Assembly (NCBI GenBank): GCA_015484575.1
Contig: WFND01000167.1
Span: 1 to 33,140, forward strand
Direction: 5' to 3'
Length of the DNA stretch: 33,140 nucleotides
From: Helicobacteraceae bacterium
GTDB taxonomy: Bacteria; Campylobacterota; Campylobacteria; Campylobacterales; Sulfurimonadaceae
Notes under the pieces: model-generated
Database searches by the model: none
The model's input: the letters and a program-made list of their open reading frames with translations, nothing else
What the model was told of the DNA's origin: nothing
Made by a program: the position numbers and the translations under genes
Shown: positions 1-33,140 of the stretch, one piece after another
How positions within the stretch are numbered: position 1 is the stretch's first letter
How the letters are laid out: each line of letters opens with the position of its first letter

Positions 1-893
1 GTTCAATACGTCTCAGCCACATAAAATTAAAACGAATAAGTGTTGCACAGAAGAAAAACAGTATTTTAAGAGTAGTTTTTGAGAGTGTTAAAAAGATAAA
101 TTTAAGATTTAAAATAGATGATAATAAGTTGGTAGTATATCTTCATCTTGGTAAAAGCACTATGTCAAAAGTAGAAAAAAAATATACAAAAAAGAGATAT
201 ATATCTAGTATAAAAAATAAGATAGTTGTAATTGACCCCGGTCATGGCGGAAAAGATACGGGAGCTATAGGTTATAAACATTATAAAGAGAAGAGTATAG
301 TTCTTCAGGTGGCTAAAGCTGTTGAGAAACATCTAAAATCTAAAGGTATCAAAGTATATCTTACACGCTCAGGTGATAGGTTCATTAAGTTACGAAAAAG
401 GACAAAATTTGCAAATAAGAAAAAAGCAGATATTTTCATATCTATTCATGCAAATTCAGTACCAAAAAGAAATGCTGCAAAAGCAAAAGGCTTAGAAGCC
501 TATTTTCTTTCAAGAGCACGTTCATCAAGAGCTACTCGTGTTGCTGCCGTTGAAAACTCCAAAGAGATTGAAGATATGAACTATTTTGGAAAAAACAACC
601 TGCTTAACTTTATGAATAGAGAAAAAATAATAGCATCAAATAAATTGGCTATTGATGTACAGCAGGGTGTACTCTCTAGTCTTCATAAAAAATATAAAGA
701 TGTAAAAGATAATGGTGTACGTGAAGGTCCATTTTGGGTTTTAGTCGGAGCACAAATGCCGGCTGTTTTATTGGAGATAGGTTTTATATCCAACAAAACC
801 GAAGCTTCACGTTTAGTAGATAAAAAATATCAAAAATACCTAGCTAAAGGTATCGCTGAGGGGATTGAGCGTTATTTTATCCATAATCCTTAG
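1..893 (+). CDS. N-acetylmuramoyl-L-alanine amidase (amidase_3), 5'-truncated by window edge
   Basis: This is a zinc amidase that cleaves the amide bond between muramic acid and the stem peptide of peptidoglycan, acting in the periplasm during cell separation. The ligands are visible in track-ORF numbering: H39 in DPGHGGKDTG, E54 in EKSIV, H107 in ISIHANS, and the catalytic Glu near 216 in VLLEIGFISN. The TTG start at 129 offered by the ORF track is not the true start. The same frame stays open upstream to base 3, giving a beta-rich stretch (SILRVVFESVKKINLRFKID, then KLVVYLHL) that resembles the end of an AMIN-type targeting domain. The gene therefore begins before the window. Its stop overlaps the stop of the convergent DHH gene by 4 bases. 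The amidase family is clear; the AMIN assignment is weaker. An EnvC-like activator with ftsX lies near the other edge. Confidence 0.93.
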   Translation, partial: SIRLSHIKLKRISVAQKKNSILRVVFESVKKINLRFKIDDNKLVVYLHLGKSTMSKVEKKYTKKRYISSIKNKIVVIDPGHGGKDTGAIGYKHYKEKSIVLQVAKAVEKHLKSKGIKVYLTRSGDRFIKLRKRTKFANKKKADIFISIHANSVPKRNAAKAKGLEAYFLSRARSSRATRVAAVENSKEIEDMNYFGKNNLLNFMNREKIIASNKLAIDVQQGVLSSLHKKYKDVKDNGVREGPFWVLVGAQMPAVLLEIGFISNKTEASRLVDKKYQKYLAKGIAEGIERYFIHNP

Positions 894-1957
894 GATTTAG
901 GCTCTAACTCTCCGGCAACAGATTCATTTTTATCTATAATATTTTGTATCTGCTCTTTTACTTTATCGTAGCGAAACTGCTCTTTAAAGCCTTGAATTCT
1001 TCCACCTGCCGCATTTGGGTGACCACCTCCATTTGCCCACTCTTTAGAGATTATAGATACATCAACTTTGTCATCCGCTCTAAAACTCATTGTACCTCTT
1101 GGACCAATATCTACTATAAAGTCATATTCATCATAAGTTGTTAAAAAACCGTTTCCTATTATTGAGGTATTTCCTAGGGCATAACTTAAAAATCCTCTGT
1201 ATCCTTTATAATAAATCGTCATCTCGTTACGTTTATCTCCAAGCAGAGAGACAATTCTTTTTGTTGATAAATTATCTAATGTGTCATCTGTTTTATCCAT
1301 GAAAAACTCTTTTTTCATTATATGTATTTTCTCATCTAGTTTAATATTTGCATCTTTACTGCCTAACATCTGTGCAGCTTTTTCTAATAATGACAGTTTG
1401 TATTTGCGGTCTTCATTGGAGAAAAGAACACGACTAAGCTCTCTTGTCTCGTTTATGAGTCTCATACACACTTTTCCATATTCAAAATTATCATGTTCAC
1501 TCTGTATCCATAAATCAACAGCATTTACAACATCTACATAAGCTTTCATCCAAAACGGTTCATCAAAATCAAAATTTTCTTTAGCATAATCGTAAGTGAT
1601 TTTTGTTGCACTTCTGTCGGTGTCTAAATAGTACCACTCGTACTGTTTTGAAGTCTTTTCACCACTTCCGTGATGATCTAAAAGTGTGATTTTTATATTG
1701 CGTCCCGATTCATTTAGTTTTGTAACTCTTTGATTTAATAATTTTGCTTCATCCGGATATAGATTTAGATCTGTTATCAAGATAAGTGCATCTTCTTTAG
1801 AACTCTCTATTGATTCTAAAATTTCATTTAATCTCTCCATAACTTCAGCTCCATAATTTGCATTGTATGAGTGCATCTTATATGGTGTTGATTGCATTAT
1901 AAGTTGACAACTGTAGCCATCTAGGTCGGTGTGGGATAGGTGGTATATATTTTTCAT
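890..1957 (-). CDS. DHH/DHHA1-family phosphoesterase
   Basis: A 355-residue DHH-superfamily protein, probably cytoplasmic and manganese dependent. The N-terminal HTDLDGYS (residues 8-15) gives the first metal site, DLNLYPDE lies near residue 64, LLDHHGSG holds the name-giving DHH near residue 93, and the C-terminal GGGHPNAAGG is the DHHA1 substrate-binding signature. Family members hydrolyse short oligonucleotides (nanoRNA), cyclic dinucleotide breakdown products, or act as RecJ-like exonucleases. The size and the DHHA1 domain fit the NrnA/oligoribonuclease type better than RecJ, but the substrate cannot be read from sequence. The start is ATG with AAGGAAA upstream. It lies 24 bases behind flhA on the same strand, so co-transcription is likely, with a TTACATGTAA palindrome in the gap. 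Confidence 0.9.
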   Translation of the reverse strand: MKNIYHLSHTDLDGYSCQLIMQSTPYKMHSYNANYGAEVMERLNEILESIESSKEDALILITDLNLYPDEAKLLNQRVTKLNESGRNIKITLLDHHGSGEKTSKQYEWYYLDTDRSATKITYDYAKENFDFDEPFWMKAYVDVVNAVDLWIQSEHDNFEYGKVCMRLINETRELSRVLFSNEDRKYKLSLLEKAAQMLGSKDANIKLDEKIHIMKKEFFMDKTDDTLDNLSTKRIVSLLGDKRNEMTIYYKGYRGFLSYALGNTSIIGNGFLTTYDEYDFIVDIGPRGTMSFRADDKVDVSIISKEWANGGGHPNAAGGRIQGFKEQFRYDKVKEQIQNIIDKNESVAGELEPKS

Positions 1958-1969
1958 AATTTTCCTTAT

Positions 1970-1979
1970 TTACATGTAA
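1970..1979. repeat. TTACATGTAA palindrome, copy 1 (intergenic)
   Basis: Exact copy between the stop of flhA and the ribosome binding site of the DHH gene. It is one of 11 exact copies in the window: 1970, 5025, 14857, 19100, 19298, 19874, 24780, 25188, 27317, 28460 and 32310. A near copy (TTACATGTAG) at 4270 lies inside the Rrf2 gene. Confidence 0.9.
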
Positions 1980-1981
1980 GA

Positions 1982-4174
1982 CTATTCAATACTGATAGAG
2001 CCTAATACTTCAAATTTTGCACTGGTATCTATCTCTGCGTGAGAGAGAGTAACAACATCAAGACTAAAACGCTCATATATTTCAGCAAGAGGGCGACGCA
2101 GTTGGGGGTCAACTATTATAATTATAGGAGAAACTCCTTTTTGTAAAAGTTCTGTTGCTTTTTCACTTGTGGCTTGAATAAGTTGGTTTATCTCTCCTAC
2201 ATTTAAGAGCAAGTTGCGAACTCCATCTTGTTCTTGTGATTTATCTAGCATCTTTTGTTCACTTGCCGTATCAAATGTTAAGAGCTTAATAACTCCATCT
2301 TCTCCGCTATAAAGGTTTGTGATAACACGTGAAAGTTTTGAACGAACTTGCTCGGTAATAATATCAACATTTTTTGTATATTCTGCAATATCAGCCATAG
2401 TTTCCAATATGCTTAACATATCCGTCAATGGTATTTTCTCATGTAAAAGAGCCTTAAATACTCTCTGAATAAGACCTATATTTGCAACTTTTAACAGGTC
2501 ATCTACAACTACAGGATAATCATTTCTTATCTTATCTAGCAACATCTGTGTCTCTTGGCGTGTAAGCATCTCTTCTGCATGTTGTTTAATAAGTTCACTC
2601 ATATGAGTAGAGATAACTGTTGCAGGATCGACAACAGTATATCCAAACATGATAGCATCTTCTTTATCTTCCGGACTTATCCATAGTGCATCAAGTCCAA
2701 ATGCAGGTTCTTTTGTGGGTTCACCCGGCAGATCACCTGTTGCCATTCCGCTGTCCATTGCCAAAAAACGATCCGGTTGTATAGTTCCATCGCCTATAGG
2801 AACACCTTTTAGCATAATCTGGTACTGGTCAGCTTTTAGGTGTAGGTTGTCTCTAATACGTACTTGAGGCATTAAAAAACCAAAATCAGAGGCAATTTTG
2901 CGTCTCATTGAACGAATTCTCTCCAATAAATCCCCACCTTGGGCTTCGTCTGCCAAGCGAATTAGTTGATAACCTAGTGTTAACTCAATCATCTCTACTT
3001 TTAATATATCATCAAGAGCAGCTTCCTCTTCTTGAGCAATTTGCTCTTGTGATTTTTTAGGTACTTTGGTGTTTATTGCAGATGAGTCAGAGCCTTTTGC
3101 TTGTCTGCTAGGAGTGCTTTTGTCTGTAGTTGAGGAGTCACTTGATGTGTTAAAAATATTTAATTCACCCTTGTCAAATTTATGTAAAGCGTATCCTAAT
3201 CCTGCAAACAAAATGCCAACAAATCCCATAGATAAGGTTGGAAGACCCGGAACTAAGGCGAATACACCCATGATAAATCCAACTATCATCATAGTTCGAG
3301 CATTACCCATAAGTTGAGAGATGGTGCCTTCTGCAAAATTACTGCCATCGCTTGAAGAGCGAGTTATCATAATACCGGTGGCAGTTGAAATGATTAGAGC
3401 GGGAATCTGTGATACAAGACCATCACCGATAGTTAAAACAGTATATGTTGAGGCACTAACCCCAATATCTAAATCAAATTGAAAAACACCTATTAAAAAA
3501 CCACCGATAATATTTATCAAAGTGATGATAATACCGGCAACGGCATCACCTTTTATAAATTTACTAGAACCGTCCATTGCTCCATAAAAGTTTGCACTTT
3601 GAAGTATCTCTGCTCTACGCTCTTTTGCCTCATCTTCTTCGATAAGTCCAGAGTTTAGATCCGCATCAATTGCCATCTGTTTTCCGGGCATGGCATCTAG
3701 TGTAAAACGTGCTGCAACTTCGGCGACCCTTGTAGAACCTTTTGTGATTACCATGAAATTTATCAAAACCAATATAGAAAAAACTATAATACCGATAACA
3801 TAATTGCCACCGATAACAAAGTTTCCAAAACTACTGATAATATCACTAACTGCGTCAGGTCCTTCATTTCCATGACTAAGAATCATACGAGTTGTTGCAA
3901 CATTCAATGATAGTCTGAAAAGTGTCAATATAAGTAACAGTGTCGGAAAAGTAGTTAAATCAGTCGGTTGTGGCACATAAAGTGATATAAGTAAAACAAG
4001 AACAGCCATAGCGATAGAGATGGTCAGCATAACATCAAGTAAAGCACTAGGCAGAGGAATAATTATAATAGCTAAAACTGCCATTACAAAAAATACAACA
4101 CCTAAATCACGAGATTTGAAAAGAAGTGCTAACGCAGAACTTAACTGCTGTTTCATACCTTTTTCTTTAGCCAC
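1982..4174 (-). CDS. flhA: Flagellar type III export gate protein FlhA
   Basis: FlhA is the large inner-membrane subunit of the flagellar export gate. It couples the proton motive force to export and docks substrates and chaperones through its cytoplasmic domain. The 730 residues match the usual family length. Roughly eight membrane segments fill residues 25-340, and the conserved FHIPEP-family cytoplasmic loop is clear near residue 145 (TKGSTRVAEVAARFTLDAMPGKQ, followed by an acidic AIDADLNSG). A Ser/Thr/Lys-rich linker (about 345-385) leads to the C-terminal cytoplasmic domain. The gene follows the Rrf2 regulator with a 10-base gap, so both probably share the promoter in front of Rrf2. The same neighbours, flhA / Rrf2 gene / rpsO, occur in Campylobacter jejuni as I recall it. 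Confidence 0.97.
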   Translation of the reverse strand: MAKEKGMKQQLSSALALLFKSRDLGVVFFVMAVLAIIIIPLPSALLDVMLTISIAMAVLVLLISLYVPQPTDLTTFPTLLLILTLFRLSLNVATTRMILSHGNEGPDAVSDIISSFGNFVIGGNYVIGIIVFSILVLINFMVITKGSTRVAEVAARFTLDAMPGKQMAIDADLNSGLIEEDEAKERRAEILQSANFYGAMDGSSKFIKGDAVAGIIITLINIIGGFLIGVFQFDLDIGVSASTYTVLTIGDGLVSQIPALIISTATGIMITRSSSDGSNFAEGTISQLMGNARTMMIVGFIMGVFALVPGLPTLSMGFVGILFAGLGYALHKFDKGELNIFNTSSDSSTTDKSTPSRQAKGSDSSAINTKVPKKSQEQIAQEEEAALDDILKVEMIELTLGYQLIRLADEAQGGDLLERIRSMRRKIASDFGFLMPQVRIRDNLHLKADQYQIMLKGVPIGDGTIQPDRFLAMDSGMATGDLPGEPTKEPAFGLDALWISPEDKEDAIMFGYTVVDPATVISTHMSELIKQHAEEMLTRQETQMLLDKIRNDYPVVVDDLLKVANIGLIQRVFKALLHEKIPLTDMLSILETMADIAEYTKNVDIITEQVRSKLSRVITNLYSGEDGVIKLLTFDTASEQKMLDKSQEQDGVRNLLLNVGEINQLIQATSEKATELLQKGVSPIIIIVDPQLRRPLAEIYERFSLDVVTLSHAEIDTSAKFEVLGSISIE

Positions 4175-4184
4175 CTGTTATTAC

Positions 4185-4589
4185 CTACTCTTCTAATATA
4201 TCTTCAAGAGTAAGAGTACCCAAAAAAGCGTCTATTTTACCTTGTAGCTTGTTTATAAAAGGCCATATTTTACATGTAGATGCTTTATTTGAAGGACAAT
4301 CTTCTTTTGATGGGGCACAATCAAATACAGCGGGTGTTTTATTTTCTACCGTACACATAATCTCCAATACAGTTCTTTTGTAAGAGCTTTCATTTAAGGA
4401 AAATCCACCTTTGACACCTTTAAAAGAGCTTATAATATCTTTTCTTGCCAAAGATTGAAGTATTTTTGCTAAAAAACTTTTTGGAATATCCAACTCTTTT
4501 GAAATTTTCTCTGCATCAAGAGGAGTATCTGATTTTGACAATACAATGAGTGATAATAGTGCATATTCACTAGCACGGGTTAGTAACAT
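4185..4589 (-). CDS. Rrf2-family transcriptional regulator, Fe-S type
   Basis: A 134-residue winged-helix regulator of the Rrf2 family (IscR, NsrR, RsrR relatives). The N-terminal HTH is typical: MLLTRASEYALLSL, then a recognition region around IPKSFLAKILQSLARK and the wing KGVKGGFSL. Cysteines C91, C98 and C106, in the pattern C-x6-C-x7-C, correspond to the cluster-binding loop of IscR/NsrR, with a further C79. A redox or NO-sensitive iron-sulfur cluster is therefore likely, but the target genes are unknown. It is the first gene of a leftward unit with flhA and is divergent from rpsO. A near copy of the window's palindrome (TTACATGTAG) lies in the Cys codon region. Confidence 0.93.
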   Translation of the reverse strand: MLLTRASEYALLSLIVLSKSDTPLDAEKISKELDIPKSFLAKILQSLARKDIISSFKGVKGGFSLNESSYKRTVLEIMCTVENKTPAVFDCAPSKEDCPSNKASTCKIWPFINKLQGKIDAFLGTLTLEDILEE

Positions 4590-4617
4590 TAAATTTCTTT
4601 ACGTAAGATTTTTCAGT

Positions 4618-4623
4618 ATTATA
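4618..4623 (-). promoter_or_regulatory. Probable -10 box for the Rrf2-flhA unit
   Basis: Read on the minus strand, TATAAT stands 28 bases before the ATG of the Rrf2 gene. No convincing -35 is seen, which is normal for sigma-70 promoters in this phylum. Confidence 0.55.
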
Positions 4624-4653
4624 TACAAACTTTCTTATTTAATCTTTTTTGGC

Positions 4654-4659
4654 TATAAT
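4654..4659 (+). promoter_or_regulatory. Probable -10 box for rpsO
   Basis: TATAAT preceded by a T-rich stretch and GGC, about 63 bases before the rpsO start. It leaves a leader of roughly 55 bases ending in a strong AGGAGG (4712-4717), five bases before the ATG. Confidence 0.65.
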
Positions 4660-4722
4660 TGCGCCTCAACATTTTGGGTATTTATCTAAAATGAAATTTA
4701 TTATACCAATCAGGAGGTCATT

Positions 4723-4998
4723 ATGGCTTTAGATACGGCGAAAAAAGAAGCTTTAATCAAGCAATTTGGACGTAATGAAACGGATACAGGCTCAAGTGAA
4801 GTGCAGATTGCACTATTAACAACTCGTATTGCAGAGTTAACGCAACATCTTAAAACACATAAAAAAGATCATGCATCTCGTTTGGGTCTTTTAAAGTTAG
4901 TTGGTCAACGTCGTCGTTTAATGCGTTATTTAAAACGCACTAACAAAGACAGCTACCAAAAATTAATCGAAGCTTTATCTATTCGCGATAATATATAA
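4723..4998 (+). CDS. rpsO: 30S ribosomal protein S15
   Basis: S15 binds the central domain of 16S rRNA early in assembly of the small ribosomal subunit. The 91 residues cover the full family length (about 89). The family motifs are present: [19 protein letters not shown], the [19 protein letters not shown] segment, and [12 protein letters not shown]. The start is fixed by an ideal AGGAGG five bases upstream. The gene stands alone between divergent Rrf2 and the downstream chemosensory operon, and is followed by a hairpin at 5014-5041. Confidence 0.98.
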
Positions 4999-5013
4999 GT
5001 TTTTTACTAATTT

Positions 5014-5041
5014 TAAAGCCTTATTTACATGTAAGGCTTTA
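5014..5041 (+). terminator. Hairpin behind rpsO with a palindrome in the loop
   Basis: A perfect 10-base stem, TAAAGCCTTA / TAAGGCTTTA, closes an 8-base loop TTTACATG. It starts 15 bases after the rpsO stop. There is no clear T run behind it, so it may be a weak terminator, a processing stem or a bidirectional element. Confidence 0.45.
5025..5034. repeat. TTACATGTAA palindrome, copy 2 (in hairpin loop)
   Basis: Exact copy straddling the loop and the 3' arm of the rpsO hairpin. The stem therefore contains the last three bases (TAA) of the palindrome. Confidence 0.9.
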
Positions 5042-5100
5042 CCTGCTTGACACTACTATTTCTCACTTTTTTTATTAATATTTTAAATAATTAACAATTT

Positions 5101-5106
5101 TATAAT
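5101..5106 (+). promoter_or_regulatory. Probable -10 box for the chemosensory operon
   Basis: TATAAT in an AT-rich stretch, 58 bases before the ATG of the PAS gene. It is the only good promoter candidate before a 15-gene operon. A TTGACA at 5047 is too far away to be its -35. I see no sigma-28 or sigma-54 consensus here, so the operon may not be under flagellar control. Confidence 0.55.
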
Positions 5107-5112
5107 ACATTT

Positions 5113-5131
5113 AGATTAATCAAGGTAATCT
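5113..5131 (+). promoter_or_regulatory. Inverted repeat near the predicted transcript start
   Basis: AGATTA, a 7-base spacer, then TAATCT, lying 6 bases after the predicted -10. It could be an operator or a small 5' leader stem. The arms are only six bases, so chance is possible. Confidence 0.3.
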
Positions 5132-5164
5132 ATCCGCATTCAACTTATTTGACTGGAGGATGTA

Positions 5165-5593
5165 ATGTCATTGGAAGATAATGCAATCAGTACCGAAGGA
5201 TTGACTTTTTTAGAAGATGGGGAGGTTTTATATGATGACCTGTATCTATTGTCAGAAACAGATGAAAAGGGCATCGTTACATACGCGAGTGACTCTTTTT
5301 TAAAAATAGCAAATTTAAGAAGCTCTGATTTAATAGGACAGCCTCACAATATTGTCCGTCATCCTGATATGCCACGCGCAGCATTTAAATCACTATGGAA
5401 TGATGTTCAGTCTAAAGGATTTTGGTCTGGATATGTTAAAAATGCTAGAAAAGGTGGAGGATTTTACTGGGTATATGCAACTGTTTTACGCTCTACTGAT
5501 GCTAATGGTGCAATCAAGTATGTCTCTATTCGCGTTAAGCCATCACGTGAAGATATTAAAAAAGCTCAAGAGCTTTATGCAACATTAGATTAA
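5165..5593 (+). CDS. Aer/CetB-type PAS domain protein
   Basis: A stand-alone 142-residue PAS protein with no membrane segment. The PAS fold spans about residues 25-130: YLLSETDEKGIVTYASDSF, then NIVRHPDMPRAAFKSLW and WSGYVKNARKGGGFYWV. The RHPDMP / W...VKN / YWV pattern is that of Aer and of Campylobacter CetB, whose PAS domains bind FAD and report the redox or energy state. Flavin binding here is inferred, not shown. It is the first gene of the chemosensory operon, 14 bases before a receptor that has no sensory domain of its own. This suggests a split sensor/receptor pair as in CetA/CetB. The start is ATG with TGGAGGA upstream. Confidence 0.9.
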   Translation: MSLEDNAISTEGLTFLEDGEVLYDDLYLLSETDEKGIVTYASDSFLKIANLRSSDLIGQPHNIVRHPDMPRAAFKSLWNDVQSKGFWSGYVKNARKGGGFYWVYATVLRSTDANGAIKYVSIRVKPSREDIKKAQELYATLD

Positions 5594-5607
5594 GAAGGAG
5601 TAGTTAA

Positions 5608-7494
5608 ATGGCACTAATCAAAAAAGGCGGCAGTTCAAATGCCGCAATGGTTTCAGGACATACAGGTGATAAACGACGACAACGTACACTGGCAAAACAG
5701 CAACAGATTTCAGAAAGTATTGCCGGTATCGCTACGACAATCTTAGATAATGCCCAAGAGAGCGTCAGTGCAATAGAGCAACTGAAATCTTCAATGGAAC
5801 AGATAGCAACAGCAGCTGAAGAGAACAGTGGAGCAAGTGAACAGGCTCTAAGAAATGTAAAAAGTATTACAAGCAATATCTCTCGAATGGGAAACAGCAT
5901 CGATACTGTTATATCATCAACTCTTACAAGCGGTGATAATATCATGAAGGCAGTAGATACTATCAATCTGTCTGTTAATCGTATGAATGACTCTGTAGGT
6001 GTTGCAAAACAGTCTTCAACAAAAAGTGAAGAGCTTAAAGCATCTTCTGAAAATATAGGTGAAGCAGTCGGCTTTATTGCAAAAATTGCCGATCAGACAA
6101 ATCTACTGGCATTAAATGCAGCCATAGAAGCTTCTCGTGCAAAAGAGCATGGAAAAGGCTTTGCCGTTGTTGCTGATGAGACACGTGCTTTGGCCGGTGA
6201 GAGTGAAAAAAATGCAGAATTTATATCAGACCTTGTAAATAAAATCCAAGCTAGTATAGATAATATTATCAAAAGTATTGTTGATACTACAGATATTATT
6301 GAGGCTACAGGACATCAAGGTACGGATTTAAGTAAAAAGATGGAAGAGCTAACTAAAATTGCCACCTTTACGGTTGAGGCGGCACGAAATATGAATAACT
6401 ATACTCAATCTTTATCCAATGCCATATCAAGAATCAATGATGGGAGTGCCGATATAGCAAAAGCTTCACAAGATATTGCTCACTCTGTTGAGAAAACTTT
6501 AGATGGAATTGAGATTCAATCCAATGCTCTTGCCCAGACAGAAGATGACATAAAAGAGTTAAGTAGTCTGGCAGAGGAGCTTAAATACTCTACCGATACT
6601 ATGAAATCTGCTGAAGAGATGGCATCATCAGCAGATACGATAAGTGGCTCTATGGAAGATATACAGAGCTCCTTAGAAGAGGTTAGCGATGCACTAAATC
6701 AGATAGAGTTAAGCTCAAATACAACAAATCAGAGTGTGCTATCAAATAAGGAGCTTGTTGAAGAGGGGCTCGAAGCTTCTAAAGATATTAATTCATTAAT
6801 AGAGATAGGTCGCCGTAACTTTGATCTTCTTAAAATATCTTTTACAGAAGTCAGAAATGAACTTAAAGCTATCGCTTTAGCTTTTGAAAATTCAATTACA
6901 GAGGGCAATACTGCAGGTGGAGAGCTTGAAGTTATCGTAAAAGAGACTCGTAACGTTGATAAAACCGTGGGAAATATCTCAAACTCTATTATTCAGTTAA
7001 ATATGTTGGCGATTAGCGGTTCTATAGAGGCTGCACGTGCAGGTGATTTTGGTAAAGGTTTTGCCGTAGTTAGTGCAGATATAAGAAATCTAGCAAAAGA
7101 TTCAGAAGAGAATACAGATAAGATAAATGACACCATAGAGTCGATGAATTCAGAGATAGATATGGTAAAAACGGATTGGCTAAAGCTTTTAGGCGGACAG
7201 AGTGATGAGCGTCAGCAGATTAATCGTTTGGTAAATGATGTTGAATTTATTACGACTATGATTATTGATTTACTAGATAGATTTTCCGGTTTAAAAGGTA
7301 TAAATGATCAAAATCTTGAAGGTATGAATCAAGTGCTTATAGGTGTCAGTGAAATACAAAAAGCCGTTGAACTTTCAGCTAGAAATGCGATGGAGTCTCG
7401 TAAAGCGAGTGAATTGATTATTGAAACGATTACTCATATTGGAGAAGGTGTGGAAGAGTTGGCTGTTATGGCTGACGAGTTGCAACAAGGTTAA
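5608..7494 (+). CDS. Soluble methyl-accepting chemotaxis protein with two signalling tips
   Basis: A 628-residue chemoreceptor that should relay signals to CheA/CheW. No transmembrane segment, HAMP or ligand domain is visible; nearly the whole chain is heptad-like coiled coil. There are two hairpin-tip sequences. The first (about 160-200) is canonical: ADQTNLLALNAAIEASRAKEHGKGFAVVADETRALA. The second (about 458-500) is divergent: IIQLNMLAISGSIEAARAGDFGKGFAVVSADIRNLA. They are about 300 residues apart, so the protein looks like two fused signalling modules rather than one long receptor. No CheR-binding pentapeptide is present at the C-terminus (ends ADELQQG). Input probably comes from the PAS protein encoded just upstream or from the CheW-CZB protein. 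The start is ATG behind AAGGAG. Confidence 0.93.
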   Translation: MALIKKGGSSNAAMVSGHTGDKRRQRTLAKQQQISESIAGIATTILDNAQESVSAIEQLKSSMEQIATAAEENSGASEQALRNVKSITSNISRMGNSIDTVISSTLTSGDNIMKAVDTINLSVNRMNDSVGVAKQSSTKSEELKASSENIGEAVGFIAKIADQTNLLALNAAIEASRAKEHGKGFAVVADETRALAGESEKNAEFISDLVNKIQASIDNIIKSIVDTTDIIEATGHQGTDLSKKMEELTKIATFTVEAARNMNNYTQSLSNAISRINDGSADIAKASQDIAHSVEKTLDGIEIQSNALAQTEDDIKELSSLAEELKYSTDTMKSAEEMASSADTISGSMEDIQSSLEEVSDALNQIELSSNTTNQSVLSNKELVEEGLEASKDINSLIEIGRRNFDLLKISFTEVRNELKAIALAFENSITEGNTAGGELEVIVKETRNVDKTVGNISNSIIQLNMLAISGSIEAARAGDFGKGFAVVSADIRNLAKDSEENTDKINDTIESMNSEIDMVKTDWLKLLGGQSDERQQINRLVNDVEFITTMIIDLLDRFSGLKGINDQNLEGMNQVLIGVSEIQKAVELSARNAMESRKASELIIETITHIGEGVEELAVMADELQQG

Positions 7495-7497
7495 ATA

Positions 7498-8877
7498 ATG
7501 AATATAGAAGAGATTCTGATTATAAAAAACGGTAACGTTTTTTATGGTATCAGCACTGAATATATTGATCAAATTTTACGTGTTCCTGCTATAACACCTG
7601 TTGTTTTAACTTCAGATTCTGTTTTAGGATTGAGTTCTGTGAGTGGAAAGATAGTTACTGTTTATGATACTAATATTATATTAGGATTACCCGCAGTTGA
7701 TTTGGAGTGTGAAGATACCAGAGTGCTTAGTTTGGTAGGTGCTTTACAAAATTCTGCTTTGGTAGTAAAAGAGGTAACGGATGCCGTACCGATAAATCAT
7801 GAGATGATTGAAGAGATTCAAGACAGAGGTGATGGTGTTATCGCTCTGTACAAATATAGAGACAGTATAGTTCAAATTTTAGATATTTCACAACTTTTAA
7901 ACAGGGTATCGTTAGATGAATTTAATGTAGAGAGTATAAAAGAGGCATCTTTGAAAAAAGAGAGTATCTCAAAAGAGAGTGCAGATATCAAGCGTTATCT
8001 TTTTATAAAAATGGCAGATGAGAAGTATGCGTTAAATATTCAAAACGTTAGAGAGATAATGAAACTGCCTTCTGAATTTACACCGATAAACGGTAGCGAT
8101 AGAGATATACTAGGTATGATGAATGTCAGAGGCGATCTGTTGGCAGTTATAGATTTACGACGTTTTTTCTCATTTGATGACACCATAAATGAAAAAAATA
8201 GAATTTTAGTTATCGAATTAGATAATAAAACAGTCGGTTTTGTGGTAGATGAAATCTTAGATATTCGTGATGTTGATGCTCATCTGATAGATATGATGCC
8301 TTCTAATTTTAGAGACAAAAAAATCTCTGGAGTTATACATGATGATGAACAGTTAATATCGTTGATTGGTGATGATGTTCTTAATACTTTGCTAGAATCA
8401 AGTTCAGCTCTAAACGGTGAGCAGAGTAAAAACAGCAGTGAAGATATAGAGAAACCTATAGAGCTAGAAGTTGTTATATTTACTTTTGGTGATGAGGAGT
8501 ATGCGATAGATATAGACAATGTGGTAGAAATTATTGATGCCGTAGAGACTACACCGTTTGCTGATGCTCCCAAGTTTGTGGATGGTCTTATAAATATTCG
8601 CGGACAGATAGTTATGATGATGTCTATATATCAGTGGCTATCCAAACCAAAACCTATAAGTGAAGATAAAAAGATAATTATATGTCAGTTGCAAGATTAT
8701 CGCGTAGGTTTTTATGTTGATAGCATTAGTGATGTTATAGGTATAGAAAAAAATGAGATAAAAGAGGAAGATAACAGTGATGAATACTTTACGGATATAC
8801 TTCATCTTGAAAACGGTTCACGGCTTGTACTTCTTTTTGATATAAACAAAATTACTCAATATAAGGACGTTGCATGA
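7498..8877 (+). CDS. Triple-domain CheW coupling protein
   Basis: Coupling protein linking receptor tips to CheA. The usual CheW is a single domain of about 150 residues; this one has 459 and shows three successive CheW-like domains, about 1-137, 165-300 and 320-455. Domains 2 and 3 keep the recognisable pattern: YALNIQNVREIMKLP ... GMMNVRGDLLAVIDLRRF ... GFVVDEI, and YAIDIDNVVEIIDAV ... GLINIRGQIVMMMSIYQW ... GFYVDSI. Domain 1 is more divergent (VFYGISTEYIDQILRVP). Acidic/Lys-rich linkers separate them. It starts 3 bases after the receptor gene and overlaps cheB by 4 bases (ATGA). One protein could bridge several receptor tips or CheA dimers, matching the two-tip receptor upstream. The architecture is seen directly; the bridging role is inferred. 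Confidence 0.9.
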   Translation: MNIEEILIIKNGNVFYGISTEYIDQILRVPAITPVVLTSDSVLGLSSVSGKIVTVYDTNIILGLPAVDLECEDTRVLSLVGALQNSALVVKEVTDAVPINHEMIEEIQDRGDGVIALYKYRDSIVQILDISQLLNRVSLDEFNVESIKEASLKKESISKESADIKRYLFIKMADEKYALNIQNVREIMKLPSEFTPINGSDRDILGMMNVRGDLLAVIDLRRFFSFDDTINEKNRILVIELDNKTVGFVVDEILDIRDVDAHLIDMMPSNFRDKKISGVIHDDEQLISLIGDDVLNTLLESSSALNGEQSKNSSEDIEKPIELEVVIFTFGDEEYAIDIDNVVEIIDAVETTPFADAPKFVDGLINIRGQIVMMMSIYQWLSKPKPISEDKKIIICQLQDYRVGFYVDSISDVIGIEKNEIKEEDNSDEYFTDILHLENGSRLVLLFDINKITQYKDVA

Positions 8878-9932
8878 GTAAAAAAATTTTAATTGTAGAT
8901 GATTCGGCACTGGTTCGTAAACAGTTACGAGAGATGATTGAGAGTCTAAATTTTGAGATTGATGTAGCCAAAAACGGTAAAGAGGCAGTTGAAAAGGCCT
9001 GTGCAGAAGATTTTAATGTTATTACGATGGATATTAATATGCCGGTTATGGATGGTTTGACGGCTGTTAAAGAGATAATGAGTGCCAATCCTACTCCTAT
9101 ACTGATGATAAGTTCATTAACATCAGATGATGCTACGACTACCATAGAGGCTATGGAGCTAGGTGCTATAGATTATATCGCTAAGCCCGGGACTATGAAT
9201 GTTGGAAAACGTGAAAACAGAGAAGAGATTTTAGAAAAGGTCGAGGCGATAAGTAAAATATCTAAAAGGCAGTTAAAACGTAAAAGAGCAAGACCTGCTT
9301 TAAGAGAGAGACCAAATCGTGTTCAAGAAAAAAGTGAGACTACTGCTGATAGCAGAGATATAAAAAAGGTACTTCTTATAGGCTCTTCGACAGGAGGTCC
9401 CGGATTGATTGAGCAGATATGTGCCTCTTTACCGGCTAGTTTCTCTTATCCTGTGTGTATAGTTCAACATATGCCCGAACAGTTTACTAAAGCTTTTGCT
9501 ACGCGTCTTGATAGAGTGAGTGCATTAACCGTGCATGAATCATCACACAATCAAGAGCTTCTGCCGGGAAATATTTATGTAGCTCGTGGCGGTGTTCATA
9601 TGCACTTTGCGAAAAAAGTTTCGGGAAAATATGTAATTCGTGAAGAGAAAGATATAAATGAGCAGTTTTTTCAACCTAGTGTTGATGAGATGTATTTTAG
9701 TGCTTTAAAAACTTTTGGCGGAGAGAAACTTATCGGTGTTATTTTGACAGGTATAGGCGATGATGGTGCCAAAGGTTTACTTGCTATAAAAAAGGCGGGT
9801 GGTTATACTATCGGTGAGAGTGAAGCTAGTGCAACCGTTTACGGAATGCCTAAAGTAGCTTATGACATCGGTGGAGTTATGGAACAGCTGGATTTTTCTA
9901 AAATAGTTAGAAAAATTGCAACATTTAAGTAG
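8874..9932 (+). CDS. cheB: CheB protein-glutamate methylesterase with receiver domain
   Basis: CheB removes methyl groups from receptor glutamates during adaptation and deamidates receptor glutamines. The N-terminal receiver (1-120) is complete: D9, D10, phospho-acceptor D53 in TMDINMPVMDG, and Lys in IAKPG. The C-terminal catalytic domain carries the triad Ser (near 170, GSSTGGP), His (near 199, VQHMPEQF) and Asp (near 295, GIGDDGAKG). The CheB proteins of Campylobacter jejuni, as I recall, lack the receiver, so this enzyme belongs to a separate chemosensory system. It overlaps the triple-CheW gene by 4 bases, and cheR follows two genes later. Confidence 0.97.
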   Translation: MSKKILIVDDSALVRKQLREMIESLNFEIDVAKNGKEAVEKACAEDFNVITMDINMPVMDGLTAVKEIMSANPTPILMISSLTSDDATTTIEAMELGAIDYIAKPGTMNVGKRENREEILEKVEAISKISKRQLKRKRARPALRERPNRVQEKSETTADSRDIKKVLLIGSSTGGPGLIEQICASLPASFSYPVCIVQHMPEQFTKAFATRLDRVSALTVHESSHNQELLPGNIYVARGGVHMHFAKKVSGKYVIREEKDINEQFFQPSVDEMYFSALKTFGGEKLIGVILTGIGDDGAKGLLAIKKAGGYTIGESEASATVYGMPKVAYDIGGVMEQLDFSKIVRKIATFK

Positions 9933-9943
9933 TTGGAGCAGAT

Positions 9944-10567
9944 ATGGCACTTATAAAAAAACATATTGATCAAGATATAGAGTCGCTGCGTGAGTTTGAT
10001 GATCTTGAAGAGGCTATTGAGTATTTTAAAAATTATGATGATTTTGAGCATAGAAAACATGCACTTGAAGCTATAGCAAAGTTTGAAGATGGGGGTGAGT
10101 TTTTAGTTGAGGTTCTTTCAGATATATCGACAGGAAAAGCTATCGATGCTAAAGCGGCTTCACTTCTCTCATCTATGGATCCTGAAGAAGCACCTATTGA
10201 GGCTGTAATGGAGCTTCTTAAACTGCACAACGCCTATATAAGAAATTTAGCAATCTCTGTTTTACAAGATTACGGTGAGGCTATTAAATACTATATAGTT
10301 AAATTTTTAATAGGTAATGACAGAGATTTACGCATCTTTGCTATCAATGTATTGGGTGATGTCAATTTTCCTGAATCACGAGATATGCTTGTTGAACTTT
10401 TAGAAGGAGAGTCTGATATTAATGTTGCTATGACAGCTGTAGATTATATGGCAGAAATCGGTCAAGAGGAAGATATAGCACTTCTTGAGTCTTTAAAAGA
10501 GCATTTTAATCATGACCCTTATGTAGAATTTGGCGTTGATAATGCCATTAGAATGATTAAAGGCTAG
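9944..10567 (+). CDS. HEAT-repeat protein of the chemosensory operon
   Basis: A 207-residue, probably cytoplasmic alpha-helical protein. After an N-terminal acidic region (1-60), helical pairs of HEAT type follow at about 85-118 (AVMELLKLHNAYIRNLAISVLQDYG), 120-150 (DRDLRIFAINVLGDV), 155-180 (INVAMTAVDYMAEIG) and 185-206. HEAT repeats make curved scaffolds for protein contacts. No catalytic motif is visible. Its place between cheB and cheR, 11 and 2 bases from its neighbours, points to a scaffold or adaptation role, but the function is unknown. It shares the first six residues, MALIKK, with the receptor of the same operon. Confidence 0.85.
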   Translation: MALIKKHIDQDIESLREFDDLEEAIEYFKNYDDFEHRKHALEAIAKFEDGGEFLVEVLSDISTGKAIDAKAASLLSSMDPEEAPIEAVMELLKLHNAYIRNLAISVLQDYGEAIKYYIVKFLIGNDRDLRIFAINVLGDVNFPESRDMLVELLEGESDINVAMTAVDYMAEIGQEEDIALLESLKEHFNHDPYVEFGVDNAIRMIKG

Positions 10568-10569
10568 GT

Positions 10570-11400
10570 ATGGCATACGCACTCTCAAAAGATAACTTTA
10601 CAAAAATGAGTGAGTTTATTTATAGAAAAAGCGGGATATATCTTGAAGAAGAGAAGCACTATGATAAACTTGCCAAATTTATCGATTCTCGTATTAATAC
10701 GTTAGGTTTAGATAATTTTAGAAGATATTTTTTTAAATTAAGGTTTGAAGATAAAGAGGGAGATGAGTTTCAAGAGCTTATGAATGCTATCACTGTTAAT
10801 GAGACATATTTCTTTAGAGAAGTAAATCAATTTGAGGTTTTAGCAAACCATATTCTGCCTAGTTTACATAAAGTAAAACCTAAAAATGAGCCTATACGTA
10901 TCTTATCTTCACCCTGTTCTACCGGCGAAGAGCCGTATTCTATTATATTACATATTTTACAAGAGGGAACAGTTGTAGAGGAACGTGACATAGAAGTCGT
11001 AGGTATTGATATAGATTCAACTGTTATTGAAAAAGCAAAAAAGTCACAATACACTTCACGCTCCGTCCATGCCATACCAAAGCCTATACTAAATAGATGG
11101 TTTAAGAAAAAAGGTATGGGTTATAGTTTGGTTGATGATTTAATCGGTGTGGTTGATTTTCAGGTTGTAAATGTTTTTGATAAGGCAGCAATGCGTAAAC
11201 TTGGTAAATTTGATGTGATATTTTCAAGAAATATGATGATATATTTTGATGATGCTTCACGTAAAGAGGTGGCAATGACTTTTTATGATCTGCTAAATCC
11301 GGGAGGGTATGTTCTTTTGGGACATGCTGAATATATGAGCCGTATCGTCTCCGTATTTAATGCAAAAAAGATAGATACGACTTTAGTATATCAAAAATAG
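10570..11400 (+). CDS. cheR: CheR chemotaxis protein methyltransferase
   Basis: CheR methylates receptor glutamates using S-adenosylmethionine. The 276 residues match the family. The N-terminal helical domain (1-75) is followed by NAITVNETYFFRE, then the SAM-binding loop RILSSPCSTGEEPYSI, the acidic GIDIDSTVIEKA, VDFQVVNVFD, and the motif DVIFSRNMMIYFDD. All hallmarks are intact, so it is probably active. No TPR extension is present. Together with CheB it gives this operon its own methylation-based adaptation. Confidence 0.97.
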   Translation: MAYALSKDNFTKMSEFIYRKSGIYLEEEKHYDKLAKFIDSRINTLGLDNFRRYFFKLRFEDKEGDEFQELMNAITVNETYFFREVNQFEVLANHILPSLHKVKPKNEPIRILSSPCSTGEEPYSIILHILQEGTVVEERDIEVVGIDIDSTVIEKAKKSQYTSRSVHAIPKPILNRWFKKKGMGYSLVDDLIGVVDFQVVNVFDKAAMRKLGKFDVIFSRNMMIYFDDASRKEVAMTFYDLLNPGGYVLLGHAEYMSRIVSVFNAKKIDTTLVYQK

Positions 11401-11412
11401 AGGAGAGATATT

Positions 11413-11790
11413 ATGCCGTTAGTTATTTTTATAGATGATAGTGAGACAGCTTTGGCTTCAACTCGTATGGTTACAAACAGTATGCCAATTGATGTTAAGC
11501 AGTACCTACAGGCACAAAAAGCACTGCAAGAGATTGAAAGCGGTGAGATTTCACCAGATCTGATAATTACAGACCTTAATATGCCTGAGATGAACGGATT
11601 TGAATTTTTATCTGCTCTTCGTCAAGTACCTAGTGCTAAACGTGTGCCTGTTTTAATGTTGACAACAGAGACAAAAGCTGAACTGAAACAGCAGGGTAAA
11701 GCTCTTGGGCTTACCGGTTGGATTGTTAAACCTTTTAAACCAGCACAGTTAAAACAGGCTATATCAAGAGTGCTTAGGTTACCGGCATAA
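11413..11790 (+). CDS. CheY-like single-domain response regulator (first)
   Basis: A 125-residue stand-alone receiver domain. The key residues are D8, D9, phospho-acceptor D54 (IITDLNMPEMNG), T84 and K106 (IVKPF). The aromatic switch position near 103 is Trp rather than the Tyr/Phe of typical CheY. It should accept phosphate from the operon's CheA. Whether it reaches the flagellar motor or acts elsewhere (phosphate sink, ParA, HEAT protein) cannot be told. RBS AGGAGAG. It sits directly before the CheZ-like gene. Confidence 0.92.
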   Translation: MPLVIFIDDSETALASTRMVTNSMPIDVKQYLQAQKALQEIESGEISPDLIITDLNMPEMNGFEFLSALRQVPSAKRVPVLMLTTETKAELKQQGKALGLTGWIVKPFKPAQLKQAISRVLRLPA

Positions 11791-11799
11791 GGGGATAAG

Positions 11800-12189
11800 A
11801 TGGTCTTTTTAGATTCTATTGAACAGCTTTTGGCACATATTAAAAATGTTGAAGAAGATACTATGAGTCTCTCTAAAGATTCTCTGTTGAAGTTATCTTC
11901 ATTTTTAGAGAGAAATTCTATTGAGATTGATGATGATGTGGCACAGGCACTACAGTATCAAGATATTATTTCGCAACAACTCAGTGCGAGTATAGAAGCT
12001 ATAGAAGCCATCCAAAAGAGTATCCATCAGTTTAAATTTGCTTATAAAGAAGATGAGTCTATCGCTTTGGAGAGTATGAGTTTATTGCAAAAAAAGTTGG
12101 GTAATATACTAGAACGTGCAAAAGACAATCGTAGAGCATTTTCTGGAAATATAGATCATAATAGTGATGATGAAATAGAGTTTTTTTAG
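11800..12189 (+). CDS. Small CheZ-like putative CheY-P phosphatase
   Basis: A 129-residue, wholly helical, acidic protein that most annotation would call hypothetical. Two features recall CheZ. The sequence ALQYQDIISQQLSASIEAI places Asp55 and Gln59 with the D-x3-Q spacing of the CheZ active site (QDLTGQ in E. coli, D143/Q147). The acidic, Phe-ending tail SDDEIEFF resembles the C-terminal CheY-binding peptide of CheZ (DDLLDSLGF). It is about 60% of E. coli CheZ length, so a short four-helix hairpin would be expected. It is flanked on both sides by CheY-like genes, each 9 bases away, which strengthens the idea. It is an inference from motif plus context, and remote CheZ forms are known in this phylum (HP0170). 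Confidence 0.65.
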   Translation: MVFLDSIEQLLAHIKNVEEDTMSLSKDSLLKLSSFLERNSIEIDDDVAQALQYQDIISQQLSASIEAIEAIQKSIHQFKFAYKEDESIALESMSLLQKKLGNILERAKDNRRAFSGNIDHNSDDEIEFF

Positions 12190-12198
12190 GAGCTTAAA

Positions 12199-12564
12199 AT
12201 GGCAGTAGTAATGGTTGTAGATGATTCAAAAACGGTACGGAGCTATCATGGCTCTATTCTTAAGGCTATGGGAATTGAGATTGTAGAGGCCGAAAACGGT
12301 ATGGAAGCACTAGAGCGTAGTCTTGGCAGTAAAATAGATCTGTATTTAGTTGATGTTAATATGCCTGTTATGGATGGATACTCTTTTGTATCAGAACTTC
12401 GTAAGCAACCATCTAACAAGCTTACGCCGGTTGTTATGGTAACGACTCAGGCTCAAGAGGTTGATAAGATAGAAGCTTACAAGGTTGGTGCAAATCTGTT
12501 TGAAACAAAACCGATTAAGCCGGATCAGCTTAACGCTTACATAAATATTTTAGTACAAAGTTAG
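12199..12564 (+). CDS. CheY-like single-domain response regulator (second)
   Basis: A 121-residue stand-alone receiver with D8, D9, phospho-acceptor D52 (LVDVNMPVMDG), T82 and K104 (ETKPI). The switch aromatic is Phe101. It differs clearly from the other receiver gene 400 bases upstream, so the two are not a recent duplication and probably have separate outputs. It lies 9 bases before cheA and is the most likely direct partner of the kinase. RBS AGGAG. Confidence 0.93.
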   Translation: MAVVMVVDDSKTVRSYHGSILKAMGIEIVEAENGMEALERSLGSKIDLYLVDVNMPVMDGYSFVSELRKQPSNKLTPVVMVTTQAQEVDKIEAYKVGANLFETKPIKPDQLNAYINILVQS

Positions 12565-12573
12565 GGAGAAAAT

Positions 12574-15273
12574 ATGGATCCTTTATTAGAACAATTTCTG
12601 GTTGAAGCACGTGAAAATCTAAGTTTTATAGACCAAAATATTGATGCAATAGGCGGCGATGATCCTGAGTTGTTAAATTCAGTATTTAGAGCCGCCCATA
12701 CACTAAAAGGCGGCTCTGGAATAGTTGGTTTTGAATCTATAAAAGATATTACACACCATGCTGAAGATCTTCTTGATATGTTGCGTAGCGGTAAGATAGA
12801 GTTTCAAGAGTCTATGTTGGAGGCACTGTATAACGCTTTTGATGAGGTTATGAATCTTGTTGAAGCAGCTGAAGAGAGCGAAGAGATAGTAGATGCCGAC
12901 CCTGAACGCATAGAGAGTATTGCAAAAGAGTTAAATGCACAGATGGGGAAAGATGTAGAGGTAAAAGAGGAGTGGAGTGTTCCTTTTGAGTCTATAGGCG
13001 ATATTAAAAATATTGTAAATATGCCTATGGATTTTTTAAAGAATTTCGATGAAAAATTGGATTTCAAACTAGATGAATATGGAGAAGATGATTGTAATAG
13101 AAAACATCTTTTTGCCGTCAGTTTTGATGTAGATGAGTCTTGCATGGTTTACGGTAATGATCCTGTATATACACTCTCGTTACTAGAAGATGCTGTTGTT
13201 GGAGTTCATATCTGTATGGCTGAACAAAATGCCAAATCTATACTTAGCGGAATGGATGATCCTGATGGACTGTTGATGCAGGTACAGTTAACGGCTTTTA
13301 TATATGGGGCATATCCCGATATCGAAGATGCTCTGTTTAATTTTTTAGATGAACTTCAATTTGCTGTTTTGGATATATCCACCCTGCTGTCTGTTGAGAT
13401 GGGTGAGCAAAATCATCAGCTAGACATCATAAAAGAGATCTCTTCTCAGGCCAAGCTCTCTCATGAATCGATAAACGAGGCTATAAAAAAGGCTCTTCCT
13501 TTAATTGGTGAAGATAGTATTCAGTTCTCACAACTGACTCGTTTATCTGAAGTTTTAAGTAATATTTCTGAAAATGATTTAGCAAAATTGGGCTCATTTT
13601 TCACATCAATGCAGAGCGGTAGCGTTTATGAGTTTGATGAAAATGGTGAAATTTTAGATTTTAACGATAAGGTTGTCGATGAGGATAAAGAGTCAAAAAC
13701 AGCCACATTAAAGATAGATGATATAAGCAAAGCAACTCTAAATGAGATATTAACCCAACAGTTTAAAGCACTTGAAAATTTTGACAATGATGAGACTCTG
13801 TTAAGAGTATTTAGTATTTTGGATAAGGTTGGACGTTTTTATCCAGATATGCCAGAACTTAACACTCGTGATGATATTATGCAGTGGATAACTCAAGAGT
13901 TAGGTTTAACAGCTGCCGATAACTCTACAGAAAAAGAGTCTGTCAAAGAGAAGGCAGTTAAACAAGAGCCGATTAAAGAGGATAAAGTTACACAGCAAGA
14001 GAGTGTACAAAAAGAGACTAAGCAGAAAAAAACTCCAAAAAAGGAGAAGACGGTTACAAGCAAAGCAGTTGTAGGTAAAACTGTTAAAATAGAGCAAGAG
14101 TCTATAGATAATCTGATGAATATAGTAGGTGAACTTCTTGTTGCAAAAAATTCACTTCCTTATCTAGCAGATAATGTTTCAAATATGAATTCAGAGACAA
14201 TTAAACGTGAAATAATGGAGAAATATACCTTTATAAATCGTTTATCAGAGCAGTTGCAGGATTTAATAATGTCGATGCGTATGTTACCTATATCGTATGT
14301 ATTTGATCGTTATCCAAAACTCGTACGTGAAATATCAAAAAATCTAGGAAAAAAAGTAAAATTAACCATGGATGGCGGTCAGACAAAACTAGATAAAAAT
14401 ATGATAGAGATGTTAGCCGATCCTATGATTCATATTATGAGAAATTCATTAGACCACGGTATAGAGACACCGGATATTCGCCTCGAAAAAGGTAAACCAG
14501 AAGAGGGCAATGTCACATTAGAAGCCTACTCGCAATCTGATAAAATCATTATAGAGATTGTAGATGACGGTGCCGGTATAAATATTGATCGTGTTATTGC
14601 TAAAGTATTAGAAAAAGAGTTGTTGAGTATTGAAGAGATAGATGCTATGAGTGATAATGAAAAAGCAGAACTTGTGATGTTGCCGGGACTGTCCACTGCT
14701 GAAGAGATTAGTGAATACAGCGGTCGTGGTGTAGGTATGGATGTTGTTAGAAAATCGATAGAGAGTTTCGGTGGAAGCATATCCATACAGACAAGACCAA
14801 ATCAAGGTACTACTATCAGACTATCTATACCTGTTTCATTAGCTGTTACGGAACTTTTACATGTAACAATGGATGGCGTACATTATGGTCTTCCTATGGA
14901 TAATGTATCTGAGATAGTGAAGATTAATCGTGAAGATATTGAGTATCTTCATAATGAACCTTTTGTCTATATTCGTGGTGAGGTTATTCCTCTGTTATTT
15001 ATCAAAACAATGCTAAATGAAGAGGTTTTAGAAGGTTTACCTCTTCCTATTGTTGTTTTAAATATAAAAGATAATTTGGTAGCCATAGTTGTTAATGAAC
15101 TCTTAGGACAGTTAGATGTAGTACAAAAACCTTTAGAAGGTGTTATGGAAAATCACCCTATATTTAGCGGAACTGCTCTTCTTGGTAATGGACAGATTAT
15201 TATGACTATTGATCCTCTAGGTATCTTGGGTATCTCTACTCAACTTAAGTCCGAGATACAGAAGGCGTGTTGA
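12574..15273 (+). CDS. cheA: CheA chemotaxis histidine kinase
   Basis: An 899-residue CheA, longer than the usual 650-700. Order: Hpt domain (1-105) with phospho-acceptor H42 in RAAHTLKGGSG; a large middle part (110-440) that includes a stretch near 170-240 resembling the P2-like domain of other CheA proteins (FAVSFDVDESCMVYGNDPVYTLSLL); a Lys/Glu-rich linker (450-505); dimerisation helices (505-575, ESIDNLMNIVGELLVAKNSL); the ATPase domain (590-755) with HIMRNSLDHGIE, DDGAGI and SGRGVGMDVV; and a C-terminal CheW domain (757-890). No receiver is fused. All catalytic motifs are intact. The final codons overlap the start of the CheW-CZB gene. It holds the operon's only copy of the TTACATGTAA palindrome, encoding Leu-His-Val in the CheW part. 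Confidence 0.97.
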   Translation: MDPLLEQFLVEARENLSFIDQNIDAIGGDDPELLNSVFRAAHTLKGGSGIVGFESIKDITHHAEDLLDMLRSGKIEFQESMLEALYNAFDEVMNLVEAAEESEEIVDADPERIESIAKELNAQMGKDVEVKEEWSVPFESIGDIKNIVNMPMDFLKNFDEKLDFKLDEYGEDDCNRKHLFAVSFDVDESCMVYGNDPVYTLSLLEDAVVGVHICMAEQNAKSILSGMDDPDGLLMQVQLTAFIYGAYPDIEDALFNFLDELQFAVLDISTLLSVEMGEQNHQLDIIKEISSQAKLSHESINEAIKKALPLIGEDSIQFSQLTRLSEVLSNISENDLAKLGSFFTSMQSGSVYEFDENGEILDFNDKVVDEDKESKTATLKIDDISKATLNEILTQQFKALENFDNDETLLRVFSILDKVGRFYPDMPELNTRDDIMQWITQELGLTAADNSTEKESVKEKAVKQEPIKEDKVTQQESVQKETKQKKTPKKEKTVTSKAVVGKTVKIEQESIDNLMNIVGELLVAKNSLPYLADNVSNMNSETIKREIMEKYTFINRLSEQLQDLIMSMRMLPISYVFDRYPKLVREISKNLGKKVKLTMDGGQTKLDKNMIEMLADPMIHIMRNSLDHGIETPDIRLEKGKPEEGNVTLEAYSQSDKIIIEIVDDGAGINIDRVIAKVLEKELLSIEEIDAMSDNEKAELVMLPGLSTAEEISEYSGRGVGMDVVRKSIESFGGSISIQTRPNQGTTIRLSIPVSLAVTELLHVTMDGVHYGLPMDNVSEIVKINREDIEYLHNEPFVYIRGEVIPLLFIKTMLNEEVLEGLPLPIVVLNIKDNLVAIVVNELLGQLDVVQKPLEGVMENHPIFSGTALLGNGQIIMTIDPLGILGISTQLKSEIQKAC
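14857..14866. repeat. TTACATGTAA palindrome, copy 3 (in cheA)
   Basis: Exact copy read as codons for Leu-His-Val in the CheW-like part of cheA. It is the only copy between 5035 and 19099. Confidence 0.9.
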
Positions 15274-16043
15274 TGAAGTCACTGCTTATCTTTAAAGTAA
15301 AAAAGAATTTTTATGCTATAAATCTGGACTTTATACAGCGTATAATACAGGTTCGTGCAGCTACTGAAATTCCAAATGCTCATGAATTTATAGATGGTAT
15401 GGTATCTTATGAAGGCAGAGTGATTAAGATAGTGAATTTTCGTAAAATGACAAATTTACCTACTTATGAAGATGATCTTATAGAGTTATTTGAGAGATTA
15501 AAACAGCAACATGCACTATGGGTTGATACGTTAAAAGAGAGTGTGCAAAAAGGTGTTAAATTCTCCTTGACAACAGATTCTCATTTATGTGATTTGGGAA
15601 AATGGCTAGATAGCTTCACCTCTTATGATGAGAATGTAAGTAAAATATTAAGAGAGCTAAATAGTTTTCACAAACAGCTACACAACTCGGCTGTAGATAT
15701 TATAAAAATAGCACAGAGAGATAGAGATAAGGCTCTTGCGGAGATAGATACCAATGTTATAAGTATCTATAAATCGACAATAAATCTACTAGATACTTTT
15801 ATAGATGAATTTGACTCTGTAGCAGATTCACTCCAAAAATTACTTCTGTATAGTAATGGAGATGAATTTGCTCTAAAAGTTGATGAGATAATAGATATTG
15901 CACATGTTGATAGAGATATAACTTTGCAAAATATAGATACAGAGCCTAGTCAATATCTTGAGCTTGAAGGTGTTGTAGAGCTAAATGATATTTTAATAAA
16001 TGTGATAAAAACAGTTAAACTTCCAATAAAAGAGGTAAAATAA
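15273..16043 (+). CDS. CheW domain split by a CZB zinc-binding domain
   Basis: A coupling protein with a chemoreceptor zinc-binding (CZB) domain inserted inside the CheW fold. Numbered from ATG 15273 (256 residues), the first CheW part is 1-65 (LLIFKVKKNFYAINLDFIQRII ... GMVSYEGRVIKIVNF), CZB is about 70-150, then come a helical hairpin and the last CheW strands (195-252). The zinc ligands fit the family pattern exactly: H80 (HALW), C106 (CDLGKW), H133 and H137 (HKQLH). CZB Cys reacts with hypochlorous acid and senses zinc in other proteins. The track's GTG start at 15267 is less likely: the ATG at 15273 sits 7 bases after GAAGG and forms a TGATG overlap with the cheA stop. Sensor function is inferred. 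Confidence 0.9.
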   Translation: MKSLLIFKVKKNFYAINLDFIQRIIQVRAATEIPNAHEFIDGMVSYEGRVIKIVNFRKMTNLPTYEDDLIELFERLKQQHALWVDTLKESVQKGVKFSLTTDSHLCDLGKWLDSFTSYDENVSKILRELNSFHKQLHNSAVDIIKIAQRDRDKALAEIDTNVISIYKSTINLLDTFIDEFDSVADSLQKLLLYSNGDEFALKVDEIIDIAHVDRDITLQNIDTEPSQYLELEGVVELNDILINVIKTVKLPIKEVK

Positions 16044-16312
16044 TGGCAATAGATATACAAGATAACAGAGTTGTATTTTCATCTGTGATATATGAAGATG
16101 AGGTATCAACGATGCGAGACTTTTTTCAACAAAGAGCACCTGAGAAGATAAGTATAGATTTTTCCCAATGTGATGATGTTCATTTGGCTGTGTTACAGAC
16201 AATTATGGCATATAAAAAGCTTTATGATTGTGAATATCACTTTGCCAAAGAGAGAAAAATATTCCAAAGAGTGTTAGAAGGATTTGATAAGAGTGAAAAC
16301 CATTGTAATTAG
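16043..16312 (+). CDS. Short STAS-domain protein, phospho-site lost
   Basis: An 89-residue protein resembling the STAS domains found in chemosensory operons. The core ISIDFSQCDDVHLAVLQTIMAYKK lines up with the usual DLS..E.IDTAGLQLLLALKR. The conserved Asp-Ser/Thr pair is replaced by His47-Leu48, so phosphorylation of the type seen in anti-sigma antagonists is unlikely. It may act as a fixed protein-binding module. It starts on the last base of the preceding stop (TAATG) and overlaps parA by 20 bases. STAS family membership is moderate, given the shortness. Confidence 0.65.
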   Translation: MAIDIQDNRVVFSSVIYEDEVSTMRDFFQQRAPEKISIDFSQCDDVHLAVLQTIMAYKKLYDCEYHFAKERKIFQRVLEGFDKSENHCN

Positions 16313-17036
16313 CAATAGAAAAGGTGGCTCTGCTAAAACAACTACAGCGGTAAATCTTGCATCTCAACTGGCTAAAAATGCTTCTGTTCTTCTGTTAGAT
16401 TTTGATACACAAGGTCACGCTAGTATAGGAGTTGGTTCAAAGCCCTCCGAATCTTTGGGAGTTCACTCTATTTTTTTGGGTTCAACTCTTAGTGAAACGT
16501 TTATACCTACTATTCATGACAGACTGACTCTCTCTCCTGCTTTGGAGTTTTTTGATGTTTATGAGTATGCGGATTTAAGAGGCGTCTTAAAGAGCCGTTT
16601 TAAGCATGAAAGAATTGCAGAATTTTTTGACTACTGTATTATAGATACGCCTCCGACTTTTGATGCTCTGCTTAAAAACTCTCTTGAGGTTGCCGATAGA
16701 GTCGTCATCCCTTTTGTACCACATCATTTAGGTGTTGTTGCTGTTGGACAGATGGTTAGAGCCGTATATCAAAGTGCAACGATGTTGGGACGTGACGCTG
16801 CTGAAGTTGACATCTTACCCGTAATGTTTAATCCCCATATTTTAGAGCATAAAGCAGCACTTGAAAAGGTTAAAACATCTTTTGGCAAAGATAAGCTTTT
16901 CTCACCTATCGGTGTAGATATAAAATTGGCTTCACAATTTGAATCGGGTGACCCTTTAGTTTTAAACAAGCGTCGCTCTAAAGGATTAAAAGATTATAAA
17001 AATTTCACAAATGAGCTTTTGGAGCGTCTAAAATGA
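16293..17036 (+). CDS. ParA-family partitioning ATPase
   Basis: A MinD/ParA-type ATPase of about 247 residues. The deviant Walker A motif is intact (NRKGGSAKTTTAVNLA), with VLLLDFDTQGHAS as the next switch and CIIDTPPTFDALLKNSLEVADRVVIPFVPHH as Walker B and beyond. The track start TTG 16284 lies on top of the ribosome binding site AGAAGGA. GTG 16293, ten bases after it, fits better and begins directly before the core strand VKTIVISN. No ParB or parS is nearby, so plasmid partitioning is unlikely. ParA homologues PpfA (Rhodobacter) and ParC (Vibrio) position chemoreceptor arrays, and that role is the best guess here. The gene overlaps its STAS neighbour by 20 bases and the receiver gene by 4. 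Confidence 0.92.
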   Translation: MKTIVISNRKGGSAKTTTAVNLASQLAKNASVLLLDFDTQGHASIGVGSKPSESLGVHSIFLGSTLSETFIPTIHDRLTLSPALEFFDVYEYADLRGVLKSRFKHERIAEFFDYCIIDTPPTFDALLKNSLEVADRVVIPFVPHHLGVVAVGQMVRAVYQSATMLGRDAAEVDILPVMFNPHILEHKAALEKVKTSFGKDKLFSPIGVDIKLASQFESGDPLVLNKRRSKGLKDYKNFTNELLERLK

Positions 17037-18328
17037 ATAAGATACTAATCGTTGATGATAATAAAAATAATCGTATGATTTTACATCTTTTACTAGATGA
17101 TTATCTCGATAAACACAAAGAGTTTTTATATCATATCGATGAGGCTGAAAATGGAGAGTCGGCACTAGAGATGGTCAAAAATGTATCTTATGATATAGTG
17201 CTTATGGATATTATGATGCCAAAAATGGATGGTATTGAAGCTACTAAACTTATCAAAAAGATAAATAAAAACATTATGATTATTGCCATTTCAGCTATGG
17301 ATGATATAGACAGACAGAGAGAGATTTTAAATGCCGGTGCAGAAGATTATCTATCAAAACCGATAAATGCAGATATTTTTACTACACGTATAGGACACTA
17401 TTTCTCTCTTATAGAGTCAAGAAATCATAAAAAATTTAATTTAGAGGCCATAAATAACTATACAAAAGAGATATTTAGCAGACGTCTTGTCTTTATGATA
17501 GCATCGGATGATGATCTGTCTGAATTTTGGGAATATTATCTCTTGGGTGATAATGAACGTTATGAATATCTTAGTGATACGGTAAGGGTTATTTATGCTC
17601 TTTGTGACCTCTTGTTGAAGCTTGATGAGCATTGTGAAGTCATTGTTGAAGAGTCTGAAAATGAGAGGTATTACACCATCACTAACATAGACAAGCTCGA
17701 TGATGAACTTATCATGTTGGTAATGATGAAAAACAGATTGGTAGATAACTATAAGATAAAAAATGCTCGTATCAGTTTTATGCTTTGCATAACATCTGAA
17801 CAAAACATTACGCAAAAATCTGAAGTTGATGTTACTAGTGTGAATAAAGAGAGTGCAACACAAGAGGTTGAAGTAGTAAAAAACAGTGTATATGATTATA
17901 TAGATGAAGATGATTTAGAAGAGTTGGAGATATATATTTCAAAACTTAACTCACTACTGCTAATAATAGGCAGCGGCAATGTAGAAGATGATGAAATTGT
18001 TGAGATATATACATATCTTGAGTTAATTGCAAAAATTTTAATTACATATAGTGAGTCAAAAACAGTTGGGGATACACTTTTAGAGCTTTCAGATGTTATA
18101 GCGAAAAATATAGATGTATTTCGTAAAAATTCAGCTGCTTTAGCACCTATGGCAAAAGCTTTTAGCAGTGATTTACAGACATGGAACAGAACCATTTTTC
18201 ATGATGGTGCTCCTAGTGTTGACTATCTTGATGATACAATATGTGCAAATTCTAAAACCATCTCTTTGATGTTGAGTCCACAAGAAGAGAGTGCCGAGGA
18301 AGAGTTAGATGATATTTTTGATTTTTAG
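17033..18328 (+). CDS. Response regulator with uncharacterised C-terminal region
   Basis: A 431-residue protein. The N-terminal receiver (1-130) is complete: D8, D9, phospho-acceptor D59 (LMDIMMPKMDG), S87 and K109 (LSKPI). Residues 130-260 are acidic and mixed alpha/beta with no family I recognise (FWEYYLLGDNERYEYLSDTVRV). A linker (265-295) leads to a helical part (295-415) that ends in the acidic, Phe-rich tail EEELDDIFDF. No DNA-binding, GGDEF, EAL, HD-GYP or kinase motif is visible. The tail looks like that of the CheZ-like protein in the same operon. It overlaps parA by 4 bases (ATGA), so it may couple phosphorylation to array positioning. This is inference only. Confidence 0.88.
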   Translation: MNKILIVDDNKNNRMILHLLLDDYLDKHKEFLYHIDEAENGESALEMVKNVSYDIVLMDIMMPKMDGIEATKLIKKINKNIMIIAISAMDDIDRQREILNAGAEDYLSKPINADIFTTRIGHYFSLIESRNHKKFNLEAINNYTKEIFSRRLVFMIASDDDLSEFWEYYLLGDNERYEYLSDTVRVIYALCDLLLKLDEHCEVIVEESENERYYTITNIDKLDDELIMLVMMKNRLVDNYKIKNARISFMLCITSEQNITQKSEVDVTSVNKESATQEVEVVKNSVYDYIDEDDLEELEIYISKLNSLLLIIGSGNVEDDEIVEIYTYLELIAKILITYSESKTVGDTLLELSDVIAKNIDVFRKNSAALAPMAKAFSSDLQTWNRTIFHDGAPSVDYLDDTICANSKTISLMLSPQEESAEEELDDIFDF

Positions 18329-18337
18329 GAGTTTTGT

Positions 18338-18541
18338 ATGTATAAAGTAGAAGTGAAAAATCCCTGTAGATGTTTTTTAAAGGGTGGATATATAGAGCAG
18401 CAGAGTTTTGACACAAAGCAGGAGGCAAAACAGGAGGCTGAAAATATGCTTGAGATTATGAACAGCACTTTTTGTCATAAACATAAATTCTCTCTTGTGG
18501 AGAGACTTGGTAATTTTACTATTACGATAAGTCCAAATTAA
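18338..18541 (+). CDS. Small conserved-looking Cys protein, last gene of the chemosensory operon
   Basis: A 67-residue protein of unknown function with no signal sequence or membrane segment. It has C10 and C12 in NPCRCF and C46 in FCHKHKF. These could bind a metal, but nothing proves it. The ribosome binding site TAGGAG, the 9-base gap to the receiver gene and even coding composition support a real gene. Its stop overlaps the kdsB stop by 4 bases. I have an impression that similar short proteins occur in related bacteria but cannot confirm it here. Confidence 0.75.
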   Translation: MYKVEVKNPCRCFLKGGYIEQQSFDTKQEAKQEAENMLEIMNSTFCHKHKFSLVERLGNFTITISPN

Positions 18542-19260
18542 TCGATTTGATAAATCTCTTTTGCTCTAGCTAAATCTTCCGGTGTGTCTATTCCAAAGCC
18601 GGTACTTGCTACTTTTAGCATATTGATTTTTTTACCATGATATATGGCTCTGAGTTGTTCTAGTTTCTCTATATCTTCAATAGGTGCATCATCTAGTGAG
18701 CAGAACTCATTTAAGCTCTTTTTGCTAAATCCATAAATTCCGATATGACCAAAATATGTTGCTGTACCGCTACTGTTAAACGGAATTGCAGAGCGTGAGA
18801 AATAGATAGCATTGTTTGAGTTATCTACAATAACTTTTACCAAATTTTTATCTTCTGCGGCTTGAGAATTTATGGCGTTATAACAGCTTCCCATGATAAA
18901 TTGTTGCTTCTGTTTTTGAAGAGTTTTTAGTCTCTGAATTAAATTTTTTACCACTTCACTCTCTATAAATGGCTCATCTGCTTGGACATTGATTATCAGT
19001 TCATCATCACTGATATTTAATATTTGAGCACACTCGTTTATGCGATCTGTTCCACTTTTGTGTGTTTTTGATGTGAGCATAGCCTCTACACCATGAGCTT
19101 TACATGTAAGTATAATCTCCTCATCATCTGCAGCAACTACAACACGATCAAGATGCTCCACACGTTTTGCAGTACGCACGACCATAGGCAACCCACCGAT
19201 ATCTGCCAAAACTTTTTTTGGAAACCTAGTCGAGGCCAATCTTGCAGGGATGATAATCAT
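18538..19260 (-). CDS. kdsB: 3-deoxy-manno-octulosonate cytidylyltransferase (CMP-KDO synthetase)
   Basis: KdsB activates KDO with CTP for lipopolysaccharide inner core synthesis in the cytoplasm. The 240 residues match the family. The nucleotide-binding start MIIIPARLASTRFPKKVLADIGG is diagnostic, followed by VVVAADDEEI, TSKTHKSGTDRINE and INVQADEPFI, where the metal-binding Asp lies. The C-terminal GFGIDTPEDLARAKEIY is also typical. It stands as a single gene between convergent and divergent neighbours. A TTACATGTAA copy encodes Thr-Cys within ILTCKAHG. Confidence 0.97.
   Translation of the reverse strand: MIIIPARLASTRFPKKVLADIGGLPMVVRTAKRVEHLDRVVVAADDEEIILTCKAHGVEAMLTSKTHKSGTDRINECAQILNISDDELIINVQADEPFIESEVVKNLIQRLKTLQKQKQQFIMGSCYNAINSQAAEDKNLVKVIVDNSNNAIYFSRSAIPFNSSGTATYFGHIGIYGFSKKSLNEFCSLDDAPIEDIEKLEQLRAIYHGKKINMLKVASTGFGIDTPEDLARAKEIYQID
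19100..19109. repeat. TTACATGTAA palindrome, copy 4 (in kdsB)
   Basis: Exact copy inside kdsB, read in the frame that encodes Thr-Cys-Lys. Confidence 0.9.
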
Positions 19261-19281
19261 TTAAAAACCTTCGTATAATGG

Positions 19282-19287
19282 TATAAT
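19282..19287 (+). promoter_or_regulatory. Probable -10 box for the trmN6-type operon
   Basis: TATAAT 28 bases before the start of the methyltransferase gene. A second TATAAT stands at 19274. The TTACATGTAA copy at 19298 would lie in the short 5' leader and run into the AAAGG ribosome binding site. Confidence 0.55.
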
Positions 19288-19297
19288 TTTGCTATTA

Positions 19298-19307
19298 TTA
19301 CATGTAA
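19298..19307. repeat. TTACATGTAA palindrome, copy 5 (intergenic, in 5' leader)
   Basis: Exact copy between the predicted -10 and the methyltransferase start. Its last As are part of TAAAGG, the likely ribosome binding site. Confidence 0.9.
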
Positions 19308-19315
19308 AGGTATAA

Positions 19316-20011
19316 ATGCAACTTTATCAACCTCTAAACGGCTATAGATATAATAGTGATTCTATATTTTTATATGGATTTATATCACGTTTTAATCCTC
19401 GTGGTTATATGCTTGATGTTGGTGCAGGTAGCGGTGTTTTAGGACTTTTAGTAGCTAGAGATTTTCCAGATGTATCCCTTGAAGCCGTAGAAAAACAAGA
19501 AGATTTTGTCTGTTATGCCGGTAAAAACGCACAGATAAACAAGATAGATTATAAGATTACTCATAGTGATTTTTTAGATTTTAATGCAGATAAGCAGTAT
19601 GAGTATATTATATCAAATCCACCGTTTTATCATGACGGTGCATCACTTAGTGAAGATAAAATGATTGCAACCGCACGTTCAAATACCTCTTTGCCAATGG
19701 AAGATTTTTTCAAAAAAGTCTCATCTATGCTTAAACCCAAAGGACATTTTATATTCTGTTATGATGCAAAACAGTTTGCTCTTGTATGTGGCGTACTTTA
19801 TAGCGTGAAATTAAGAGTGGTTGATGTACAATTCGTTCATTCAAAACGTGATAGAAAAGCTACTCTTGTGATGTTACATGTAAGAAAAAATTCTAAATCA
19901 TTAATGAATACATTTGCACCGTTTTTTGCCTTTGAGGGAGATGAATTTTCCGATGAAGCAAAAAAGCTCTATAAAAAAGCAAGGACACATAGTATAAAAT
20001 GTCATCTATAA
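19316..20011 (+). CDS. tRNA1(Val) (adenine(37)-N6)-methyltransferase family protein
   Basis: A 231-residue SAM-dependent N6-adenine methyltransferase of the YfiC/TrmN6 type. MLDVGAGSGVLGLLVA (residues 32-47) is the SAM loop and IISNPPFYHDGA is motif IV (NPPF), where the target adenine is bound. The N-terminal LYQPLNGYRYNSDSIFLYGFI agrees with the family's QP..GYR.s.DslLL pattern. It most likely modifies tRNA, but a related RNA target cannot be excluded. It opens a co-directional unit running to trpC and overlaps the YkgJ-type gene by 13 bases. A palindrome copy encodes Leu-His-Val. Confidence 0.88.
   Translation: MQLYQPLNGYRYNSDSIFLYGFISRFNPRGYMLDVGAGSGVLGLLVARDFPDVSLEAVEKQEDFVCYAGKNAQINKIDYKITHSDFLDFNADKQYEYIISNPPFYHDGASLSEDKMIATARSNTSLPMEDFFKKVSSMLKPKGHFIFCYDAKQFALVCGVLYSVKLRVVDVQFVHSKRDRKATLVMLHVRKNSKSLMNTFAPFFAFEGDEFSDEAKKLYKKARTHSIKCHL
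19874..19883. repeat. TTACATGTAA palindrome, copy 6 (in methyltransferase gene)
   Basis: Exact copy read as Leu-His-Val in MLHVRKN of the tRNA methyltransferase. Confidence 0.9.
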
Positions 20012-20379
20012 TACGAAAAGAGGGATACGGTTACGCTTTTAATGCTGCTGCATGTGCCTCTTGTGGTGGAAAATGTTGTATCGGTGAGAGTGGAAATATT
20101 TTTGTAACTACGCAAGAGATGCAAAATATATCAAAACTTTTAGATATAGACATCGCAGAGTTTTACAAAAAATATCTTATTAAAAAAGGATACAGATTTT
20201 CACTTATAGAGAAAATTGTAGGTGACTCTTATGACTGTATCTTTTTTGAGCGTGAGAGTGGAGGGTGTGCTATATATGAAGCTAGACCGAAGCAGTGCAG
20301 AACTTTTCCATTTTGGGAATATTTTAAAAACAACATAGAAGAATTAAAACTAGAATGTCCGGGAATATTAGATGATTAA
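19999..20379 (+). CDS. YkgJ-family Cys-cluster protein
   Basis: A 126-residue protein of the YkgJ / putative Fe-S or zinc Cys-cluster family. It shows CASCGGKCCIG near residue 15-25, then a mid-protein C (DCIFFE), C in GCAIYEARPKQCRTFPFW, and a last C in LECPGI. This spacing is the family signature. The biochemical role of the family is not settled. It overlaps the genes on both sides (13 and 8 bases), so it is translated as part of the trmN6-trpC unit. Confidence 0.9.
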   Translation: MSSIIRKEGYGYAFNAAACASCGGKCCIGESGNIFVTTQEMQNISKLLDIDIAEFYKKYLIKKGYRFSLIEKIVGDSYDCIFFERESGGCAIYEARPKQCRTFPFWEYFKNNIEELKLECPGILDD

Positions 20380-21646
20380 AATACTGTTTTTACCCCTGTT
20401 TATCATATATTTTACTGCATGTAGCACACATCAAGAGATTGATTATGCAAAACAGACAGATAAAAAAGCTTTTGAACAAGAAGATACCTATATCATGTAT
20501 GCTTTGTATGCTGAAGAGAAACATGAGTTTAGTGCGGCTGCAGGTCTTTTTGAAGCACTCTATAAAAACTCTGCAAAAAAAGAGTACAAATATAGAGAGT
20601 TGGCAAATTATTCACTAGCGGGTGATTATAAAACACTTCTAAAAAAGTGTAAATATTATATGAAAAATGAGGGTAATGATTTTAAAGTCAGACGCTATGA
20701 AGTTTTAGGACTTATTGCCACATCGCAATATAAATCGGCAAAGGCAAAGGTTCTCTCTTTAATTGATGAGACTAAAGCACAAGAGGATTATCTCTTGGCA
20801 AGTGAGATATATATAAAAGAGAAACATTATGATACAGCGATAAAATATCTTGAGAGTGCTTATGCTATAAATTATAATGAAGATATATTGGATCAGATGG
20901 CTGTTATACTGTATGTTAATCTTGATAGAAAAGCCGATGCGATAGCACAACTTGAGACACATAGCAGATTACGCTCTTGTTCTAAAAAGATATGTATGAG
21001 ATTGGCAAGTTTTTATTCAAAAGAGAATAATCTTGAAGGTATGCTTGAGACATATTTAAGACTGTATGAGTCTGAACCTAGCGATGAGGTAGCAGAAGCA
21101 ATAATTAGAATATATTCATACCAAAACAGCAGAGAAAAACTGTTTAAGTTTTTACAAAAGAGCAGAGTTCGTGACGCTATGTTGTTGCAGATGTATATAG
21201 AGAAGAAGATGTACTCTAAAGCAGCCGGTTTGGCTCTTGAGCTGTATAAAAAAGAGGGTGACATCGTATATCTAGGGCAAAATGCTATCTTTTTATATGA
21301 AAGTTCTAAAGATAAGAGCGATAAATCAATGCTAAAAGATGTTATGAGTAAATTAAAAAAGGTAATCAAAAACAAGCCATCACCTCTTTTTTTAAATTAT
21401 CTCGGTTATCTGATGATAGAACACGATATACAAGTTAAAGAGGGGATAAAGTATGTAAAAAGTGCCTTGAAAATATCTCCTGATTCTGCTTTTTATCTGG
21501 ACTCCTTGGCTTGGGGTTATTATCGAATAAATCGTTGTAAAGAGGCAAAAGAGCTTATGGATAAAGTCGTTAAAGTGTTAGGCAGTGACGATAAAGAGGT
21601 TAAAAAACATATAAATGCAATAGAAAAATGTTTAAAGGAAAAGTAG
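20372..21646 (+). CDS. TPR-repeat probable lipoprotein
   Basis: A 424-residue tetratricopeptide-type protein. The N-terminal MIKILFLPLFIIYFTACSTHQE is a signal peptide with a lipobox-like FTAC, slightly off the consensus, so it is probably anchored to a membrane on the periplasmic side. From about residue 40 to the end, helical pairs of TPR kind follow (EYKYRELANYSLAGDYKTLLKKC, YLLASEIYIKEKHYDTAIKYLESAYAIN, FYLDSLAWGYYRINRCKEAKELMDKVVK). The last repeat is the clearest. It may be an assembly scaffold. It overlaps the YkgJ-type gene and abuts trpC without a gap. Confidence 0.85.
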   Translation: MIKILFLPLFIIYFTACSTHQEIDYAKQTDKKAFEQEDTYIMYALYAEEKHEFSAAAGLFEALYKNSAKKEYKYRELANYSLAGDYKTLLKKCKYYMKNEGNDFKVRRYEVLGLIATSQYKSAKAKVLSLIDETKAQEDYLLASEIYIKEKHYDTAIKYLESAYAINYNEDILDQMAVILYVNLDRKADAIAQLETHSRLRSCSKKICMRLASFYSKENNLEGMLETYLRLYESEPSDEVAEAIIRIYSYQNSREKLFKFLQKSRVRDAMLLQMYIEKKMYSKAAGLALELYKKEGDIVYLGQNAIFLYESSKDKSDKSMLKDVMSKLKKVIKNKPSPLFLNYLGYLMIEHDIQVKEGIKYVKSALKISPDSAFYLDSLAWGYYRINRCKEAKELMDKVVKVLGSDDKEVKKHINAIEKCLKEK

Positions 21647-22435
21647 TTGATTTTAGATGATATTATAAAAAAGACAAAAGAGGATTTGCAAATTAGAGAG
21701 AAGAAGTTCTCTTTAGACTGGTTAGGAAGATCATTGGCATTTAATGCCAGACAACCAAGAGAGGTTAGCAGTTTTTTGCGTTCAACACCGCAAGAGCCGT
21801 ATCGTATAATAAGCGAAGTGAAAAAAGCCAGTCCTTCAAAAGGTGTTATTCGTGAAGATTTTGATCCTTTGGCTATTGCACAGGCTTATGAGCGTGGCGG
21901 AGCAAATGCTATATCTGTTTTGACAGAGCCTCACTTTTTTCAAGGTGATTTAGAGTATTTAGCAGGAATTAGACGCTATGTAGGTATTCCGCTTTTACGA
22001 AAAGATTTTATAGTTTCAAAGTATCAGGTGCTGGAAGCTCTGGTTTTTGGAGCGGATTTTATACTTTTGATTGCCGCTGCTCTGTCTCGAAGTGAACTAA
22101 AAGAGTTACTAGGATATGCAAGACATCTCGGTTTAGAGGTTCTAGTAGAAGTTCATGACAGGGGTGATTTAACAAAGGCGATATATGCCGGAGCAGATAT
22201 TATAGGTATAAATCATCGTAATTTACAGACCTTTAAGATGAATATGAACTTATGTTATGAACTTATCCCTCTTATACCAAACGGCAAGATTATAGTGGCT
22301 GAGAGTGGCATATATGAACACGGACAGCTAGAGGATTTAAATAAAGCAGGTGTTGACGCTTTCTTAGTAGGTGAGTCTTTAATGCGTCAAGATAATGTTG
22401 AAGAGGCTGTTAAAAAGTTAAAAGCAGGGGCTTAA
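21647..22435 (+). CDS. trpC: Indole-3-glycerol phosphate synthase
   Basis: TrpC closes the indole ring in tryptophan synthesis, converting carboxyphenylamino-deoxyribulose phosphate to indole glycerol phosphate. The 262 residues form one TIM barrel. Motifs include [12 protein letters not shown] (catalytic Lys), [30 protein letters not shown] and AFLVGESLM. The start is TTG directly after the preceding TAG, with AAAGGAAA in front; the N-terminus [14 protein letters not shown] fits the family. No other trp genes are in the window. Its stop overlaps the stop of the convergent GGDEF gene. Confidence 0.97.
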
Positions 22436-23037
22436 TCCTGCTTGTATAGATGAGAGTGGTATGTATCTTTTTCATCTACTTTTTTACTAGCTTGTAGTGA
22501 ATAGTCTATAAGAGACTGTGCGTCTTGTGAGTCATTTGGAAACTTACTAAGTCCGATAGAGATTTCAAAATCATCTTTTAGAGAGTCATTTAATCTTTTA
22601 TAGATATATTCAAGATTATCTTGGCCTAAATATTCATTAAAAAGGATAATAAAACCGTTTCTTGTAACATGACCTACCAAATCTTCATCACGAATGGAGT
22701 TAAATATGCTATCTCCGGCTTTTTGCAACATCTCATTTGCTTTTTCAATAGAGTTGCTTTTGAAAATTTTATCAAGATTATCTATCTTAACATAAGCGAC
22801 AAAAAAAGATTTTTTATGACGCTGACATCTACTTATCTGATCATTTAAAATAATTTCAACATTTTTATGATTAGGTAACTTTGTAACTGCATCAAAATAG
22901 ACTTCATCAAGAAGAGAATTTTCACTCTCTGCCAACTCTTTGAGCCTAACATACTGTCTGTAATAGAAAAATCCACCAACTAAAACGATGAAAATTAAAC
23001 CGAGTTGATAATACTGTAGCTCTTCACATGTACCCAT
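22432..23037 (-). CDS. Membrane-anchored degenerate GGDEF protein
   Basis: A 201-residue protein with one N-terminal membrane helix (12-28) and a GGDEF-type domain (45-195). The fold markers remain: [15 protein letters not shown], then [13 protein letters not shown], then the position of the active site, which reads TRNGF (125-129) in place of GGDEF. The metal-binding and catalytic acids are lost, so it should not make cyclic di-GMP. It may bind a ligand or another protein. It is a single gene with a likely -10 (TATAAT, minus strand) at 23070-23075. Confidence 0.85.
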
Positions 23038-23077
23038 TTTTTAACCTTATAATCTATTTTATTTTCACAATTATATC

Positions 23078-23521
23078 TTATTTAAGTAAAGTTTTTACAC
23101 ACTCATTAATACGTTTTCCATCTGCTTTCGTGCCTATGGTACTTTTTGCCATGCCCATAACCTTACCCATATCTTTCATACTCTGTGCATTGAGTTGTGC
23201 AATTATCTTCTCAAGTGCTGTTTTTAGCTCTTCATCATTTAGTTGTGCAGGTAGATATGGCTGATAATATGCTATCTCATCTAACTCTTTTTGCATCAAA
23301 TCTTCACGAGAAGCATTTTTGTATTGAGAGGCAGCGTCATTTCTCTGTTTTATCTGTTTGGAGATGATTGCTATAACATCATCATCGCTAAGTTCGCGTC
23401 TCTCATCTACCTCTATCTGCTTCATTGCACTGTCAAGAAGACGTAAAGCGTTACGCTTATCTACATCTTTTGCTTTCATGGCCGCTTTAATATCATCTTT
23501 TATCTGTGTACGTAAACTCAA
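23078..23521 (-). CDS. GatB/YqeY-family protein
   Basis: A 147-residue protein of the YqeY family, related to the tRNA-binding tail of GatB. It has the typical start LRTQIKDDIKAAMKAKD, the mid segment YQPYLPAQLNDEELKTAL and the C-terminal DMGKVMGMAKSTIGTKADGKRINECVKTLL. YqeY proteins are thought to act in tRNA-dependent amidation or translation, but this is not well defined. The start is TTG with AAAGGA seven bases upstream. A minus-strand TATAAT at 23561-23566 could serve as promoter. Confidence 0.93.
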   Translation of the reverse strand: MSLRTQIKDDIKAAMKAKDVDKRNALRLLDSAMKQIEVDERRELSDDDVIAIISKQIKQRNDAASQYKNASREDLMQKELDEIAYYQPYLPAQLNDEELKTALEKIIAQLNAQSMKDMGKVMGMAKSTIGTKADGKRINECVKTLLK

Positions 23522-23560
23522 TCTATATCCTTTGGAACTGTTTTTGCTAGTATAGATGTA

Positions 23561-23566
23561 ATTATA
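23561..23566 (-). promoter_or_regulatory. Probable -10 box for the yqeY gene in a divergent promoter region
   Basis: TATAAT on the minus strand, about 40 bases before the TTG start of the yqeY gene. The 60-base gap must also hold the promoter of flgH on the plus strand; TATAGA at 23551 is the best candidate there. Confidence 0.45.
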
Positions 23567-23581
23567 GCGAAAGAGAGATGT

Positions 23582-24295
23582 ATGATTAAATATATATTTT
23601 CAGCCACAGTGATTATATCTGTTTTTAGTGGGTGTAGTGCCAAACTGACAGAGCCTGAGATGGATTTTAAACCACCTCGTTATGTAGAAGAGATGCCCGC
23701 ACAGGTTGATGATAAAGATTTTACCTCTACAGGCAGTATCTTTGGACAGGGAGATAATCCTCTCTTTTCAGATCATAAAGCCATGCGTGTAAATGATATT
23801 GTTACCGTCATCATCTCTGAAGTTGCAAAAAGCTCAAACTCTGTTGATAAATCACTCTCTGAAGATGACTCTAGTGCTTTGGGTGGAGGTACATTTACGG
23901 CGGGTGGAACAAATCCTGCAGTCTCATCATACGCAAATATGGCAAATGGTTTGACAAATGTAGGTTTTCAAGCTAAAAGTACATCGGCATACAAAGGCAA
24001 AGGTGCGTCAAATAAAAATGCCTCTTTTACCACTACCGTCACCGCTAGAGTTGTAAAAGTGCTTCAAAACGGAAACTATTTTATAAGCGGAAGACGTGAG
24101 ATAATGATAGATGATGAGAAGCAGGTTATTCAGATTAGCGGAGTTATCAGACCGTATGATATAGATCAAAATAACAATATTAACTCTTCTCAGATGAGTG
24201 AAGCTAAAATACTCTATAATAGTGAAGGAGATTTAGACCGTGCAACAAAACAGGGATGGGGTACAAAGCTTGTTCAAGCGATTTGGCCGTTTTAA
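23582..24295 (+). CDS. flgH: Flagellar L-ring protein FlgH
   Basis: FlgH is the outer-membrane lipoprotein that forms the L ring around the flagellar rod. The signal peptide ends in the lipobox FSGC (Cys18). The family motifs follow: FTSTGSIFGQGDNPLFSDHKAMRVNDIVTVII, a Gly/Ser-rich insert, and ARVVKVLQNGNYFISGRREIMIDDEKQVIQISGVIRPYDID. The 237 residues match the family. No other flagellar ring genes are beside it; flhA is 20 kb away on the other strand. The following gene overlaps it by 56 bases. Confidence 0.97.
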   Translation: MIKYIFSATVIISVFSGCSAKLTEPEMDFKPPRYVEEMPAQVDDKDFTSTGSIFGQGDNPLFSDHKAMRVNDIVTVIISEVAKSSNSVDKSLSEDDSSALGGGTFTAGGTNPAVSSYANMANGLTNVGFQAKSTSAYKGKGASNKNASFTTTVTARVVKVLQNGNYFISGRREIMIDDEKQVIQISGVIRPYDIDQNNNINSSQMSEAKILYNSEGDLDRATKQGWGTKLVQAIWPF

Positions 24296-25706
24296 TGTAT
24301 TAGGATTTTTACTATTAGGCACTCTGGTGTCTGCTCAGAGTTTTAGTGATTTTAAAAAAAATCAGATAAGAGCCTATGAGGATGACAAAGCACAAAGAGA
24401 GCGTGAGTTTCGCTCATTTTTAAATGCCAAATGGAAAGCATACAGAGAGTCGCAAGGCTTGAAAGTTTATGAAAAGCAAAAGCCTAAAATTTTACCGAAA
24501 ATTACTCTAAAAGAGAAAACAACACCTGTTGGACCTCCCGTTGTTATCAGAGCTGTTAAGAAACCGGAGCCGAAGCATATACCAAAAATAGAGAAGCCGG
24601 AGATTAAAAAAGTAGATAAGAATTTAACATATATCTCTCTTTTTGCAACAAAATTTTCTCTCAAGTTAGATAAAAGCCTAACTCTAGCACACTATCAACC
24701 CCAAAATAAGAGCGGAATTACAAATTTTTTTGACACTTTAAGCAGTAGTTCTTACAAGCAACTTATAGATGAACTATCTTTACATGTAAAGAGATACAAG
24801 CTAAATGATTGGGCTTTGTATCTGTTATGTGAGAAGTTATCTTTTAAGCTATATAGAGATAAAAATGAAGCAAAACTGTTTCAGTGGTTTATATTAAATC
24901 AGTTAGGCTATGATCTGAAAGTCGCCCTTAAAGATAGCGATATTGTTATACTGAGCAAATCTAAAAAACCTATCTACTCAACACCAAATTATACACTTTC
25001 AAACTCCCGTTATTACGCTCTTGATTATTATAACATTAAAACTTCATTAGGCTCTTTGCGTACTTATGAAGGAAACTACCCAGATGCTATTAAGGCTCTC
25101 GATTTGGGTCTGAAAAATATCCCAAAATTTACTAAAGATGACAAAGAGAGAAAGTTAAAATTTCGCTATCGTGGAGAAAAATATACTTTACATGTAAGAT
25201 ACAATAAAAATCTAATAGACTTTATGAGCAGTTATCCACAAGCTGATTATGGCTCGTATTTTAATGCACCACTCTCTTATGAGAGTTCTACATCTTTAGT
25301 AGAGTCATTAAAACCCGTTATAGATTCAAAACCGGCAAGTGAAGCCATAAATATCTTGCTCTATTTTGTACAACACGCTTTTAAATATGAGGTTGACCAA
25401 GAGCAGTTTGCTAGAGAAAAAGTTATGTTCGCCCAAGAGACTCTGTATTATAAAAAATCAGATTGTGAAGACAGAGCCGTCTTGTTTGCTTATCTAGTGA
25501 AAAACTTATTGGGTTTTAATGTTGTCGGTATAAAATATCCAGATCATATGGCAACAGCAGTTGAAGTTCCCTTAAAAGGAGATACACTAAATATCTCTTC
25601 TCATCACTATGTTATAGCTGATCCTACATATATAAATGCACCCATAGGAAAAAGTATGCCAAAATATAAAAATGTCATACCGGAAAAGTATATAGTGGTT
25701 CGTTAA
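24240..25706 (+). CDS. Exported transglutaminase-like domain protein
   Basis: A 488-residue, probably periplasmic protein. The N-terminus has a basic stretch, a hydrophobic core (VLGFLLLGTLVSAQS) and a likely signal cleavage. A charged region (40-110) rich in Pro/Lys follows. The C-terminal third is transglutaminase/cysteine-protease-like with the likely triad Cys (KKSDCEDRAVLFAYLV, near 411), His (YPDHMATAVEV, near 438) and Asp (YVIADPTYI, near 462). The function is unknown; this family can be protease or cross-linking like. The GTG at 24240 is chosen because GAAGGAG stands nine bases upstream, inside flgH. Two palindrome copies encode Leu-His-Val. Confidence 0.82.
   Translation: MQQNRDGVQSLFKRFGRFNVLGFLLLGTLVSAQSFSDFKKNQIRAYEDDKAQREREFRSFLNAKWKAYRESQGLKVYEKQKPKILPKITLKEKTTPVGPPVVIRAVKKPEPKHIPKIEKPEIKKVDKNLTYISLFATKFSLKLDKSLTLAHYQPQNKSGITNFFDTLSSSSYKQLIDELSLHVKRYKLNDWALYLLCEKLSFKLYRDKNEAKLFQWFILNQLGYDLKVALKDSDIVILSKSKKPIYSTPNYTLSNSRYYALDYYNIKTSLGSLRTYEGNYPDAIKALDLGLKNIPKFTKDDKERKLKFRYRGEKYTLHVRYNKNLIDFMSSYPQADYGSYFNAPLSYESSTSLVESLKPVIDSKPASEAINILLYFVQHAFKYEVDQEQFAREKVMFAQETLYYKKSDCEDRAVLFAYLVKNLLGFNVVGIKYPDHMATAVEVPLKGDTLNISSHHYVIADPTYINAPIGKSMPKYKNVIPEKYIVVR
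24780..24789. repeat. TTACATGTAA palindrome, copy 7 (in transglutaminase-like gene)
   Basis: Exact copy, with flanks extending the palindrome to CTTTACATGTAAAG; read as Leu-His-Val-Lys. Confidence 0.9.
25188..25197. repeat. TTACATGTAA palindrome, copy 8 (in transglutaminase-like gene)
   Basis: Exact copy 408 bases after copy 7 in the same gene, again read as Leu-His-Val (TLHVRYN). Confidence 0.9.
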
Positions 25707-25721
25707 AGCACATAATTTGGG

Positions 25722-26429
25722 TTAATGACAATCTCTTAGCGTCTTAGTCGGATCTGTGATATATCCATATCCGCTGTGTATGGTAAGAAGTCCATAGATA
25801 ACGACCGCAATAGCTGCTAGTTTTACCATCAAAGCTCTAAAACTGCTCTGCTTAAATATACCTACAAAGTACCCCAGAGAGAACATGGCAGGAATTGTGC
25901 TAAGACCAAAGAGCATCATGACTACACCACCCCAAAATGGACTTGCCGTACTAGCAGCGGTGATGGCAAAAAAGTAAACAAAACCACAAGGCATTAGACC
26001 GTTTAACATGCCTAAGATAAAAAAACTTATCAGGCTTTTGCTCTTTAGCATAGCTTTAAATGTATTTTGATACAGAGTATTTGCAGATAGAGAGTGTTCT
26101 ATGATAGTTAAAAATTTTATCTTGCCAAGGAGTGAAGCACCTGTTAAAACCATAGCTATACCGGCAATAAACAGAAGTATCCCATCTGCCGTATTTGAAA
26201 ATGTTGCTACACCGCCAAGATAACCAAACATAACTCCTAAGATAGTGTATGTTAAAACACGTCCAAGAGAGTAGAGTATGTGAGAGCTGACCTGTATAAG
26301 ATGACTCCAACGGCTATCAACTTTTGCAGTAGAGTATGCCATAACTATACCACCGCACATACCGATACAGTGTCCAAAAGAGCCAACAAAGGCTATTGCA
26401 ATGATTGAGAGTAGGTTAATGTTGTCCAA
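25722..26429 (-). CDS. DsbD_2 / TauE-SafE-like membrane protein
   Basis: A 235-residue polytopic inner-membrane protein with about six helices, of the kind annotated as sulfite exporter TauE/SafE or cytochrome c biogenesis (DsbD_2). Diagnostic are GSFGHCIGMCGGIV near the N-terminus and GMLNGLMPCGFVYFF in the second half, giving cysteines inside the membrane. Relatives move reducing equivalents or metals and often sit beside cbb3 oxidase genes. The start is TTG with AAGGGA before it, overlapping the NosL-like gene by 14 bases. It is the last gene of the NosL/ABC cluster. Confidence 0.85.
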   Translation of the reverse strand: MDNINLLSIIAIAFVGSFGHCIGMCGGIVMAYSTAKVDSRWSHLIQVSSHILYSLGRVLTYTILGVMFGYLGGVATFSNTADGILLFIAGIAMVLTGASLLGKIKFLTIIEHSLSANTLYQNTFKAMLKSKSLISFFILGMLNGLMPCGFVYFFAITAASTASPFWGGVVMMLFGLSTIPAMFSLGYFVGIFKQSSFRALMVKLAAIAVVIYGLLTIHSGYGYITDPTKTLRDCH

Positions 26430-26922
26430 GAAGTTCCCTTCTGTAGTAAGGATTGCTCATATTTTCATTTCTTAGCATTTTAAGAGTCATAGTATCAAAA
26501 TCTATATAATTATCTCTCTTTTTCTCATAAGCACCAAAACCGTAGTGCATAGGAGTGTGATCTGTAAGTGAATACCATGCTTTATCTGCATCTATCCATC
26601 TTTTTGTGTCTATGGCATATACCCAGATTGTTAATTTATCTTTGAATTTCTTATCTTCCATCCATTTTGCCATACATCCTACATCATCAAAAAACCATGT
26701 TTTTCCATCCGGTGCGATCACTTGAGCCGAATCTTCAAGATGTTTTATGGGCATACCGCACTGTGTATCTTGATAGTGATTTAGCTTTATATTAAGAGCT
26801 TTTTTCTCTGTATTGCCCTCATAAACTGTTAACATCTGCTGTTTTGATGCACGAGATAAAAATATACCGACAATAGCTGCAACTATTAAAACTATGATAA
26901 GATATGGTAGAAATTTCTTCAT
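26416..26922 (-). CDS. Membrane-anchored NosL-like protein
   Basis: A 168-residue protein with one N-terminal membrane helix (5-23) and a periplasmic NosL-type domain. The NosL hallmark appears as DTQCGMPI (C55-G-M57) followed by WFFDDVGCMAKWM (C83, M84). NosL proteins are copper(I) chaperones first known from nitrous oxide reductase assembly. Here the first Cys of the usual C-x2-C-G-M is missing, leaving a shorter C-G-M and a second C-M pair. Copper delivery is likely but the target enzyme is unknown. It overlaps the preceding membrane protein gene by one base. Confidence 0.85.
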   Translation of the reverse strand: MKKFLPYLIIVLIVAAIVGIFLSRASKQQMLTVYEGNTEKKALNIKLNHYQDTQCGMPIKHLEDSAQVIAPDGKTWFFDDVGCMAKWMEDKKFKDKLTIWVYAIDTKRWIDADKAWYSLTDHTPMHYGFGAYEKKRDNYIDFDTMTLKMLRNENMSNPYYRRELLGQH

Positions 26923-27884
26923 TATAAAAAGACTCCGTTTTTGATATAGTACAATAGCACATAAGTGCTACAAATTAGGATAAATGTTGTATTGAATATG
27001 ATAGAGTATCTAAATAATCTTGATAAATCTATATCTGTAAGATACTCTATTATACTTACGCTCATACCGAAAAATGTACCTAAAAAGAGAGTTCCCCAGA
27101 TAAAATATCCTATATAATAATATCCACTTTGAAGCATACAAAAAGGGCAAAGGTGAGTAGGAAGTTCGTAGATATATGTACCAAAAAAATAGACTACCGC
27201 ATAATAAGCTATATATAAAAAAGCGATATTGCTAAGAAGTGAGAAAAACTTAAAACGGTATATGGCAGTCGTTATACTTAGTGTAAATAGCAGATAAAAC
27301 AGAGCTAAGAGTTCATTTACATGTAAGTCAAAAGGTATAGGGTTAGATATGCCAGAAGCACCATATATGCTAGAACAGCAAGAGACTATGCTTTTTGTAG
27401 AGATATTTTTAAGATATAAAATATCAAGAACACTCTCACCGGCAATAAGAGCAAATATCAAGATAAACAGCCACAACTTTTTTTTGAAAAATGGATAGTT
27501 TTCCGCCTTTAAGTCGTAGTGGTTTAAGATAATCCAGATACCGACTAAAAAGAGTATAAATATTTTTAACCACAATAGCCATACGCCATACTTATTTGCA
27601 TTTATAACACCTGCGGCACACATAGCTCCGGGAACAACATCTGAGAGAGTATCTATCATATAGGCAAAATACGGCAATAAGATAATCTTAAAACTAAGGG
27701 TAAAAAAGATGATAAGCAGTACAAGATATGAGCGTTTTTCTAAAATATACTGTTTTGTTGTAGTAGCTTCAAAATTCCACGATTTTAAGATAGTTAAAAC
27801 ATTTATAAAAGCTACACTTAAAAGTATAAGAAGAAGAGTCTCTATAAATAAAAATACTATAACGCCGTTTGAGAGAAAAATCAT
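26922..27884 (-). CDS. Polytopic membrane protein with paired cysteines
   Basis: A 320-residue inner-membrane protein with about eight helices; I do not recognise the family with certainty. Cysteines lie at helix ends: GAMCAAGV, a VSCCSSIYG pair, and HLCPFCMLQ. The last recalls the C-P-x-C motif of DsbB/VKOR-type thiol oxidases, though the fold is not evident. With NosL-like and DsbD_2 genes on either side, a role in thiol redox or copper handling is plausible. It abuts the ABC ATPase gene with no gap. A palindrome copy encodes Leu-His-Val. Confidence 0.8.
   Translation of the reverse strand: MIFLSNGVIVFLFIETLLLILLSVAFINVLTILKSWNFEATTTKQYILEKRSYLVLLIIFFTLSFKIILLPYFAYMIDTLSDVVPGAMCAAGVINANKYGVWLLWLKIFILFLVGIWIILNHYDLKAENYPFFKKKLWLFILIFALIAGESVLDILYLKNISTKSIVSCCSSIYGASGISNPIPFDLHVNELLALFYLLFTLSITTAIYRFKFFSLLSNIAFLYIAYYAVVYFFGTYIYELPTHLCPFCMLQSGYYYIGYFIWGTLFLGTFFGMSVSIIEYLTDIDLSRLFRYSIIFNTTFILICSTYVLLYYIKNGVFL
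27317..27326. repeat. TTACATGTAA palindrome, copy 9 (in Cys membrane protein gene)
   Basis: Exact copy, minus-strand reading Leu-His-Val (DLHVNEL). Confidence 0.9.
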
Positions 27885-28547
27885 TTAAACAATAGTACCG
27901 TTTTGTATATTTATTATTTTGGCATCTATAGAATCAAAAATGCTGTCATGTGTAGCTATGACGATAGTCTTACCGTCATCATGCAACTTTTTTATAGTCT
28001 TAATAAATATTTTAGAGTTTTTTGCATCAAGATTTGCCGTAGGTTCATCACATAAAATCACTTTTGGTGAGTTTACCAAAGCTCTAGCTATTGCACATCT
28101 CTGCTTCTCTCCACCAGAGAGTAGTTTTACCTGCGTGTTAGCTTTGTGTTGAATCTGTGCCGTGTTCATAGCTGTTGCGGTTTTGTCTTTTAACTCTTTT
28201 GGTGTTATTGATTTGTGTATTAGAGGCGTAGTGATATTTTCAGCTACGCTTAACTCTTCAAAAAGATTAAAAGACTGAAAGATAAAACCGAGTTTATCGG
28301 CACGAAAAACAGAGGCGTGAAGATCTGGAAGCTTTGCGATGCTTTGATTGTCAATAACTACCGAACCGCTGCTAGGTTTGATTAATGAGCCTATGATGCT
28401 TAGCAGTGTTGATTTTCCACTACCGCTTACACCTTTTAATATAATCAATTCACCTTCGCTTACATGTAAAGATATATTTTTTAGAGCATGAAACTCATTT
28501 GGACGGGATTGATTATATATTTTATTGATATTTTCTAGTTTTATCAT
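27885..28547 (-). CDS. ABC transporter ATP-binding protein, LolD/MacB type
   Basis: A 220-residue ATPase. Walker A GVSGSGKST (residues 39-47), Q-loop FIFQSFNLFEELSV, signature LLSGGEKQRCAIARAL, Walker B VILCDEPTANLD and the switch His in IATHDS are all present, so it is active. The sequence type is that of LolD/MacB/FtsE, which power mechanotransmission by FtsX-like permeases instead of transport across a channel. Its partner permease is encoded just upstream with a 4-base overlap (ATGA). A palindrome copy lies in the ISLHVSEGEL strand. Confidence 0.95.
   Translation of the reverse strand: MIKLENINKIYNQSRPNEFHALKNISLHVSEGELIILKGVSGSGKSTLLSIIGSLIKPSSGSVVIDNQSIAKLPDLHASVFRADKLGFIFQSFNLFEELSVAENITTPLIHKSITPKELKDKTATAMNTAQIQHKANTQVKLLSGGEKQRCAIARALVNSPKVILCDEPTANLDAKNSKIFIKTIKKLHDDGKTIVIATHDSIFDSIDAKIINIQNGTIV
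28460..28469. repeat. TTACATGTAA palindrome, copy 10 (in ABC ATPase gene)
   Basis: Exact copy, minus-strand reading Leu-His-Val (SLHVSEG). Confidence 0.9.
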
Positions 28548-29728
28548 CTCATTGCCTCAAGAGGATCTATCACGCTAGAACGCCATGCGGGTATTAAAAC
28601 AGCTGCCATAAAAGGTAATATATAAAATAAAAACAGCAGAAAAACAGCAGAAAAATCTACGCTCTTGTTTAATACTATATCTGTAGGAAGATTTGAATAT
28701 CCATAAAATATAGCTCCCAAAAGTGGTGCATTTAGAAAAAATACATATATAAAAGCGAGAATAAACCCAAGTAAAAATGCAAAAATTGCAACTATAAAGC
28801 TCTCACCTATTTTTAAGACGATAACATCTTTTATACTCCAACCCAAGGCTCTTAGTATCCCTATCTCTTTTTTATCACTGCTTTGAATCATAGAGTAACG
28901 CTGATACAGTATCATCATAAAAGTAAGTAAAACTATCATATAGAGTATAAGGAATATGCCGCCTTTATAGTTAAACAGCTTGTCGTAAGCTTTTTGTATA
29001 TCTGATTTTTGAATTATTCTTGTATCAAAGTGCTGTAAAATAAGCTTTATTTTTATATTGTCAGCCTCTAGTTCATTTGGACTGTAAAGTGCAAAATCTG
29101 TCGCTTCATCTTCATCAACACCTAAAATCTGACGTGCCAAATCTATATCCATAATAATCATATCGTTACTGACAAGAGAACTCTCCTTTGGAAAGTAGTC
29201 GTATATGTTTACCTCTATTTTAGAGCGATCAGGTGGTCTGAAAACATAATAATCAAAAAAATGATACCTGTCTAAAAAAGCTTTTACACCCTGACCTATA
29301 ATCATATTTGGCTTTGATAGAAACTTTTTTATATCTATATCGGAGATAATTTTCTTAAGTTTTTTGCTGTGGGCTAGTTCAAAAAAATCTATACCTACTA
29401 TAGTAAAATGATGCTCGTTCGGTTCATAAAAGTACTCTCCATAAACCCTAGGCTCTACATCTACAACTCCCTCTATGCTCTCAAACCCGTCAGCCCAAAA
29501 GAGAGGAACATCAACACTTCTTCCTCCACGCATCTTCTGTATGGTAAATTCAGGTTGAGATTTTAGTGTCTGTTTTATATCTTCTTGCAGAGCGTGAGAG
29601 AGTAAAAGTACGCTACTAAGTATAAAAACTATTAGAGTAGATATGAAAAATATGCTTAGATGTTTTACTCTATGTTTGTATAAAAGTAAAAATAGAAAAT
29701 TTAAAAAAAGTTTATTTGGCATATACAA
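28544..29728 (-). CDS. FtsX/MacB-type ABC transporter permease
   Basis: A 394-residue permease. One membrane helix (22-45) is followed by a large periplasmic MacB-like core (about 50-250) and three C-terminal helices (255-385). Conserved elements include KKEIGILRALGWSIKDV after helix 2 and the terminal PAWRSSVIDPLEAMR, both standard for this family. The ATPase is the next gene. Families with this fold move lipoproteins, toxins or small molecules, or transmit mechanical force to periplasmic partners. Flanking NosL-like genes suggest handling of a metal or a metalloprotein. The last bases of the upstream small gene overlap its start by 17 bases. Confidence 0.93.
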   Translation of the reverse strand: MYMPNKLFLNFLFLLLYKHRVKHLSIFFISTLIVFILSSVLLLSHALQEDIKQTLKSQPEFTIQKMRGGRSVDVPLFWADGFESIEGVVDVEPRVYGEYFYEPNEHHFTIVGIDFFELAHSKKLKKIISDIDIKKFLSKPNMIIGQGVKAFLDRYHFFDYYVFRPPDRSKIEVNIYDYFPKESSLVSNDMIIMDIDLARQILGVDEDEATDFALYSPNELEADNIKIKLILQHFDTRIIQKSDIQKAYDKLFNYKGGIFLILYMIVLLTFMMILYQRYSMIQSSDKKEIGILRALGWSIKDVIVLKIGESFIVAIFAFLLGFILAFIYVFFLNAPLLGAIFYGYSNLPTDIVLNKSVDFSAVFLLFLFYILPFMAAVLIPAWRSSVIDPLEAMR

Positions 29729-29966
29729 AATCCATCATATTTATAGGTTGCATAGTGGCAAAAAGTTTATCTCTGCTATCTGCATAGACTCTATTTTTAC
29801 TCTCAAAGTACTCAACTCCGAGAGAGATACAAGGAAGTGTCGTAAGATTTGCGACTGCTTCAATAGAGCGTGACTTGTGAGTAAAATGTACATAAACAGC
29901 TATAAAAGCAGAAGATAAAATCAAAATACTTAACAGTGATATAAATATGTAACTGAGTTTTGTGAT
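29712..29966 (-). CDS. Small membrane-anchored protein, likely non-standard start
   Basis: The track gives a TTG start at 29924, in the middle of what looks like a membrane helix and without a ribosome binding site. The same frame is open further upstream. An AAGGA (29974-29978) overlapping the stop of the double-NosL gene stands seven bases before an ATC at 29966. Starting there gives an 84-residue protein with a good signal anchor (TKLSYIFISLLSILILSSAFIAVYVHF) and a periplasmic tail containing one Cys (TTLPCISLGVEYF). ATC is a rare start; a sequencing error from ATG is the other explanation. The function is unknown, but the position between the NosL and permease genes makes it a likely part of the system. 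Confidence 0.55.
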   Translation of the reverse strand: MTKLSYIFISLLSILILSSAFIAVYVHFTHKSRSIEAVANLTTLPCISLGVEYFESKNRVYADSRDKLFATMQPINMMDFVYAK

Positions 29967-29976
29967 AAGAGTATCC

Positions 29977-31029
29977 TTATAGTTTCTCGATTATAGCCGG
30001 TGTTACGCTTTTAAAGTTTAAAACTTCTGTAGCGAAATGATCTTTTTTAAAGCTCATGGCATCTGCTTTACTTGAAAATGAGACGAGTTCATTACCCATA
30101 GGTCCATATACGTTTGAGCCGATAACATACCACGCTTTTTCTGCCGGTATTGCAATTATATTATAATAGTCTGTAACTAAAATTTTATCAAGATTTTCTT
30201 TGCTGTTTAGATAAAATTTAAACATGTCTCTATTTCCGTCAAAAAAGTATGTTTTATTCTCTTTTGTGGTGATTTTAGCCGCCCATTTTGGGTATTTTGA
30301 TACAAACATACCGCATATTTGGCACTTTGCATCTGATGGAACTTTTATGGCATTAGATAGATTCGGCACTGATTTTTTAACAAGATAGATAGCGATTGCC
30401 TGTGCCTGTCTATCTTTTAGTTTTGCACATGAACCACTGTGCAAAACATACTCTTTTGCAGCGGCGTAAGAGTGAAATGCCGGTCTGTTTGCAGTTTTGC
30501 ACATTTTATCAAATATCATAGCACCTTTTTTTGATGCCATTTTACGTTTTTTGTTTATCATCTTATTATCTTTTGCAAGGTCTCGGTATGCTATATCTAC
30601 TGCTTGATGAAAGTTATATATTTTACCGCCATTTGCTTTTTGAAATTTTAGTGCATCCTCTTTTGATAAAAATGCGTATTTACTGTTCATGCTCATGGTA
30701 CCGGCTTTTTTGCTGCCGATAACATAGTAGGCATCATGTGCATTTATAAATTTTAATGTTTTTGCATCTACAACTTTTGCTTTTATTAAATCTGTATGCT
30801 GATTTGCATCTACAAGGCAGTGAAGAGAGCAGTATTGGAGTGTGTTGGTATTCTCTTTTAGTGCGTGAGAAGTTTTATAAAATTTAACAAGATTCATACC
30901 GCAATTTGGACAGTAAAGTTTCGTTTTGCCTTTTTGTAATAATTTAGCATCTTGGGGAGGAACGCTTTGAAACATTTTAGAAAATGAGAGCGAAGTTAAC
31001 AAAGTTAAGATAAGAAGAGCTTTAAACAT
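29977..31029 (-). CDS. Double-NosL exported protein with a degenerate cytochrome-like centre
   Basis: A 350-residue periplasmic protein with signal peptide (MFKALLILTLLTSLSFSK). NosL-like domain 1 covers about 30-145, with C40-x2-C43-G-M45 and a C67-x3-C71 pair. Domain 2 covers about 230-345, with C236-x2-C239-G-M241, then YFFDGNRDMFKFY and YVIGSNVYGPMG. Both keep the family's Cys-Gly-Met copper site. Between them (about 165-220), GAMIFDKMCKTANRP ... RQAQAIAIYLVKK looks like a small c-type cytochrome domain that has lost C-x2-C-H. It is the first gene of the seven-gene cluster, with its own probable promoter. Copper chaperone is the best guess; the client is not visible. Confidence 0.87.
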   Translation of the reverse strand: MFKALLILTLLTSLSFSKMFQSVPPQDAKLLQKGKTKLYCPNCGMNLVKFYKTSHALKENTNTLQYCSLHCLVDANQHTDLIKAKVVDAKTLKFINAHDAYYVIGSKKAGTMSMNSKYAFLSKEDALKFQKANGGKIYNFHQAVDIAYRDLAKDNKMINKKRKMASKKGAMIFDKMCKTANRPAFHSYAAAKEYVLHSGSCAKLKDRQAQAIAIYLVKKSVPNLSNAIKVPSDAKCQICGMFVSKYPKWAAKITTKENKTYFFDGNRDMFKFYLNSKENLDKILVTDYYNIIAIPAEKAWYVIGSNVYGPMGNELVSFSSKADAMSFKKDHFATEVLNFKSVTPAIIEKL

Positions 31030-31059
31030 GATTTTTCCTTATAAAAAAAATATTCTACT

Positions 31060-31065
31060 ATTATA
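31060..31065 (-). promoter_or_regulatory. Probable -10 box for the NosL/ABC cluster
   Basis: TATAAT on the minus strand, 30 bases before the ATG of the double-NosL gene. Two direct repeats TAACACT stand just upstream. Confidence 0.5.
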
Positions 31066-31072
31066 AATGTAA

Positions 31073-31090
31073 AGTGTTACAAGAGTGTTA
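31073..31090 (-). promoter_or_regulatory. Direct repeats TAACACT, one helical turn apart
   Basis: On the minus strand TAACACT-CTTG-TAACACT, an 11-base repeat distance, immediately upstream of the -10. It is suited to tandem binding of a regulator, which cannot be named. The first repeat overlaps the stop codon of the EnvC-like gene. Confidence 0.35.
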
Positions 31091-32362
31091 ATTTATAAGC
31101 TGTAAAGGGTTGATATGGTAGTTTTTTTGAGTAACTTCTAGCATCAACTCTTTATTGACACGTCCTATAATAGAGCCTTTACGGATTTTTTTACCTTTTT
31201 TGATACTTGGTGCTATTTTGTCTAAATGAGCATATATAGTGTGTAGTCCATTTTTGTGTTCAACTATGACGACATTGTCTAGCATCGCCATCTCTTGAGC
31301 CATAACAACTTTGCCGTTTAGTATGTTTTTTACTTTTGCATTTGCATTTTTTGGTTTTAAAGATACAGATTCATTAAAGATTTTTATATTATAGATAGGG
31401 TCTGTATATGGTCCGAATTTTTTAGTAACACTGTATCCATCTAGTGGAGATATTGTCTTTTTGCCTCTGTATCTTTTTGTTTTTATTCTCTGATAACTGC
31501 TTCCGAGCTGTTTTACTTTTGGTAGATTTTTTGTATCTGCCAAGAAATTTTCCTGCTCTTTTTTGGCTTTTAGTATCTCCTGTTCTCTCTCTTTTTTCTG
31601 TGCCAAGAGTCTTTTTCTCTTAGCATCTTTTTTCTCTTTTATCTTCTCTTTTTTGATAATATTTAGACGAGCGAGTGTCTTTTTCAAGTTTTTTTGACCC
31701 TGAAGCAGTCTGTTTAACTCTTTTTGATACGCTTTTGTCTCTTCATTTAGTTTTTTTAATGCTCTGTTATTTTCATCTACCGCTAGAGCCAATTTATGCT
31801 CTTTTGAGTCAATAAGAGCTATTGATGTTCTCAGATCCGAAATTCTGCTTTTTAAAATTTTTATGGCACTGTCATTACCGCTATGAGAGCTTTGTAGATT
31901 TTTTATCTTATCCTCTGTCTGTTTGCATAAAATTTTTAGTGCCTCTTCTGTTATAAGACTCTGTGCATTTTTGGCACGTTCGTCAGTTAGTAAAAGTGAG
32001 AGTGAAGCATTTTTAGCTATGGCAAATGCTAACTTTTGTTCAATCTCATTTTGTGCTGTCTGAAGGTCATCTTGTGAAGTTTTTAGTAGTGAAAGCTCTT
32101 TTTTATTCTGCTCGTATAATCTGTTTTTCTCTTTTAGTTCTGCTCTTAATTTTTCAAGTTCACGCTGCTGTTTTAAGATTGTGCGATTTTGTTTCAATAT
32201 GGCTTTTGCATTTTTTGCCATACTAGAGTGGATATTTTTTGTCGATTTATTAAATGTTTTGAGTTTTGAGTTTGTGTTTATAATCTTCTCATCAATAGAT
32301 ATTTTAGCGTTACATGTAAGAGCTATAAATATAGATAAAAGAGTAAAAATTAAACGCATCAA
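31088..32362 (-). CDS. EnvC-like murein hydrolase activator
   Basis: A 424-residue exported protein: signal peptide (1-19), a long coiled coil (about 30-285, Lys/Glu/Leu-rich) and a C-terminal LytM/M23 domain (about 305-424). The LytM zinc ligands are absent: the first His/Asp site reads FGPYTDPIYNIKIF and the HxH site reads NKELMLEV. So it should not cut peptidoglycan itself but, like E. coli EnvC, activate amidases. It overlaps ftsX by 4 bases (ATGA), which is the usual FtsEX-EnvC partnership. The partner amidase type is present at the left edge. A palindrome copy sits in the signal peptide region. Confidence 0.9.
   Translation of the reverse strand: MMRLIFTLLSIFIALTCNAKISIDEKIINTNSKLKTFNKSTKNIHSSMAKNAKAILKQNRTILKQQRELEKLRAELKEKNRLYEQNKKELSLLKTSQDDLQTAQNEIEQKLAFAIAKNASLSLLLTDERAKNAQSLITEEALKILCKQTEDKIKNLQSSHSGNDSAIKILKSRISDLRTSIALIDSKEHKLALAVDENNRALKKLNEETKAYQKELNRLLQGQKNLKKTLARLNIIKKEKIKEKKDAKRKRLLAQKKEREQEILKAKKEQENFLADTKNLPKVKQLGSSYQRIKTKRYRGKKTISPLDGYSVTKKFGPYTDPIYNIKIFNESVSLKPKNANAKVKNILNGKVVMAQEMAMLDNVVIVEHKNGLHTIYAHLDKIAPSIKKGKKIRKGSIIGRVNKELMLEVTQKNYHINPLQLIN
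32310..32319. repeat. TTACATGTAA palindrome, copy 11 (in envC-like gene)
   Basis: Exact copy in the signal peptide part, minus-strand reading Thr-Cys-Asn. Confidence 0.9.
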
Positions 32363-33140
32363 ACCTCTTCTTTATGACCCATAATTATCAGTGTTGCCAA
32401 TATAATAGATACTACTAACGCTACCTGAAATAAAACAGCCCCATCAGACAGCGGTAAGAAAATATCTATATCAATATTTACATTATGAAGCTGTTGATGA
32501 AGCCACTCTTGCTTGTCTAAAGTGAAAAATGTACCTATAACCAAGATAGATGCGATTACGGCATCAACGATAGATAGGCGAAATAACACAGCAGAACGCA
32601 ACCAGACAGGTGCTCCAAATAGTGCCATGATATTCATACGCTCCATATGTTGAAACTGCCAGATTCTCATCTCTTTGATTATCAATAAAGAGGTTACTAC
32701 AAAGACACAAACAGCCAAAATGCTAACAACATATTTAAAAAGAACCAGTAAGTTGTAGAGTGTGTCGTGTGTTTGTGAAAAACTCTCTACCTTCTTGATA
32801 GACGGTATCTTTAAAAGTGCCTCGTTTAGTTTTTTTATCTGTGTCGGTGAGGGGTAATTTTTTAGATGAACCCGATAAAATTTAGGAAGTGATATTTTTA
32901 AAAGGTCTAAATTTTTCTTTTTCATATTTTTAGTGATACGTTTTAAAACTTCATCAACGCTTATAGGTTCTGTGGATAAGATTATCTTATGTGCAGATAA
33001 AAAATCACTCTCCTTTATAGAGCTTTTGGCTACAACGATAACGGAGTAGTTGTCGGCTAGTTCTTTCTCGTATGAATCTATTGCACGATTGACGACTATG
33101 AATATCTGTATGGTAAACAAGATACTAAAGAGTGCTATTA
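32359..33140 (-). CDS. ftsX: Cell division protein FtsX, 5'-truncated by window edge
   Basis: FtsX is the membrane half of FtsEX, which controls cell-wall hydrolases at the division site. Visible are a remnant of helix 1, the periplasmic loop (about 20-125) and three C-terminal helices (about 130-250). The track starts it at a TTG at 33120, but the frame is open to the window end, adding IALFSI that continues the first membrane helix. The true start, and probably ftsE, lie beyond the edge. The C-terminal region has the FtsX pattern LIIKEMRIWQFQHMERMNIMALFGAPVWLR. Co-translation with the EnvC-like gene supports the assignment. Confidence 0.88.
   Translation of the reverse strand, partial: IALFSILFTIQIFIVVNRAIDSYEKELADNYSVIVVAKSSIKESDFLSAHKIILSTEPISVDEVLKRITKNMKKKNLDLLKISLPKFYRVHLKNYPSPTQIKKLNEALLKIPSIKKVESFSQTHDTLYNLLVLFKYVVSILAVCVFVVTSLLIIKEMRIWQFQHMERMNIMALFGAPVWLRSAVLFRLSIVDAVIASILVIGTFFTLDKQEWLHQQLHNVNIDIDIFLPLSDGAVLFQVALVVSIILATLIIMGHKEEV

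Follow-up and report, generated by a model that had tools for sequence, protein, structure and literature searches.

A stand-alone CheZ-like module, a candidate phosphatase, in an F9-class chemosensory operon of Campylobacterota

The small gene between two receiver genes

The question raised by this locus is whether a short gene enclosed by two receiver genes in a chemotaxis operon encodes a CheZ-type phosphatase. The window, i.e., the whole stretch of DNA analysed (33,140 nucleotides), comes from a Sulfurimonadaceae-type genome, and the gene, called mini-CheZ here, is present as a single copy in the 2.07 Mb draft. Read directly from the sequence, the open reading frame starts with ATG and encodes 129 residues on the forward strand. 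The upstream receiver-only gene ends 9 bp before it, the downstream one begins 9 bp after it, and both match Pfam Response_reg, so that the position between two CheY-like genes given by the first-pass annotation was correct. The same annotation had described a helical protein with D55-x3-Q59 in QDIISQ and an acidic tail ending in Phe. The motif is exact, its context being QYQ-D55-IIS-Q59-Q within ALQYQDIISQQ, and the C-terminus reads SDDEIEFF. AlphaFold2, run with a 23-row alignment, predicted helices at residues 2-38, 45-84 and 87-115 (mean pLDDT 84, pTM 0.73), which agrees with the helical description, and a disordered tail at residues 119-129. The first two helices form the hairpin that had been proposed as a check, and the motif (residues 54-59) is located on the second of them; this hairpin is generic rather than CheZ-specific. 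The fold search of the PDB with the model gave no significant match, generic helical bundles being on top. The features of the locus are as follows.

5608-7494, forward: DosM-type chemoreceptor, two MCP signalling domains (two MCPsignal stretches), no sensor domain found
7498-8877, forward: CheW3 adaptor, three CheW domains (three CheW stretches), F9 marker
8874-9932, forward: CheB methylesterase (CheB_methylest and Response_reg)
9944-10567, forward: HEAT-repeat protein, constant in F9 clusters (HEAT_2, E 5.5e-17)
10570-11400, forward: CheR methyltransferase (matches the annotated CheR in L074 and L075)
11413-11790, forward: CheY1, receiver-only response regulator, candidate substrate (Response_reg, E 2.4e-22), upstream of mini-CheZ in all F9 loci examined
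11800-12189, forward: mini-CheZ, stand-alone CheZ-like module of 129 residues (ORF, 35 homologues, helical model)
11947-11976, forward: CheZ signature AXX[FY]Q plus DXXXQ, residues 50-59, ALQYQ-D55-IIS-Q59, proposed catalytic site (motif match)
12166-12186, forward: acidic/aromatic C-terminal tail, residues 123-129, DDEIEFF (conservation; -IELF in receptor-fused modules)
12199-12564, forward: CheY2, receiver-only response regulator, candidate substrate (Response_reg, E 3.9e-27)
12574-15273, forward: CheA kinase of the F9 cluster (Hpt, H-kinase_dim, HATPase_c and CheW domains)
15267-16043, forward: protein with CheW and chemoreceptor zinc-binding (CZB) domains (domain match)
16284-17036, forward: ParA/MipZ-like ATPase (AAA_31, E 1.3e-26)
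17033-18328, forward: receiver protein with C-terminal extension (Response_reg, E 1.3e-26), tail EEELDDIFDF, in style resembling the mini-CheZ tail

The F9 class comprises cytoplasmic double-layer arrays, with DosM and CheW3 as markers (PMC9321776). Both markers are present here as Pfam stretches, i.e., the double-signalling-domain DosM receptor, otherwise without Pfam domain, and the triple-CheW adaptor, and on this gene content the operon is an F9-class cytoplasmic-array chemosensory operon. The gene order common to the F9 loci of the relatives, as far as each extends, is DosM, CheW3, CheB, HEAT protein, CheR, CheY1, mini-CheZ, CheY2, CheA, CheW-CZB and ParA, and mini-CheZ lies between CheY1 and CheY2 in all F9 loci examined.

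Two side observations concern the neighbouring genes. The receiver proteins with a C-terminal extension (17033-18328 and those of L087-L092) end in DDIFDF or DDLxFF. A conserved hypothetical protein of 78-87 residues (HLHAAxLQVLLALRP) directly follows CheA in proteobacterial F9 clusters (L074:16142-16378, L075:16114-16350, L100:12131-12394, L101:18723-18962 and L102:16370-16612); no counterpart was identified in the window, where the CheW-CZB protein follows CheA.

Relation to CheZ and conservation of the motif

CheZ proteins share a signature in which AXXF(Y)Q adjoins DXXXQ, the epsilonproteobacterial form having Tyr (PMC7750401), and in CheZ of H. pylori D189 and Q193 are required for dephosphorylation while the N-terminal region is dispensable (PMC11237671). 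Mini-CheZ carries exactly this published signature with the epsilon-type Tyr, and it is the sole match to AXX[FY]QD[LIVMF]XXQ in its own genome. Searched as a DNA pattern, QYQD[IV]xxQ matches the 2.07 Mb genome at exactly two places, mini-CheZ and the flagellar (F3) CheZ, and gives 63 matches in 61 genomes, as compared to two for the reversed-pattern control. One candidate was discarded: ATNYQDIISQ (AXXYQDIISQ) in genome G433 is a chance match, the protein being a membrane permease.

Of the checks named in the first-pass annotation, the profile search came out negative: the curated CheZ profiles give no match to mini-CheZ. Single-protein searches of Pfam, NCBIfam and PDB sequences returned noise only, the PDB profile search returned PI3K coiled coils and other noise, and Pfam CheZ (PF04344) and NCBIfam Phos_CheZ (NF041271) were absent from the reported matches of 23 family members. 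PF04344 is a weak yardstick here because its cut-off is passed in only one of 200 Campylobacterota genomes, most Campylobacterota CheZs falling below it; NF041271 detects the flagellar CheZ of the host genome with E 6e-66. When the profile of the mini-CheZ family was run against 1,689 ORFs, 18 of the 19 best non-self matches were CheZs and the other was a short CheZ-like ORF, and in the search of the phylum eight of ten marginal matches were CheZ-type ORFs with the motif. The hhalign comparison of the family with 33 Campylobacterota CheZs scored 28.7, whereas none of 42 windows taken from other families of the same (chemotaxis) operons exceeded 9.1. The first control, made by column shuffling, gave pathological scores of 128-132 in two of 150 cases and was replaced by these 42 real-family windows and by receptor-module shuffles, both of which were clean. 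No similarity was detected between the profiles of mini-CheZ and the E. coli-type CheZ. The CheZ link was lost once the motif was masked, no CheZ similarity being detectable outside the motif helix, and therefore the catalytic helix is the only part that sequence alone connects with CheZ.

The first homologue search was partly seeded with the motif and therefore cannot prove the invariance of D55 and Q59. Divergent members, down to 31% identity, came from a profile search that covered 397 Campylobacterota genomes, and in the combined set both residues are invariant in 35 of 35 distinct homologues. The residues that never vary in the 35 sequences include Q52, D55, Q59, Q60, H13, V17, A107, F114, G116 and F129. 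In the divergent members Q54 is changed to N, H or Y and Y53 to L or H, and S58 also varies; the AXX[FY]Q element, present in mini-CheZ as ALQYQ, drifts at A, Y and Q in some relatives. As judged from these alignments, selection holds D and Q four residues apart in this family. The tail is conserved at I126 (33/35), F128 (34/35) and F129 (35/35). The single-sequence search of plasmids found no mini-CheZ relative.

The divergent members L032-L037 sit in a second type of chemosensory cluster, composed of CheA, a receptor, CheW, a receiver-containing coupling protein, CheR, CheB, a receiver-like protein and mini-CheZ, often with a PAS protein and a further receptor. The coupling protein is presumably CheV, and some of these clusters appear to contain CheD and a ParA-like ATPase as well. 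No intact plain CheY adjoins the mini-CheZ gene in this cluster type. By eye, the receiver domain of the receiver-like protein upstream of mini-CheZ (L087-L092) looks degenerate in several cases, the acidic pair or the lysine being missing. Member L038 has no chemotaxis neighbour, and a divergent copy in L093 (G249:C210; LQHQDILTQQ, ending in ELF) is isolated from chemotaxis genes.

CheZ-like modules fused to receptors

In the plasmid F9 clusters of Sphaerotilus, Methylosinus, Methylobacterium and Eleftheria, CheR, one receiver gene and CheA are consecutive, without an intervening mini-CheZ. Each of these four alpha- and betaproteobacterial clusters has a second, short chemoreceptor-like protein, which adjoins a plain receiver gene in three of them (Sphaerotilus, Methylobacterium and Eleftheria) and a response-regulator transcription factor in Methylosinus. 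All four short receptors terminate in IELF, with Q[FY]QD[IV]xxQ some 75-100 residues before it, and the residues invariant across the four modules include exactly Q-x-Q-D-x3-Q and I-E-L-F. The four proteins, listed below, are annotated only as methyl-accepting chemotaxis protein.

L074:16882-18156, receptor-fused module
L075:4870-5901, receptor-fused module
L100:13798-15081, receptor-fused module
L102:16782-17729, receptor-fused module

The receptor-fused module aligned with the mini-CheZ family over 126 columns, including the motif and the tail (score 39.8, P 2e-7; none of 150 shuffles above 9.4), and with Campylobacterota CheZ at a score of 38.9 (P 2.8e-7); with the smaller A1 alignment the P value was weaker (1.7e-4 over 48 columns). 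The best null against the module was the C-terminal window of the receiver family of the 17033-18328 type (17.0, P 0.003), which is without DxxxQ. The profile made from the four proteins has matches in 173 of the 200 Campylobacterota genomes searched, and among the matches listed almost all are ORFs of CheZ length, with E values down to 3e-11. In the host genome it finds CheZ first (7.8e-9) and the mini-CheZ ORF second (0.005), followed by noise (2.8). NF041271 reports three of the four receptor-fused proteins weakly over the module region (2.5e-5, 0.016 and 0.035). These comparisons support the view that the modules form an independent bridge from mini-CheZ to CheZ. An Azospirillum F9 cluster, also without mini-CheZ, has two genes annotated as CheC in its place, CheC being a known CheY~P phosphatase family.

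We consider it reasonably plausible that accessory arrays are served by an unrecognised CheZ-like class, marked by QxQDxxxQ and by IE[LF]F at the C-terminus, which is stand-alone in Campylobacterota and fused to receptors in the F9 clusters of other proteobacteria, and that some receptors would thus carry their own CheY~P phosphatase.

Proposed function and comparison with known systems

Motif invariance, rarity, profile-profile links above matched nulls, the operon and the receptor-fused bridge together support the CheZ-like reading of the first-pass annotation, at the level of sequence, and its label 'minimal' is apt. Mini-CheZ is quite likely a stand-alone CheZ-type phosphatase module dedicated to the cytoplasmic F9-class array, with CheY1 and/or CheY2 as substrates. 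Both receivers, as read from their sequences, retain the acidic pair, the phosphorylated Asp, the Thr and the Lys and are therefore plausible substrates. Catalysis, dimerisation, substrate identity and the role of the tail are inferred. By analogy with CheZ, D55 and Q59 would be displayed on the second helix of the H1/H2 hairpin; the role of Q59 would be to align the water molecule that attacks in the active site of the phosphorylated receiver, and D55 would engage the conserved receiver lysine. The neighbouring CheA presumably phosphorylates both CheY1 and CheY2, either or both of which would be the substrate, and the flexible -DDEIEFF tail might tether the receiver or keep mini-CheZ in the array. 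The prediction of CheY1, mini-CheZ and CheY2 fused by read-through of the stop codons, made with a thin alignment and short linkers, gave a pTM of 0.37, no confident docking and an unordered tail.

The tail is conserved and acidic/aromatic, and its sequence differs from the CheY-binding peptide of CheZ; it is closer to the -IELF end of the receptor-fused modules than to the E. coli CheZ tail. There is also a resemblance to the C-terminal end of Campylobacterota CheZ, which contains DIE, and the tail may serve to hold a receiver or the array. The CheR-binding pentapeptide needs an aromatic residue at position 2 (PMC7390727), and the tail was rejected as such a pentapeptide (aromatics at positions 2 and 5), EIEFF and KIELF being without the position-2 aromatic.

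It is improbable, in our view, that mini-CheZ is a CheZ-derived receiver-binding or array-scaffold factor that attaches to CheY or the array through its helix and IEFF tail and is not a phosphatase. Acidic/aromatic tails of a similar kind are present on receiver proteins of the same clusters that lack DxxxQ, and elsewhere the module is found as a fusion with receptor signalling domains, both of which are compatible with array localisation; a pure binder, however, needs no invariant D and Q four residues apart while the flanks drift. A CheZ-type phosphatase whose target is another receiver, e.g., CheB or one of the larger receiver proteins that the cluster encodes, would fit the second cluster type with its order CheB, receiver-like protein and mini-CheZ and no adjacent plain CheY, but we regard it as quite unlikely, considering that mini-CheZ is found between CheY1 and CheY2 in every F9 locus examined and that the receptor-fused modules of Sphaerotilus, Methylobacterium and Eleftheria adjoin plain receiver genes. 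Short helical proteins weakly match many models, and the membrane permease mentioned above shows that ATNYQDIISQ can arise by chance; even so, an unrelated small helical chemotaxis protein with a fortuitous DxxxQ is very hard to reconcile with the invariance, the genome-wide rarity, the operon fixity and the receptor-fused bridge. The CheZ-type phosphatase acting on CheY1 and/or CheY2 is thus the reading we prefer.

No description of mini-CheZ or of receptor-fused CheZ-like modules was found in the part of the literature covered, and a review of V. cholerae lists no phosphatase for cluster I, its F9-type cytoplasmic system (PMC11940527). Mini-CheZ would represent a CheZ lineage reduced to a minimum and linked to accessory arrays, its activity being deduced, and together with the receptor-fused modules it suggests a reset mechanism for a chemosensory system that is poorly understood. 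If this is true, the occurrence of the module as a separate protein or a receptor domain, or its apparent replacement by CheC, would indicate that signals in F9 arrays have to be terminated fast, and the CheZ-like module would be the F9 termination enzyme. It would also offer mechanistic studies a minimal phosphatase with about 115 ordered residues and account for unannotated genes in che operons of Campylobacterota.

As compared to the known systems, mini-CheZ is like the Campylobacterota F3 CheZ (H. pylori type; NF041271) in its QYQDIxxQ catalytic helix, with the Tyr variant of AXX[FY]Q and the DXXXQ pair, and in an acidic C-terminal peptide containing DIE. Unlike F3 CheZ, it is half as long, without the long N-terminal region, ends in EFF instead of EALIASLG and is encoded inside the F9 operon, a full CheZ being present in the same genome. 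With the CheZ of Enterobacteriaceae (PF04344, E. coli) it shares AXXFQ-DXXXQ (D143/Q147 in E. coli) and the arrangement of hairpin, flexible linker and Phe-ending C-terminal peptide, but the E. coli hairpin (residues 35-168) is far longer (PMC7750401). The E. coli tail, VDDLLDSLGF, is also unlike that of mini-CheZ, and no similarity was detected at the profile level. CheC, CheX and FliY, which remove phosphate from CheY as proposed for mini-CheZ, have a different fold and an ExxN motif, and no sequence relation to them was found. Short CheZ-like ORFs of 119-141 residues with a CheZ-type tail (L116-L120) occur in another family of the same order, and those of L116-L119, whose genomes encode a longer CheZ as well, lie next to a receptor gene; because of this occurrence, shortened CheZs probably arose more than once. 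The receptor-fused modules (L074, L075, L100 and L102) resemble mini-CheZ in QxQDxxxQ, the -IE[LF]F C-terminus, the F9 clusters and the location mostly beside receiver genes, but they are attached to an MCP signalling domain, whereas mini-CheZ stands alone.

Follow-up and report, generated by a model that had tools for sequence, protein, structure and literature searches.

A CZB domain nested between the CheW barrels of a coupling protein in an F9-class chemosensory operon

The coupling protein encoded directly after cheA in a chemosensory operon of a Helicobacteraceae bacterium contains a CZB domain nested between its two CheW barrels (CheW-CZB). The operon lies in the window, i.e. the whole stretch of 33,140 nucleotides that was analysed (assembly GCA_015484575.1, contig WFND01000167.1), Table 1. 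We infer that CheW-CZB is a coupler of an F9-class array, to which a zinc or redox input would be brought by the nested domain. As an explanation of the observations as a whole this fits best, and we hold it with modest confidence.

Table 1. Positions of the operon genes and of the CheW-CZB features in the window.
Feature	Position	Strand	Remark
PAS protein	5165..5593	+	first operon gene; another candidate sensor
DosM-like receptor	5608..7494	+	signalling hairpins: two; transmembrane segments: none; sensor domain: none found
CheW3	7498..8877	+	three CheW domains
CheB	8874..9932	+	
HEAT-repeat protein	9944..10567	+	
CheR	10570..11400	+	
CheY-like receiver	11413..11790	+	
Unannotated protein	11800..12189	+	129 residues; CheZ-like QxQDxxxQ motif
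CheY-like receiver	12199..12564	+	
CheA	12574..15273	+	Hpt, dimerisation, ATPase, CheW-like P5
CheW-CZB gene	15273..16043	+	256 residues; last base of the cheA stop in common
N-terminal CheW half	15273..15464	+	residues 1-64; strands 2-9, 12-17, 21-26, 40-46, 49-55
R23	15339..15341	+	equivalent to Glu38 of E. coli CheW, with the opposite charge
E47	15411..15413	+	equivalent to Arg62 of E. coli CheW, with the opposite charge
Nested CZB helical insert	15465..15833	+	residues 65-187; Pfam CZB core 80-144
H80	15510..15512	+	predicted zinc ligand; aligned with DgcZ ligand position
C106	15588..15590	+	predicted zinc ligand and redox cysteine; aligned with DgcZ ligand position
H133	15669..15671	+	predicted zinc ligand; aligned with DgcZ ligand position
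H137	15681..15683	+	predicted zinc ligand; aligned with DgcZ ligand position
C-terminal CheW half	15834..16040	+	residues 188-256; strands 189-248
Weak STAS_2 match	16043..16312	+	conserved in operon
ParA-like ATPase	16284..17036	+	
Receiver-domain protein	17033..18328	+	431 residues

Fold and predicted zinc site of CheW-CZB

The frame opens at 15273 with an ATG that overlaps the cheA stop codon (TGA), and it runs to 16043 on the forward strand. CheW and CZB occur together in the protein, without receptor or cyclase domains. Pfam identifies CheW at residues 4-91 (E 9e-16) and CZB (PF13682) at residues 80-144 (E 8e-11, 42.5 bits against a cut-off of 29.4), the latter over the full length of the family (model positions 1-64 of 64). 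The second, C-terminal, CheW half is not detected by Pfam. A profile of the insert-less orthologues matches both halves in register, residues 1-64 with model positions 1-63 (E 7e-30) and residues 181-256 with model positions 68-142 (E 5e-21).

An AlphaFold model was built from an alignment of 31 relatives and obtained a mean pLDDT of 90. It consists of five strands (2-55), helices (65-187) and five further strands (189-248). Foldseek aligns the model with solved CheWs over 246-250 columns, at a TM-score by target of 0.73-0.77; for the DgcZ CZB domain (3T9O) the TM-score by target is 0.63. According to AlphaFold, Foldseek and the profile, two five-stranded barrels are present in CheW order. The junctions are short: strand 49-55 is followed by a helix at 56-59 and the CZB helices start at residue 65, while helix 180-187 directly abuts the strand at 189.

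Insert-less CheWs of 142-153 residues are found at the equivalent operon position in relatives, and because they match both flanks the CZB domain is a true nested insertion. In four relatives (L117, L118, L047, L084) Pfam reports two separate CheW stretches. An earlier note on this DNA had claimed that CheW strands flank a CZB domain and had proposed structure prediction of the 256 residues as a check. The prediction was run and finds the CheW barrels around the insert, so the nesting is confirmed.

The same note had named H80, C106, H133 and H137 as a zinc ligand pattern, which agrees with the zinc site of DgcZ. When the insert profile is searched against the PDB, DgcZ (YdeH) is the sole match (E 5e-6), and the four residues stand opposite its ligand residues in the profile alignment. 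By this alignment to 3T9O, the four predicted ligands would be clustered.

Five other CZB proteins are encoded in the same genome (contigs C107, C29, C166; L001-L004, L006). They comprise soluble and membrane receptors and one CZB-only protein.

Operon and genome setting

According to passages in PMC9321776 and PMC7534058, the F9 class is defined by DosM and a triple CheW, and the F9 arrays of Vibrio cholerae are cytoplasmic and double-layered. Judged by its gene content, the operon in the window is an F9-class system, with a DosM-like receptor carrying two hairpins and with CheW3, and by analogy its array would be cytoplasmic and double-layered. The receptor has two MCP-signal stretches, with hairpin motifs near residues 160 and 460. 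Its maximal 19-residue hydropathy is 1.0, so there is no transmembrane segment, and no sensor domain was found in it. The published DosM homologues are likewise described in passages of the two papers as lacking sensory domains and as thought to need added inputs, and the same passages report that no input or role has been established for F9 arrays so far. Because the receptor of the operon is a sensorless DosM-like scaffold, zinc or redox sensing at the coupling protein is plausible and better motivated. The PAS protein encoded first in the operon could be the sensor instead.

The other chemotaxis locus of the genome has its own CheW, CheV and CheA (identities read from length and CheW matches), which leaves CheW-CZB as the F9 operon's one single-domain coupler. 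F9 cluster I of V. cholerae likewise encodes a double-signalling receptor, a triple CheW, CheA, CheB, CheR and CheY, whereas the operon in the window has in addition a single-domain coupler (CheW-CZB, or a plain CheW in relatives) and STAS-like and ParA-like genes. Among Campylobacterota, Nitratiruptor and Nautilia have a partial F9 set without cheA, according to a passage in PMC9321776. The equivalent operon is found across relatives named Sulfurimonas, Sulfuricurvum and Sulfurimonadaceae, and the coupler family, with or without insert, was scored in 11 of 397 drawn Campylobacterota genomes.

The ParA-like gene adjoins the coupler, or sits one gene away, in nearly every locus. Vibrio ParP, which binds ParC (a ParA-like protein), joins arrays by means of its CheW-like domain (PMC5706961), and CheW-CZB might by analogy be a positioning adaptor that ties the array to the ParA-like ATPase. 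However, the ParC-binding region of ParP is a separate N-terminal one and no such region precedes the CheW-like domain in CheW-CZB, whose chain opens with the first CheW strand. ParA also persists at loci with a plain coupler, and we consider an adaptor role quite improbable.

The 129-residue protein encoded between the two cheY genes has no Pfam match. Its QxQDxxxQ motif, on which a CheZ assignment rests, is present in 51 of 51 orthologues, and the protein may be the phosphatase that acts on CheY-P in this F9 system. Split frames occur in two relatives, L060 (receptor and receiver gene) and L096 (cheA), and are either frameshifts or assembly errors.

Proposed mechanism

CheW-CZB would act as the single-domain coupler of an F9-class, double-layered cytoplasmic array, with the CZB domain built into the inter-barrel loop. 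For the CZB domains of TlpD, DgcZ and McpA, a response to HOCl or zinc is reported in parts of PMC6715182, PMC8262984 and PMC13370339, and the signalling described in parts of the first two proceeds by zinc loss or by oxidation of the ligand cysteine. PMC13370339, a 2026 preprint, proposes zinc availability as a redox messenger. The nested domain would bind zinc very tightly, and either zinc loss or oxidation of C106 would alter how its helices pack against one another. Both outer CZB helices, the first and the last, are predicted to run almost linker-free into strands 5 and 6, and a repacking of the helices would then change the angle at which the two barrels meet. The groove for the receptor is the junction of the two CheW barrels (PMC5706961). 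With the receptor tip at this junction and CheA P5 on the outer barrel faces, a shifted angle would alter the coupling of CheA kinase activity to DosM. The array would in this way receive an input of zinc availability or redox state at the baseplate, which would suit a sensorless scaffold receptor.

A stronger version is that F9 arrays of sulfur-oxidising Campylobacterota receive their input via the coupler, where the zinc occupancy of CZB bends the barrels and sets CheA activity, as a receptor-independent channel that is switched off by deletion of the module. We put this forward tentatively and think it rather doubtful. If true, a sensor in the coupler would be a direct and testable candidate for the input of F9 arrays, and the insert-less and zinc-less relatives at the equivalent operon position are ready-made natural controls.

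Conservation of the insert

The search for other CheW-CZB fusions and their neighbours suggested in the earlier note was carried out, and it turned up 53 CZB-bearing relatives, a shared operon and nested members in Bacteroidota. The fusion is not confined to the window: 46 loci were retrieved from species genomes, about two thirds of them with the insert. No relative was found among the viral contigs and plasmids searched. The nested CheW-CZBs of four Bacteroidota members carry the insert at the equivalent place with the ligand set conserved, which makes the nesting probably general for the CheW-CZB subgroup. These proteins (L131 7504-8307, L132 7980-8825, L133 7612-8445, L134 8227-9030; genomes reached through the Bacteroidota locus) are stand-alone or encoded near cheA.

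All four ligands are kept in 47 of the 53 CZB-bearing relatives. The remaining six (L079, L081, L122, L123, L083, L047) have lost two to four ligands and kept the insert, and they form four lineages on the operon tree (L079/L081, L122/L123, L083 and L047). Pfam no longer detects CZB in the inserts of L083 and L047. These six relatives show that zinc binding is not the sole possible reason for keeping the insert. With a dN/dS of 0.03-0.26 for the insert in ten close pairs, purifying selection acts on it. Barrel positions that are more than 85% conserved in both forms have an identical residue whether or not the insert is present, and the insert therefore acts like an add-on module.

Four-helix bundles of CZB domains form pairs, as in DgcZ. 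The insert could accordingly be mainly a structural or dimerisation module that links couplers or stabilises the array, with the zinc merely structural and dispensable. The ligand-losing lineages fit such a role, for the length of their inserts is about unchanged (109-116 residues) and the dN/dS of the pair L079/L081 is still 0.14. The zinc-less L083 is also still predicted as a helical insert, with confidence falling mainly around residues 91-110, the former cysteine loop. Further, the loci with two couplers match in state, nine with the insert in both and five with it in neither, none being mixed. However, the plain pairs form one clade, the matched states trace to few independent events, and the full ligand set of the large majority would be needless for a pure spacer. 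We find a mainly structural role unlikely, and sensing through the zinc site remains the reading we prefer.

Three outlying CheW-CZBs (L117 10837-11631, L118 9028-9810, L050 2778-3596) have an extra CxxC pair within the CZB domain. In L117 and L118 the CheW-CZB gene follows the DosM-like receptor, in the usual place of CheW3.

Probable repeated loss of the insert

At the coupler slot, relatives have either one or two CheW-CZBs, either one or two plain CheWs, or no coupler at all. On a coupler tree built on the barrels alone, the plain forms are scattered: L089 stands beside L086, L097 groups with L080 and L082, and further plain forms make up two groups in Sulfuricurvum, one for each coupler copy, and a single group in Sulfurimonas. 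A single origin with the plain CheWs as one clade is rejected by the AU test (p 4e-62; p 1e-5 when only the first coupler is considered). At least 6 state changes are needed on the coupler tree and at least 7 on the operon tree, and trees by themselves give no direction of change. We read the changes as losses, since L089 retains residues that match the end of the last L086 CZB helix, since insert and barrels diverge together, and since a homologous domain is unlikely to have been gained repeatedly at precisely the same site. By this reading there appear to have been at least five in situ losses of the insert that left the operon intact, so the array would work without it. Replacement by a plain CheW through gene transfer is disfavoured for L089 and L097, both of which group with CZB-bearing sisters.

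Compared with L086 (9998-10765), L089 (4550-4990) lacks about 110 residues, lost in frame with a plain CheW restored, and it keeps a scar of the last CZB helix. In L097, compared with L080 and L082, an in-frame loss of about 110 residues likewise restored a plain CheW.

Clean and repeated in-frame losses show that the insert is dispensable, as expected of a nearly neutral passenger that has no function itself and is tolerated by a permissive loop. The selection data disfavour this, with dN/dS far below 1, and the insert length is conserved (112 residues in 43 of the 53 CZB-bearing members), as is the ligand set across families, Bacteroidota included. A neutral passenger is thus very improbable.

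Comparison with known CZB and CheW proteins

The architecture of CheW-CZB is not new. In addition to the nested Bacteroidota examples, it was catalogued in 2021 as a named subgroup that makes up 1.4% of CZB proteins, according to a passage in PMC8262984, and it is also named in passages of PMC10653840, where sensing through the fused CheW is already discussed. The same two sources report, in the parts that concern this subgroup, Clostridia as its main holders. The published subgroup, as described in part of PMC8262984, likewise joins CheW and CZB in one soluble protein with His3-Cys ligands. It is said in passages of both papers, silent on whether the CZB is nested, to have Ala, or poor conservation, after the cysteine, whereas this residue is mostly Glu, Arg or Gly in the coupler family studied here; and the protein in the window, unlike a subgroup placed by those passages mainly in Clostridia, stands in a Campylobacterota F9 operon and has a putative inverted salt bridge. 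We found no account, in the open-licence literature, of a CheW-CZB in an F9 setting, of the putative exchanged salt bridge, of recurrent insert loss or of the ligand-less relatives, and the first three look new.

The chemoreceptors TlpD and McpA share the CZB fold and ligands and feed CheA, but there the domain is at the receptor end and not inside the coupler. The CZB domain of DgcZ (PDB 3T9O and 4H54) has the same fold and the same four ligand positions, and its output is diguanylate cyclase activity in contrast to the CheA coupling proposed for CheW-CZB. CheV, CheWS and ParP are also CheW-like folds in which added domains bring functions to the baseplate. Their extra domain is at one end, while that of CheW-CZB is nested between the barrels.

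A putative exchanged salt bridge in the barrel

In E. coli CheW, a salt bridge between Glu38 and Arg62 is required to keep the receptor and kinase sites in register, and the function of CheW is decided by the geometry of these sites and not by binding (PMC3828127). The invariance of the Glu-Arg bridge has been published for class F7 only. Both charges are reversed in CheW-CZB (R23 and E47). Among 75 couplers (relatives L037-L123), 59, including the one in the window, have R/E at the first and second position, two have R/D or K/E, and eleven have R/Q or R/N. Only the outlying proteins L117, L118 and L050 (Glu/Lys in L050) and domains 2 and 3 of CheW3 retain the usual Glu-Arg order. The Bacteroidota CheW-CZBs (L131-L134) also have the usual order. 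The exchanged charges are common to the plain and the CZB forms, and because both have R/E the putative exchanged bridge belongs to the F9 coupler and not to the insert. The reversed charges offer a natural way to test whether, as claimed, the receptor-kinase geometry in CheW is set by this bridge.
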